Shown one piece after another: positions 1-61,569 of a stretch of DNA of 61,569 nucleotides. Made by a program: the position numbers and the translations under genes. Under the pieces are notes generated by a model. It was not told where the DNA came from. It saw only the letters and a list, made by a program, of their open reading frames with translations, and ran no database searches. This DNA comes from Rhodospirillaceae bacterium. GTDB taxonomy: Bacteria; Pseudomonadota; Alphaproteobacteria; MPNO01; UBA2964. Position 1 is the first letter of the stretch. Each line of letters starts with the position of its first letter. The stretch spans positions 1 through 61,569 of the forward strand of contig PAPV01000007.1 of assembly GCA_002709075.1 (NCBI GenBank). Direction: 5' to 3'.

Positions 1-222
1 ACCAATATCTCAGAAGAGTTTGAAAGCAATTACGAAGATTTTAAAAATAGATCAGCAAACAGTATTAGATGTTTAATAGATTTAGGTGATGAAGAAGCTT
101 TAAGGATTTATAAAGATACTGATCTCGTTGGTTTTGTTCTAAAAGGAAAAGTATTTATTGATACTGACTATATTGATGTTTTAGCAGTAAATGATAATAA
201 AAACTTAGAAGAAGAAGAATAA
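1..222 (+). CDS. 3' end of an unidentified acidic protein (partial)
   Basis: An open frame enters from the left window edge in frame 1 and ends at a TAA at 220-222, giving 73 residues with no start codon in view. The peptide is rich in Asp, Glu and Lys and ends in a run of Glu (NLEEEE). No family could be recognised. It lies in the same accessory block as the integrase, so it may be cargo of the same element, which is inference from position only. Confidence 0.5.
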   Translation, partial: TNISEEFESNYEDFKNRSANSIRCLIDLGDEEALRIYKDTDLVGFVLKGKVFIDTDYIDVLAVNDNKNLEEEE

Positions 223-488
223 TCAGAAGCAAACCTTTTTATTCTGCTCTTGCGAACAAATTAAGAACATAGATACAAAACCATCTTAATTGAGTCCTTA
301 AAGGCTCATATCTTGCCGTAGAGGTGCCATCTTTATTTTTTATATAAACAACCCTATTAAATTAGAGATGATCCTCTATGAGCATCTATACCCCCTTAGA
401 ATTGATTTTATAATTTTAGGTATAAATGCTGTACATTAGACATATACCTGATGATTTAAAACAGCTTTATCTTCATTGTTTTTATTAA

Positions 489-857
489 TCAAAAGACTGA
501 ACATGTTCCTTGTATAGCTACAGCAGCTGTAAAAGTAGCTTGAGTATAAGTGAACTGCCCTTTACTATAATTGAAGAGGCTAGCACCATCACCATCCCCC
601 CAACTGAATAATTCATAGCCATCATCATGTATTTTTCTTTGCAGCTTAGTACCATTGAAAAGCCCCCCTTTTCCAAAGATTAAACCTTGAGCGGTTCTTT
701 TTAATGTGAATTTTTCAAGTTTATACTTCGTTAATTTGAAGTCTTTTAGCATAATAACTTCCTTTTGTACGCAGTAATAGACATCACCAACACCTCCTGA
801 AACTGGAGAAGTATGTATCAAGAGAATTGATAATATAATTAAACTAATTCTTTTCAT
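489..857 (-). CDS. Small secreted protein of unknown function
   Basis: A 122-residue protein that starts with a clear Sec-type signal peptide: MKR, then a hydrophobic stretch to about residue 17, then small residues around 19-22 suitable for signal peptidase I. The mature part has two Cys (in VYYCVQKE and the C-terminal GTCSVF), which could form one disulfide, plus Gly-, Phe- and Tyr-rich segments. It has no recognised domain. It lies just downstream of the integrase gene on the same strand, 19 bases after its stop, so it may share its transcript or be island cargo. Function is unknown; an exported or periplasmic location is the only supported statement. Confidence 0.55.
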   Translation of the reverse strand: MKRISLIILSILLIHTSPVSGGVGDVYYCVQKEVIMLKDFKLTKYKLEKFTLKRTAQGLIFGKGGLFNGTKLQRKIHDDGYELFSWGDGDGASLFNYSKGQFTYTQATFTAAVAIQGTCSVF

Positions 858-876
858 CTCTTCTTATCCAAAAAAA

Positions 877-2103
877 TCATAAGTATTTTTCAATGGGATA
901 GTGAATCTTATCTATTGCCTCTTTCATAGCATCAACTTCTGTGCCATGACCGTAAACACCATAAGTCATAGTTTTAATACTATGACCCATAATATCTGCT
1001 GTTATTATTTCATCTACTTGTAGGCGTTTCATCTCTGTGCTGAAGGTATGCCTTAAAGTATGGAAGTCATAATGTTTTCTATCAAAACCTAACTTATCTC
1101 TTAATTTTTTAAACTCTTCTGTTATGCTGGATTTACTTCTTCTATCTGCTTGCCAATCAATACAGTTATTTATGATTGCTTCATGTGCAGGGATTATTCT
1201 ATCCCATTTTTCTGTTTTAAGTTTTGGAAACAGAATAGTTTTATCTGCATGATTGTATTCCATTAGAGCGATTGCACCTCTTCTCGCACCAGTGTGTAGT
1301 GCAATCATCACCACATTAAGTAACCAATTAGAAACAGTATTGTTTGCTTCTTTTAATGTTTTTACAATCAAACCTATTTGTTGATAGTTATATATAGTCC
1401 TCTCTTTTGTTGGTTCAGTTTTTGGAATCGTGTGTCCGCTCCAAATTGCTTTAGAATTCTTTTTAAGATATCGCCAAAAGTTGGAATAATTTCCTTTCCA
1501 TCTACTAACAGTAGCTTTAGACACCCCTTCTCTCTTGCCTACTTCTTCTAGAAAGATGGCTGCTTTCTCCCACGTCATTTCTTCAAGACATGTAAAATCT
1601 TTCATAAGAACTTGCATAGCTCTTCTTCTAGCCATATTTTCATCTCTTGAAGATGCGGCTTCTGCAAATTCATCTACCCAATCAGCAAAAACATGCAATC
1701 TACCTAAAGATTTTTCATAGTGCTGTTTTGGTTTCTTTTCTTTTGCTGTAAGAATTTCTTTTGGTGATGGAGAATTATATGCTTCATAAACGCCTAAATC
1801 ATAAGCAATATCATTAGCTTCATCAGCCACAATATCTTCTATGATGTCTTTTCCTTCGTCTGATGCTCGTAGATATTCTGCTCTTAACTTTTTAAAGGTT
1901 CTAGCTTTATCCACTTTATCTTCATGTTTTTTTAATTCACGTAGCCAAGCATCTCTTCTCTCCACTGCTTCACTATGATCTTTAGTGCGAAGACTTTCTG
2001 ATCTTTTTTTTCCTGCTACTCTTTTTGTGACCCACCAAATTTTACCACGTTTAATGAGATATTGGGTATCTAATTTTGGCACTTGTGGCTCCACTGCAAA
2101 CAC
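877..2103 (-). CDS. Tyrosine recombinase / phage-type integrase
   Basis: A 408-residue site-specific recombinase. An N-terminal arm-binding/SAM-like part covers roughly residues 1-215 (KIWWVTKRVAGKK near the start resembles integrase arm-type domains), and the catalytic domain covers about 235-395. Catalytic residues are readable: Arg274 in TGARRG, His348-Thr-Leu-Arg351 in the HxLRH box, His374 in MGHS and the nucleophile, probably Tyr384 in GVYGHG. All parts of the family signature are present, so the enzyme should be active. No tRNA or tmRNA gene is visible beside it, so the attachment site is not identified. Inverted and direct repeats lie 7-91 bases upstream of the start codon. It marks the left 3 kb as mobile accessory DNA; the other element end is outside the window or decayed. 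Confidence 0.93.
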   Translation of the reverse strand: MFAVEPQVPKLDTQYLIKRGKIWWVTKRVAGKKRSESLRTKDHSEAVERRDAWLRELKKHEDKVDKARTFKKLRAEYLRASDEGKDIIEDIVADEANDIAYDLGVYEAYNSPSPKEILTAKEKKPKQHYEKSLGRLHVFADWVDEFAEAASSRDENMARRRAMQVLMKDFTCLEEMTWEKAAIFLEEVGKREGVSKATVSRWKGNYSNFWRYLKKNSKAIWSGHTIPKTEPTKERTIYNYQQIGLIVKTLKEANNTVSNWLLNVVMIALHTGARRGAIALMEYNHADKTILFPKLKTEKWDRIIPAHEAIINNCIDWQADRRSKSSITEEFKKLRDKLGFDRKHYDFHTLRHTFSTEMKRLQVDEIITADIMGHSIKTMTYGVYGHGTEVDAMKEAIDKIHYPIEKYL

Positions 2104-2498
2104 ATAAAAACAACGCTGTTGTGCTTATATTAGATGCAACATTGCATCTGTTTGAATAACTGTACATCAGCTATGATATACAATTTGATATACATTTTCA
2201 AGAGATAGAATGGCAGAAACCCTTGTTTTATGGGGTTTTCTTACCTAACTGTTCCACGGCACATGAGCGTGACTGGTGGCTAAATAAGTATTTTATTTAT
2301 CTATACTTATTGTTTCGATTAACATTTTTAATAATAAAATTGAGACATTGAATTTTGTATACAGTTTTTATCTGTATGATATTCAGAAAGAACTAGTGTC
2401 CAAATGATCACTACTTTTGTCCCTTTAAAGCAGGAATCAGTTTGTAATATACACTTTTTCGGAAAACTATAAGAAACCGTAAGGAATTAGAGTTTTCC
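2104..2498. other. Gap between integrase and Cys-rich peptide gene
   Basis: No coding frame is convincing here. The part nearest the integrase start contains the repeats listed separately. A further hairpin, AAACCC (2217-2222) with GGGTTT (2233-2238) and a 10-base loop, could be a weak terminator for minus-strand transcription from the Cys-rich gene, but it has only a short T tail. Confidence 0.4.
2110..2194. repeat. Cluster of inverted and direct repeats upstream of the integrase
   Basis: Three symmetric elements lie in 85 bases directly upstream of the integrase start at 2103. They are ACAAC-GCT-GTTGT at 2110-2122, AGATGCAA-CA-TTGCATCT at 2132-2149 (perfect 8-bp arms), and two copies of TGATATACA at 2174-2182 and 2186-2194, 12 bases apart. 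Such arrangements are typical of integrase promoters, operators and recombinase arm sites. Which of these applies cannot be told from the sequence. Confidence 0.6.
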
Positions 2499-2651
2499 CT
2501 AATTAGAACAGCAGTCAATAAGAGAACTGCAGCATCCATCTTTACAACAACTGCTGCTACAATCTCCAGTGTTGCAGCCAACACTGCAACAACCATTTGC
2601 GCAACAAGAGTTTTTACAACAGGATTCTGGTGTATGCGTCTGTCCAAGCAT
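2499..2651 (-). CDS. Very cysteine-rich 50-residue peptide with CCxxx repeats
   Basis: A small gene with ATG at 2651 and TAG at 2499. The GGAG at 2660-2663 sits 8 bases before the start and is a good ribosome binding site. The 50-residue product has 14 Cys (positions 11, 12, 16, 17, 21, 22, 26, 31, 35, 36, 40, 41, 47, 48), mostly as CC pairs every five residues: CCKNS, CCANG, CCSVG, then CCKDG and CCSS. There is no signal peptide, Trp or Tyr, and only one His. Composition suggests soft-metal binding like a metallothionein, or a disulfide-rich peptide; neither is proven and no named family was recognised. It lies next to the integrase in the accessory block. A 78-residue frame overlaps it on the same strand but has no such pattern. 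Confidence 0.65.
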   Translation of the reverse strand: MLGQTHTPESCCKNSCCANGCCSVGCNTGDCSSSCCKDGCCSSLIDCCSN

Positions 2652-3092
2652 TTAAAAACTCCGCTAAATTAAGCTTTCTAAACATCCCGAAAAAATAAAA
2701 AAATAGTTCCTATTCCATACACATATAAAACACCACAATAGTATTATCAACTTTTATTTACCATATCCTCACGTGGACACTATTGTTAAAAATACAAAGT
2801 CCTTAACTCTAGTTTCCTATAAATCTTCATCATTTAACTTAACAAAAACTTTTGTAATACGGCATTGCACTAATTTAAGATTTTTTAAAAAACATTAAAA
2901 ACTGATTGTTTTTAGTTAACGAATGGATTTCAAGAATTTTATTGCATTTTGCCACTTGGAAAGAGCAGCAACACTCATTAAGCTTGTAATTAACTGCGGC
3001 GTTTTGCCGCTTTCCTTACACAAGGAAAATACTTTTCTGAACATACTTATAGAGGTACGTTAAAAAAAAGAATGTTGCGTTTGAGGCATGGG
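2652..3092. other. Intergenic region upstream of hemA
   Basis: An AT-rich gap of about 440 bases between divergent genes, presumably holding both promoters. The one clear structure is a hairpin, GCGGC (2996-3000), GTTTT loop, GCCGC (3006-3010), followed by TTTCCTT. It could be a weak plus-strand terminator or a leader hairpin in the hemA transcript. No gene is seen. Confidence 0.35.
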
Positions 3093-4307
3093 ATGAATTA
3101 CAACGCGTTTTTCAATCAATCTATTAGTAAATTAAAATCTGAGGGTAGATACCGTATCTTTGCAGAACTTGAGCGTCATGCTGGTAATTTTCCGCATGCA
3201 ACTCACTATGGCGGCTCGGCAAAAGATGAAATTACCGTATGGTGTAGCAATGATTATTTAGGGATGGGGCAGAACCCACATGTCATTGCGGCAATGAAAG
3301 AAGCCATAGATCGGTGTGGTTCGGGGTCAGGAGGCACAAGAAATATCTCCGGTACGACCCATGATCACGTTATTCTGGAAACAGAATTAGCTACTCTTCA
3401 CCGAACTGAGGCCTCTTTACTATTCACATCTGGATATGTTGCAAATGAGGCCGCTTTGACCGCATTAGCGGCTAATATTCCCGGTTGTGTTGTGCTTTCT
3501 GATGAATTGAACCATGCGTCCATGATTGCAGGGATAAGGCATTCAGGAGCGAAAAAATGTATTTTTAAGCACAATGATGTTAATGATTTAGAAAATTGTC
3601 TAAAACACATTAATCCAGCACAACCAAAGATAATTGTATTTGAGTCTGTCTATTCAATGGATGGTGATATTGCTCCCATTGAGGCATTTTGTGACCTTGC
3701 TGAAAAATATAATGCTATGACATATTTGGATGAAGTTCATGCTGTTGGAATGTATGGACCGCGTGGTGCAGGTGTTGCTGAAAGAGACGGCCAGATGGGT
3801 CGGATTTCTGTTATCCAAGGGACTCTTGCAAAAGCCTTTGGCGTTGTTGGAGGTTATATCGCTGGAAATTCAGCATTAATCGATTTCGTTCGCTCCTACG
3901 CAAATGAATTCATTTTTACTACGTCCTTGCCCCCTTCAATCGCTGCAGCCGCGGCTGCTAGCGTAAGATACGTCCGCAAATATGGAGCTAGCGATAGAGT
4001 GCGTCACCAAGAACGCGCTTCGAAGTTGAAACAAATGCTCTCTGACGCAGGGCTGTCTGTCATGCCATCAACCTCCCATATAGTTCCAGTCATGGTTGGC
4101 AACCCTCTAATTTGTAAGCAAATAACAGATGATTTATTAGCGCGATATAATATTTACGTTCAGCCTATAAATTATCCGACAGTTCAACGCGGTAAAGAGC
4201 GATTACGACTTACTCCTACACCTTTCCATAGTGATCAGGAAATGAATGAGTTGGTAACTGCTTTGTCTGAAATTTGGTCGAGGCTTAATATTAAAACTGC
4301 TGCGTAA
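3093..4307 (+). CDS. hemA: 5-aminolevulinate synthase
   Basis: PLP-dependent condensation of glycine and succinyl-CoA to 5-aminolevulinate, the first step of haem and corrin synthesis by the C4 (Shemin) route that marks Alphaproteobacteria. The 404-residue product has the family start MNYNAFFNQ and [12 protein letters not shown], the substrate region around [12 protein letters not shown], the [11 protein letters not shown] segment, the cofactor Asp in [12 protein letters not shown] and the Schiff-base Lys247 in GTLAKAFG. The ATG at 3093 is chosen over an in-frame ATG at 3072 because family members begin at this point and GAGG lies six bases upstream. Length is normal for the family. Confidence 0.96.
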
Positions 4308-4310
4308 GAA

Positions 4311-4385
4311 ATGCATAAAATTAAAAACAATAGGAAGTGGTATATTATTCCATTTGCATGCCGTACACCTGAAGACACAAAATAA
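4311..4385 (+). CDS. Possible 24-residue peptide directly after hemA
   Basis: An ATG three bases after the hemA stop opens a 24-codon frame ending at TAA 4383-4385. The product is basic at the N-terminus (MHKIKNNRKW) and then reads YIIPFACRTPEDTK. The position suggests translation coupled to hemA, but there is no good ribosome binding site and no recognised relative. The frame may be chance. Confidence 0.25.
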   Translation: MHKIKNNRKWYIIPFACRTPEDTK

Positions 4386-4540
4386 TATTTAATTTTAAAA
4401 AATTTATAAGCAAGCTCCTCATAAATTTATCTGTAATTAAAAATTACTCGAAAATGTTAGAACAATGCGAATTAAAATGTTTAATTGACCATTATTTAGT
4501 TAATACTAATTACAAAAATCTTTTAAACAAAGTTGGGCTC

Positions 4541-5020
4541 TTAAGTCCTTATAAAAAAATCTGCGTCAACCTCGATTGCTACGTTAAAGGGCATGACATT
4601 GACACCCGCTACTGTTCGAGCATGGTAACCTCGTTCACCGAACACATTTATAAAAAGTTCAGATACACCGTTAACAACACTTGCAACCTCGTGTAGGTCG
4701 GGAGTGGAGTTAACGTATCCACGAATTTTCACAACTTTTTCAATTCTCTCAAGATCCCCGTTAAGTGCTTGCTTCGCATGTGCTATAATGTTGAGTCCAC
4801 ATAAATAAGCTGCTTCCTGGCCTTGCTTGACATCAAATTCTTGTCCAACCTTGCCTACATAAGGAATCTCTCCATTCCATTGTGGTACCTGACCCGAGAT
4901 ATAGAGAATATTTCCAGCAATATTACTACCTAAAATTTTAGCTACTTTTGGCTCACGGGCTTCTGGTAGTTCAATCCCTAACTCCTTTAAACGCGTCTCT
5001 ACATCTCCCTGCATAATCAT
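4541..5020 (-). CDS. RidA/YjgF-family protein, ~150-residue subgroup
   Basis: A 159-residue protein of the RidA (YjgF/YER057c/UK114) superfamily, whose founding members hydrolyse reactive enamine/imine intermediates made by PLP enzymes. The fold signature is clear: NILYISGQVP, then QEAAYLCGLNIIAHAKQALNG, KVVKIRGYVNS, and C-terminal HARTVAGVNVMPFNVAIEVDA. The Arg135 in HART aligns with the catalytic Arg of active RidA, so deaminase activity is plausible. The length and N-terminal extension fit the longer subgroup rather than classical 128-residue RidA. Start is the ATG at 5020; an ATG at 5014 is equally possible. It converges with hemA across about 230 bases. Confidence 0.88.
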   Translation of the reverse strand: MIMQGDVETRLKELGIELPEAREPKVAKILGSNIAGNILYISGQVPQWNGEIPYVGKVGQEFDVKQGQEAAYLCGLNIIAHAKQALNGDLERIEKVVKIRGYVNSTPDLHEVASVVNGVSELFINVFGERGYHARTVAGVNVMPFNVAIEVDADFFIRT

Positions 5021-5128
5021 TCCATATTTACAAACTCAACTTTACATCAGAATTCAATCATACTAAGTAGCTGTGGCATAGGGAAAGTTTTATTATAACT
5101 GATATTTACAAAGAGTTTTCTTATTTTA

Positions 5129-5342
5129 ATGACGAAGCAGAAACTAAAAAAACGCTCAGTGACAGTGTCTGGTCATAGAACTAGCGTCTCGATCGAAAAT
5201 GAATTCTGGACGGAGTTTGCTTCTATTGCTAGAAAAAAAAATTTCAATCAATAAACTTATCTCTGAATTAGATTACAAACGTTCAGAAAATCTTTCTTCT
5301 ACTATACGTGTATTTGTGCTTAAGGAAATTAAAAAACAATAA
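5129..5342 (+). pseudogene. RHH_4-type ribbon-helix-helix regulator, frameshifted in an A9 run
   Basis: From ATG 5129 the frame reads MTKQKLKKRSVTVSGHRTSVS, then IENEFWTEFASIARKK, and stops early at 5252-5254. The expected continuation (ISINKLISELD, then NLSSTIRVFVLKE and stop at 5340-5342) is intact one frame away. The switch is at a nine-A run, 5232-5240 region; eight A residues would restore a single frame of about 70 codons. The joined product matches the alphaproteobacterial RHH_4 family of DNA-binding proteins (GHRTS-SIE-FW and NLSS-IRVFVL). It is either a true pseudogene, a sequencing or assembly error in the homopolymer, or a gene read by slippage. Everything outside the run looks conserved, which favours error or recent loss. 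Confidence 0.8.
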
Positions 5343-5502
5343 TTTGTAATATTTCTTTCGTTCTGAATTCCACTTAAAACACGCAAATTGCACTTAAGTT
5401 GTTCGATTGATAACGAATAAATATAATTCGCTGGAGAAGCAAATGTGTTCATTTTCAAACCAGCTTTATCCCCTCCGAAAACCAGCAAATTTCATCAATT
5501 AC

Positions 5503-6738
5503 TTATTTTTGCTTCCTTGAAATTCGATCCATTATCAAGATTATTATAACTCCAACAAAGGATGAGATTGCGACTACCCAACCTGCAGCTTGCCAATCTG
5601 AGGCCCATGCAATTATGAGGGCCGTAATTGGTGGAAGAATTAATGTGCCGATATTTCCTCCCTGTACAACCCAACCTACTGTCATTCCAACTAGCTCATG
5701 TCTTGGAGCAAATGTAGTGACAGCACTCCAGAGAGCTCCTGGTATCAGGCCGCAAACTGCCGAATACAAAACAGCCATTCCATAACGTATCTCCAAGGAG
5801 AGAAAACTGGAGAATATCCAAACAGAGACAACTCCTGTGAATATTGAACCGCCAATCAGTATATTTATTAAAGCAATATCTTTTTTTCTCAACCAACCAC
5901 CAAAAATATTGCCGAGGATATTCACCATAACCGCAAATGCAACCAAATAGGCCGAGTTACTACGACTTACTCCAAGTTCGTCCACCAACATAGTAGGTAA
6001 GAAACCGTAAACTGTTAAATAATTACCGGTATAGGTTCCGAAGAATAAGCCCAATAAAACTGGCCTGGGGTTTTTAAAAAAATCCAAAACATCTTTAATA
6101 TTTGCCCGATTAACCCTCGGAAAACCAGATGGCTTTTTAATACCCCTTGTCGTAAATATTACAACTATAGCAAAAATGCCTGCGATAATTCCATTTGCTA
6201 ACCATAATCCACGCCAACCCAAACCAGCATATTCAAGAAAAATAGGGGCACTCAGCATCATTATCGACGTGCCAGCAGGCATATAAGCCCCCCAAATACC
6301 GAGCGCTATTCTTCGATCGCCTTCCGATGAAGCAACCCAACCTAGAATAGCTGGAACAGAAACGACAATTGGAAGGTAACCAACGGCTTCAATTAAACGC
6401 GCGAAAAGAAGAAGCTTTCCATTTGAGGCGAACGCCCCCAAAATACTTCCCACTGCTATAGAGATGAGACCAAATACTAAGGCTCTGCGATAACCAGCTA
6501 CATCCGAAAAAAAACCACCGAAGATGCCGATAATTGAGGCCACAAAGGCGTAAATGCTTATAAGCCATCCTGCAAAAAAAAGATCTAGTTCGAGTTCTTC
6601 TCTTATCCAAGCAAGAGCTGGAGGGGCTTTACCAATCTGGAAAGCGCAAACTATCCCTGCGCCTAGCAAAACCAGAATAAGTGGCCAATTTGTACCAAAT
6701 TTAATTGTTTTTAAAGACAAATTACATATCCGTTGCAA
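5503..6738 (-). CDS. MFS transporter, CynX/NimT-like
   Basis: A 411-residue polytopic membrane protein with about twelve hydrophobic segments. The first helix reads WPLILVLLGAGIVCAF; the MFS loop 2-3 motif is degenerate, GGFFSDVAGYRRAL, and helix 5-type IMMLSAPIFL follows. The second half begins near residue 215 after a basic loop (IKKPSGFPRVNRANIK). The arrangement resembles the CynX/NimT and related anion or drug carriers; the substrate cannot be read from sequence. It is a single-gene unit with no partner enzyme beside it. The start at 6738 gives a short basic tail before helix 1 and fits the family. Confidence 0.85.
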   Translation of the reverse strand: MQRICNLSLKTIKFGTNWPLILVLLGAGIVCAFQIGKAPPALAWIREELELDLFFAGWLISIYAFVASIIGIFGGFFSDVAGYRRALVFGLISIAVGSILGAFASNGKLLLFARLIEAVGYLPIVVSVPAILGWVASSEGDRRIALGIWGAYMPAGTSIMMLSAPIFLEYAGLGWRGLWLANGIIAGIFAIVVIFTTRGIKKPSGFPRVNRANIKDVLDFFKNPRPVLLGLFFGTYTGNYLTVYGFLPTMLVDELGVSRSNSAYLVAFAVMVNILGNIFGGWLRKKDIALINILIGGSIFTGVVSVWIFSSFLSLEIRYGMAVLYSAVCGLIPGALWSAVTTFAPRHELVGMTVGWVVQGGNIGTLILPPITALIIAWASDWQAAGWVVAISSFVGVIIILIMDRISRKQK

Positions 6739-7080
6739 AAAGGTGAGCTTTTAAAAAATTTCTCATTCCAGTGGATGAAAAATGAATAAAGTGGGTCCTT
6801 TGAAACGTTATAAAAACTTATAATCGCTTAATTGTGTCTATAAAATCTATCACATTTTGGATGAGAACATATCAGGGTAAATTACACATCATCACTTGAG
6901 ACTAGAATTGAATAAAAAAACTCATATTAAAAAAATATAAAAGCCCTTTATGCAGTAATTTATAAAAAAACGTTTGTGCAACCCCCAAATAAGAGATGGT
7001 TGTCAATCTTAGTCGGTAACAAATTTGGCTTGGCCTGCCAAAATACTGACATAAGATGGATACAAAGGAGAGGAATTAGT
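6739..7080. other. Gap upstream of the MFS gene, nothing recognised
   Basis: About 340 AT-rich bases between the start of the MFS gene and the remnant transporter that follows. No frame, RNA gene or strong hairpin is seen. An AAGGAG at about 7069-7074 belongs to the decayed gene downstream. Confidence 0.4.
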
Positions 7081-7840
7081 ATGCCTTAGTACCATTTGTC
7101 TTGCACTACTGATAATCAGTGTATGGAGTGCTAAATATATTGCCATGCGGAATGGTGTTTAAGATATTTCACCTTACTTTGCTTTTGCTTGTCGTGTGTT
7201 TGTTGCATCCATGAATCTAGTTTTTGCAAGCATTGAAAGGCGAGTAATTAGCCTTTTGATTGTTTTTTTAAACATGTCCAAACTTAGTCTTATGTTGGTT
7301 CGGTGAAAATATAGCATACATGTGCCGGCGTAGTAGCTATTATTTTTTGGTTTGTTTTTCGAATGAATTTTAATTGTTAGAGTTTCATTTAGAAGGATTG
7401 TTTCTTTTTATGGGGTTATGTATTTTGCCAAAATACCAATTATCAAGAAAAGCTTTGCCATGCGGAGTATTGCGGTTGTTTGAGCTTTTTTTTGAAGTGG
7501 AAACGATACAAAATAGGAGAGCAAAAAATTGAATTTTTGCCACTTAATTGTTGGATTTTTATTTTAGTTTTATCTGCATAAAAACATGGATCGTTGACGG
7601 TGACAGCCCCTTATCGAAATTGCACGAAGGTAACATAAATTGCACTTGCATCAACGGTCTTAAACAAAGGTTTATGATACAGAAATTTAGACAACTATGA
7701 AGCCCATAAAACCATGCTATTTACACTTTTAGCACCTGCAGTGGGGATGATCCTAACCATTATTATTGGTGAAAAAACTAAAAAGTAAAATGGTGATCGC
7801 TGGTTTCATAACCATCACTGGATTTGGTATGATATGATAT
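7081..7840 (+). pseudogene. Decayed EamA/DMT-family transporter
   Basis: An ATG at 7081 follows an AAGGAG box but meets a TAG two codons on. Two other stretches look like EamA transporter pieces. One, from about 7089, reads LALLIISVWSAKYIAMRNGV, a stop, then DISPYFAFACRVFVASM, typical of the first helices of the family. The other, around 7713-7837, reads LFTLLAPAVGMILTIIIGEK, then MVIAGFITITGFGMI, typical of the last helices. Between them there are stops in all frames and little recognisable. Overall size matches a roughly 280-residue transporter. The gene is clearly dead. Confidence 0.7.
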
Positions 7841-7883
7841 TATCTAATCAAGACAAATCTAAACTCCAAGAATAATAATTTGA

Positions 7884-8558
7884 ATGTTAAAACTTCTTTC
7901 TAAAAATTTTGGAGAACGAGATCCAAATTTACCTATCGATATGATAGTAATTCATTACACGGGAATGCAAACCAAAGAGATGTCAATTTCTAGGATGTGC
8001 GACCAAAGTTCTGAAGTTAGTGCCCATTATTTAATTGACGAGGATGGAGTGACATATAACTTGGTATCAGAGAAATATCGTGCATGGCATGCTGGAGTTA
8101 GTTATTGGAAAGGAGAAAAAGATACAAACAGTCGTTCCATTGGGATAGAATTACAGAATCCTGGTCATGATTGGGGGTATACAAGTTTTCCTGAAGTCCA
8201 GATGAGAGCACTGATAGAACTGACAAAAGAAATAATTGATCGTTACGGGATATCTAAAAGGATGGTACTGGGACATTCCGATGTTGCACCAGATCGAAAA
8301 CTAGATCCAGGTCATCTGTTTGATTGGAAGTTAATGGCCGCAGCTGAAGCAGGATATTGGCCGAATTTCACTCCCAAATTACCACCCGCCAATCAATCCC
8401 GAATTCGAGATTCCCTCACCAAAATTGGTTATAACCCAAATGTTGGCATTGTTGAAATTATTAAAGCTCTGCAATTGCACTATCGACCCACACTAATCAA
8501 CGGGAAAATAGATAATGAATGCTGGGGAATAATATGTGCCCTAAAAAAAAATCTTTGA
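7884..8558 (+). CDS. N-acetylmuramoyl-L-alanine amidase, AmpD/AmiD type
   Basis: A 224-residue zinc amidase of the Amidase_2 family that cleaves the bond between MurNAc and the stem peptide. The zinc-site segments are readable: His in MIVIHYTGMQ, and the later His and Asp in LGHSDVAPDRKLDPG. SAHYLIDEDGVTYNLV, the AWHAGVSYW segment and SIGIELQNPG are family hallmarks. A C-terminal peptidoglycan-binding-like helical part covers about residues 165-220. No clear signal peptide is seen, so it may be cytoplasmic and act in muropeptide recycling, although related AmiD proteins are outer-membrane lipoproteins. Its position ahead of rnpB and the dcw cluster fits a wall-related role. Confidence 0.9.
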   Translation: MLKLLSKNFGERDPNLPIDMIVIHYTGMQTKEMSISRMCDQSSEVSAHYLIDEDGVTYNLVSEKYRAWHAGVSYWKGEKDTNSRSIGIELQNPGHDWGYTSFPEVQMRALIELTKEIIDRYGISKRMVLGHSDVAPDRKLDPGHLFDWKLMAAAEAGYWPNFTPKLPPANQSRIRDSLTKIGYNPNVGIVEIIKALQLHYRPTLINGKIDNECWGIICALKKNL

Positions 8559-8620
8559 TCTTTTTGGTAACAGCTAGAAATGTTCTTGACTGGAATTACT
8601 TCTGCCTTCATGAGTATTCT

Positions 8621-8987
8621 GCCAGATGGTTGGATGGCCGCTTTTTACATTAGGGGAAACCCTGCAAAAAGAGGAAAGTCCGGGCTCCACGGAAACACGG
8701 TGCCGGGTAACACCCGGCGGGGGAGACCCCAGGGAAAGTGCCACAGAAAGCAAACCGCCTGCAGTAACAGGTAAGGGTGAAAGGGTGTGGTAAGAGCACA
8801 CCGCGCTATCGGTAACGATAGTGGCAGGGGAAACCCCACCGGGAGCAAGACCGAATAGGGGCAGCGACATGAGTGTCCGCATTGCTGCCCGGGTGGGTCG
8901 CATGAGATGTACGGCAACGTCCATCCCAGATGAATGGTCATCACCTGTTATGACAGGAACAGAACCCGGCTTATAGACCATCTGGTA
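8621..8987 (+). ncRNA. rnpB: RNase P RNA, bacterial class A
   Basis: Catalytic RNA that matures tRNA 5' ends. The P1 helix closes the molecule: CCAGATGGT at 8622-8630 pairs with ACCATCTGG at 8977-8985. The universal core pieces are present: GAGGAAAGTCCGGGCTCC near 8671-8688, a CAGGGAAAGTGCCACAGAAA segment near 8730, GGTAAGGGTGAAAGGGTG near 8771, and the 3' box AGAACCCGGCTTATAGACCA around 8961-8980. A run of eight T at 8988-8995 directly after P1 forms the intrinsic terminator. Frames on either strand across this stretch are by-products of the RNA. Confidence 0.97.
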
Positions 8988-9151
8988 TTTTTTTTCAATC
9001 GACAGAAACGGCTTAGAAACTTTAACAAAGCCCATTATTTTCCGTAGACGTGTTTTGTTTTTTAACAAGGACTCATAATTTATCTGCTAAAACCCAACAA
9101 TATCATCTTAATTTTTTGTCCAACTGTATAGAAGCAAGGTCGATGATCCCA

Positions 9152-9202
9152 TTGACATTATATATTTTCCCATGTTATCCCATTAAATCCCATAATTTTC
9201 CA
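9152..9202. promoter_or_regulatory. MraZ-type operator with overlapping -35 box, upstream of mraZ
   Basis: Three TCCCA boxes begin at 9168, 9178 and 9188, exactly 10 bases apart, and a degenerate fourth (TTCCA) begins at 9198. Read on the minus strand they are TGGGA direct repeats with 5-base spacers, the pattern known for MraZ binding sites in front of mraZ operons. A perfect TTGACA lies at 9152-9157; the expected -10 position (TTATCC, 9175-9180) is poor and sits inside the boxes. MraZ bound here would block the promoter, giving autorepression of the whole dcw operon (inference from the known system). The mraZ start is 68 bases downstream. Confidence 0.75.
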
Positions 9203-9269
9203 TGGGTAATTAATGCGGTACAAGATCCCGATTTTAGGGATGTTACAGCTTCTGCTGGAGGTTGCGTAG

Positions 9270-9737
9270 ATGACATCGTTCCTGTCCACATTCGTGAACA
9301 AGATCGACAAAAAGGGTCGAGTATCTGTACCTGCTCCGTTCCGAGCGTCTTTGGCAGCGGAAATATTTTCAGGAGTAATAGCTTATCCATCTCTTATTGA
9401 TCCAGCTATTGATGTATTTGGGCGGTCAACACTAGAGGAACTTAACCGTCGCCGTCTCCACAAAAACATGGATGATGGTGACTTTGAAAAAGCATTACTT
9501 GGTCATGGCGATCCAATAATCGATACTATCATGGCTCTATCCCATGAACTTCCATTTGATGGGCAGGGAAGAATAATATTACCACAAACATTAATAGACG
9601 CGGCCAATCTTGTTAGCGAGGCAGTGTTTGTTGGACGCGGTAATCGTATACAAGTCTGGAATCCAGAAAATTTTATTAGTCACCAAAATGATGCTGTTTC
9701 AGCACTTCGAGAAAAGCTGAAAGGAGGCATTGCATGA
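9270..9737 (+). CDS. mraZ: Transcriptional regulator MraZ
   Basis: A 155-residue protein with two AbrB-like swapped-hairpin halves, the first at KIDKKGRVSVPAPFRA (residues 11-26) and the second at FDGQGRIILPQTLIDAA (about 94-110). MraZ forms ring oligomers that bind TGGGN repeats in its own promoter and represses the dcw operon. The matching operator is upstream. A GGAGG box at about 9258-9262 fixes the ATG at 9270. The stop overlaps rsmH by four bases. Confidence 0.96.
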   Translation: MTSFLSTFVNKIDKKGRVSVPAPFRASLAAEIFSGVIAYPSLIDPAIDVFGRSTLEELNRRRLHKNMDDGDFEKALLGHGDPIIDTIMALSHELPFDGQGRIILPQTLIDAANLVSEAVFVGRGNRIQVWNPENFISHQNDAVSALREKLKGGIA

Positions 9738-10708
9738 CGGAAGGCCACTCACCCGTTCTTTTGGATAGTGTTATTGCTGCAATGGCTCCGTGCGATGGAG
9801 CAACCTACGTGGATGGAACATTTGGTGGAGGGGGATACGCAAAGGCAATCTTAGAACACGCAAACTGTTTTTTAATTGGTATAGACCAAGATCCTTCTGC
9901 CATTTTGCGTGCTCGGGATTGGCGTAAGCAATACGGTGATCGATTTATGATTCTGAAAGGACGTTTCGGGGATATGTCTCGGTTACTTGCGGATAGGGGC
10001 ATAACAGCTATCAATGGTATAACGTTAGATCTTGGTGTCTCATCATATCAATTGGATAATCCTGAACGCGGGTTTTCCTTTAAATTTGACGGCCCTTTAG
10101 ATATGCGAATGGCGCAAAGTGGAACCTCTGCTACAGATATTATCAATCAATACTCAGAAAATGAACTTGCCGATATTTTTCATAAATATGGCGAAGAGCG
10201 TAAAGCACGAAAAATTGCCAGATACATCGTAGCAGCCCGCAGCAAAAAGGCAATAACTCGCACACACGAGCTTGCCGAAATTATTCGGAGTTGTGTGCCT
10301 TTAAGCCAAAAATCAAGCAAATCTAATCGGATTGATCCTGCAACTCGAAGTTTTCAAGCTCTTCGAATTTATGTAAATGACGAATTGGGCGAACTGAGAC
10401 GTGGATTAACCGCGGCAGAATGTTTACTATCCGCCGGGGGCAGCCTAACGGTCGTCAGCTTTCATTCGCTTGAAGATCGGATCGTTAAAAACTTTCTTCG
10501 TAACAAGGGTGGAATTTCAGCTCACGCATCGCGTCATTTTCCGCTGGAAAAAAATAAACCAAGACCAACTTTCAAGGTAATTTCAAGGCGTCCTCTTCGT
10601 CCAACCACTGAGGAAATAGACAAAAACCCGCGTGCACGCTCAGCCCGGCTACGTGTCGCGCTACGTACTGGCACACCCTCTTGCAAGGAGGGAAGTTTCG
10701 ATGATTAA
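9734..10708 (+). CDS. rsmH: 16S rRNA (cytosine(1402)-N4)-methyltransferase
   Basis: RsmH (MraW) adds the N4 methyl group to C1402 of 16S rRNA using S-adenosylmethionine. The 324-residue product has the SAM site YVDGTFGGGGYAKAIL (residues 20-35), the DLGVSSYQLDNPERGFSF signature, LDMRM, and the C-terminal VVSFHSLEDRIVKNFL motif. Length is normal. It overlaps mraZ by ATGA and ftsL by eight bases, showing translational coupling within the cluster. Confidence 0.97.
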   Translation: MTEGHSPVLLDSVIAAMAPCDGATYVDGTFGGGGYAKAILEHANCFLIGIDQDPSAILRARDWRKQYGDRFMILKGRFGDMSRLLADRGITAINGITLDLGVSSYQLDNPERGFSFKFDGPLDMRMAQSGTSATDIINQYSENELADIFHKYGEERKARKIARYIVAARSKKAITRTHELAEIIRSCVPLSQKSSKSNRIDPATRSFQALRIYVNDELGELRRGLTAAECLLSAGGSLTVVSFHSLEDRIVKNFLRNKGGISAHASRHFPLEKNKPRPTFKVISRRPLRPTTEEIDKNPRARSARLRVALRTGTPSCKEGSFDD

Positions 10709-11069
10709 ACGTGCGACCCTTGTTTGGATGGCCCTATCAATTTTTTCTGGCATCGGATTATTTAACCTGAAATATAGTGTTTCGGAGATGGAAGATCGGT
10801 TAATCGCACTGCAAAAAGAAAATCACAGTCAAATGGAAGCTATTCATGTTCTCAAAGCTGAGTGGAGTTTTCTAAATAAACCCGTCCGAATCAATGATTT
10901 GGGGCAACGCGAACTCATGCTCGCTCCAGTTACGGCCAGCCAAGCCGTAGAAATAAAAAATATTCCATTTCGTCCAGAATTTGCACCAATTTCCGAATTA
11001 AAGTCTTCAGTCCCCCCGGCGGCCGATCATGACCCCTCCCCCATAATCACGTCAAAGCGTGAAAAATGA
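10701..11069 (+). CDS. ftsL: Cell division protein FtsL
   Basis: A 122-residue bitopic protein with a short cytoplasmic N-terminus (MIKRAT), one membrane helix at LVWMALSIFSGIGLFNL, and then a coiled-coil-like segment (VSEMEDRLIALQKENHSQME) ending in a Pro-rich tail. FtsL links FtsB/FtsQ to FtsW-FtsI in the divisome. The ATG at 10701 is chosen because it leaves only six residues before the membrane helix and has an AAGGAGG box upstream. A longer in-frame start at 10632 lies deep in rsmH and is unlikely. Assignment rests on topology and on position between rsmH and ftsI, as sequence conservation in this family is weak. Confidence 0.88.
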   Translation: MIKRATLVWMALSIFSGIGLFNLKYSVSEMEDRLIALQKENHSQMEAIHVLKAEWSFLNKPVRINDLGQRELMLAPVTASQAVEIKNIPFRPEFAPISELKSSVPPAADHDPSPIITSKREK

Positions 11070-12775
11070 TTGGCCGCCACCCTTTCTCCCCTTTTCGAAA
11101 TCGCCGCGAGCCCCCGGCACCGACAGAAGTAGACCTTGCACGCAACCGTCTGTTAATTGCAGCCGGTCTCACTGCAGCAGCTTTTACTCTAGTGGCCTTC
11201 AGACTGTTAGATGTGATTATAATGCCTGCAACTCAAAGTCAAAAAGTCGAAAGATCAATCCCTATTACCAAGCATTATGTTTCTCGTGCTGATATATTGG
11301 ATAGGAATGGCCGAATTATGGCAACAAATCTGAATACTGCTTCATTATACGCCAACCCAAACCTCATTCAAAATAAGGCTGGCGTTGCAGCGAAGCTTGC
11401 GGCTATCTTAAATCTTAATGCTGCTTCATTAGCGGAACAATTTGAGAGCAAACGTCCATTCCTATGGATTAAACGGCACCTGACCCCCAAACAGAAATAT
11501 GCAGTCAACAAGCTTGGTATTCCTGGGCTTGATTTTGCAAATGAACAAAGGCGGGTTTATCCCCTAGGGTCACTTGCTAGTCATGTTCTGGGTTTCACCA
11601 ACATAGACAATCATGGGCTAAAAGGTATTGAAAACAAATTCAACAATACACTCTCCAACAGTGGCAAGCCGCTACGCCTGAGTATTGATGTCCGTGTTCA
11701 AAATATTATGCGCGAAGCCCTTCTGAATTCGATCAATAAATTTCACGCCATAGGGGGTGCCGGTTTAGTGCTCGACGCTCGAAACGGCGAAATCCTCTCA
11801 ATGGTATCTCTGCCGGATTTTAACCCTAATCTCCCGAGAAAAGCAAAAAATAAGGTTCTTTTTAATCGCGCTACTCATGGCGTTTATGAGATGGGATCAA
11901 CTTTGAAAATATTTAACACCGCAATGGCTTTAGAACATGAAAAAATAACCATGCAAAGTGGGTATGATGCCACAAAGCCAATTCGTACCAGTAAATTTGT
12001 TATAAAGGATTATCACGCAAAAAACCGTTGGCTGAGTATTCCTGAAATATTTATGTACTCTTCAAATATTGGCTCTGTAAAAATGGCGATGGATGTCGGC
12101 CGAGTTGCCCAAAGAAAATTTTTTAAAAGACTTGGTCTGTTAAATAAACCTCAAATCGAGCTTGGTGAGGTAGGTAAACCTATTGTTCCAGAACCGTGGA
12201 ATGACATCCATTCAATGACAATTTCATACGGGCATGGGCTTGCTATCAGTCCATTACAACTAGTCGCCGGAGTTGCCGCAGTAGTCAATGGAGGTGTCCT
12301 CTATACACCCACATTGTTCCAACGGACTCGGCTCACAATAGGAAGTCGGGTAATTAGTAAAGAAACCTCTGAGCAGGTGCGTAGATTGTTAAAATTAGTT
12401 GTCAGCCATGGGACCGGAAGCTTAGCAGCTGCAAAGGGATACTTAGTTGGCGGAAAAACAGGTACGGCCGAAAAGGTTGTTGGACGAGAGTACAAACGCG
12501 AAGCACTTCTGTCCTCTTTCATTGCAGCGTTCCCAATAAATGCCCCCAAATATGTTGTTTTTGTGATGATAGACAATCCAGTAGCTATCAAAGGAACGCG
12601 GCACAGACCAACAGGGGGTTGGGTAGCTGCACCGGTGGTTGGCGAGGTAATTTCGCGCATCGGCCCGCTCCTCGGGGTGAAGCCCATCAATCAAAATGAC
12701 CCTTCAGTACGCGATCAGATGACGATTCGGGTGTTAACCATGAAATCTGGGGAAAAACGCCTTGTATCTTTCTGA
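11066..12775 (+). CDS. ftsI: Peptidoglycan transpeptidase FtsI (PBP3)
   Basis: A 569-residue class B penicillin-binding protein that crosslinks septal peptidoglycan together with FtsW. One N-terminal membrane helix is at about residues 29-52. The PBP dimerisation domain follows (YVSRADILDRNGRIMATNL), then the transpeptidase domain with catalytic Ser278 in MGSTLK, S332-S-N334, and K464-T-G in GGKTGTAEK. All three active-site boxes are intact. It starts in an ATGA overlap with ftsL and overlaps the murE start by 14 bases. Confidence 0.97.
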   Translation: MIGRHPFSPFRNRREPPAPTEVDLARNRLLIAAGLTAAAFTLVAFRLLDVIIMPATQSQKVERSIPITKHYVSRADILDRNGRIMATNLNTASLYANPNLIQNKAGVAAKLAAILNLNAASLAEQFESKRPFLWIKRHLTPKQKYAVNKLGIPGLDFANEQRRVYPLGSLASHVLGFTNIDNHGLKGIENKFNNTLSNSGKPLRLSIDVRVQNIMREALLNSINKFHAIGGAGLVLDARNGEILSMVSLPDFNPNLPRKAKNKVLFNRATHGVYEMGSTLKIFNTAMALEHEKITMQSGYDATKPIRTSKFVIKDYHAKNRWLSIPEIFMYSSNIGSVKMAMDVGRVAQRKFFKRLGLLNKPQIELGEVGKPIVPEPWNDIHSMTISYGHGLAISPLQLVAGVAAVVNGGVLYTPTLFQRTRLTIGSRVISKETSEQVRRLLKLVVSHGTGSLAAAKGYLVGGKTGTAEKVVGREYKREALLSSFIAAFPINAPKYVVFVMIDNPVAIKGTRHRPTGGWVAAPVVGEVISRIGPLLGVKPINQNDPSVRDQMTIRVLTMKSGEKRLVSF

Positions 12776-14234
12776 CATATGTGACAACGGTGCTGAAACT
12801 GTCGTGGGAAATTCAAACCCAGCGATAAAAGGTATATCTGCAGACTCCAGGTTAATAAAACCCGGGTTTCTTTTTGCTGCTCTCCCAGGGGAAATTACAG
12901 ATGGACAGAGATTTATAGCCGATGCGGTAACTCATGGTGCTGCAGCTATTCTCGCAGCGAAAGGGACAAGGCTTCCGCCCAATGCAACTCATCTTCCTTT
13001 AATTACATCAATGGATCCACGCCAATCACTTGCAATTTTTGCTTCACGCTATTACCCAATCCAACCAGTTATTTCTGCAGCCGTAACAGGAACTAACGGA
13101 AAAACGTCTGTTGCTTGGTTTACAAAACGTCTTTGGTCGGCTTTAGGATATAAAGCCGCCTCTATAGGCACATTGGGAGTGGATGCAGATAGCAATGTAT
13201 TATCTCCAACTGGAGGGCTTACAACTGCAGATCCTGTTACACTGCATCAAACTCTCCAAAATCTGGCAACATCTGGTATTAATGCTGTGATTATAGAAGC
13301 CTCAAGTCATGGGCTGGATCAGAGAAGGTTAGATGGAGTGCGTTTAAAAGCTGGGGCTTTTACAAACCTCTCACGCGATCACCTCGATTACCACAAAAAT
13401 ATGTGTTCATACCGGGCGGCGAAACGAAGACTGTTCGACCAACTTTTACCCCATGGAGCCGCTGCCGTCTTACACCGTGATACTGAAGAATATGATGAAT
13501 GGAAAAATATTTCACAAAATCGCGGCTTAGAAATTATTTCTTATGGAAAAGCGAGAACTGATCTGGAATTAATCAATGTTAAGCCACTCAAAAAAGGTCA
13601 AAAATTAACAGTGAGGCTGATTAACAATGTATACGAAATTTCAGTGCCAATTACCGGCATATTTCAGGCTGAAAACATCCTTTGTGCCATCGGTTTGGTG
13701 TTGGCCTGCGGGGAAAAAGCTGAAAGAATAGCTGCCGCAGCTTCCAAATTGACAACACCAATCGGGCGGTTGGAATTAGTAGCCACACTAGAAAATAATG
13801 CATCTATATATGTCGACTATGCACACACTCCTGCCGCTCTGGAGTCTGCACTCACCGCCTTGAGAGCACGCACAAAGAATAAGCTCCATCTTATTTTCGG
13901 CTGTGGAGGAAATCGTGATACAGGTAAACGCCAAGAAATGGGGAAAATTGCCAACAAATTAGCTGATGAAATAATAATATCTGATGATAACCCTAGAAAT
14001 GAGGATAGTAAATTTATCCGCTTGCAGATTGCAGCTCATTGCCCCAATGCGATTGATATTGGTAATCGAACAGAAGCTATAAACACCGCCATCGAAAGAC
14101 TGAGCTCTGATGACATATTAATTATCGCTGGAAAAGGGCACGAATCTCTGCAGATTGTAGGCAACACAAGCTCAGAATGCAATGACCGCGACATTGTTCA
14201 AGCTGCTTTGCCTCGAGTGCGGAGTAAAATATGA
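12762..14234 (+). CDS. murE: UDP-MurNAc-tripeptide synthetase, meso-DAP adding
   Basis: Cytoplasmic ligase adding meso-diaminopimelate to UDP-MurNAc-L-Ala-D-Glu with ATP. The 490-residue product shows the ATP loop VTGTNGKTSVAWF (about 107-119), the carbamoyl-Lys region around TNLSRDHLDYH, and the specificity motif DNPRNED near residue 410; DNPR is the signature for meso-DAP rather than Lys. The start is TTG at 12762, inside the end of ftsI, supported by MYLSDI matching family N-termini; no closer ATG fits. It overlaps murF by ATGA. Confidence 0.95.
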   Translation: MYLSDICDNGAETVVGNSNPAIKGISADSRLIKPGFLFAALPGEITDGQRFIADAVTHGAAAILAAKGTRLPPNATHLPLITSMDPRQSLAIFASRYYPIQPVISAAVTGTNGKTSVAWFTKRLWSALGYKAASIGTLGVDADSNVLSPTGGLTTADPVTLHQTLQNLATSGINAVIIEASSHGLDQRRLDGVRLKAGAFTNLSRDHLDYHKNMCSYRAAKRRLFDQLLPHGAAAVLHRDTEEYDEWKNISQNRGLEIISYGKARTDLELINVKPLKKGQKLTVRLINNVYEISVPITGIFQAENILCAIGLVLACGEKAERIAAAASKLTTPIGRLELVATLENNASIYVDYAHTPAALESALTALRARTKNKLHLIFGCGGNRDTGKRQEMGKIANKLADEIIISDDNPRNEDSKFIRLQIAAHCPNAIDIGNRTEAINTAIERLSSDDILIIAGKGHESLQIVGNTSSECNDRDIVQAALPRVRSKI

Positions 14235-15676
14235 GCAAGATGCCTCTTTGGAACTCGGATGATGCGGCCATTGCAACAGGGGCAGCCAAAAAAGCGGAGT
14301 GGTGTGCAAATGGAGTAAGCATTGATACGAGAACACTCAACAAGGGGGATTTATTTATTGCATTACGAGGACCAAAGCATGATGGTCATCACTACATTGC
14401 AGAAGCGATGGCCAAAGGTGCCGCGGCGGTAATAGCAGACCGAAAAACAGAAAAGTGTTCCAGCAATACTCCAATTTTATACGTAGCGGATACCCTCGAG
14501 GCACTACGAAACTTAGGAAAGTACGCTCGACGTAGAACGTCGGCCAATATTATTGCTGTAACAGGCAGTGCTGGAAAAACTGGAACAAAGGATGCACTTT
14601 TTCATGTTCTCTCATCGCAAGGAAAAACAACTGCTAGCATAGCTAGCTACAATAATCATTTTGGTGTTCCTCTCTCTCTAGCACGCATGCACGCGGATGA
14701 TAAGTTTGGTATTTTCGAAATCGGCATGAATCAAAAAGGAGAAATAGCGTCACTAACAAAAATGGTTCTGCCACACATTGTGATAATTACTACAATAGAA
14801 GCAGCTCATATTGAATTTTTCAAAAATTTAGAAGAAATTGCCGATGCAAAAGCGGAAATTTTTCAAGGTTTGGATAGGAACGGAACTGCCATACTGAACA
14901 TGGACAATACTCAGTTTACACGACTTCAAAAATCTGCAAACCAACAAAAAATTAAAAATATTATTTCCTTCGGGAGAAAAAACACAGCAAATGCAAAGAT
15001 TATCTCCTCTACCATTAGTAGTGAAGGAAGTAATATTGAGGCGGTAATTTGTGGTCAGCATATTCGCTATTGGTTAAACCTGCAGGGTGTTCATCAGATA
15101 ACCAATAGTTTAGCTGTGTTAGCAACAATCCATGCACTTAATGCCAATTTAGAGTCTGCGGCAAAAATATTAGGGAAAATCGAAGCGCTGCCTGGTAGAG
15201 GCAAACATCATAAATTACTGCTACCGAGCGGCACATTTACGCTTATTGATGAGAGCTACAATGCAAACCCGGCTTCCATGAAAGCCGCTATTCAGGTCCT
15301 TGGCTCTATTCAAATTGCTTTTCACGGGCGACGGATTGCTGTTTTGGGTGACATGAAAGAGCTAGGCCGTGAGTCAAAAAAATTTCACGCAGATCTCAGT
15401 AAATATTTAGTAAACAATGGGATAGATAGGGTTTACGCAACTGGAGATGAAATAAAGGCAATGTTTGATGAATTACCCCAAAAAATCCAGGGCAAATTTT
15501 CTTCTTGTGTTGAGATTGTTCTGGAACATTTGCTGGAGGAGCTATCCAGAGATGATGTGGTAATGGTCAAGGGCTCATTCACTAGTGGAATGCGACATGT
15601 CGTAAGTGTTCTAAGAGATAAATTTTCTAGGAGTGATCAGAAAACCAGAAAACAGGAAGGTCAGTATGTTATATAA
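14231..15676 (+). CDS. murF: UDP-MurNAc-tripeptide:D-Ala-D-Ala ligase
   Basis: Adds D-Ala-D-Ala to the UDP-MurNAc-tripeptide, completing the Park nucleotide. The 481 residues show the Mur ligase N-domain ([20 protein letters not shown], beginning with GVSIDTR), the ATP loop [14 protein letters not shown] near 110-123 (the KTGTK form is usual in alphaproteobacteria), [10 protein letters not shown], and [11 protein letters not shown] in the C-domain. Starts by ATGA overlap with murE and overlaps the mraY start by 11 bases. Confidence 0.96.
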
Positions 15677-16754
15677 CCTGCTTTCTCCTCTCGCAGACGA
15701 TATTAGCTTCCTTAATCTATTTAGATATTTAACTTTTAGAACCGGGGGAGCAGTAATGACCGCTCTCGCAATCAGTTTTCTTTTGGGGGGGCCATTAATA
15801 CGTTGGCTAAAGAGACAGCAGGGGACCGGGCAACCTATCCGTGAAGATGGGCCCGCCTCACATCCCCTAACAAAAAAGGGAACTCCCACCATGGGTGGGC
15901 TACTAATTCTAATTGCAATCACAGTTGCCACACTTTTGTGGGCAGACTTGACCAATCGATATGTTTGGACAGTTCTAATTGTCACACTTGGCTTTGGAAC
16001 AATAGGTTTCATTGACGACTATCTCAAACTATCCCGACAGTCACCGCATGGCCTACCGGGTAGGGTCAAACTGCTCGGCGAAATTTTTATTTCTGGGGCG
16101 GCTGCTTGGTGGATAATGTCAATAACAGGTCCAGATATTGCAACCGGACTTGCAATACCAATCTTTAAGGATCTTCTAATTGACCTTGGGTGGTTTTTTA
16201 TACCTTTCTCGATAATCGTTATGGTCGGATCGAGCAATGCTGTGAACCTCACCGATGGTTTGGATGGATTGGCAATAGTACCAGCTATGATTGTTTCTGC
16301 TTGCTTGGCTTTAATCTCGTATCTTGTAGGGAATGCAATATTTGCCGCTTATCTTCAGGTTTTTCCAGTACCGGGGGCTGGTGAGCTTGCAGTGTTTTGT
16401 GGCGCATTAGTCGGAGCCAGCGTTGGATTTTTATGGTTCAATGCACCGCCAGCCATGGTGTTCATGGGCGACACAGGTTCACTCTCAGTTGGAAGTGCAA
16501 TTGGTGCGGTGTCAGTTATTGTTAAACATGAATTGGTGCTTGTAATTATAGGCGGTTTATTCGTTTTAGAGACAGTATCAGTGATTGTGCAAGTCGCTTC
16601 CTTCAAACTTACAGGACGGCGGGTTTTTCGGATGGCACCCCTTCATCATCACTTTGAAAAAAAGGGATGGGAAGAGCCCACAATTGTAATTCGCTTTTGG
16701 ATTATAGCACTTATTCTAGCGCTAATCGGTCTATCGACTTTAAAGCTACGATGA
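15666..16754 (+). CDS. mraY: Phospho-MurNAc-pentapeptide translocase MraY
   Basis: Integral membrane enzyme moving phospho-MurNAc-pentapeptide onto undecaprenyl phosphate to make lipid I. The 362-residue protein has about ten membrane helices and the catalytic motifs [26 protein letters not shown] and [12 protein letters not shown]. The ATG at 15666 is chosen because MLYNLL matches family starts and AGGAAGG lies just upstream; an ATG at 15633 is further inside murF. Length is typical. Confidence 0.96.
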
Positions 16755-16761
16755 GGGCCAA

Positions 16762-18159
16762 GTGATTAAAGTAGAGAGTCGAAAAAATCAAAGAATTGCG
16801 GTTTTAGGTATGGGTTTGTCTGGAATGGCTTCGGCAAAAGCACTAGAAAACTCTGGCGCAAACGTAACTGTCTGGGACGATAATTCAACACAAAGGGAGA
16901 AAGCGGAGAGAGCTGGATTCAAGATTTCAAACCCTGAATTTATAGATTTTTCTTCTCAGGATGCACTGCTAATTGCCCCAGGAATTCCGCTATTAGTAAA
17001 CCCACATCCCGCTGTTTCAGCGGCGCGTGCAGCAGATAAACCGATAACCAGTGACATAGAATTACTCATTGAGAATTGCGGTAGGGCAAGGCTAATTGGG
17101 ATTACCGGTACAAACGGAAAATCGACTACAACCGAGTTAACAGCCCACATACTTGCAGAAGCCGGATTAAAGCATCAAGCAGGGGGTAATCTTGGCCTCC
17201 CAGCCCTTGGATTTAAACATCCATGCGATCAAGAAACGTTAGTTCTGGAACTCTCATCTTTTCAATTAGATATTACCGAAAATGCAGCATTTGACATTGC
17301 AATATTAACTAACATCACACCAGACCATCTGGATCGGCACGGAACCATGGATGCGTATATTTCCGCAAAAAGAAGAATTTTTCTTCGACCAAGAGTCAGA
17401 GGATCTAGTGTTGCTATAATAAGCATTGATGACCCGCACAGCGCTGAAATTCATAAGAAACTTGAAAGAAATAATGATTGGAAAGTTTTTCCTGTATCAA
17501 CAAAGGGCAAATTAATTAATGGGGTTTTTGTAAAAAATGGTATTCTTTTTGACGCTTGTTCTGGTATGGCGCGAAGAATATGCGACCTGAACCCCATTTC
17601 AGTTTTGCAGGGGGAACATAACCAACAAAACGCCGCTTGTGCTTACGCAGCAGCTATGCACGCAGGGGTTTCTGAGAAGTCAATCGTTCGCGGGCTTCAA
17701 AATTTCAAGGGTTTGCCACACCGGATGGAACGAGTTGGCAAGATAAACAATATAGAACTTATCAATGACAGCAAAGCTACAAATGTACAAGCTGCAAATA
17801 TAGCGCTTAACTGTTCTAACGATGTTTTCTGGATTGCTGGTGGGCGAGGCAAAGGCGAAGATTTTTCTCCACTAGCCGCGCATGCTAAAAAAATTCGAGC
17901 AGCCTTTTTAATCGGTGAAGCAGCGCATGATATAGCAAAAATACTTCCTGAAACTGTACCAGTTACAATATCAAATACACTTGAAAAAGCATTTGAGCAT
18001 GCCATCGAAGCCGCTCTACGTTTTAGCAATGCTGCTACAATCTTATTGTCGCCCGCCTGCACTGCTTTTGACCAATTCGAAAACTTTTCAGAGCGGGGAA
18101 ACATCTTTCGGGCCATAGCAGAAAAAATTAAGTCGGGGGCGTATAATGAGCGCATTTAG
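16762..18159 (+). CDS. murD: UDP-MurNAc-L-Ala:D-glutamate ligase
   Basis: Adds D-Glu to UDP-MurNAc-L-Ala. The 465-residue protein has the N-terminal nucleotide-type fold (IAVLGMGLSGMASAKAL), ATP loop GITGTNGKSTTTEL (about 112-125), LTNITPDHLDRHGTM, the C-domain INDSKATN and GGRGKGEDFSPL, and the closing LSPACTAFDQF. Start is GTG at 16762, seven bases after the mraY stop. The stop overlaps ftsW by 14 bases. Confidence 0.96.
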   Translation: MIKVESRKNQRIAVLGMGLSGMASAKALENSGANVTVWDDNSTQREKAERAGFKISNPEFIDFSSQDALLIAPGIPLLVNPHPAVSAARAADKPITSDIELLIENCGRARLIGITGTNGKSTTTELTAHILAEAGLKHQAGGNLGLPALGFKHPCDQETLVLELSSFQLDITENAAFDIAILTNITPDHLDRHGTMDAYISAKRRIFLRPRVRGSSVAIISIDDPHSAEIHKKLERNNDWKVFPVSTKGKLINGVFVKNGILFDACSGMARRICDLNPISVLQGEHNQQNAACAYAAAMHAGVSEKSIVRGLQNFKGLPHRMERVGKINNIELINDSKATNVQAANIALNCSNDVFWIAGGRGKGEDFSPLAAHAKKIRAAFLIGEAAHDIAKILPETVPVTISNTLEKAFEHAIEAALRFSNAATILLSPACTAFDQFENFSERGNIFRAIAEKIKSGAYNERI

Positions 18160-19270
18160 CCGAACCGACACATCTATATTGGGGCGTTGGTGGTGGACAA
18201 TAGACCGATGGATGATCGCGGCTGTGACACTACTTATATTAGTTGGTTTGGTGCTCATACTTGCTGCGAGCCCTTCAGTTGCAGAAAAACTCAAATATCC
18301 AACTTATCACTTTGTACAACGACAGTTGGCTTTCTTGCCAATTGCAATTCTAGTAATGGTGACTTCATCAATGATGTCGCCAAAAGGTATTAGACGTACT
18401 GCAATAATATTATTTTCCATATCACTATTTTTAACCGTATTAACTTATTTTTTTGGAATTGAGATTAAGGGAGCACAACGTTGGATCGGTTTCTCTGGTT
18501 TCTCGATACAGCCTTCGGAATTCATCAAACCCTCTTTTGTAGTAGTTTCCGCATGGCTGTTTGCAATGCCCAAATGGTCGAAATACAATATTGGCCATTT
18601 AATTTGTATTACTCTATATATTTTTGTAGCGGTAACACTACTTTTGCAACCCGATCTCGGGATGGCAATTGTTGTATCTACTGTTTGGTGTGTTCAATTC
18701 TTTATAGCTGGGCTGCCATTAATTTGGGTAATGGTATTTCTTCTTACTGGAATTGGCGGCACTGTCGGCGCGTATTTATTGCTTCCGCATGTAAGTAGCA
18801 GAATAGATCGGTTTATTGACCCCTCTGCGGGCGATACTTTTCAAATATCTCGCTCGCTTCAAGCCTTTGGGAATGGTGGCGTTTTCGGACAAGGGCCTGG
18901 TGAGGGATCAGTAAAATCAGTTTTACCAGATGCACACACGGATTTCATATTTGCTGTTGCAGGAGAAGAATTTGGTTTAATAGCCTGTTTAATTATTGTT
19001 GGGCTATTCGCCTTTGTGGTTCTCCGAGGCCTCGCATGCGCACTAAGAGAAGATAATTTATTTATTTTGTTAGCAGTTTCCGGTCTCTTGACACAATTCG
19101 GGCTTCAAGCATTTGTTAATATGGGATCAACACTTCATTTGATTCCCACCAAAGGTATGACCCTCCCATTTATTTCCTACGGTGGGTCGTCGCTTGTCGG
19201 AGTTGCACTTTGTATGGGAATGGTTCTCGCTCTCACCCGCCGTAGATACGGCGCACGGGGGCTGGCATGA
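18146..19270 (+). CDS. ftsW: Septal peptidoglycan polymerase FtsW
   Basis: SEDS-family glycosyltransferase that polymerises lipid II at the septum with FtsI. The 374-residue protein has about ten membrane helices. Family marks are GAQRWIGFSGFSIQPSEF, LQPDLGMAIV, the large-loop motif FGQGPGEGSVK, DAHTDFIFAVAGEEFGL, and C-terminal LPFISYGGSSLV. The placement between murD and murG separates it from RodA. It overlaps murG by ATGA. Confidence 0.96.
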   Translation: MSAFSRTDTSILGRWWWTIDRWMIAAVTLLILVGLVLILAASPSVAEKLKYPTYHFVQRQLAFLPIAILVMVTSSMMSPKGIRRTAIILFSISLFLTVLTYFFGIEIKGAQRWIGFSGFSIQPSEFIKPSFVVVSAWLFAMPKWSKYNIGHLICITLYIFVAVTLLLQPDLGMAIVVSTVWCVQFFIAGLPLIWVMVFLLTGIGGTVGAYLLLPHVSSRIDRFIDPSAGDTFQISRSLQAFGNGGVFGQGPGEGSVKSVLPDAHTDFIFAVAGEEFGLIACLIIVGLFAFVVLRGLACALREDNLFILLAVSGLLTQFGLQAFVNMGSTLHLIPTKGMTLPFISYGGSSLVGVALCMGMVLALTRRRYGARGLA

Positions 19271-20370
19271 ACACAAAGAATGGCACAATTTTGCTCGCTG
19301 CCGGCGGCACGGGTGGACACATTTATCCGGCACATGCACTTAGAAAAGTGCTTAAATCCCGGGGCTGGAATGTGATTTTTATCACAGATCAAAGAGGTCT
19401 GAATTTTAGGATTTCTGATGAAAATATAGAAATATATCGTATCAATTCAGCAAGTCTTTCAGGAAGTTTATCAGATAAACTAATTGGAATTTTCAAACTC
19501 ATTTTTGGCTTAGTACAATCATTTACACTTATTAAACGTTTTAAGCCTGCCGCTGTTGTTGGTTTTGGGGGTTACCCCTCTGTACCTACTATGGTCGCCG
19601 CAACTTTAATTGGTTGTCCAACCATGATACATGAACAAAATGCGGTTCTTGGTCGTGCAAACAGACTAGTAGCTCGACGCGTAAATCGTATAGCAACTGC
19701 CTTCAGTGCCGTTTCGGGTATTAAACAAAAATATAAATCCAAAGTGACTTTGACAGGAAATCCATCTCGGCCTGATCTAGTCAACTCTCGTCAACATGAG
19801 CTGAAAAAACCGTTTACAATTCTAGTAATAGGGGGAAGTCAAGGCGCTTCAATTTTAAGTAAAATAGTTCCAGGTGCTGTTTGTGCTTTACCTCCTGATC
19901 TGCGTAAAAATCTGATTATAAATCAACAATGCCGTCCTGAAGATCTTCAGAGAGTACAAAATGCATACAATGCCAATGGCATAACATCCACACTCTCAAC
20001 TTTTTTTCAAGACATTCCAAAATTAATGTCAGAGGCAAATTTAGTAATTTCGCGTGCAGGTGCGTCTACCATTGCTGAACTTACGATCGTTGGCCGCGCC
20101 TCAATTCTAATACCCTACGCTTCAGCAATGGATGATCATCAGACCGCAAACGCCAAGAATATTGCCGACAATGGTGGTGCATGGATGATCCCGCAAGCAG
20201 AGTTGACGGTAGACGTTTTGTGCGAACGTTTAATTTCATGCTTGACTTCCCCCTCGCTGCTATCGGACGTCGGGAATAAAGCAAGTAAATGTGGTAGCCC
20301 CGATGCTGCCATAAAACTGGCTGAGTCAGTGGAAGAAATTGCCGCTATCAGTCGGGAGCGAATCGGATGA
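19267..20370 (+). CDS. murG: Lipid II synthase MurG
   Basis: Peripheral membrane glycosyltransferase adding GlcNAc to lipid I. The 367-residue GT-B protein shows [17 protein letters not shown] (residues 9-25), [26 protein letters not shown], the second-domain [10 protein letters not shown], and the UDP site [12 protein letters not shown] with [15 protein letters not shown]. It overlaps both neighbours by ATGA, so translation is coupled with ftsW and murC. Confidence 0.97.
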
Positions 20371-21806
20371 GCCGCCTGCCTTTCACAATCGGCACCATCC
20401 ATTTCTGCGGTATTGGGGGCATCGGTATGAGTGGTATTGCTGAAGTACTAAATAACCTTGGCTATTCTGTTCAAGGGAGCGACATTGCTTCAAATGCAAA
20501 TGTGAGACGCCTTAGAAAAATCGGAATACCGATAAAAATCGGGCAAACAGCCGATAATATACAATCAGCAAAAGTCGTTGTGGTTTCTTCAGCAGTGCAA
20601 TCAGATAATCCAGAATTACATGCAGCTCGTGAAAAAATGATCCCAGTAGTAAGGCGTGCTGAAATGTTAGCCGAGCTTATGAAACTTAAGTGGTCTGTGG
20701 CGGTGGCAGGAACCCATGGAAAAACTACAACGACTTCGTTAATTGCCGCTATGCTGGATCACACAGGTAACGATCCAACTGTTATAAACGGAGGCATTAT
20801 CAACGCATACGGCACTAATGCGCGTCTTGGCAGAGGTGACTGGATCGTAGTCGAAGCCGATGAGTCGGATGGAACCTTTATTAAACTTCCAGCAACTATT
20901 GCCGTTGTGACCAATATTGACCCGGAGCATCTTGATCATTGGGGATCATTCAAACGATTACAATCTGCATTTATATCCTTCGTCCAAAATATTCCATTTT
21001 ATGGTCTTGCGGTTTTATGTATTGATGATCCAGAAGTTCAGGCGCTTATCCCAAAAATATCCGATCGCCGCATAGTTACCTATGGTTTCAGCCCACAGGC
21101 CGATGTCCGTGCGATTAATTTAACGAATCACATCACCAATGTTTCTTTCGACATTGCTTTTTCCGGTCGTTCTCCCCTTTCTGGTCAAATTTTGAAAGAT
21201 GTAGCTTTACCAATGATTGGGCGTCACAATGTTCAAAATGCCCTGGCGGCAATAGCCATTGCACAGGAGATGGGTTCAGAACTTCAACAAATTGGTTCGG
21301 GATTTCAAAACTTCGAGGGCGTAAAACGTCGTTTTACTGTCACAGGTATTATTGATGACATTACCATCATCGACGATTATGGACACCACCCAGTAGAAAT
21401 TTCCGCTGCACTTGCAGCCGCAAGGTTAAATGCGAAAAATCGCGTCATAGCCGTAGTCCAACCCCATCGTTATACACGGCTAAGAGATCTTTTTGAGGAT
21501 TTCTGTAAATGTTTTAATGATGCCGATGTAGTTTTCATAGCAGATGTATATGCGGCTGGAGAAAACCCAATTAATGGAATTAATAGAGAAACATTAGTTA
21601 ATGGGCTGAAAGCTCATGGGCACCGAGATACCCGTTCACTTAGATCCCCTGACAACCTGCCTGGTCAAATAAATGAAATAGCCCAATCCGGAGATTATAT
21701 CCTTTTTTTGGGTGCAGGAGATATTACCAACTGGGCAAACACTCTACCCGAAAATCTCTCTAACTTACGATTAAATTCCTTTGTAAACGTTAGGGGAGAG
21801 TCGTAA
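20367..21806 (+). CDS. murC: UDP-MurNAc:L-alanine ligase
   Basis: First amino-acid-adding ligase of peptidoglycan synthesis. The 479 residues start with the UDP-binding [16 protein letters not shown], carry the ATP loop [15 protein letters not shown] (about 112-126), [21 protein letters not shown], and C-terminal [10 protein letters not shown] and QPHRYTR. All catalytic motifs are intact. The stop and the murB start share one base (TAATG). Confidence 0.97.
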
Positions 21807-22756
21807 TGCACAGAATTCAAACAAAAGGTCTGATGAACAAAATACCTCATGTTAGAGGCAAACTCATAGCTAATGCTGAAATTTCTCAAAGCACCTGGTT
21901 GCGTGTCGGTGGACCGGCAGAAATATTATTTTTACCTGCTGACATAGAGGACCTGGCTTATTTTTTAAGGAGCCTAGACCATTCAGTTCCCATCACCACT
22001 TTTGGTGCCGCTTCAAATCTAATAATTAGAGATGCTGGAATTCCTGGTATTACAATAAAGCTCGGTCGAAATTTTGCACACATTGACATTAACGACGATG
22101 AGTCAAAAATTAAGGCCGGCGGCGCTGCAATTGATGTAAAGATATCTCGTATTGCTCGCGACTCAGGAATATCTGGCCTTGAGTTTCTTAGCGGAATTCC
22201 TGGCACAATTGGAGGCGCATTAAGAATGAACTCAGGTGCATATGGTTCGGAAGTGTCCGATGTACTAGTCGACTCACAAGCAGTAAATCGTCGCGGAGAT
22301 ATTATCACGCTTACGCGCGAAGAGATGCAATTCGCATATCGATACAACAGCGCTGCTTCCGACTTAATCTTTACCATTGTAACTCTTCAGGGAGGAAAGG
22401 ATACTCCGGAAAACATCCGCCACAGGATGGAAAAAATTTCAAATAAAAGAATAAATAGTCAACCAATCCGTTTGCGAACTGGTGGTAGCACTTTTAAAAA
22501 TCCTTCAGGCTTCAAAGCATGGAAATTGATTGAAACGGCTGGATGCCGAGGACTAACTTGTGGTGGCGCACAAGTTTCACCCCAACATTGTAATTTTCTC
22601 ATAAATACAGGGAATGCTCTTGGTGCAGATCTCGAAGACCTGGGAGAGGATGTTAGAGAACGGGTGTTTGCACAACACGGTATCAGTCTTGAATGGGAAA
22701 TACACAGGATTGGATTAAAAATTCCTGCTAAAACTAAATTGCGGAGGCCTCGTTGA
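21806..22756 (+). CDS. murB: UDP-N-acetylenolpyruvoylglucosamine reductase
   Basis: FAD enzyme reducing UDP-GlcNAc-enolpyruvate to UDP-MurNAc with NADPH. The 316-residue product has TWLRVGGPAE, FGAASNLIIRDAG, SGIPGTIGGALRMNSGAYG with the catalytic region, YRYNSA, and GGSTFKNPSG near 227-236 with the active-site Ser. No extra C-terminal domain is present, fitting the shorter type IIb-like form. The start shares a base with the murC stop, and the end overlaps ddl by TTGA. Confidence 0.95.
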   Translation: MHRIQTKGLMNKIPHVRGKLIANAEISQSTWLRVGGPAEILFLPADIEDLAYFLRSLDHSVPITTFGAASNLIIRDAGIPGITIKLGRNFAHIDINDDESKIKAGGAAIDVKISRIARDSGISGLEFLSGIPGTIGGALRMNSGAYGSEVSDVLVDSQAVNRRGDIITLTREEMQFAYRYNSAASDLIFTIVTLQGGKDTPENIRHRMEKISNKRINSQPIRLRTGGSTFKNPSGFKAWKLIETAGCRGLTCGGAQVSPQHCNFLINTGNALGADLEDLGEDVRERVFAQHGISLEWEIHRIGLKIPAKTKLRRPR

Positions 22757-23679
22757 CTGCTTCCTCAGAAATTGTAGTGCTAACCGGGGGGGTTTCCTCA
22801 GAACGGGATATTTCATTGATAACCGGAAAGGCTGTGGTAAGTGCTTTAAAAAGTTGTGGTTACAAAGTTCGTACAATCGATACAAGAAAAAGTTTAGACT
22901 TAGTAGTAAGAGAATTATCACCACCGCCCTTTGCCGTATTCAACGCACTGCACGGACGTTTTGGTGAAGATGGTGTTATTCAGGGCCTGCTGGAGCTTCT
23001 GCAAATTCCCTACACCCATTCTGGTGTTTTAGCTTCCGCCCTTGCAATGGACAAACCAACTGCAAAAAAGATATTTAAAAGTGAAGGTATTCGTTGTGCG
23101 GAACACCGTATCGTTGATATTCAACAAATATTAGATAGTGACGTTTTACCACCACCATATGTCATCAAGCCTGTTAATGAAGGTTCAAGTTTTGGAGTGC
23201 AAATAATCAAATCGACTGCTGATTTGTCCCAGTTTAAAAATGAAGATTGGGCTTTCGACAAGCGAATTATGGTTGAAAAATATATTGAAGGTCGGGAACT
23301 GACAGTAACCGTTATGGGAGAGAGAGCTCTTGGCGTTACTGAATTGCGCCCAACAAAACAGTTTTATGATTTTAATGCAAAATATATCGAAGGAAAAACA
23401 GAACATATTTTACCAGCTGATTTACCTAATCGAGTAACCGAAATTACACAGCAATATGCATTAACTGCGCATAAGACACTTGGTTGCCGAGGTATAACAC
23501 GTGCTGATTTTCGTTATGATGAAAAAAAACCCGGAGCGAGTGGAGTTTATTTACTGGAATTAAATACACAACCGGGCCTCACACCCCTCTCACTAGTGCC
23601 GGAGCAAGCTGCTCATGCTGGTATTTCTTTCCCCGAATTAATTAACTGGATGGTGGAGAATGCATCATGCGGAGATTAA
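22753..23679 (+). CDS. ddl: D-alanine--D-alanine ligase
   Basis: ATP-grasp ligase making D-Ala-D-Ala for MurF. The 308-residue product has VLTGGVSSERDISL at the N-terminus, ALHGRFGEDGVIQG, YTHSGVLASALAMDKPTAK, KPVNEGSSFGVQ, the Tyr/Lys of the substrate loop, and metal ligands in LLELNTQPGLTPLSL. The start is TTG at 22753, with GGAGG about six bases upstream (in GCGGAGGCCTCG), so the unusual start is well supported. It overlaps ftsQ by 13 bases. Confidence 0.96.
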   Translation: MTASSEIVVLTGGVSSERDISLITGKAVVSALKSCGYKVRTIDTRKSLDLVVRELSPPPFAVFNALHGRFGEDGVIQGLLELLQIPYTHSGVLASALAMDKPTAKKIFKSEGIRCAEHRIVDIQQILDSDVLPPPYVIKPVNEGSSFGVQIIKSTADLSQFKNEDWAFDKRIMVEKYIEGRELTVTVMGERALGVTELRPTKQFYDFNAKYIEGKTEHILPADLPNRVTEITQQYALTAHKTLGCRGITRADFRYDEKKPGASGVYLLELNTQPGLTPLSLVPEQAAHAGISFPELINWMVENASCGD

Positions 23680-24500
23680 AAAACAAACAACATAGCCACA
23701 AGAAGAAATTGAGGGGTTGGAATTTATTAAAGAGAACCTCAGTCTGGGTTCCGTCGGCTCTTCTAATATTTACTGGACTGCCTGTTTGGGGCGTCCAAAC
23801 TGGCTACCTAGAGAACGCATGGGAAAAATCACAAAATGCAATAATCGATTTAACGGTGCAATATGGTTTTTCTATTCAAAAGGTTACACTTAAAGGCAGA
23901 CGTTACAGCAGCCGACAACAGATTATAAGATTAATACGGTTGGACAGAGGACAATCCATATTTGAGGTAAATCCGCAAAAAATACGACGCAGTCTCATAA
24001 CACTGCAATGGATAAAGGATGCTATTGTCCGACGGAAACTACCCAACACCATTGACATAACAGTGATCGAGAGGAGACCTGTTGCCATCTGGCAGCACCA
24101 AGGACAGCGGGTACTCGTCGACAAAAATGGAACTACCTTTAACACTGACCAGGTTAACCGCTTCAATCACCTTATCTTTATTAAGGGAGAGCAAGCGCCG
24201 AAGAAGGTAGCATCGCTTTATTCACTACTTTCAGCAGAACCAAATTTAGCAAAAAATGTTGTTCAGGCCGTTTGGATAGGAAATCGAAGATGGACCCTGA
24301 TATTTAGGAACGGAATTCGTGTCAGGTTGCCAGAGAAGTCACCAAACAAGGCATGGAAAACGCTTGCTCGACTCAACAGAGAACAGCAATTGCTGGCAAG
24401 GGATGTTCAAATGATTGATATGCGGCTGCCAGACAGGATGATTATAAAGCCTGGAAATTTTGGGCGCCATACCACTAAACGCAGCGGGCATAACACATGA
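23667..24500 (+). CDS. ftsQ: Cell division protein FtsQ
   Basis: Bitopic divisome protein. The 277 residues have a basic cytoplasmic tail (KNKQHSHKKKLRGW), a membrane helix at about 29-47, a POTRA domain starting near IQKVTLKGRRYSSRQQI, and the FtsQ beta domain (IERRPVAIWQH, then the KNGTTF segment). FtsQ binds FtsB/FtsL and recruits them to the septum. The order ddl-ftsQ-ftsA confirms the call. The C-terminus is short and basic. Confidence 0.92.
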   Translation: MRRLKNKQHSHKKKLRGWNLLKRTSVWVPSALLIFTGLPVWGVQTGYLENAWEKSQNAIIDLTVQYGFSIQKVTLKGRRYSSRQQIIRLIRLDRGQSIFEVNPQKIRRSLITLQWIKDAIVRRKLPNTIDITVIERRPVAIWQHQGQRVLVDKNGTTFNTDQVNRFNHLIFIKGEQAPKKVASLYSLLSAEPNLAKNVVQAVWIGNRRWTLIFRNGIRVRLPEKSPNKAWKTLARLNREQQLLARDVQMIDMRLPDRMIIKPGNFGRHTTKRSGHNT

Positions 24501-24519
24501 TCGGTACTGGAGGACAAAA

Positions 24520-25773
24520 ATGGGAAGAGCAGTAAAAACAAGAACCGGGCTCATGGTGGCATTAGATGTTGGTAGCAGTAAGATATGCTGCCTAATAGGA
24601 CAAGCACACAATGATGGTGCAATCCGAATAGCCGGTGTTGGGCATCACGCCTCTGATGGAGTTAAAAGTGCAGCAATTGTCGATATGGCAGCCGCGCAGA
24701 GTGCCATTTTAACAGCAGTCAGTGCCGCCGAAGAAATGGCTGGTGAAAGAATCCGTGAAGTGATTTTATCTGTTGCCGGAAGTAATCTCGTATCTAAAAC
24801 TTTTACCGCAAAATGTTCAATATCTGGTCGCGAAATTACAGAAGCGGATATCCGACGAGTTCTTGTACAAGCAGGAGGAATTGAAGAAAAAGCAGATCGA
24901 GAGATCCTACATTGTCTACCTGTTGGTTACAGCATAGATGAAACGCGGGGTATTCGTGATCCGCGAGGCATGTTTGCAGAAGAATTATCCGTTGACATGA
25001 ATCTAGTTACTTCGAGAGCAGCTTCCTTACGAAATTTAACTACATGTATAGAACGTAGTCATTTAGATATCGAGTACGCCGTAGCAGCTCCTTACGCTGC
25101 AGGTCTCTCATGTTTGGTAGAAGATGAAATAGATCTCGGTGTTACTGTCATCGATATGGGCGGAGGCACGACATCGTTAGCAGTTTTTTACGACGGCGCG
25201 TTGATCTTCGCAGATAGTATTCCTGTGGGCGGTTGCCACGTCACCAGCGATATTGCACGAGGCCTTTCCACCCCGATTGCGCAAGCGGAACGCATGAAAA
25301 CTCTCTATGGTTCTGCCATTGTTTCGCCTTCTGATGAGCGTGAATTAATTGATGTTCCTATCATTGGTGAGGAAAACACAGCACAACCAAATCATGTGCC
25401 AAGATCTTTATTAAATGGAATCATAAGGCCACGAATTGAGGAAACATTCGAGATAGTTCGTGCCCGCCTTGATCAAGCTGGTGTAGCCCGCACCGCCGGC
25501 CGAAGACTCGTGCTTACGGGCGGTGCCAGCCTCCTCACTGAAACGGCAAAGCTTGCTGGCCTTGTCCTAGAAAAGAAAGTTCGATTAGGCCGACCAATGC
25601 AGATCAGCGGCCTAACAGAGGCAACTAGCGGGCCGGCATTCTCAGTTGCCGCGGGACTTCTGCGGTTTGCTTCAGAAAGACAATCAGAAACCAATGGAAA
25701 CACTGAACCGATTCCAACGGGACCGACAACTCGATTTTCCCGTATTAGCCAGTGGGTTAAGGAAAATTTTTAA
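24520..25773 (+). CDS. ftsA: Cell division protein FtsA
   Basis: Actin-like ATPase that tethers FtsZ to the membrane. The 417-residue product has the phosphate-1 motif VALDVGSSKICCLIG, the 1C domain, the phosphate-2 motif VIDMGGGTTSLAVF, adenosine motif LTGGASLL, and a C-terminal amphipathic helix (RFSRISQWVKENF) for membrane binding. The ATG at 24520 is chosen because GGAGG lies seven bases upstream; a longer frame from 24460 lies inside ftsQ. Confidence 0.96.
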   Translation: MGRAVKTRTGLMVALDVGSSKICCLIGQAHNDGAIRIAGVGHHASDGVKSAAIVDMAAAQSAILTAVSAAEEMAGERIREVILSVAGSNLVSKTFTAKCSISGREITEADIRRVLVQAGGIEEKADREILHCLPVGYSIDETRGIRDPRGMFAEELSVDMNLVTSRAASLRNLTTCIERSHLDIEYAVAAPYAAGLSCLVEDEIDLGVTVIDMGGGTTSLAVFYDGALIFADSIPVGGCHVTSDIARGLSTPIAQAERMKTLYGSAIVSPSDERELIDVPIIGEENTAQPNHVPRSLLNGIIRPRIEETFEIVRARLDQAGVARTAGRRLVLTGGASLLTETAKLAGLVLEKKVRLGRPMQISGLTEATSGPAFSVAAGLLRFASERQSETNGNTEPIPTGPTTRFSRISQWVKENF

Positions 25774-25854
25774 TGTTCAAACTTTACCCCAGACCCCACT
25801 GCCAAATTTTAGCAGAATTACTATCCCTTATCCAGAACAACTGTGGAGACTAAC

Positions 25855-27579
25855 ATGACTATAAATTTCAAAACTCCTGAGCAAAATGTGCAACTTAAAC
25901 CACGAATTACCGTATTCGGTGTTGGCGGAGCCGGCGGAAATGCGGTTAACAATATGATAAATAAACACCTAGAAGGGGTTGACTTTGTGGTAGCTAATAC
26001 CGACGCGCAAGCAATTTCGCAATCCCTCTCAGAGCGGCAAGTGCAACTAGGTATTTCAATAACCCATGGACTTGGAGCAGGTGCAAGGCCTGAAATGGGT
26101 CGAGCAGCGGCCGAAGAGGCCATAGAGGATATAAGTCAACATCTCAATGGCTCACATATGGTTTTTATAGCCGCTGGAATGGGTGGAGGAACCGGAACTG
26201 GGGCTGCTCCCGTTATTGCGCGGTTAGCCCGTGAGCAAGGAATGCTTACGGTTGGCGTTGTAACAAAACCATTCCAGTTTGAAGGAAATAATCGCATGCG
26301 AATTGCAGAGTCCGGTATCGAAGAAATGCAACAATTTGTTGACACCCTTATTGTTATTCCAAATCAGAATCTTTTCCGTATTGCTAACGAAAAAACCACT
26401 TTTGCAGATGCATTTTCTATGGCTGACGACGTACTTCACTCAGGTGTCCGAGGCGTTACGGACTTAATGGTAGTACCAGGACTTATTAATCTTGATTTTG
26501 CAGATATCCGCAGCGTTATGTCAGAAATGGGGAAAGCAATGATGGGTACGGGAGAAGCAGAAGGAAATGAAAGAGCTAAAACAGCCGCTGAAGCCGCTAT
26601 TTCTAATCCTCTTCTGGATGACGTGACAATGAGGGGAGCGCGGGGTGTATTAATCAATATTACCGGCGGGCCAGATATGACGTTGTTCGAGGTTGATGAG
26701 GCGGCAAATAGGATAGGTGAAGAGGTGGATGCAGAAGCAAATATAATTTTTGGGTCTGCGCTAGACGTGGCTTTAGAGGGTAAAATACGCGTTTCTGTAG
26801 TCGCAACTGGAATAGATGCAGAAGCCAATGCAGAGCCCCGATCAGTGTTGAGAGTTGTAAATGAAGAAATAAAACACAAAACCTTAAATGTTTCTGATCA
26901 GAGGCAAGAAAACAACGCGGTTGCCGAATCCCTTATTGATGTTATGGAAAAAACTTCAAATCCTGAAAATAGTAAAACGCCATTAGATCCAGGGTCATTA
27001 GAAGATACGGATTCCCCAAAAGTTTCAAACACGGATAGTTTTATTCCACCACAACCAGAAAAGGTTAAACTCCCAGAAATTACTAGAAAGGCTCCAGACC
27101 CATTCCGTGAGGCCGATTTTGTGAATGCATCTCCACCAGTACAAAAAAAACGCACAAAATCAATACTACAACGAGTAACTAGTGCTGCATGGCCGCGCCG
27201 CGATGATCAAGAGAGAAGTCAATCAGTATCGGTTTTAGATCAAAAACCTGTTTCTCCTGCACCATCTTTATCTACTACACCTCGGAAAAGTGAAGAAAAA
27301 GAAGAATCAGACTCTGTTCTAATTACAACTAATGATGGTTTGACCGAGCCAACAGATCCTGATCAACATCAACCAAAAGAAGATTCTGAAATGGGAAAAG
27401 AATTTGTATCAGAAAATACAAGTGCAGTATTTATAGAGAAAGCTCAAAAACCAATTAATCCAAAGCCAGCAATCCAACATAGCCTTAAAGGCGTTTCAAT
27501 CAGCAACTCAGACCCGAAACCGAATAATGAGGAAGACTTACTTGATATACCTGCATTTTTAAGACGGCAGGCCAATTAA
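25855..27579 (+). CDS. ftsZ: Cell division GTPase FtsZ, long-linker form
   Basis: Tubulin-like GTPase forming the Z ring. The 574-residue protein has the globular domain at about residues 10-330, with [13 protein letters not shown] and the tubulin signature [14 protein letters not shown] long disordered linker rich in Pro, Ser, Glu and Lys follows (about 340-555). The conserved C-terminal peptide DIPAFLRRQ binds FtsA and other partners. The linker is much longer than in enterobacteria, as is common in alphaproteobacteria. Start ATG 25855 follows a GGAG; a GTG at 25843 is in frame but less likely. Confidence 0.97.
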
Positions 27580-27848
27580 AGTATTTATGTTTAGAAAATG
27601 AGGTTTCAGAAAATCATTTTTTATCCAAATTGGGTAGGAAAACATCAATCATTGCCACACATTGAGGAATTGAGCCCAAAAAAAGCGAGTATACGTAACA
27701 TTCTGTAACATTTGTTGATTTGAGGATTTGGATACAAATTGCTAATGGTATCTAAGATAGCTTATTTCGTTCATGGAGTTTGACAATTAGGACGAACTTC
27801 TCCCTCACAAGCAAGGGTTTTAGCTCGAGGACACGAGAGGAAAGATTG

Positions 27849-28826
27849 GTGAGTTTTAAACAAAATAATAATAAAACCAAGTATTCTGAATTAGATTTTG
27901 AACGAGGCAACTCTTCATTTAAGCAAAAGACCCTTAGTTCATCTATTTCTTGCACTGGTGTAGGGCTCCATTCTGGCAGGAAAATAAACATGACCCTTCA
28001 CCCTGCTGAGATAAATTCTGGAATAGTCTTTTGTCGTTCTGACTCAAAAAAAGAGGGCGAAATACGAGCGTCTTGGACCAATGTCACCGATACGATGTTA
28101 GCCACCACAATAACTAACGAAGCAGGTTTATGTGTTGGGACAGTGGAGCATTTAATGGCAGCATTTGCCGGATGTGGTATTGACAATGCGGTCGTTGAAC
28201 TTGACGGGCCTGAAGTGCCAATAATGGATGGGAGCGCTGCACCATTCATGTTTCTTGTCGAATGTGCTGGCCCAACTATACAAAGTACCGCCCGACGTGC
28301 AATCCGTGTTGAAAAAACCATCCGCGTCGGAAGTGATAATAACTTTATATCGCTATCCCCTGCATCCTCATTCGGTGTCGCATTTACTATCGAGTTCGAT
28401 ACTTCTGCTGTGGAACGCCAATTTCTTGAAATGCGACTAGTTAATGGTGCGTTTAAGAATGAAATAGCCAGAGCACGCACCTTTGGATTCGCTCATGAAG
28501 TTGACGCTATGCGGGAAGCCGGTTTAGCACTTGGCGGTTCACTTGAAAATGCAATTGTAATTGAAGGAAATACTATTTTAAATAAGGATGGTCTTCGTTA
28601 TGAAGATGAGTTTGTACGCCACAAAGTCCTTGATTGTGTCGGCGACTTATATCTTGCTGGCGCTCCTATTATCGGGCAGATTAATGGCTATCGGTCTGGA
28701 CATACTTTAAATCACCAGTTGCTGTGTGCCCTGTTTGAGGATGATTCTTCCTGGTCATACGTAGAATTAACGAATGAAGTTGTGCCTGGGACTACTCAAA
28801 AAAAAGTACCGATGACCACCTTTTGA
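27849..28826 (+). CDS. lpxC: UDP-3-O-acyl-GlcNAc deacetylase LpxC
   Basis: Zinc deacetylase for the committed step of lipid A synthesis. Family motifs are ISCTGVGLHSGR, TVEHLMAAFAGCGIDNA (zinc His), LDGPEVPIMDGSA, RARTFGF, RHKVLDCVGDLYLAG (zinc His/Asp) and SGHTLNHQLL. Start choice is uncertain: GTG at 27849 follows GAGAGG at a proper distance and gives 325 residues, close to the usual length, whereas TTG at 27780 would add 23 residues with no homology to the family. The residues before QKTLSSSISC are still a non-conserved extension of about 27. It follows ftsZ, as in many Gram-negatives. Confidence 0.94.
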   Translation: MSFKQNNNKTKYSELDFERGNSSFKQKTLSSSISCTGVGLHSGRKINMTLHPAEINSGIVFCRSDSKKEGEIRASWTNVTDTMLATTITNEAGLCVGTVEHLMAAFAGCGIDNAVVELDGPEVPIMDGSAAPFMFLVECAGPTIQSTARRAIRVEKTIRVGSDNNFISLSPASSFGVAFTIEFDTSAVERQFLEMRLVNGAFKNEIARARTFGFAHEVDAMREAGLALGGSLENAIVIEGNTILNKDGLRYEDEFVRHKVLDCVGDLYLAGAPIIGQINGYRSGHTLNHQLLCALFEDDSSWSYVELTNEVVPGTTQKKVPMTTF

Positions 28827-28982
28827 TTACTTAATAATCAGAAAAATTATTACAAATTATATTTGCTGCATTGTTCTTGCCCGGTGGTATCTCCAAATCC
28901 ATATGTTATGATATTGAAAACGTGGTCTGTCATGCCTCAGTTGAAGACCAAGATTTACGGCAACTAATGAGACATATTATTG

Positions 28983-29807
28983 ATGCGACTGGGATCAAAT
29001 ATTTTTGTTGTGATTTGTATTATGATCATGTCTGGGTGCCAGACAAATCAATCTACAGAATACGTAGAACGACCGGTTAACGCACTTTACAACAAAGCCA
29101 TGGACAATTTACAGTTAAAAAAATGGTCTGAGGCTGCCGAACTATTTGACGAAGTTGAACGTCAGCATCCATATTCCACATGGGCGACTAAAGCTCAACT
29201 AATGGCAGGATATTCGCATTATCAAGCCAATCGATATACCGATGCGCTCATTTCCTTTAACCGATTTATACAACTTCACCCCGGAAACAAAGATATAGCC
29301 TACGCTTATTACCTAAGAGCATTGAGTTACTACGAACAAATATCCGATGTCTCAAGAGATCAAGGACCAACGCAAATGGCCTTTAAAATGCTCAAAGAAG
29401 TGGTAAATAGGTTCCCGACGTCTAAGTATGCTCGGGATGCAAGGCTCAAAATGGATTTAACCCGCGACCATCTTGCCGGAAAAGAAATGGCTGTAGGACG
29501 GTACTATCAGAAGAAAGGTCAATTCCTTGCGGCAATTAATCGTTTTAAACTAGTTGTCAAAAGATATGAAACGACAACCCATGTACCAGAAGCGCTGCAT
29601 AGACTCGCGGAGTCCTACAGCGCAATTAATATGGAAGAAGAAGCAAATAAAGTAGCTTCGGTTCTAGGTTTTAATTATCCAGGTAGTAATTGGTACATGG
29701 ATACGTATAAATTGATAACTGAGGCAAATACAAATAACAAAGTGCTTGTCCCAGAGAAGAAACAAAAAAGAGGTTTTTTTTCTAGGGCTTGGAACTCTAT
29801 CTTTTAG
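28983..29807 (+). CDS. bamD: Outer membrane assembly lipoprotein BamD
   Basis: Lipoprotein of the BAM complex that inserts beta-barrel proteins. The 274-residue product has a short lipoprotein signal (MRLGSNIFVVICIMIMSGC) with the lipid-acceptor Cys in MSGC. TPR-type repeats follow, e.g. LYNKAMDNLQLKKWSEAAELF, beginning NALYNKAM, and the strongly conserved QHPYSTWA and FNRFIQLHPGN. The start is ATG at 28983; a TTG immediately before it is possible. The C-terminal tail is basic (KKQKRGFFSRAW). It overlaps neither neighbour after start correction of recN. Confidence 0.93.
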   Translation: MRLGSNIFVVICIMIMSGCQTNQSTEYVERPVNALYNKAMDNLQLKKWSEAAELFDEVERQHPYSTWATKAQLMAGYSHYQANRYTDALISFNRFIQLHPGNKDIAYAYYLRALSYYEQISDVSRDQGPTQMAFKMLKEVVNRFPTSKYARDARLKMDLTRDHLAGKEMAVGRYYQKKGQFLAAINRFKLVVKRYETTTHVPEALHRLAESYSAINMEEEANKVASVLGFNYPGSNWYMDTYKLITEANTNNKVLVPEKKQKRGFFSRAWNSIF

Positions 29808-29818
29808 GTCTGGAAGAA

Positions 29819-35424
<5,606 letters not shown>

Positions 35425-35697
35425 TTAATTGCAACATTTTCTATGAGCACAATATCCACAACTTTCAAAATTTATACCTTACACGATCTTAATTTTTATA
35501 TATCCAGTTTTCTTAGATTTAATTCTTAACTACAAGATAAGTTTGAAACCAACACTGCTGCCCCTCAATAGTAAAAATTCAATATAAAATCCTGAAAATT
35601 ACTACTCTCGAATTAAATAAAATACTGTTTAATTCTCTCAAAAGTTCAGCCAAAAACTCTTCCAATGCAAAGAAGTTCTTATAACACATACAAAAAT

Positions 35698-36555
35698 CTA
35701 CTTTCTACAAAAAATAAGAATTGTCCACTCACCATCATCTCGTCTATCAAGTAACGTAAACCCACTTTTTTCCCATGCGCAGAACACATTTTTTGCTTGC
35801 GATGCCATTATACCAGACAGAACCACCCTTCCTCCTTTCTTGACTGCTAAGGATGCATCAGATGCAAGGAAGATTAGTGGATCAGAAAGAATGTTTGCTA
35901 CACAAAGATCAAATTTTATACCAGTCGGCCAACCATCTAAAACAAGTGTTTTCACTCCAGAGGAAATACCGTTATGTTTCAAGTTATTTCTACATACTGA
36001 TATTGCGATGGGATCAATATCTACTGCAGTGACAATAGCATTGGGCCAAAGCTTCCGCATAGCAATAGAGAGGATGCCTGTTCCACAACCAATGTCAACA
36101 GCATTGCTAGGCACATATCCATCTGCCGCAAAACCCTCAAGTGCACGAAGACAGCCACTTGTCGTTGGATGGTCCCCTGTGCCAAATGCAAGACCAGCAT
36201 CCATGCAAATTGGGAAAAGTCCTTCGGGAAGATTTTCGCTAAAATGGGAGGGATAAACAAAAAATTGACCTGTTTTTAGGGGCACCCTATCCCGTCTGTA
36301 GCGCTTTACCCAATCTTTTACTTTATCTTGCTTTAAGGAGAGTTTGAACTTTCTATGTCTAAGATTTGAAACGAGAACTGTGGCTATATACGGAAGCTTT
36401 GGTTTCTTGGTATACTGAAGCAGAATTTCCCATTCTAAACTATCGTTTATTTCACGTAAATTTATTGATAGCGCTTGACGTGCAAGTGTCCTTTCCACAA
36501 TTTTAACGTCTTCAGTGTTGCATCCAGAAACAGTCAAAAACCATGTTTTTGCCAT
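35698..36555 (-). CDS. prmA: Ribosomal protein L11 methyltransferase
   Basis: Trimethylates ribosomal protein L11 with S-adenosylmethionine. The 285-residue protein has a weakly conserved N-terminal L11-binding part (residues 1-100) and a Rossmann methyltransferase domain with AFGTGDHPTTSGCLRAL, VDIGCGTGILSIA and VDIDPIAISVCRNN, and the active-site NILSDPL (NPP-like position). The start overlaps the end of the helicase gene by one base, so the two are co-transcribed. Confidence 0.92.
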   Translation of the reverse strand: MAKTWFLTVSGCNTEDVKIVERTLARQALSINLREINDSLEWEILLQYTKKPKLPYIATVLVSNLRHRKFKLSLKQDKVKDWVKRYRRDRVPLKTGQFFVYPSHFSENLPEGLFPICMDAGLAFGTGDHPTTSGCLRALEGFAADGYVPSNAVDIGCGTGILSIAMRKLWPNAIVTAVDIDPIAISVCRNNLKHNGISSGVKTLVLDGWPTGIKFDLCVANILSDPLIFLASDASLAVKKGGRVVLSGIMASQAKNVFCAWEKSGFTLLDRRDDGEWTILIFCRK

Positions 36556-38840
36556 CAGGTTGGCTTTACAAAGCCCTCTTTAACTTTCTTAACACCAGCT
36601 TTTTCAAAAGAGATACTCAGATTATCACCCTCTACAAGCAACACTTTTCCATAACCAAATTTTTGATGAAAAATCCGTTGTCCCTTAACAATATTACCTG
36701 AAGCCTTTTTATATTCCACCGCCCAACTGTTCCCCTCTATAGTCTGAGTGTTTTTTTGAGAATTCTTCCAACGATGAAAACCGGGTCCTCGTTCTTTTTC
36801 ATCCCAGTACTCCCCCTTTAAAAAGGATTCAGAGTATACTGATCGCATTTCCAAGTCTTCATGGACTCCTGAGTCAAAAATGGTTTCAACAGTTTCTTCT
36901 GGCAGTTCTTCAATGAATCGTGATGGTATGCAACTCTGCCATTGATTATAAACACGTCTGTTCGCAGCAAATGAAATATATGCTTTTTTCTTTGCTCGCG
37001 TTAAGCCAACATATGCAAGCCTTCTTTCCTCTTCTAATGCTGCAGCACCGCCTTCATCCATTGATCTCTGATTGGGAAATGTGCCCTCCTCCCAACCTGG
37101 TAAGAAAACATATTCAAATTCTAAACCTTTAGCAGCATGTAGTGTCATTAAACTTACCATTTCGCCGCCATCGGTTTTGTCGACATCCATAACTAAACTC
37201 ACGTGCTCCAAAAACCCGGGCAGGGCATCAAAATCTTCAAGAGCCGCAACCAATTCCTTTAGATTTTCAAGCCGTCCTGGTGCTTCTGGGGATTTATCAT
37301 TCAACAACATCTCAGTGTAACCCGATTCATCCAGTACCGTCTCCGTTAGCTCTACGTGATTAATGTCCGCTGCCAAAGACCGCCAACGATCCAAATCCGA
37401 GAGAAATTTCGACACTGCCCTCCGGATCTGCGGACGCAGTTCATCCGTTTCCACTAACATGCGCGCTGCCTCTATTAAGGAAACACCCGAAGCGCGAGAG
37501 AAAGAATGTAGGATTTTTATTGTCGTCGTTCCGATACCCCGACGGGGTGTATTAACAATACGCTCAAATGCTAATCCATCCTGAGTACTATTAATAAGCC
37601 GCAAATATGCAATTGCATCTCGTATTTCCATTCTTTCGTAGAAACGAGGTCCACCAATCACCCTGTATGGGATACTGGTTTTCATGAAACGCTCTTCTAG
37701 CTCACGCATCTGAAATGATGCCCTCACCAAAACCGATATTGCATCCAAAGAAGTGCCAGCACGCTGCAAGGATTCTATATCTTCACCAATCTCCCGAGCT
37801 TCAATTTCACCATCCCATACACTTCGTAAAGAGACTTTTTCACCACCCGCTGCTTCGGTCCACAAATTTTTTCCTAACCTACCTCTATTATTTGAAATCA
37901 GCGCGGAGGCAGCAGCAAGAATCTCCGGAGTGGATCTATAATTCTGTTCAAGACGCACAATTTTCGATTCTTCAAAATCTTTTTCAAACTTCAAAATATT
38001 GCCGATTTCCGCACCACGCCAACTGTAGATAGACTGATCATCATCACCAACACAACAGATGTTCCGATTTTGCATAGCAAGCAATCTAAGCCATAAATAT
38101 TGAGCCACATTGGTATCCTGATACTCGTCTACTAGCACATACTGAAAACGCCTCTGGTAATCATCTAGAATTGTCTCATTTTCCCTAAAAATCGACAAAT
38201 TATGCAATAACAGATCTCCAAAGTCACATGCATTTAAAGTGAGCAACCTTCGCTGATACTCTCCATAGAGAGCAACTGATTTTCCATTTGCAAACTCACC
38301 AGACTCTGAAGCGGATACACTTTTAGGAACCAACCCACGATCCTTCCATCGCTGAATAATTCCGAGAAGGGCGCGGGGCGGCCAACGGGAATGATCTAAA
38401 TTTTCCACTTCCATAACTTGCTTTAAAAGGCGTATCTGATCGTCCGTGTCAAGAATGGTGAAGTTAGGTTTCAACGTCACTGTTTCCGCATGGCGTCGGA
38501 GAATACGTGCTGCAACTGAATGAAAAGTACCAATCCACAGATCTTCTGCTAGGGGACCAACTAACGCAGCAACCCGATCTCGCATTTCACGCGCTGCTTT
38601 GTTCGTAAATGTTACTGCTAAAATTTGTCCGGGAAAGGCTCGCCTTGTAGTTAAAATATGGGCCAATCGAGTTGTTAGCACTCTTGTTTTCCCTGTGCCT
38701 GCGCCAGCTAGTACCAATACCGGACCGTCAAGTGCCTCCACTGCGTCACATTGTGCAGAATTAAGGTGAGATAAATAGGATGGTCTCCCTTTAAAAGAAG
38801 CCGTGTTTCCTGCGCCATATTCAAATAATTTTTTGGTCAT
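36555..38840 (-). CDS. uvrD: UvrD/PcrA-type superfamily I DNA helicase
   Basis: 3'-5' DNA helicase for nucleotide excision and mismatch repair. The 761 residues show the Q-motif LNSAQCDAV, Walker A LAGAGTGKTRVLT, motif Ia VTFTNKAAREM, Walker B VDEYQDTN, GDDDQSIYSWRGA, motif IV RLEQNYRST, motif V MTLHAAKGLEFEYVF and motif VI EERRLAYVGLTRAKK. The C-terminal Tudor-like module (GQRIFHQKFGYGKVL) binds RNA polymerase in PcrA/UvrD. The conventional name could equally be pcrA. Full length. Confidence 0.94.
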   Translation of the reverse strand: MTKKLFEYGAGNTASFKGRPSYLSHLNSAQCDAVEALDGPVLVLAGAGTGKTRVLTTRLAHILTTRRAFPGQILAVTFTNKAAREMRDRVAALVGPLAEDLWIGTFHSVAARILRRHAETVTLKPNFTILDTDDQIRLLKQVMEVENLDHSRWPPRALLGIIQRWKDRGLVPKSVSASESGEFANGKSVALYGEYQRRLLTLNACDFGDLLLHNLSIFRENETILDDYQRRFQYVLVDEYQDTNVAQYLWLRLLAMQNRNICCVGDDDQSIYSWRGAEIGNILKFEKDFEESKIVRLEQNYRSTPEILAAASALISNNRGRLGKNLWTEAAGGEKVSLRSVWDGEIEAREIGEDIESLQRAGTSLDAISVLVRASFQMRELEERFMKTSIPYRVIGGPRFYERMEIRDAIAYLRLINSTQDGLAFERIVNTPRRGIGTTTIKILHSFSRASGVSLIEAARMLVETDELRPQIRRAVSKFLSDLDRWRSLAADINHVELTETVLDESGYTEMLLNDKSPEAPGRLENLKELVAALEDFDALPGFLEHVSLVMDVDKTDGGEMVSLMTLHAAKGLEFEYVFLPGWEEGTFPNQRSMDEGGAAALEEERRLAYVGLTRAKKKAYISFAANRRVYNQWQSCIPSRFIEELPEETVETIFDSGVHEDLEMRSVYSESFLKGEYWDEKERGPGFHRWKNSQKNTQTIEGNSWAVEYKKASGNIVKGQRIFHQKFGYGKVLLVEGDNLSISFEKAGVKKVKEGFVKPT

Positions 38841-38986
38841 TTCTTCAATAACTATTCAATGTGGAATATAAGACCTAATTGATTTTTATTTTTAGAATAA
38901 TCAGACGTTATCTCTAACAAATCTATAACTAACTTATTTTTATCGTAAGCACCCATTCTTAAAAATTGAATTGGTTGGACGCACAT

Positions 38987-40393
38987 TCATCTCAGGAATT
39001 TTCGCGCACTTGCCATAATATTAAGTGCTTTAAATGGATCCTCTATCCGCGGGAACGTCGGTACTCCCTCGGGCTCAAGAAAGGCTGTTGCCGCCCGGTT
39101 ACTATTCTCATCTCCTGAATATGAGACATAAATTGGTTTTTCGGGAAATTCTTTAGCAAGTTCCGGAATAAATTCTAAACTCATTTTTCCTAATTCATCA
39201 GCAAGTATTAATATTGTCACCACCGAGTCAATCCGTGGATCCAAGAGTAGTGCACGCATGGCTTCACGCCACGCAAATTCCATTCCATTCACAGTAGCGG
39301 CAGGAAAAATATCAGCAGGATTAGAGATCGAGATAAACGGCGGAGAAATCTCCTCTAGGCGCTTCTGTGTGTGTTTTGCTGGTTTTGGGAATTCTAGCAA
39401 CGTTCTCTGTTTGCAAATATCTGATATATGAACAATAAATGCACCGGATGGTGATACGAATCCGACCCGTGGTCCCTTTGGTACAGGCATCATCGCAGCG
39501 GCCTTAGCTGCAGTGAAGAGATGTGAGAATTCATCTACTCTGACCACGCCAGCTTGCGCCAAAGCTCCGTCTAAAACCTTATCATCCGACCCCAAAGACG
39601 CAGTATGAGATTGAGCTGCAAGAGCTCCCTCTTTGGTTGTACCACCCTTTAACATTATAACTGCCTTCACCCGTGTTACCTTTTTGGCAACACGTATAAA
39701 CTGTCGTGGCCGTCTCAACGACTCTAAATATAAAAATATCGTCTTTGTTTCTTTATCATCTGCCAAATACCCAAGTACATCAGTTTCATCAATATCAACT
39801 GCGTTTCCTAACCCTACACAACGCGCAACCCCATAATGTTCTCCGGTCATAATGGAGCGCATCATTGCTCCTGTAAAATTTCCTGTTTGTGCAATGAAAG
39901 AAATTGGCCCATGCGGAATTTCGCCAAGCGGGAAAAAACTTGAGGTAAATTTTGCAGGTGAGGAGATATGACCCGCTGTGTTCGGTCCCAACACGCGAAT
40001 ACCAGTCTGTTTAATTACATTTTTTAAGATACCCTGCAGATTTTCTCCGGTGTGGTCTACTTCTGCAAAACCCCCTGCAGCGAGAACTACTGACTTAATT
40101 CCGACAGAAGCGCAATCTGCCAAAGCCTGAGGAGTCTGACTAGCAGGCAACATCACTATACCCATGTCGACTCCATTGGGTAAATCGAAAACAGTTTTAA
40201 ATACTGAATGTCCACAAATCTTCCCCCCTCGCGGATTTACCGGATAAATTTCCCCTGGGAATGTATTTGCATGAAGGTTTTCTATTACAGTGCGTCCTGG
40301 TCTACCAATAGTGGCCGAAGCACCAATCACCGCTACATTACGAGGTGTAAAAAACGAATTAAGAGATTCCAAAGTTCTACCTATCTTTTTCAA
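38987..40393 (-). CDS. NDP-forming acyl-CoA synthetase alpha subunit-like protein
   Basis: A 468-residue protein related to the alpha part of ADP-forming acetyl-CoA synthetase (ACD) and succinyl-CoA ligase. The CoA-binding Rossmann domain is at about 12-110 (FFTPRNVAVIGASATIGRPG, beginning NVAVIGAS), the second domain carries the phospho-His loop AQSHTASLG (about 259-267), and a third ligase-CoA domain runs to about 460. The ATP-grasp beta part found in the fused enzyme is missing and no beta subunit gene is nearby. The protein could pair with a beta subunit elsewhere. Substrate unknown. Confidence 0.85.
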   Translation of the reverse strand: MKKIGRTLESLNSFFTPRNVAVIGASATIGRPGRTVIENLHANTFPGEIYPVNPRGGKICGHSVFKTVFDLPNGVDMGIVMLPASQTPQALADCASVGIKSVVLAAGGFAEVDHTGENLQGILKNVIKQTGIRVLGPNTAGHISSPAKFTSSFFPLGEIPHGPISFIAQTGNFTGAMMRSIMTGEHYGVARCVGLGNAVDIDETDVLGYLADDKETKTIFLYLESLRRPRQFIRVAKKVTRVKAVIMLKGGTTKEGALAAQSHTASLGSDDKVLDGALAQAGVVRVDEFSHLFTAAKAAAMMPVPKGPRVGFVSPSGAFIVHISDICKQRTLLEFPKPAKHTQKRLEEISPPFISISNPADIFPAATVNGMEFAWREAMRALLLDPRIDSVVTILILADELGKMSLEFIPELAKEFPEKPIYVSYSGDENSNRAATAFLEPEGVPTFPRIEDPFKALNIMASARKFLR

Positions 40394-40756
40394 CCTTCTT
40401 TATCATGGGCATACTGGATTTGTGCAAGGGATAATTCTAAAACAAATTTACATACCATTAGTTTCAACTCTGCTTTTTTTGTTTTTGTTCTGTTTGTAAC
40501 TCCGTCTTTACTACAGCGCATTAGCTAATAAAAAATACGAATGTTTCGCAATAAGGAGCAGCTTGTCAATGTTTTCCTTTGGCATAGCACCTCTAATAAC
40601 TAATGTAGATGCTAAACAATAGCTATCATGTCACTGTTTGAGGGGGGTACAATTGATGCGGACATATATTTTACAATTCAAGATGTAAAAACCTCAAATC
40701 GTATTTTTAGAATTACTTGACTAAAAATCAATATGGACTTATCCAAGCACCTACAG
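40394..40756. other. Divergent intergenic region before the TPP riboswitch
   Basis: About 360 AT-rich bases between the minus-strand CoA ligase gene and the riboswitch. No gene is seen. It must hold the promoter of the riboswitch transcript, but no strong -35/-10 pair stands out. Confidence 0.4.
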
Positions 40757-40858
40757 GCCAGGGGAGCCCGAATAGATGGCTGAGATGTCGGTTATTCATG
40801 CGATTCAATAATCTGACGACCCTTAAAACCTGAAGCGGATAATGCCGTCGAAGGGAGG
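40757..40858 (+). promoter_or_regulatory. TPP riboswitch (THI element)
   Basis: All conserved THI-box parts are present in order: AGGGGAGCC at 40760-40768, GGCTGAGAT at 40778-40786, a variable P3 arm, ACCC near 40819-40822, AACCTGAAGCGGATAATGCC ending at 40845, and GTCGAAGGGA ending at 40855. Thiamine pyrophosphate binding by this element is established for the family. It controls the gene run downstream, so that run belongs to vitamin B1 metabolism. A TCCTTC at 40892-40897 can pair with the GAAGGA of the first ribosome binding site at 40915-40920, suggesting control of translation (inference). Confidence 0.97.
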
Positions 40859-40931
40859 AAATTGTGACCAAATTAATTACAAATCAAATTATCCTTCTAA
40901 CAAAATTTATAAAGGAAGGAATGAAAATACA

Positions 40932-42017
40932 GTGAACCAAACAAATATCATCCGTTCTATAATGGAATTTATAAATTCAAATAATAAAACCGAAAATGAA
41001 TTTAATGAGCTAGCAATCGAAATATTTGAATATCAATATGCAAATAATTCCCCGTTTAATTTATTTGTTAAGCAGCAAGGCTCTAGCCCAAAGGTAGCAA
41101 AAACTTGGAAAGATATTCCACCCTTACCTATAAGTGCTTTTAAAAGAGTTAATCTTAGCTGTTGCCCACCAGCCAAAACAGGTCGCACATTTATGACTAG
41201 TGGAACCACTCAGATCAATATGAAAGGAAAAAGTTTTCACCCAACATTATCTGTTTATGATAGGTCGATGATAAAAAATTTTAAGGCCCGATTTTTACCG
41301 GAAATCGAAAAAATCAGAATGGGAATTCTGTTTCCCAAAGAAGATGTTATGCCTAATTCTTCATTAGCGCATTATCTAGCACTTGCATTTAAAACATTTG
41401 GCACTCCGAATAGCGGATATTATTTAAATTCAACCGGCATTGAATTTAAAAAACTATTTAAGGACTTAAAAATTTCACAGGAGACAAAAGAACCTGTCGC
41501 CATTTTGGGTGCAAGTTTCAGTATTGTGCATCTTTTAGATGAGATGAAAAAATTAGGAAAAAGTTTTCAACTGCCGATTGGAAGCAAAATTTTAGATACA
41601 GGGGGTTTCAAAGGGCAATCAAGAGAAGTCGAGCAGGAAGAGTTTTATGAACAATTATCATCAGCATTTGGGATCCCTCGCAGAAACTGTATAAACATGT
41701 ATGGAATGACGGAATTAAGCACCCAGTTTTATGATTGTGGGAATGAAATCTGCCCGTCTGTAAAGACAGGGCCGCACTGGATTAAATCTAAAGTAGTTGA
41801 CCCGCTTACCAAGCGAGAAGTCAAATCTGGTGATGTTGGACTACTAGTGCATTGCGATTTGGCACATTTTAATATTGTTTCGACAATTTTAACTGAAGAC
41901 ATGGGTGTAGAAAGAGATAGTGGATTTATTTTGTTAGGTCGTGCCGTTGGTGAAAATGCGAAAGGTTGTTCATTAGCTGCAGATGAATTCTTAAATTCTA
42001 TCAAAAATAATGACTGA
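40932..42017 (+). CDS. LuxE-like acyl-protein synthetase (carboxylate-activating)
   Basis: A 361-residue member of the LuxE family, in which the enzyme forms an acyl-AMP from a carboxylic acid and ATP and then moves the acyl group to its own Cys and on to LuxC. Readable motifs are TSGTT (about 89-93), MGILFPKEDVMPNSSLAHY, ILGASFSIVHLLDEM, YGMTELSTQ, and C-terminal GRAVGENAKGCSL with the acyl-acceptor Cys346. The start is GTG at 40932 with GGAAGG 12 bases upstream; ATG 40962 is an alternative. The TPP riboswitch upstream points to a thiamine-related acid rather than a fatty acid. It overlaps the next gene by eight bases. Confidence 0.85.
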   Translation: MNQTNIIRSIMEFINSNNKTENEFNELAIEIFEYQYANNSPFNLFVKQQGSSPKVAKTWKDIPPLPISAFKRVNLSCCPPAKTGRTFMTSGTTQINMKGKSFHPTLSVYDRSMIKNFKARFLPEIEKIRMGILFPKEDVMPNSSLAHYLALAFKTFGTPNSGYYLNSTGIEFKKLFKDLKISQETKEPVAILGASFSIVHLLDEMKKLGKSFQLPIGSKILDTGGFKGQSREVEQEEFYEQLSSAFGIPRRNCINMYGMTELSTQFYDCGNEICPSVKTGPHWIKSKVVDPLTKREVKSGDVGLLVHCDLAHFNIVSTILTEDMGVERDSGFILLGRAVGENAKGCSLAADEFLNSIKNND

Positions 42018-43470
42018 TTTCATAGAAAATGCTGGTCACGTTCCAGATTTTATTAAAAATGATATCACTTGGGAAAAATTAACATATTCTCAAAATTCAC
42101 ATTCATTAACGGTGAATGTCCCAATACTAACCCCCGTACAATGTGATCAGTTAGCTAGGCACATAAAGGATAACAGCAGGCAGTTTTTAAAAAAGCAAAC
42201 AGTTGACTCAATAATTGATTTAGTTGATCAAGTAATAGATCGACTTTTAAACAGAGACGACCCAATTAGAAAAAAAGCTGAGCAATTATTGCCTTTGATT
42301 ACAGGTTTCGACCCAGAAATGAGCAGGCTTAGTTTAACCAGGTATTTAAAAACATTTAGAAAACCACAACTATTACGCTTCGTCAGTGAAGATTTTTCTA
42401 ATCCGAAAATTCTTGATGACTTTCAACCAATCGTAAAAGGTGGATTTGCGAAGGCTTATGGACCGGACTGTTTGCTTCATATTTGGTCCGGTAATGTACC
42501 AGGGTTACCGCTTTGGAGCCTGATTTCTGGCCTGCTGGTAAAAGCAGGTAATATCGGAAAGATTGCGAGTTCAGAACCCCTGTTTGCATCTTGGTTCACA
42601 AAGTTACTTATAGAGATAGAACCTAAACTTGCAGACTGTCTGGCTATTCTATGGTGGGAAGGGGGCACACAGGATCAGGAAAATAGTTTGTTGCAACATT
42701 CAGATGTTGTTTTGGCTTATGGAGACAACGACACCATAAAGCAAATACGAGATCGAACCCCAATAAAAACACGATTTTTATCTCACGGACATAAAATTAG
42801 TTTTGGAATAATTTCAGCACAGGTTTTAGATCCGCAAAAAGTTTGGAGTGTAGCCCATAATGCTGCAGCTGATATTGTTCAGTACGATCAACAAGGCTGT
42901 TATTCTCCACACATTTATTTTGTGGAGGCGGGAACTAATATAACACCTCAAGCATTCGCTAAATATGTTGCGCATGAACTTTCATGCTTCCAAAAAAAGT
43001 TTCCGCGAAGAGTATTAAACACAAAAGAGGCTATTCAGCTTGCGTCATGGCAAAATAACCAGGAACTGGAGTCAGTTTCTAATCCGAGAAAAGAAATTTT
43101 TCGAGACAAAGACGGAGCGTGGACTGTTATATTTAATGAGAGTGATAAAGATTTTTGCTTAAGCGGACTTAATAGAACCATAAGCATAATTGAGGTAAAT
43201 TCGCTCAATCAAGTAGTTCCTATAATATCCCCCTACAAGGATTTTTTGCAAACAGCTAGTTTAGCAGTAGCTCCAGATGAATTATTTAGTTTATCAAGAC
43301 AACTTGGTGAACACGGGGTTACTCGCATTACGAGCATAGGATCAATGACTGCGCCCGAGGCAGGCTGGCATCATGACGGAAGATTTAACTTACTAGATTT
43401 GGTAACATTCACAGAGATAGAGAGTTTCTTAGAGGGATATTCGGATATGTTTGCCAATTACACAGATTGA
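42010..43470 (+). CDS. LuxC-like acyl reductase
   Basis: A 486-residue member of the LuxC/acyl-CoA reductase family, distantly related to aldehyde dehydrogenases, reducing an enzyme-bound acyl group to the aldehyde with NADPH. The catalytic Cys297 is present in YDQQGCYSPH, the exact place of the acylated Cys in LuxC. Other marks are IWSGNVPGLPLWSL, KIASSEPLFASWF, AYGDNDTIKQIRD and RFLSHGHKISFG. It directly follows the LuxE-like gene, as luxC and luxE work as a pair. No luxA, luxB or luxD is present, so light production is excluded here. Confidence 0.85.
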   Translation: MTDFIENAGHVPDFIKNDITWEKLTYSQNSHSLTVNVPILTPVQCDQLARHIKDNSRQFLKKQTVDSIIDLVDQVIDRLLNRDDPIRKKAEQLLPLITGFDPEMSRLSLTRYLKTFRKPQLLRFVSEDFSNPKILDDFQPIVKGGFAKAYGPDCLLHIWSGNVPGLPLWSLISGLLVKAGNIGKIASSEPLFASWFTKLLIEIEPKLADCLAILWWEGGTQDQENSLLQHSDVVLAYGDNDTIKQIRDRTPIKTRFLSHGHKISFGIISAQVLDPQKVWSVAHNAAADIVQYDQQGCYSPHIYFVEAGTNITPQAFAKYVAHELSCFQKKFPRRVLNTKEAIQLASWQNNQELESVSNPRKEIFRDKDGAWTVIFNESDKDFCLSGLNRTISIIEVNSLNQVVPIISPYKDFLQTASLAVAPDELFSLSRQLGEHGVTRITSIGSMTAPEAGWHHDGRFNLLDLVTFTEIESFLEGYSDMFANYTD

Positions 43471-43478
43471 TTTATAAA

Positions 43479-44240
43479 ATGAATTTCGTCTCTATAAGGG
43501 ATGTAAGCTTTGCGTATAAGACAGACCACGCTGTAATAAAAGATATAAATTGGGAAATCCCGAAAGGCGAGTTTCATAGTTTAATTGGACGTAGTGGTTG
43601 TGGAAAAACAACGCTATTAAAAGTAGTGGCGGGCTTACTCACTCCAACAGTTGGAAAAATTTCAATATCCAATACCTATGTTTCCAAACCTAGTCTGCAA
43701 ACTGGGTTTGTATTTCAAGCACCAACCCTTCTAGAATGGTTGTCTGTTCTTGACAATATTCTATTACCTCTCAGGATAAACCATGAAATCAATTCTGAAC
43801 GAATCGAACTTGGTTTAGAGATCTTATCAGCAGTTGGACTAAAAGATTTTTCGAGGCATTACCCAAGTGAACTCTCCGGAGGACAGCAAAGCAGGGTTGC
43901 AATAGCTCGAGCACTAATAACCAAGCCTGTATTGTTGTTAATGGATGAGCCATTTGCTGCTCTAGACGCTATGACAAGAGAAGAATTGCAAATCGATTTA
44001 CTAAATTTATGTTATCGAAGAGGCACAACTGTTCTTTTTATCACCCACGATATCGCAGAAGCTGTTTATTTATCTGACAATATCGCTCTTATGCATGATG
44101 GTTCAATTCAAAAAAATTTCTCTATTAACATTGCCAAGCCAAGAGGAGATAAGATTCGCTACCAACCAGAATTTAATGCGCTTTGCTCGAATATTCACCA
44201 GACCATGCAAACTTTCCATTCACAGAACGAGATAGGGTAA
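43479..44240 (+). CDS. ABC importer ATP-binding subunit, SsuB/TauB/ThiZ-like
   Basis: A 253-residue nucleotide-binding subunit with Walker A GRSGCGKTTLL, Q-loop FQAPTLLEWL, signature LSGGQQSRVAIARAL, Walker B LLLMDEPFAALD and H-loop FITHDIAEAV. This subfamily serves nitrate/sulfonate/taurine/thiamine-precursor importers, which use NMT1-type binding proteins. The start is ATG 43479; TTG 43467 overlapping the luxC-like stop is an alternative. Together with the two genes that follow it forms a complete importer. Confidence 0.92.
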   Translation: MNFVSIRDVSFAYKTDHAVIKDINWEIPKGEFHSLIGRSGCGKTTLLKVVAGLLTPTVGKISISNTYVSKPSLQTGFVFQAPTLLEWLSVLDNILLPLRINHEINSERIELGLEILSAVGLKDFSRHYPSELSGGQQSRVAIARALITKPVLLLMDEPFAALDAMTREELQIDLLNLCYRRGTTVLFITHDIAEAVYLSDNIALMHDGSIQKNFSINIAKPRGDKIRYQPEFNALCSNIHQTMQTFHSQNEIG

Positions 44241-44247
44241 TACAACA

Positions 44248-45012
44248 ATGAATAGAGTTTTTTCGTTAATTTTATTTCTATTCATACTAACGCTCTGGGA
44301 GGTATTTTGTCGCGTTTCAAACATATCCTCAATTATAATACCGGCACCAAGTGCCGTCGGCCTAATTTTATGGGATGGTTTAACGCAAGGTTATTTATGG
44401 ATCCATATTTGGGTAACAACTCTGGAAATGACGCTTGGCTTAGTCATTGGATGTTCTTTCGGGGTGCTATCTGGACTATTGCTGAGCGAAAGTGTATTTT
44501 TGAAAAAAATACTTTGGCCATATATTTTAGCTAGTCAAGTGATACCAAAACTCGCATTGGGGCCAATTTTTATAATATGGTTTGGCTTTGGGATGACCTC
44601 AACTGTAACAATTACTGCTTTGATCTGTTACTTTCCTTTGTTAGAGAATACTCTTACAGGTGTTCATTATATTCCTCGAGAGAAACGCGAGTTATTTAGA
44701 ATGCTTGGAGCAACCAGATTACAAACGCTTATTTTGTTAAAAATACCGCACGGTTTACCCACCATTTTAGCCGGAGTAAGAGTTTCTGTCGTTTTAGCTC
44801 TGGTTGGAGCAGTGGTTGGTGAATTTCTGAGTGGTCAAGTTGGACTAGGCGCAACCATAATTGCCGCACAGGGTATGATGGACTCTGCACTAATGTTTGC
44901 TGTTTTTATCATTATAACATTCATCGGTCTCGCTTTCTATCAAATTACAAGTATCATTGAGCGTTGGCTTTTGCGCCGACATAATGCAGGAGTTTTTAAT
45001 GCAAATTTTTAA
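44248..45012 (+). CDS. ABC importer permease subunit, SsuC/ThiX-like
   Basis: A 254-residue membrane subunit with about six helices and the EAA-type loop (YIPREKRELFRMLGATRLQ then ILLKIPHGLPTILAGVR) that contacts the ATPase. It belongs to the binding-protein-dependent transport permease family used by sulfonate, taurine and HMP importers. The gene lies seven bases after the ATPase stop and overlaps the binding-protein gene by 14 bases. Confidence 0.92.
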   Translation: MNRVFSLILFLFILTLWEVFCRVSNISSIIIPAPSAVGLILWDGLTQGYLWIHIWVTTLEMTLGLVIGCSFGVLSGLLLSESVFLKKILWPYILASQVIPKLALGPIFIIWFGFGMTSTVTITALICYFPLLENTLTGVHYIPREKRELFRMLGATRLQTLILLKIPHGLPTILAGVRVSVVLALVGAVVGEFLSGQVGLGATIIAAQGMMDSALMFAVFIIITFIGLAFYQITSIIERWLLRRHNAGVFNANF

Positions 45013-45994
45013 GACTAACTTTTTCGTAAACATCCTATTCACTGCGATGACACTCATGTTATTGATTAAGACTTCAGCTTTACAAGCGTTAGAAAAGTTT
45101 TCTGTCGCCGGATGGAGCAAACCTATTAGTGAAATTACAAATCTTCTAGCTGAACCCGACAAGGGTTTTTTTAAAAAAGAAGGTATAAATTTGGTTTATG
45201 TTTCCGGTACTGGCGGCGGCTCTGCGATTACGAATATGCTGTCCGGCGCCGCTGATATTGCATTTACTGATCCCGCCTCATTTTTTCAAGCTCTGGACCG
45301 GGGAGAAAAACTGATTGCTATTTATAATATTTATCCTCAAAATATTTTCAATGTTGTTTCGCTAAAATCTCAAAACATTATGGATCCGGCTGACCTACAG
45401 GGTAAAAAAATTGGCGTTTATAGCTTATCTAGTGGCACTCGGCAGAACTTACAGGTCTTGCTGCATCAGTTTGGTTTAAGCGAGCAGGACGTTACAATTC
45501 AGGTCACCGGACTTTTAAATTTTGCACCACTCATCCAGGGTCAAGTGGATGCTACGGCGGCAACCGACACAGGTCTTTTTGTTGGAAAATTAAGAGGCCT
45601 GAGAGACGTAAATGTCATCAAAATAAAAAATTATCTTAACATTCCAAGTGATATGTTTGTTGTAACAAAAACCACCTACAACAAAAGAAAGAGTATTTTG
45701 CGACGTTTTCTCTCTGCATATAAAAAATGTTCTCAATGGATGATTGATAAACCAAGAGAGGCTGCCAAAATTGCAAAAAGAAGATCTATAAATGGTCGGA
45801 ACGAAGATATAAATTTTGAAATTATTCAATTGCGAAATGCATCGTCTGTCTCAAAAACAACACAGAGGTTAGGTTTAGGACACTTTGATTTAGACTTACT
45901 TAGAAAAGGAGTAGAAACATTTAAAAATTTGGGTTTAATCAAGAGGCCTATCAATATCGAAAATGTGGTTAAGTCCGACTTAATTCCGGACTGA
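44999..45994 (+). CDS. ABC importer substrate-binding protein, NMT1/THI5-like
   Basis: A 331-residue periplasmic binding protein with a signal peptide (MQIFKTNFFVNILFTAMTL, cleavage about residue 29-31). The NMT1/THI5-like fold is recognisable from GFFKKEGINLVYV, GGGSAITNMLSGAADIAFTD and PADLQGKKIGVYSLSSGTR. In this family members bind taurine, nitrate or pyrimidine thiamine precursors. Under a TPP riboswitch, a thiamine precursor is the likely ligand (inference). ATG 44999 has AGGAG seven bases before it and puts the signal peptide at the very N-terminus. Confidence 0.9.
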   Translation: MQIFKTNFFVNILFTAMTLMLLIKTSALQALEKFSVAGWSKPISEITNLLAEPDKGFFKKEGINLVYVSGTGGGSAITNMLSGAADIAFTDPASFFQALDRGEKLIAIYNIYPQNIFNVVSLKSQNIMDPADLQGKKIGVYSLSSGTRQNLQVLLHQFGLSEQDVTIQVTGLLNFAPLIQGQVDATAATDTGLFVGKLRGLRDVNVIKIKNYLNIPSDMFVVTKTTYNKRKSILRRFLSAYKKCSQWMIDKPREAAKIAKRRSINGRNEDINFEIIQLRNASSVSKTTQRLGLGHFDLDLLRKGVETFKNLGLIKRPINIENVVKSDLIPD

Positions 45995-46005
45995 GGAACC
46001 AAGAA

Positions 46006-46773
46006 ATGGACTTAAGGGGTAACATAGCACTTATTACCGGATCCAGTCGGGGTATTGGAGCGGCAATAGCGAAGGCATTTGCACATGAGGGTGCCACGGT
46101 CGCAATTAATTATAAAAATAATGCGTTGGTTGCGGATAAAATTGTTAATGAATGCAGAGAACTAGGAGGCATAGCGGAATGTTTCCAGGCAGATGTCACC
46201 ATTCCATCAGAATGCAGGAGTTTAATTAATTCAGTGGCGTCTGAATTTGGAAAGTTAGATATCTTAGTAAATAATGCCTTCCATCCTTATAATTTCATCC
46301 CAGAAAAACGAAAAATGTTTTGGGACCTAGAATGGGAGCACTATCAATCTCAGATAGAGGGGTCGTTATTATCAACTCATAGTTTATGCAAGGCAGCATT
46401 TCCATTAATGCAAAAAACAGCAAACGGAAAAATTGTCAATATCACTACGGATTTAATCTCAAAACCGTCGATACCTTACCACGAATATACCACGGCAAAA
46501 TCTGCGTTAACTGGTTTCAGCAAAAATTTAGCCGCAGAAATGGGACCATTTGGCATCAGAGTAAATTGCGTAGCACCTGGTTTAGTTTACCCAACGGACT
46601 CAAGTGCGGAAACAAAAGAGAACCTTAAGGAAATGATAATTGCACAAACACCGCTTCGTCGGATTGCAAATCCAGAAGATGTTGCTGGCGCAGTGTTATT
46701 TCTTGCTTCAGATTGGAGCAGATTTATCACAGGGCAAACGATTTTTGTCGACGGTGGCCTAATAATGAATTAA
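46006..46773 (+). CDS. Short-chain dehydrogenase/reductase
   Basis: A 255-residue classical SDR using NAD(P)H. Cofactor motif TGSSRGIGAA (residues 12-21), LVNNAFHP where most have NNAG, and catalytic Tyr161 and Lys165 in YTTAK. The usual catalytic Ser position carries Thr148 (in NITTDL), a conservative change that may still work. DGGLIMN closes the protein. It begins 11 bases after the binding-protein stop, with GAGGAACC upstream, and is the last gene of the riboswitch operon. In the proposed pathway it would reduce the aldehyde made by LuxC to an alcohol (inference). The family is too broad to name a substrate. Confidence 0.9.
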   Translation: MDLRGNIALITGSSRGIGAAIAKAFAHEGATVAINYKNNALVADKIVNECRELGGIAECFQADVTIPSECRSLINSVASEFGKLDILVNNAFHPYNFIPEKRKMFWDLEWEHYQSQIEGSLLSTHSLCKAAFPLMQKTANGKIVNITTDLISKPSIPYHEYTTAKSALTGFSKNLAAEMGPFGIRVNCVAPGLVYPTDSSAETKENLKEMIIAQTPLRRIANPEDVAGAVLFLASDWSRFITGQTIFVDGGLIMN

Positions 46774-47080
46774 GGATAGTAATGCGTTCTTAAAAGTTTC
46801 TAAGAAAATTTTTTCTTTAATCAAAATTGAATTGAATATTCAGAGCTTAAAGCGAAAACGAGATATAAAGTCTCAAGTTTTTTTAGAACCATTGGTCTGT
46901 TAATAAAATAATATCACTTCTATATTTGTTTTTGTTTTTGGCGCACAGATTTTAAAATATCCATTCAAGTAAATTCTATTTAAACAAATTATCCTGATGA
47001 GTGTTTAGTTTGTTAGATTACAAAAACGAGTGACTGGAAAAAAGCTATATTTGCAAGGTTATCAATGTTTATTAATACCC
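46774..47080. other. Gap between the riboswitch operon and metH
   Basis: About 300 AT-rich bases between convergent genes, with no frame worth calling. It contains the probable terminator at 46860-46884 and a short AT hairpin (AAGAAA / TTTCTT) near 46802-46817. Confidence 0.4.
46860..46884 (+). terminator. Probable intrinsic terminator of the TPP riboswitch operon
   Basis: GAGAT at 46860-46864 pairs with GTCTC at 46870-46874 (one G-T pair) around an ATAAA loop, followed by AAG and seven T at 46878-46884. The stem is short, so strength is uncertain. Confidence 0.4.
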
Positions 47081-50000
47081 TTATGGTTGATAATTTAAAT
47101 TAGGTGCTAACCAACGCTCAACTTCTGGCACAGTTAAGTTTTTCCTTTCCGCATAATCCTCTACTTGATCGCGCCCAATTTTTCCTACGCCAAAATATCT
47201 AGCTTCTGGATGGGCAAAATACCAACCAGAAACAGCTGCTCCGGGATGCATTGCATAATTTTCTGTAATTTTAATACCAGTCTTTGACTCCGCATCTAGC
47301 AAACTAAACAATGTCCGTTTTTCAGTGTGCTCCGGGCAAGCAGGGTAGCCCGGAGCTGGCCTTATACCTCTATATTTCTCTGCAATCAGCGCCTCATTAT
47401 CGAATTGCTCACTCGGCGCGTAACCCCAATATTTCATTCGGACCTTTTCATGCATTCGTTCGGCAAATGCCTCGGCAAGCCTGTCCGCTAGTGCTTTAAC
47501 CATTATTGAATTATAATCGTCATGGTTAGCTTCATACTCAGCAGCTATTTCGTCGACACCAAACCCAGTAGACACAGCAAATGCGCCCAAATAATCGGCA
47601 ACCCCACTGTCTTTTGGGGCTATATAATCAGCTAGGGCGAAATGCGGACGTGTTCCGCTTTTGTTTCCTTGTTGCCGAAGTGTATGTACTGTTGCACATT
47701 GTGTTTGTCGTTTTTCATCCTCGTATAAAGCGATATCGTCCCCGTCAGAATTTGCTGGCCAAAATCCGATTATTCCCCGTGCCTTCAAATTGTGTTCTGA
47801 TAATAGCTTTTCCAGCATCACCTGCGCGTCAGAAAAAAGGGAGCGTGCAGCCTCGCCAACGATCTCATCGTCAAGAATTCTTGGGAATGCTCCGTGCAAA
47901 TCCCATGTCTGAAAAAAAGGGGTCCAATCAATACGATCCACTAGCTCTTCTAATGGATAATCTGGAAAAACCTGAGTACCAAGAAATGCGGGCCTAATGG
48001 GTATTGTTTTTTCCCAATCCGTCTTCAGTGCATTATCACGCGCCTGATGGATTGATATACCATTAGGACCTTTGCCTCGATTATCAAAACGATTTCGAAC
48101 AGTCTCGTAGTCTGCTTTTACCGCTGATTCAAATTTATGCTTTCGTTCATCACTAAGAAGGTTTGCAGCAACGCCAACACTTTTAGAAGCATCAACCACA
48201 TGTACAACTGAATGTTCATAAACTGGCGCAATTTTAACAGCAGTGTGAATTTTTGAGGTCGTAGCACCGCCAATTAAAAGTGGTGTTTTGAAACCCTGCC
48301 GCTGCAGCTCTGATGCGACATTGACCATTTCGTCTAAAGAAGGTGTAATAAGCCCCGATAAACCAATTAAATCAGCATTTTCTTCCCTTGCTGTGTCCAG
48401 TATTTTTTGGGCTGAAACCATAACCCCAAGATCTATAACCTCATAGTTATTACATTGTAAAACCACGCCAACGATATTTTTGCCTATATCATGAACATCG
48501 CCCTTTACAGTGGCCATAATAATCTTTCCTTTGGTTTTCTGTGTTATCCCTTTTTTTTCTTTCTCCAACTCTATAAAGGGGGTCAGGTATCCTACCGCTT
48601 GTTTCATAACCCTCGCACTTTTAACAACCTGTGGAAGGAACATTTTTCCTTCGCCAAATAGGTCGCCAACAACATCCATACCGTCCATGAGAGGACCCTC
48701 AATGACCTCTAGTGGCCTCTCAACTGAAAGCCGAGCCTCCTCCGTATCCGCAATAATAAATTCGGTAATACCATGCACGAGTGCGTGAGATAGTCGTGTT
48801 TCTATGTCACCTTCACGCCAGGCCATGTCCTTTATCTGCACGGCACTGGATCCCTTGTATTTTTCAGCAATATCGACAAGACGTTCGGTAGAATCTTTGC
48901 GCCGATTGAGAATTACGTCTTCTACACATTCTCTCAAATCATTTGGTATATCCTCGAGAACTGTGATCATACCCGCATTCACAATGCCCATAGTCAAACC
49001 AGCTTTAATCGCGTGATACAGAAATACAGAATGCATGGCCTCTCTGACTACATTGTTTCCTCTGAATGAGAAAGATACGTTACTTACACCACCAGATATG
49101 TGGCTGTGAGGACAAGTGTCCTTAATAGCCTGAGTTGCTCGAATAAAATCAACCGCGTAATTATTGTGTTCTTCAATTCCAGTTGCTACGGCGAAAATAT
49201 TGGGATCAAAAATTATATCCTCTGCCGGAAATTCAACTTCTTCTGTTAAAATACGATAGGCGCGCTGACAAATTTCAATCTTTCGTTTTTCGGTGTCTGC
49301 TTGGCCTTCCTCATCAAATGCCATAACAATTACAGCAAAGCCATAGCGAAGTACTTTACGAGCCTGTTCTTTAAAGTCATCTTTTCCTTCCTTGAGACTT
49401 ATCGAATTCACTATACCTTTCCCTTGCACGCATTTTAGCCCTGCCTCTATTACTGACCATTTAGACGAGTCTATCATTACTGGAAGCTTACTAATGTTTG
49501 GTTCGGAGGCTATAAGATTGAGAAATTTCTTCATAGCGTTTTCTGAATCGAGAAGGCCCTCATCCATATTCACATCAATGAGTTGAGCGCCGTTTTCTAC
49601 CTGCTGCGCAGCCACCTCTAGCGCCTTTTCGTATTCCGAATCCTTAATTAGTTTCGCAAATCTCAAAGATCCCGTGACATTAGTGCGCTCGCCAACATTC
49701 TGAAATAGCGTCTTGCTTCCAATCTCAAGCGGCTCCAGTCCGGAAAGTCTCATCGTTTGATCATGGTTAGGTAATGCACGCGGTGTAATACTACTAACAA
49801 CATCAGCAATTGCCCTGATATGCTTTGGGGTTGTTCCACAACACCCACCTACGATATTTAAAAATCCGGCCTCAGCGAATTCTTTAATAGTTGCTGCCAT
49901 GGTTTCAGGGGCCTCATCATATCCACCAAACGCATTGGGTAATCCTGCATTTGGATGACAACTAATAAAACTCTCACTTATCCGTGAAAGTTCTTGAATG

Positions 50001-50830
50001 TACGGGCGTAATTCACTCGGACCGAGGGCACAGTTGAGCCCCACTGAAAATGGTTTTGCATGACGGATCGAATTATAAAATGCCTCTGTGGTCTGACCCG
50101 TCAGCGTTCTACCACTTTGATCGGTGATGGTACCTGAAATCATTATCGGCAACTGTGCTAAATCATATTCCTCCATGACTTCATCTATTGCGTACAACGC
50201 AGCCTTGGCATTTAAAGTGTCAAACACAGTCTCGACCAAAATCAAATCTGCACCACCATCTAATAAACCGCGTGTAGCTTCGCGATAATTTTCTGCTAAT
50301 TCATCAAAAGAAATATTTCGAAACCCAGGATCATTTACATCGGGTGACAATGATGCCGTTCTATTAGTTGGCCCCAATACGCCGGCGACGAAACGCATAA
50401 TTCCGTCTTCTTTCTCAATAATTTCCGTTGCCTCACGAGCCAATTTTGCCCCATCGCGATTTAATTCGTAAACAGCCATTTCCATTTGATAATCTGCCTG
50501 AGCTATCCGAGTGGAGCTAAAGGTATTGGTCTCTAAAATATCTGCGCCAGCGCGCAAGTACGATAAATGTATGTCCCGAACAATCTCTGGCTGGGTCAGT
50601 GTAAGAAGGTCATTATTTCCCTGCTGGGGGCAAACAACATCTTTGTAAACTCTGCCCCGGAAGGCCTCCTCATCCAATTCATATGCTTGAATCTCAGTAC
50701 CCATTGCTCCATCAATAATTACTATTGCAGAGCTTAAGCGCTCCTTTAATTTGGATATCCGATCTGATCTAATCCTTCGATTAATCTTCCTGGAAGGAAT
50801 ATCATCAACTGTTTTGGAGGGTTTTGCCAT
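47081..50830 (-). CDS. metH: Cobalamin-dependent methionine synthase
   Basis: Transfers the methyl group of 5-methyltetrahydrofolate to homocysteine through methylcobalamin. The 1249-residue protein is full length. Homocysteine domain at about 20-345 with zinc Cys in LNCALGP and GGCCGTTP; pterin domain ([14 protein letters not shown]) at about 375-640; cobalamin cap and Rossmann part with the lower-ligand His in [12 protein letters not shown]; and the SAM-binding reactivation domain at about 930-1240 ([12 protein letters not shown]). It lies ten bases downstream of metF. Cobalamin is therefore needed, either made or taken up by the cell. Confidence 0.97.
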
Positions 50831-50839
50831 CTTTTACTC

Positions 50840-51745
50840 TTATGATGAAGGCCTCATTCCTAGCAAATGCGTAATAGCATATGATAAATCAGCCCGGTTA
50901 AGCGTGTAAAAATGAAATTCGTTATAACCGTACGCTTGCAGTTGACGACACTGTTCCGCAGCAACCGTGGCAGCTACCATCCTACTGGTTTCAAGATCAC
51001 CATCTAAACCTTCGAACAAATTACGCAGCCAGTCTGGTACTGAGGTACCGCACATTTCACTAAATTTGACGACCTGGTTAAAATTATGAATGGGCAAAAT
51101 GCCTGGCACAATAGGATTACTGATTCCAGCAGCCCTTACTCTATCCATAAAATGAAGAAATGGTTCTGCACCAAAAAAATACTGAGTGATTGCTCTTTCA
51201 GCACCAGCATCGAATTTCATTTTCAGGTTATCTATATCAGCCTCAAGACTTTCCGCACCCGGATGAGTTTCAGGGTAGGCACCAACACTGATCTCAAAAT
51301 CTGCTATTTTCTTTAATCCTTTGACAAGATCTACTGCATAGTCATATCCCCCAGAATGAGGTGTGTAATTCCTTTGCCCCTCCGGTGGATCCCCGCGTAA
51401 TGCAACAATATGACGAACACCTGTATCCCAATAAGAACGCGCCACTGCATTTACCTCCTCCATCGTGGCAGCAACGCATGTGAGATGTGCAGCTGGAGTT
51501 AGGGATGTTTTATTAATAACCCGGGCGACTGTTTCGTGAGTTCGTTCACGCGTTGTTCCTCCTGCCCCATAGGTCACTGATACAAAGCTTGGATTAAGTG
51601 GCTCCAAACGTTTAATAGAGTCCCACAAAATTTTATTCATTTTTTGCGTCTTAGGTGGAAAAAATTCAAACGAAACAGACAAGTTTTGAGGTGAGCCTGC
51701 TGGAAAAGGTAACTCATTGATAGCATTTCGATTATCAGATTTCAT
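50840..51745 (-). CDS. metF: 5,10-methylenetetrahydrofolate reductase
   Basis: FAD enzyme making 5-methyltetrahydrofolate for MetH. The 301-residue barrel shows VSFEFFPPKT, FVSVTYGAGGTTRERT, HLTCVAATMEEV, ALRGDPPEG, and ITQYFFGAEPFLHFMD. The ATG at 51745 is chosen over one at 51838 because it forms an ATGA overlap with the upstream gene and matches the family N-terminus; a longer start would lie well inside that gene. Confidence 0.95.
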   Translation of the reverse strand: MKSDNRNAINELPFPAGSPQNLSVSFEFFPPKTQKMNKILWDSIKRLEPLNPSFVSVTYGAGGTTRERTHETVARVINKTSLTPAAHLTCVAATMEEVNAVARSYWDTGVRHIVALRGDPPEGQRNYTPHSGGYDYAVDLVKGLKKIADFEISVGAYPETHPGAESLEADIDNLKMKFDAGAERAITQYFFGAEPFLHFMDRVRAAGISNPIVPGILPIHNFNQVVKFSEMCGTSVPDWLRNLFEGLDGDLETSRMVAATVAAEQCRQLQAYGYNEFHFYTLNRADLSYAITHLLGMRPSS

Positions 51746-52743
51746 GAATAAATACCATCCATTTTCTCTTGATTCACATCCGACCCCGAACGAGATTGGA
51801 TCGAAATACCAAACTGGTCTGATTTTATGGCAGTCCAAACACCCACCGTAAGAGGTTTTCCCGGCAATTTGTCTGTAGAGAACGCTTCTAAGCCGAATCG
51901 GTCACACCAATTCATTATTTCGCTGTCATCGAATCCTAGTCTGTGATGTGTATGTTCAATACGGAGTTCCTCAAGATTATGTGGTAAAAAGTCAATCAAG
52001 TGAAGGAAACCACCAATTTTTAAAACTCTGGATGCTTCAGAAATTACCGCTGCAGGATTTTGCGCATAATGCAAAACTTGATGAATAATTACCGCATCAA
52101 ATTTAGGCTGCCTTATTGGAAGCCGATACATATCACCATGCTGCACGTGACAATGACGGAGGCCCGCTTGCTCTAAATTTGCCCTAGCCACCGCTAACAT
52201 ATCTCGCGAGTTATCAATTCCAACACCTCTATCTATCCGGTCAGAAAATAACTGCAACATTCGACCGGTTCCTGTTCCAATATCCAATAAATCTGGCACA
52301 TGCGTAGAAAAACGCTTTTGCAGGACATGCTCAACGTCTGCTTCATCAGTGTGCAGCGACCGAAGAGAGTCCCAACGTGCTGCGTTCGCACGAAAGTACT
52401 CCTCGGCCTCAGCCGCCCGTGACCTCTTGATTACATCCAGCCTCTCTGAATCGCCCATCAGTTGAACATCATTTTTAGGTAAAAGATTAGTAATTAGCTG
52501 AGCCGCATCTCCAGTTTCTACACCGTCGTTAACCAAACGGTAATAAACTCTAGCACCTTCGCGAAAGCGGCTTATAAGACCAGCGTCGCAAAGTAATTTT
52601 AGATGACGCGATATGCTTGGTTGGCTTTGCCCGAGGATACCCGTGAATTCCGATACTGTAACATCCCCCTCAGCACAAAGTGCGAGAAGACGAAGACGGG
52701 TCGGTTCAGCTGCTGCTCGCAAACAAGTTAGTAGTGCCTGCAT
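51742..52743 (-). CDS. ArsR-family regulator fused to a SAM-dependent methyltransferase
   Basis: A 333-residue fusion. The N-terminal winged helix (about 1-90) has EPTRLRLLALCAEG, VSEFTGILGQSQPSISRHL and LISRFREGARVYY, but lacks the metal-binding Cys motif of ArsR proper. The C-terminal part (about 125-320) is a methyltransferase domain with LLDIGTGTGRMLQLF, VGIDNSRDMLAVA and VIIHQVLHYAQNP. Such fusions sit upstream of metF/metH in many alphaproteobacteria, where ArsR-type SahR proteins sense S-adenosylhomocysteine; the same role is inferred here. The inverted repeat at 52798-52821 is a likely operator. The start at 52743 matches the family; an upstream in-frame ATG at 52848 would add a Lys-rich tail and cover the operator. 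Confidence 0.88.
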   Translation of the reverse strand: MQALLTCLRAAAEPTRLRLLALCAEGDVTVSEFTGILGQSQPSISRHLKLLCDAGLISRFREGARVYYRLVNDGVETGDAAQLITNLLPKNDVQLMGDSERLDVIKRSRAAEAEEYFRANAARWDSLRSLHTDEADVEHVLQKRFSTHVPDLLDIGTGTGRMLQLFSDRIDRGVGIDNSRDMLAVARANLEQAGLRHCHVQHGDMYRLPIRQPKFDAVIIHQVLHYAQNPAAVISEASRVLKIGGFLHLIDFLPHNLEELRIEHTHHRLGFDDSEIMNWCDRFGLEAFSTDKLPGKPLTVGVWTAIKSDQFGISIQSRSGSDVNQEKMDGIYS

Positions 52744-52797
52744 CTTTTTCTTTTTACTCACTGTTAAGAAAAATAACTTTTTACTATGATTTTCTTT

Positions 52798-52821
52798 ACA
52801 TATAAACATATATTTATATGT
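52798..52821. promoter_or_regulatory. Perfect inverted repeat, likely operator of the met operon
   Basis: ACATATAAA (52798-52806), CATATA, TTTATATGT (52813-52821): two perfect 9-bp arms 55 bases upstream of the ArsR-type start. The AT-rich palindrome with TATAAA half-sites suits an ArsR-family dimer, so autoregulation and control of metF-metH is inferred. It also lies about 160 bases before the divergent mlaC-like gene. Confidence 0.6.
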
Positions 52822-52982
52822 CAATACAAAAACTTTTCTGAAAGACATCGGTGCATAATAATGAATATGGTAGGCTGTTGTTAAAATTTGTTAGAAATTA
52901 TCAATCTATTGTTCCTTAGAACATTTACCATTATCTCCGTTGCCGTAATCCCGAAGCACAGTTACGATACGAAGAAACGAAA

Positions 52983-53597
52983 ATGAAACTGAAAGTTGAC
53001 ATGATAAGAATTTTCCGTCTTCCCAGTATAGTTAGCACTTTATTAACGGTAATGTTAATATTTCCAGCTGCATCTAAAAATACAGCTGACGGGTTTATTC
53101 GGGATATCGGGCAAAAAACAATTTCTTCCCTGACTGACGAAAATATTTCTTCTGAAGATCGAGAAAGATTATTCCGAGAAATTTTTAATAGATATTTTGA
53201 CGTTCGTTTAATTGCTCGCTTTAGTTTGGGTGTGCATTGGCGTCGTGCATCTGACGCACAAAGAGAGGAGTACGTAACTCTTTTTGAAAAATTCGTAGTG
53301 AAATCATATGCCGCTCGTTTTTCAGAATACACAGGCACGGGATTCAAAGTAGGTGAAACTAAAGAAATAAGAGGCGGCGATAAGTTGGTTGCGTCCGAAA
53401 TAGAATTGCCGGATGGCCGAGTGGTACCCGTGCATTGGCGAATCCGTATCAAAAGCACTGAACAAATCGTAGATGTGTTGATAGAAGGTGTAAGCATGGC
53501 AATAACCCAGCGAGATGAGTTTGCTTCAATAATCAACCAGAGCGGTGGTTCACTTGATGGTTTACTTATCGCTCTTCGCGAAAGGATAAATGATTAG
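52983..53597 (+). CDS. MlaC/Ttg2D-family periplasmic phospholipid-binding protein
   Basis: A 204-residue exported protein with a signal peptide (about 1-31, ending PAASKN). The MlaC fold is indicated by RLFREIFNRYFDVRLIARFSLG, WRRASDAQREEYVTLFEKFV, SYAARFSEYTG, and VHWRIRI, DVLIEGVSMAITQRDEF and C-terminal LIALRERI. MlaC carries phospholipids between outer and inner membrane in the Mla pathway. No other mla genes are adjacent, so this copy stands alone, and its partner system is not visible. Confidence 0.88.
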   Translation: MKLKVDMIRIFRLPSIVSTLLTVMLIFPAASKNTADGFIRDIGQKTISSLTDENISSEDRERLFREIFNRYFDVRLIARFSLGVHWRRASDAQREEYVTLFEKFVVKSYAARFSEYTGTGFKVGETKEIRGGDKLVASEIELPDGRVVPVHWRIRIKSTEQIVDVLIEGVSMAITQRDEFASIINQSGGSLDGLLIALRERIND

Positions 53598-53605
53598 TTA
53601 GTTTT

Positions 53606-55288
53606 CTAATTACGGACAAGAGGCTTATACTTAATACGATGTGGTTGTGCAGCTTTTTCTCCCAAACGCCGAACACGGTCCATTTCGTACTCATCGTAGT
53701 TTCCTTCAAACCAATTCACTAAGCTACCGCCCTCAAATGCAAGGATATGTGTTGAAATGCGATCTAAGAACCAACGATCATGACTTATCACAAGAGCACA
53801 ACCTCCAAAATTAACTAATGCCTCTTCAAGAGAACGTAAAGTATCGATATCGAGATCATTAGTGGGTTCGTCTAGCAAAAGTACATTCGCACCTGATTTC
53901 AACATTTTAGCAAGGTGGACACGATTGCGTTCGCCGCCAGAGAGTTGTCCAACTCTTTTCTGTTGATCTGGACCACGAAAATTAAATGAGCCAACATATG
54001 CACGACTTTGAATTTTAGTGCCTCCAAGATCGACCTCAGCTTGCCCCTCAGAAATCTCTTCCCAAACTGTATTCTCTGCTTGCAGAGAATGGCGCGACTG
54101 ATCAACATAACCCAACTGAACGCTTTCTCCTATTCGCAATTTACCAGAATCTGGCAGTTCTTCTCCGGTAATCATACGAAACAGTGTTGTTTTGCCTGCA
54201 CCGTTTGGCCCAATAACACCAACAATACCTCCGGGTGGAAGTTTTAGGGTTAAACCATCGATCAGTAATTTACCATCGAATGCTTTACATACATTCTCCG
54301 CTTCAATCACTAAGTCGCCAAGACGACCACCCGCAGGAATAACAATCTGTGCCGTCGATGGTGCTTTATTAATAGATTTGCTTAATAATTCTTCGTACGC
54401 TGAAATTCTTGCTTTACTTTTGGCTTGACGGGCACGAGCCGATGACCTCACCCACTCGAGTTCAGCGTTGAGTGTTTTTTGTCGTGCTGACTCCTCACGC
54501 TCTTCTTGCTGCAAACGTTTTTGTTTTTGCTCTAGCCATGATGAATAGTTTCCCTGAAATGGTAAAGCCTGACCGCGATCCAGTTCTAATATCCAGCCAG
54601 CAACGTTATCTAAAAAGTACCTATCATGAGTTACGGCAACCACAGTGCCCTCATAATCATGAAGAAAACGCTCTAACCATGCAACTGACTCTGCGTCTAG
54701 GTGGTTAGTCGGTTCATCTAGCAAAAGTAAATCGGGTTTCTGAAGCAACAACCTACATAAAGCCACACGACGCCTCTCTCCACCAGATAATTTTGTGACA
54801 TCGGCTTGTCCATCCGGACAACGAAGCGCGTCCATTGCAACCTCTATGGTATGTTCTATGGCCCAACCGTTTTCCGCATCAATCGCCTCCTGAAGCCTTC
54901 CCTGCTCTAGAATAAGCTCATTCAATTCAACATCATCCAAGGGATCGGCAAATTTAGCACTTATCGCCTCAAATTGGTTAAGCATCGATGTGACTTCACC
55001 CATACCCTCAAGGACATTTTCTTTAACACTTAGTTTAGGGTTAAGTTCTGGTTCTTGTGGGAGGTAACCAACGGAAACGCCGTCTGCTCTCCAGGCATCA
55101 CCACTGTACTCTGTATCCAGACCAGCCATTATTCTCAAAAGAGTCGATTTGCCAGTTCCATTTACACCGAGCACTCCAATCTTAGCCCCTGGAAGAAATG
55201 CAAGTGTTACGTCTCTTACTATTTCGCGTCCTCCGGGATATATCTTGGAAAGCCCGCGCATTGTGTAAATGTAATTATTGCCAGCCAC
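53606..55288 (-). CDS. ettA: Energy-dependent translational throttle protein EttA (ABC-F)
   Basis: Soluble ABC-F ATPase that gates the ribosome by cellular energy state. The 560-residue protein has two cassettes: GVNGTGKSTLLR, LSGGERRRVAL, LLLDEPTNHLD in the first, and GPNGAGKTTLFR, LSGGERNRVHLAK, LLLDEPTNDLD in the second. A linker with the basic KSKARISAYEELL stretch lies between. Length and motif order match EttA rather than Uup or YheS. It converges with the MlaC-type gene at nine bases distance. Confidence 0.95.
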   Translation of the reverse strand: MAGNNYIYTMRGLSKIYPGGREIVRDVTLAFLPGAKIGVLGVNGTGKSTLLRIMAGLDTEYSGDAWRADGVSVGYLPQEPELNPKLSVKENVLEGMGEVTSMLNQFEAISAKFADPLDDVELNELILEQGRLQEAIDAENGWAIEHTIEVAMDALRCPDGQADVTKLSGGERRRVALCRLLLQKPDLLLLDEPTNHLDAESVAWLERFLHDYEGTVVAVTHDRYFLDNVAGWILELDRGQALPFQGNYSSWLEQKQKRLQQEEREESARQKTLNAELEWVRSSARARQAKSKARISAYEELLSKSINKAPSTAQIVIPAGGRLGDLVIEAENVCKAFDGKLLIDGLTLKLPPGGIVGVIGPNGAGKTTLFRMITGEELPDSGKLRIGESVQLGYVDQSRHSLQAENTVWEEISEGQAEVDLGGTKIQSRAYVGSFNFRGPDQQKRVGQLSGGERNRVHLAKMLKSGANVLLLDEPTNDLDIDTLRSLEEALVNFGGCALVISHDRWFLDRISTHILAFEGGSLVNWFEGNYDEYEMDRVRRLGEKAAQPHRIKYKPLVRN

Positions 55289-56918
55289 TTTTTTCTCCTT
55301 GCCAAACCATCTTAAATTCAGACAGATGTCTACTTTAGTTTATCCTAGGCGCGCAATGGCATTACTATACATTTTTGAACATTAAATATTAACTCCAGTG
55401 TTTGTCCTTTATAATATGCTTTTGCATTACCTCCATCATTTGATATTTCACATAGTAATTAAATTCCTTAGTTAAATTCATCTGGGAATGAGTTTTTACT
55501 AGAACAACGATGAAGATTAGAATGTTCCTATGCTAATCCCGGTGCCACTTGAAATAGATAGATATAATAAACACTTCCCATTTTGCGACAGCCCAAAAAT
55601 GTTCCTTCTGAGTTGCTCTTGCGCGTCCTTCAAATCGGCGAAATAAAGTTTTTTATAAATAAATGCCACCGGCACAAAAGGATGGTGCTATTTTCTACTT
55701 TGATATTGCGGAGGTTGCATTACTGCGTTCTTAGTGGCCAGAGCGATTGATATTCCAATCTTTCTTAGAATATTATTCAGGCAAATGCAGATCTGTACCA
55801 GCGCTAAAACTGGGCTCACCAACCCCAGCAAACTCACAGTCAGAACTACAAGCTTGCAAAGCTACATACCACCCTTGCTGTACAAGTTAAAGGAAACATA
55901 GAAATTGAATACGGCGTCGGCCTCAATTCTACAAATTGGGTTACCAGTGCAAATAAAACTATACCCTTCGAACTGCCAAACAACTAAAATATAGATCGTC
56001 TTCCGACTCGAACAGTTATGAAGTTGTTTCTTTTTGAGGGAATGATGAATTTCCAATTTCTATCAGTAATATCCTAAACATACGACGGCAAATGAGTCCA
56101 ATGCCTGTTACCAGATCCGAAAACACGTGTGCCAAATATTTTAACAAAACTGGTTTTGGCAATCATTCATGTTATTTCGGCAACATAAAAGACCACAAAT
56201 TCAAAACCTGAATTACCTGAATATATTTTTGATATGTTTATTAAGGCCGAATCATTTCTACTTCCTACCGTGCAGATCCAGGCTGGTCGCTGTAAGCCTC
56301 TGAACCTCTAAATATTGAAAAAGAAAGAAATATTTTAAGTGAGAATATTTAACCCATTAGTGTATTAGAAAACCCAAAAAACATTGAAAACTTTATCGAA
56401 CATCCGCACAGACAAAGTTTAATTGAAGAACAGCTAGATGTAGAAAAAATTATTTTATAAAAACCTGCGCAATACGTAAAGAACATCCAAAGATGGAAAC
56501 AGACCTCACCTCAAACATGCAACACGTTTCTCATGACCTATACATTGGGTTACCGTGATTGTCCTGTAAGACTAGGGATTCTTCATATTAAATAAAATAC
56601 GCTTCGGCAAATATTTTAGTGTGAAATTATAGCTTCTACAATATAGACCGCAAAAATTAACCAACACAAATTCACCTCAGCCACTTAATTCGGCAAGAAT
56701 CATCCCAGAGCGTTTTAATGAAAAATCACGCCCAAAAGGATATGAACAAAACTTTAAAAACGCTGTTTAACACCATGGCAATCAAGTCCCAAATAGAACT
56801 ATAACTTCCAAGTTATTAAATGGATAACAGATATATTCATCCGGACCCGCAGCCGCTCTTATGCGTCTCTTTTAATAGGCCAATGGTAAGGCCTGTTCAT
56901 TCAGACGGAGCAAAAAAA
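55289..56918. other. 1.6-kb stretch without an intact gene
   Basis: No frame longer than about 65 codons occurs, and those present look random. Some stretches retain protein-like composition: a plus-strand run near 55880-55985 reads GNIEIEYGVGLNSTNWVTS, and another near 56310-56580 reads with few stops (VLENPKNIENFIEHPHRQSL). They lie in different frames, so this may be one or more heavily decayed genes. No family was recognised, and no RNA gene or terminator is convincing. The stretch is unusually long for this compact genome. Confidence 0.5.
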
Positions 56919-57128
56919 CTATTCAACCAATTTAATGTTCCCTGCCGCCATTCTACCATTCCTTCCCGGTTCTAAATCATAGGATACTTTTTGACCTTCT
57001 TCTAAAGAACCTAGCCCAGCCTGCTCAAGAGCGGACACGTGGACGAACGCGTCATCTGAACCATCCTCTGGCGCAATAAAACCAAAACCCTTAGTTGGAT
57101 TAAACCACTTTACAGTACCTGTAGGCAT
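56919..57128 (-). CDS. Cold-shock domain protein (CspA family)
   Basis: A 69-residue single cold-shock domain with RNP1 KGFGFIAP and RNP2 DAFVHVSAL, the aromatic patch [10 protein letters not shown] and a final GNIKLVE. It binds single-stranded RNA or DNA as a chaperone or antiterminator. A GAGG box precedes the ATG at 57128. The 200-base region between it and the upstream gene would form a long leader, as is usual for cold-shock genes, and contains an 18-bp palindrome. Confidence 0.96.
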
Positions 57129-57213
57129 TTAATTACCTCTTCAATATCAAACCATATAATTCGAGCTGTTGCCCGCACGTTGACCAATTCTGCGAAATCT
57201 TACTATGTCACCG

Positions 57214-57231
57214 AACACTTTTAAAAGTGTT
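57214..57231. repeat. 18-bp perfect palindrome upstream of the cold-shock gene
   Basis: AACACTTTTAAAAGTGTT is a perfect palindrome with its centre 95 bases upstream of the cold-shock start. On the plus strand it is followed by T residues, so it could also act as a weak terminator in that direction; on the minus strand it lies in the expected leader. An operator or RNA hairpin role is inferred only. Confidence 0.55.
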
Positions 57232-57327
57232 TTTTGAGTGCGCGGTTCTAAATGCCGCCTCGAAAGAATTGGTCTATTAGATTCGTAACAGGCCGACCCG
57301 CTATTTATCAAGGATAAATTGTCAAAA

Positions 57328-58515
57328 TTATAAGATTTCAAGTTTATACAATTGAGAAATTTCTTCTTCTTTATATCCCATTTCCAACAAAACCTCATCA
57401 GTGTGCTCACCAATATTTGGCGTATGTCGGCGTACAGAAGCGACTGCCGAAGATAAACTAAATGGTTGTCCCAACACGCTAATCTCTCCCAAGTCGGGGC
57501 TTTCCATGTTCCAAGCTATGCCAAGATGCTGCACTTGTGGATCAGAAAAAGTTTGATCAACAGTATAAATTGGTCCACACGGCACCCCGTTGGTGTTTAA
57601 AATATCTACCCATTCTTGCGAGGTCTTTGTTTTGGTATAACCAGCAATCGCTTCATTTAGCGCATCTCTATTTTTAAGCCTGTCAGCTGCGGTTTTGTAT
57701 TCAGCCACGCTAGTTAATAATTCTGCTTCTAAGCCGGCACAAAGCCGAAGCCACATGTTTTGGCCCCCTGCTGAAATATTTATATAACCATCTGAAGTCG
57801 GGAAAACTCCTGTGGGAATAGATTTCGGATGATTGTTTCCTGCCTGCACAGGAACATCGTTTTCAATTAGAAAACGCGCGCATTGGAAATCCATCAATGC
57901 AATCTGGGACTCCAAGAGAGAAGTGTGAACCCATTGTCCTTCATTTGTTACTTCTCGTTGCAAAAGAGCCACCAATATTGCCGTTGCGCAATTCATCCCG
58001 CAGGTTAAATCTGCGATAGCAGTCCCAGCGCGCAAAGGGCCCTGTCCTGGAATCCCGGTCACTGACATAAAACCTCCCATTCCTTGCGCTATTTGATCAA
58101 CTCCGGGTCTTTCGGAATAGGGGCCCGTCTGACCAAAACCCGATATGCTGGCCATGATAAGTTTTGGATTAACATTTTTTAATGTCTCAAAATCAATCCC
58201 AAGCCGGAATTTCACTTGCGGCCGAAAATTTTCAACCACGACATCCGCCTGCTCAACCATGTGATAAAAAATTTGCTTCCCTTTTTCCTTCTTCAAATTA
58301 AGTGTGATTGACCGCTTATTGCGGTGCAGGTTTTGAAAATCGGCAGAATATCGAGAACCCGTATATCCATCATCTTGATCCGGCTGAGGTGGCATTTCAA
58401 TTTTTATAACGTCTGCACCCCAGTCCGCAAGTACCTTCACAGCCGTCGGCCCTGAACGAACACGAGTTAAATCCAATACCTTGAAACGCTCGAGCGGTAG
58501 GTTGTGCAAAACCAT
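57328..58515 (-). CDS. CaiB/BaiF-family (family III) CoA transferase
   Basis: A 395-residue interlocked-dimer enzyme that moves CoA between carboxylic acids. Family marks are FKVLDLTRVRSGPTAVKVLADWGADVIKIE (beginning FKVLDLTRV), LNLKKEKGKQIF, VENFRPQ, ASISGFGQTGPYS, and HTSLLESQIAL. The catalytic position that is Asp in formyl-CoA transferase appears to be Glu202 in LLES, a change seen in parts of this family. Substrate unknown. It lies head-to-head with the exporter gene that follows, starts 91 bases apart. Confidence 0.9.
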   Translation of the reverse strand: MVLHNLPLERFKVLDLTRVRSGPTAVKVLADWGADVIKIEMPPQPDQDDGYTGSRYSADFQNLHRNKRSITLNLKKEKGKQIFYHMVEQADVVVENFRPQVKFRLGIDFETLKNVNPKLIMASISGFGQTGPYSERPGVDQIAQGMGGFMSVTGIPGQGPLRAGTAIADLTCGMNCATAILVALLQREVTNEGQWVHTSLLESQIALMDFQCARFLIENDVPVQAGNNHPKSIPTGVFPTSDGYINISAGGQNMWLRLCAGLEAELLTSVAEYKTAADRLKNRDALNEAIAGYTKTKTSQEWVDILNTNGVPCGPIYTVDQTFSDPQVQHLGIAWNMESPDLGEISVLGQPFSLSSAVASVRRHTPNIGEHTDEVLLEMGYKEEEISQLYKLEIL

Positions 58516-58605
58516 CTATTTCTCCCAATATCAATCATCCAAGTATACACTTTTCAAAATTTTTCGTCACCTGTTCCACAGCGCATTAACGTGGTACGCA
58601 CCTCT

Positions 58606-59805
58606 ATGAAAAAAATACCAACACCTCGTTTAATGTTTCCAGCCGTGGTCGCAATTACTCTCATCGCGCCACTGGCAATCCATATGATTATTCCAGCACT
58701 TCCAATAATAAAAAATGATCTTTTAGTTAATGACAATATGGCTTATGCCACAATTTCTCTGGTCATGATGGTTATGGCCTTTGCAACAGTGGTTTACGGA
58801 GGACTCTCAGACCAATGGGGACGAAAACCGGTTCTTCTTGCAGGTTTAGCACTTTATGTAATAGGAGCGGAGTTATCATGGTTCGCAACTGATATTTACA
58901 CACTGCTTATCGGAAGAGTAACACAGGCAGTAGGCGCAGGATGCGGTGTAGTTATAGCTAGAGCGATCACTCGAGATATATATGGGATGAAACGCATTGC
59001 ACCTATGATTGCCAATTTAACTGCTGCCTATGTTCTTGGAGTAACAATAGCTCCTCCTTTAGGAGGCTTTCTAATTGAGTTATTGGGATGGCGATCAGTT
59101 TTTATGTTAGCAACACTTATTGGATTAATGCTTATTTTGATGGTAAAATTCTATTTCCCGGAGACTCATCACGCAAAAAAGAAAACCAAAGGCGTTAGTG
59201 CAATTGTCGCCGAAGTCTGCAGGAATTACAGGTCTCTCCTATCTTCATTGCAATTCACAGGTTATGCATTGGCACCAGGCTTCCTTTCAGGAACTTTTTT
59301 TGCGTTGGCAACTTCTTCTGCTTTCTTGGCCACTGAGACACTGAATATTTCGGTTGAGAAATTTGGCCTATGGTTCTTGTTCCTCCCAGCAGGTTTCATG
59401 ATTGGTAATTTCATTTCAGGACAAATTGGCAACCGTGTGCGAATTCCATTTATGACCGTGGGAGGATCATTGCTTAATGTAGTAATTGTGTTAACTATGG
59501 CAGTAGTTTTGTTATTTACAGAATTATCAATCTATATACTCGTGATACCTGGCTTTATGTTGGGAATCGCGCAAGGAATTTGCCTACCATATGCGCAAGC
59601 CGGGGCAATGCATGTGAACCAATCATTAGCCGGCGCAGCATCAGGAGCAGTTACATTTTCGCAACTAATTCTAGCTGGAATTTCACAACAAATTTGTGGC
59701 CTCACCGCCGATGGAACTTGGGTTCCGGTTGTCCTTGTTATGTTTGGGTTTGCAATAATGGGGCTCATTGCTGCAATTATGGCAGCATTTAACCAACCTG
59801 ATTAA
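58606..59805 (+). CDS. Bcr/CflA-like MFS drug exporter
   Basis: A 399-residue twelve-helix carrier of the drug:H+ antiporter-1 type. The motif YGGLSDQWGRKPVLLAGLAL matches MFS motif A, and GRVTQAVGAGCGVVIARAI and PPLGGFLIELLGWRSVF match the Bcr/CflA group. The ATG at 58606 is chosen since MKKIPTPRLMFPAVVAI gives the typical short start before helix 1; a longer frame from 58504 overlaps the divergent gene. Substrate unknown, multidrug export is the usual role. Confidence 0.9.
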   Translation: MKKIPTPRLMFPAVVAITLIAPLAIHMIIPALPIIKNDLLVNDNMAYATISLVMMVMAFATVVYGGLSDQWGRKPVLLAGLALYVIGAELSWFATDIYTLLIGRVTQAVGAGCGVVIARAITRDIYGMKRIAPMIANLTAAYVLGVTIAPPLGGFLIELLGWRSVFMLATLIGLMLILMVKFYFPETHHAKKKTKGVSAIVAEVCRNYRSLLSSLQFTGYALAPGFLSGTFFALATSSAFLATETLNISVEKFGLWFLFLPAGFMIGNFISGQIGNRVRIPFMTVGGSLLNVVIVLTMAVVLLFTELSIYILVIPGFMLGIAQGICLPYAQAGAMHVNQSLAGAASGAVTFSQLILAGISQQICGLTADGTWVPVVLVMFGFAIMGLIAAIMAAFNQPD

Positions 59806-59806
59806 A

Positions 59807-60688
59807 CTAAGCAGCACTGTTTTTTGTCGCTGCTTTCCTTGCAAGTAATAAAGATGCGATGAAAATAACAAATCCTCCAGTCCAGGTCCAAATGTCTGGT
59901 AATTCTGAGAAGAAAATCCAGCCAAGAAGTGCTGCCCAAATCAACCGTGTGAAATTAAAAGGTAAAACTATGGTTGCATCTGCAATTCCCATAGCCTTAT
60001 TAAAGTTTCTTTGTATAACAGTTGCCAGGTAACCTAAGCCTGCACACCAAATCAACTGGTCAAAAGCTAAAGAACGCCAAAAGTAGAGCCCTGGTCCGAA
60101 ACTCAATACGACATGAGAAACAAAAAGGTAAAATGCAATAGTGTCAGCCGAGTCCCTATGAATCAGTATTTTTATGAAAATAGCGACGACTGCCCCCGCT
60201 ACAACTGATCCAAATGCCAACAACAACCCAGGGTTGAAACCTGTCCAACCAGGTCGGATAATCATTATTGCTCCAACAAAACCCAAACCTACCGTCATCC
60301 AGCGTTTTTGGGTTGTTTTTTCTTTAAGAAAGAACACCGCTAGGATTGAAGCAACAATTGGCATCATAAAAGTAATAGCGGCTACATCCGCGACAGGCGC
60401 TAACCACAGCGCAGCAAATAAAAACCACACGTTAAGAGAAGACATAACACCCCTTACTACATGCATGTGAATCATTGACGTGCGTAGGGCTTTGACTCCG
60501 TTTCTAAAGAGCCACGACAGCATAAACAGGAAACCAAAAACATTGCGCAAAAAAACTACTTGCATAAAATGTAGCTCTTGAGTGAGATAATGAATGATGG
60601 CAATTGAGGCTGCGTAAGCGAAAGCGCTTATCGTCATCCATAGAGCACCGCGTGCAATTGGTGATTTTTGGTGTATTAAAAAATTCAT
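59807..60688 (-). CDS. EamA/DMT-superfamily transporter
   Basis: A 293-residue inner membrane protein with about ten helices in two EamA halves (first half SIAIIHYLTQELHFMQVVFLRN, second half FGSVVAGAVVAIFIKIL). The ends FFLKEKTTQKRWMTVGLGFVG and WAALLGWIFFSELPDIW are typical of the end of each half. Substrate cannot be predicted. It converges with the MFS gene with a one-base gap. The dead EamA gene at 7081-7840 is a separate, unrelated loss. Confidence 0.9.
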   Translation of the reverse strand: MNFLIHQKSPIARGALWMTISAFAYAASIAIIHYLTQELHFMQVVFLRNVFGFLFMLSWLFRNGVKALRTSMIHMHVVRGVMSSLNVWFLFAALWLAPVADVAAITFMMPIVASILAVFFLKEKTTQKRWMTVGLGFVGAIMIIRPGWTGFNPGLLLAFGSVVAGAVVAIFIKILIHRDSADTIAFYLFVSHVVLSFGPGLYFWRSLAFDQLIWCAGLGYLATVIQRNFNKAMGIADATIVLPFNFTRLIWAALLGWIFFSELPDIWTWTGGFVIFIASLLLARKAATKNSAA

Positions 60689-61030
60689 TATGGAAAGTTA
60701 CTTCATAAAGAAAACTTCAGTGCAACTATACCCCTCAGCAGACCTGTTATAAAAATGATACAGTCCATTATATCACAGAAATATTTATAACTTTATCAAC
60801 ATTACAGATAAGTGATTTCAAATTTAAAAGAACTTTATTTATTTTCTCGATTTTTATGGTTTTATTTTTTCAGAACTATGTTTGTATACCAAGCGCTCGT
60901 ATAATCACATCGAAAAAAATTATTCATAAAAATAAAGGCTAAAAACTTGCTAAAATTATAAATTCATTTTTTTAATATGCAGGAGATTTATGTAAATTAT
61001 GTTTTCAATCGCGTATGAGTAATTTGTTTC
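60689..61030. other. Divergent gap before acetoacetyl-CoA synthetase, nothing recognised
   Basis: About 340 very AT-rich bases between divergently transcribed genes. No frame or hairpin stands out. A possible mini-frame ATG at 61016 only reads into the next gene out of frame. Confidence 0.35.
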
Positions 61031-61569
61031 ATGACCGGTAAGCCACTTTGGAAACCAAATAAAGAGTTTGTTCGAAAAACTCATTTAAGCCGTTTTATAA
61101 AACAAATAAATCGTGAGTGGGATTACAGACACGCAGATTATAATAGTCTTCATAAATGGTCAGTGAAAAATATCGAAAAGTTTTGGCAGAGTGTTTGGAA
61201 TTATGGGAGCGTTATTGCTGAAACTGGTGGTGATGTAGTTCTGCGGAATAACAGTTCTCTGCCTAAGGCAAGTTTCTTTCCAGATGCCAAACTTAATTTC
61301 GCAGAAAATCTTTTGCGCTGCCGTGAGAATAGCCCAGCGCTATATTTCGCAGGAGAAAACGGTGTTCGCAAAGTTGTTTCGTTCAGTGAACTCTATTCTG
61401 ACGTTTCTAAGTTGCGGCAAGCGTTAATGGTAAGAGGTTTGCAAAAAGGTGAAAGAGTAGCAGCAATCTTACCTAATGTACCCGATGCAATCACATGTAT
61501 GCTCGCGACAACAAGCATTGGTGCTATTTGGGCTAGTTGTTCTCCCGATTTTGGACAGCAAGGAATACT
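61031..61569 (+). CDS. Acetoacetyl-CoA synthetase, N-terminal part (cut by window edge)
   Basis: The visible 179 residues match the start of acetoacetyl-CoA synthetase of the acyl-adenylate-forming family: MTGKPLWKPNKEFV, LHKWSVKNIEKFWQSVW, FFPDAKLNFAENLLR, and RVAAILPNVPDAITCMLATTSIGAIWASCSPDFG (beginning RVAAILPNVPDA). The enzyme activates acetoacetate with ATP, feeding ketone-body or polyhydroxybutyrate carbon into acetyl-CoA. The ATP-binding and catalytic parts lie beyond the window. Start ATG 61031 is supported by the family N-terminus, though the ribosome binding site is weak. Confidence 0.9.
   Translation, partial: MTGKPLWKPNKEFVRKTHLSRFIKQINREWDYRHADYNSLHKWSVKNIEKFWQSVWNYGSVIAETGGDVVLRNNSSLPKASFFPDAKLNFAENLLRCRENSPALYFAGENGVRKVVSFSELYSDVSKLRQALMVRGLQKGERVAAILPNVPDAITCMLATTSIGAIWASCSPDFGQQGI

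Follow-up and report, generated by a model that had tools for sequence, protein, structure and literature searches.

A TPP riboswitch upstream of LuxE/LuxC-type genes: a probable salvage operon for an oxidised thiamine pyrimidine

Communities in water and soil are shaped by vitamin B1, and LuxE and LuxC are enzymes known mainly from bacterial light production, where they use fatty acids. The two subjects meet in a stretch of DNA of 61,569 nucleotides from a Rhodospirillaceae bacterium (the window, i.e. the whole stretch analysed), in which luxE-like and luxC-like genes lie behind a riboswitch for thiamine pyrophosphate (TPP), and the question raised by this locus is which acid might be activated and reduced under the control of the vitamin. 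The cassette is probably an operon that TPP represses and that salvages an oxidised form of the thiamine pyrimidine, most likely the 5-carboxylate, which would be converted to HMP via LuxE, LuxC and an SDR oxidoreductase. That the cassette has a role in thiamine metabolism is close to certain; the identity of the substrate and the direction and order of the reactions are what we infer. This reading is supported by the conservation of gene set and gene order, the riboswitch, the neighbouring thi genes, the catalytic cysteines and the absence of ThiC from the host.

As the initial annotation had claimed, a TPP riboswitch heads six close genes: the aptamer scores above the Rfam gathering threshold and all six genes receive a Pfam assignment on the + strand (Table 1). 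The genes, in the order luxE, luxC, ABC ATPase, permease, THI5-like binding protein and SDR, are closely packed, with short and in several cases overlapping junctions, and the score of LuxE lies above the curated cut-off of PF04443 (24.9 bits). The GTG start of luxE is conserved and aligns with the starts of its relatives, so that use of the ATG at 40842, inside the aptamer, is unlikely. The ATPase and the binding protein probably start at the ATG codons with which their coordinates in the table begin. An NMT1/THI5-type binding protein, an ABC ATPase and a permease under TPP-riboswitch control make up a ThiXYZ-type layout; neither YlmB nor TenA is encoded within the operon and, as stated initially, there is no luciferase gene (luxA or luxB) among its six genes.

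The riboswitch is the only one of its kind in the whole host genome (2.52 Mb, 99.9% complete). A possible hairpin over the Shine-Dalgarno sequence of luxE, taken from the predicted fold, is only suggestive of an expression platform that masks this site. Over the whole region the leader fold is not more stable than that of shuffled sequences (z -0.15); an OFF mode, in which TPP represses the operon, is predicted. Leaders in Bacillus contain, as judged by eye, a terminator-like hairpin with a T-run.

Table 1. Features of the riboswitch-controlled operon in the window
Feature	Position	Strand	Basis
TPP riboswitch aptamer (RF00059)	40750..40873	+	cmscan 59.0 bits, gathering 54.3
Possible 7-bp expression-platform hairpin UCCUUCU/GGAAGGA over luxE Shine-Dalgarno	40892..40920	+	MFE fold
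luxE-like acid-activating acyl-protein synthetase, 361 aa, GTG start, acyl-carrier Cys346	40932..42017	+	PF04443 77 bits
luxC-like acyl-thioester reductase, catalytic Cys297	42010..43470	+	PF05893 311.7 bits, above cut-off
ABC importer ATPase	43479..44240	+	PF00005; ORF open also from TTG 43467
ABC importer permease	44248..45012	+	PF00528
THI5/ThiY-like binding protein with signal peptide	44999..45994	+	PF09084 154 bits
SDR oxidoreductase, proposed aldehyde reductase	46006..46773	+	PF13561/PF00106

A scan of 84,980 species genomes with luxE yielded 374 relatives, the best 80 loci of which were analysed. These stem from Alphaproteobacteria, Betaproteobacteria and Firmicutes, with carriers that include Domibacillus, Geobacillus, Neobacillus, Desulfosporosinus, Polaromonas, Curvibacter, Limnohabitans, Variovorax, Ramlibacter, Azospirillum and Bosea. 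Within the best 80 of the 374, luxC follows the luxE homologue in every locus and all six genes occur in identical order, across phyla, in 64, the remainder consisting of luxE-luxC-SDR cores or, for the most part, of loci truncated at contig ends; the SDR is present in 74, and the other six loci end before or within it. A covariance model located a TPP riboswitch upstream in 78 of the same best 80 (of 374), always on the luxE strand, namely within 400 bases of luxE in 74 loci and behind an intervening thiD or thiW in four. As many as 58 of the 74 directly upstream riboswitches had not been used in building that model, and Rfam's own model confirms examples among the relatives, whose RF00059 scores range from 55 to 75 bits. 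The recurrence of a riboswitch upstream, in the same orientation, implies that the pairing seen in the window is not due to chance. Together with the conserved gene order and the thi neighbours (see below) it bears out the proposed vitamin B1 role, and it answers the suggestion that LuxE, LuxC, THI5-like ABC genes and SDR should co-occur under TPP riboswitches elsewhere; relatives consistently without the riboswitch, or in fatty-aldehyde contexts, did not turn up.

Closer to the window, a luxE orthologue is present in 11 of the 13 genomes of its family and in 18 of the 27 genomes of its order. The riboswitch lies directly upstream of luxE in all ten family relatives, and the luxE-luxC-SDR core is found in all 17 order relatives, with ABC genes inside the cassette in only three; in one genome of the order (G013) the ABC genes are separate, under a riboswitch of their own. 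In three genomes of family f2 (G016-G018) no riboswitch was detected at luxE, the only one being located elsewhere, and in another relative from the order (G014) an APH-type kinase gene comes after a riboswitch away from luxE.

With respect to the chemistry, the luminescence complex 7xc6 is the only solved structure related by sequence to LuxE and LuxC of the window. The Cys297 of LuxC, earlier named as catalytic, indeed aligns with the catalytic QQACFS cysteine of Photobacterium LuxC in this complex, and Cys346 of LuxE aligns with the C-terminal KGCSLS cysteine of its LuxE. Both the start of LuxE and Cys346 are conserved among relatives, and the GCS motif that contains this cysteine is present in LuxE of all 80 best relatives (of 374; 61 by regular expression and the other 19 as GCSI). 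As judged from the alignments, the conserved cysteines support a sequence of events in which an acid would pass via an acyl-LuxE thioester and an acyl-LuxC thioester to an aldehyde. The SDR gene is retained throughout and makes the SDR the obvious candidate for aldehyde reductase; the predicted type of product, a primary alcohol, is one that ThiD accepts. The structure model of LuxE was poor (pLDDT 73) and was kept out of fold searches.

The cassette shares with the LuxC-LuxE fatty acid reductase of luminous bacteria (7xc6) both catalytic cysteines and, as predicted, the ATP-dependent activation of an acid and the reduction of a thioester, but it differs in the absence of luxD, luxA and luxB, in its TPP-riboswitch control, in the fixed link with an SDR and, usually, in the presence of an importer. 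Moreover, the proteins fall far short of the equivalog cut-offs for luminescence: LuxE of the window reaches 71.3 bits (NF052244, cut-off 550) and LuxC 122 bits (NF052251, cut-off 750).

In the case of the importer, the structure model of the binding protein (pLDDT 87) finds its best fold match in ThiY (3ix1, TM 0.79/0.86; 18% identity), followed by a thiamin-binding protein and then Thi5. This fold is shared by a broad family, sulfonate binders among them. The GIPVNEP stretch of ThiY is replaced by SLSSGTRQN, a Ser/Thr/Arg-rich loop at the start of a helix that would be well suited to a ligand with an anionic group. Two tandem TPP riboswitches in Niallia taxi precede thiW (predicted to encode a thiazole importer), an NCS2 nucleobase permease, luxE, luxC and SDR; a 10-kb Lactiplantibacillus plasmid carries a confirmed riboswitch, the NCS2 permease, luxE, luxC and SDR, and a Levilactobacillus plasmid the same four genes. 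In the lactobacilli and Niallia the NCS2 permease thus takes the place of the ABC importer, and the association of two unrelated importer types, i.e. a THI5 fold and a nucleobase carrier, with the same three enzymes is more readily reconciled with a pyrimidine than with a thiazole as ligand.

A TPP-regulated THI5-type ABC importer for thiamine pyrimidine is also found in FAMP salvage by ThiXYZ with YlmB and TenA, but the cassette lacks the latter two, its binding protein is only distantly similar to ThiY, and the reaction of its enzymes would be the reduction of an acid, not the hydrolysis of an amide or amine. With salvage based on HMP transport (by ThiV, CytX, YkoF and others, followed by ThiD) it would share the supply of pyrimidine to genomes without ThiC, yet these systems consist of uptake alone, whereas in the cassette a two-step reduction would follow uptake.

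The thiamine genes of the host are those of an HMP auxotroph. There is no match to ThiC (PF01964) in its genome, while 13 of the 14 control genomes have one, and ThiM and TPK are absent from it as well; ThiG is present, clustered with ThiO and ThiE, and ThiD scores well above its curated cut-off. With ThiO, ThiG, ThiE and ThiD but no ThiC, the host can make the thiazole and join it to the pyrimidine but needs an external source of the latter, and this missing supply is most naturally sought in the riboswitch operon. The suggestion that carriers might lack thiC or thiG holds in part. ThiC is absent from the host and from 26 of the 27 genomes of the order, but with or without luxE (in the exception, G012, thiC adjoins the cassette, each with its own riboswitch), and it is present in 35 of 42 carriers tested, so that the idea of a cassette strictly tied to the lack of ThiC had to be rejected: genomes other than those of pyrimidine auxotrophs carry it too, and for most carriers the route would be a matter of economy, not of necessity. 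The host does not fit the expected lack of thiG, whereas seven f2/f3 carriers do; these lack ThiC, ThiG and ThiM and would need some other source of thiazole, and one (G025) has no ThiD over the cut-off.

Genome context provides a further clue. A thiD gene is located inside nine of the best 80 loci (of 374), against about 0.16 expected under the assumption of one thiD copy per 4.5-Mb genome. Two Ramlibacter loci have the order riboswitch, thiD, luxE and then the rest; thiM/thiD/thiE or thiD/thiE adjoins the cassette in Neobacillus niacini, Bacillus sp. OK048, Metabacillus and Desulfosporosinus; and in Limnohabitans sp. Jir72, which lacks ThiC, thiD and thiO-thiG adjoin it (thiO by sequence motif only). 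ThiC was not found in Ramlibacter montanisoli B156 and Bacillus sp. OK048 either. Linkage to thi genes occurs in 4 of 7 carriers without ThiC as compared to 3 of 35 with ThiC (Fisher P 0.009, for groups set after looking).

In the proposed pathway, the ABC importer, or the NCS2 permease in some relatives, would import a carboxylated pyrimidine, for which 4-amino-2-methylpyrimidine-5-carboxylate or a close relative is the most likely candidate. LuxE would activate the acid with ATP and hold it as a thioester on Cys346, LuxC would accept the acyl group on Cys297 and reduce it to the aldehyde, the SDR would reduce the aldehyde to HMP, and ThiD and ThiE would channel HMP into TMP; high TPP is predicted to turn the operon off via the riboswitch. 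The earlier idea that a thiamine fragment is imported and reduced from carboxylate to alcohol is supported by the conserved catalytic cysteines and a host without ThiC. Among the known metabolites of thiamine is the 5-carboxylate itself (Neal and Pearson 1964, cited in PMC7780320).

The initial annotation had left the choice between a pyrimidine and a thiazole acid, and the latter, i.e. 4-methylthiazole-5-acetate reduced to hydroxyethylthiazole and phosphorylated by ThiM, now appears distinctly unlikely. It could draw on thiM beside the cassette in four loci and on the f2/f3 families, which carry the core without ThiG, but thiM is never a neighbour without thiD, ThiM is absent from all 27 genomes of the order, the host makes thiazole with ThiG, the operons of Niallia, Neobacillus niacini and Bacillus sp. 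OK048 already include thiW for the predicted thiazole importer, and a nucleobase permease is an unlikely thiazole carrier; it is the thiamine genes of the host, the adjacency of thiD, the presence of thiW in some operons and the nucleobase permease that favour the pyrimidine. Reduction of thiamine acetic acid, with its oxidised side chain, back to thiamine would suit the f2/f3 carriers without ThiC, ThiG and ThiM, and the riboswitch-controlled APH-type kinase of a sister genome could phosphorylate the product. We nevertheless hold it to be improbable: TPK is found in none of the 27 order genomes (host included), the neighbouring thiD and thiE are not needed for thiamine itself, and NCS2 permeases carry single bases, not thiamine-sized cations.

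Within pyrimidine salvage, the present evidence does not fix the ligand, and an acid with other ring substituents or a longer side chain, or the additional import of an aldehyde for which the SDR alone would be needed, is conceivable but unlikely, the 5-carboxylate being the least complex acid from which two two-electron reductions lead to HMP. The pyrimidine vitamers known in water are HMP, AmMP and FAMP, with the acid outside the compounds measured (PMC10881298). Hardly credible, finally, is a system for fatty-acid or envelope-lipid aldehydes that acquired a TPP riboswitch by accident. In public records the genes are indeed entered as long-chain fatty acid-CoA ligase, acyl-CoA reductase and 3-oxoacyl-ACP reductase, and fatty acids are the substrates of LuxE/LuxC in light production; against this stand the riboswitch conserved across phyla, the low NCBIfam scores and the THI5-type or nucleobase importer and thi genes that accompany the cassette, among whose neighbours no recurring lipid gene family was seen. 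On these grounds, and with no luxA or luxB in the cassette, both the fatty-aldehyde and the luminescence readings were rejected.

Composed of known protein families, the proposed pyrimidine salvage via LuxE, LuxC and SDR is best seen as a new branch in the salvage of thiamine precursors under TPP control. The use of carboxythiazole (cHET; PMC5899164) likewise has a carboxylated thiamine precursor as nutrient, but concerns the thiazole side, and carboxylate reduction is not known there. LuxE/LuxC do not occur in the searchable text of a TPP regulon survey (PMC3766115) or in the vitamer gene list of PMC10881298, and, in agreement with the initial remark that no system of this make-up had been described, the literature searched (supplements and most subscription papers lying outside its scope) gave no description of LuxE/LuxC or acyl-protein synthetase with a TPP riboswitch or thiamine. 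The cassette is thus widespread but apparently undescribed.

We lean towards the view that LuxE-LuxC-SDR forms a further general route to the thiamine pyrimidine besides ThiC and the salvage of HMP, AmMP and FAMP, spread over several phyla and plasmids and replacing ThiC in the order of the window, in Limnohabitans and in Ramlibacter montanisoli. Pyrimidine auxotrophy is the commonest vitamin B1 auxotrophy in marine microbes (PMC11452348), and a salvage route in hundreds of genomes would, if true, change which bacteria count as auxotrophs. It would also imply a new vitamer, with an environmental pool of the oxidised pyrimidine that escapes measurement, assign to LuxE/LuxC enzymes a function other than light production and require correction of the 'long-chain fatty acid-CoA ligase' annotations. 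The prediction of a pyrimidine acid can be tested in culturable strains. As to mobile elements, the cassette is also present in plasmid records of Priestia and Azospirillum, a Pantoea plasmid record contains the core without ABC genes, and a scan of viral contigs with LuxE gave a single weak and short match.

Vitamin B1 genes also adjoin the TPP-riboswitch cassette (luxE, luxC, ABC importer and SDR), as at a locus of G012 (L032, G012:C222), the sole ThiC-positive genome in the window's order, where thiC lies next to the cassette and each is preceded by a TPP riboswitch of its own. On the Variovorax plasmid, the short ORF in front of luxE shows likeness to both ends of thiD and is apparently a deleted thiD. 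Small lactobacillus plasmids carry a TPP riboswitch, an NCS2 nucleobase permease, luxE, luxC and an SDR, and on the 10-kb Lactiplantibacillus plasmid this set is a vitamin-precursor module. Organism names are to be used with caution, since among the carrier records some (L078, L099) are possibly MAGs with a wrong name or wrong binning; one example is a 'Flavobacteriales' contig with alphaproteobacterial synteny.

TPP riboswitches are also found at other genes within the order. The APH-type kinase of G014 is a candidate thiamine kinase in genomes without TPK; the four sister genomes of G014 (G015-G018) have a single riboswitch each, at apparently similar putative ORFs. In three members without luxE (G023, G024 and G026; L209, L210 and L211) the riboswitch lies upstream of another SsuA/THI5-type ABC importer, and the second riboswitch of G022, a genome without ThiC and ThiG, lies upstream of an importer of the branched-chain-amino-acid type (Peripla_BP_6), with an SDR close by.

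Coordinates of TPP-riboswitch loci and of a further RNA gene
Feature	Location	Strand	Remark
Second TPP riboswitch of G022	L208 (G022:C22), about 6259-6366	minus	
TPP riboswitch, then APH-type kinase	L203:4865-6035 (G014)		PF01636
Short ORF between riboswitch and luxE	L102:7644-8001		Variovorax sp. WS11 plasmid
TPP riboswitch, NCS2 nucleobase permease, luxE, luxC, SDR	L249:1390-6321		NZ_CP035118.1
Two tandem TPP riboswitches, then thiW, NCS2 permease, luxE, luxC, SDR	L250:3697-9289		Niallia taxi pMEGANia
RNase P class A RNA gene	window 8622-8989		330 bits
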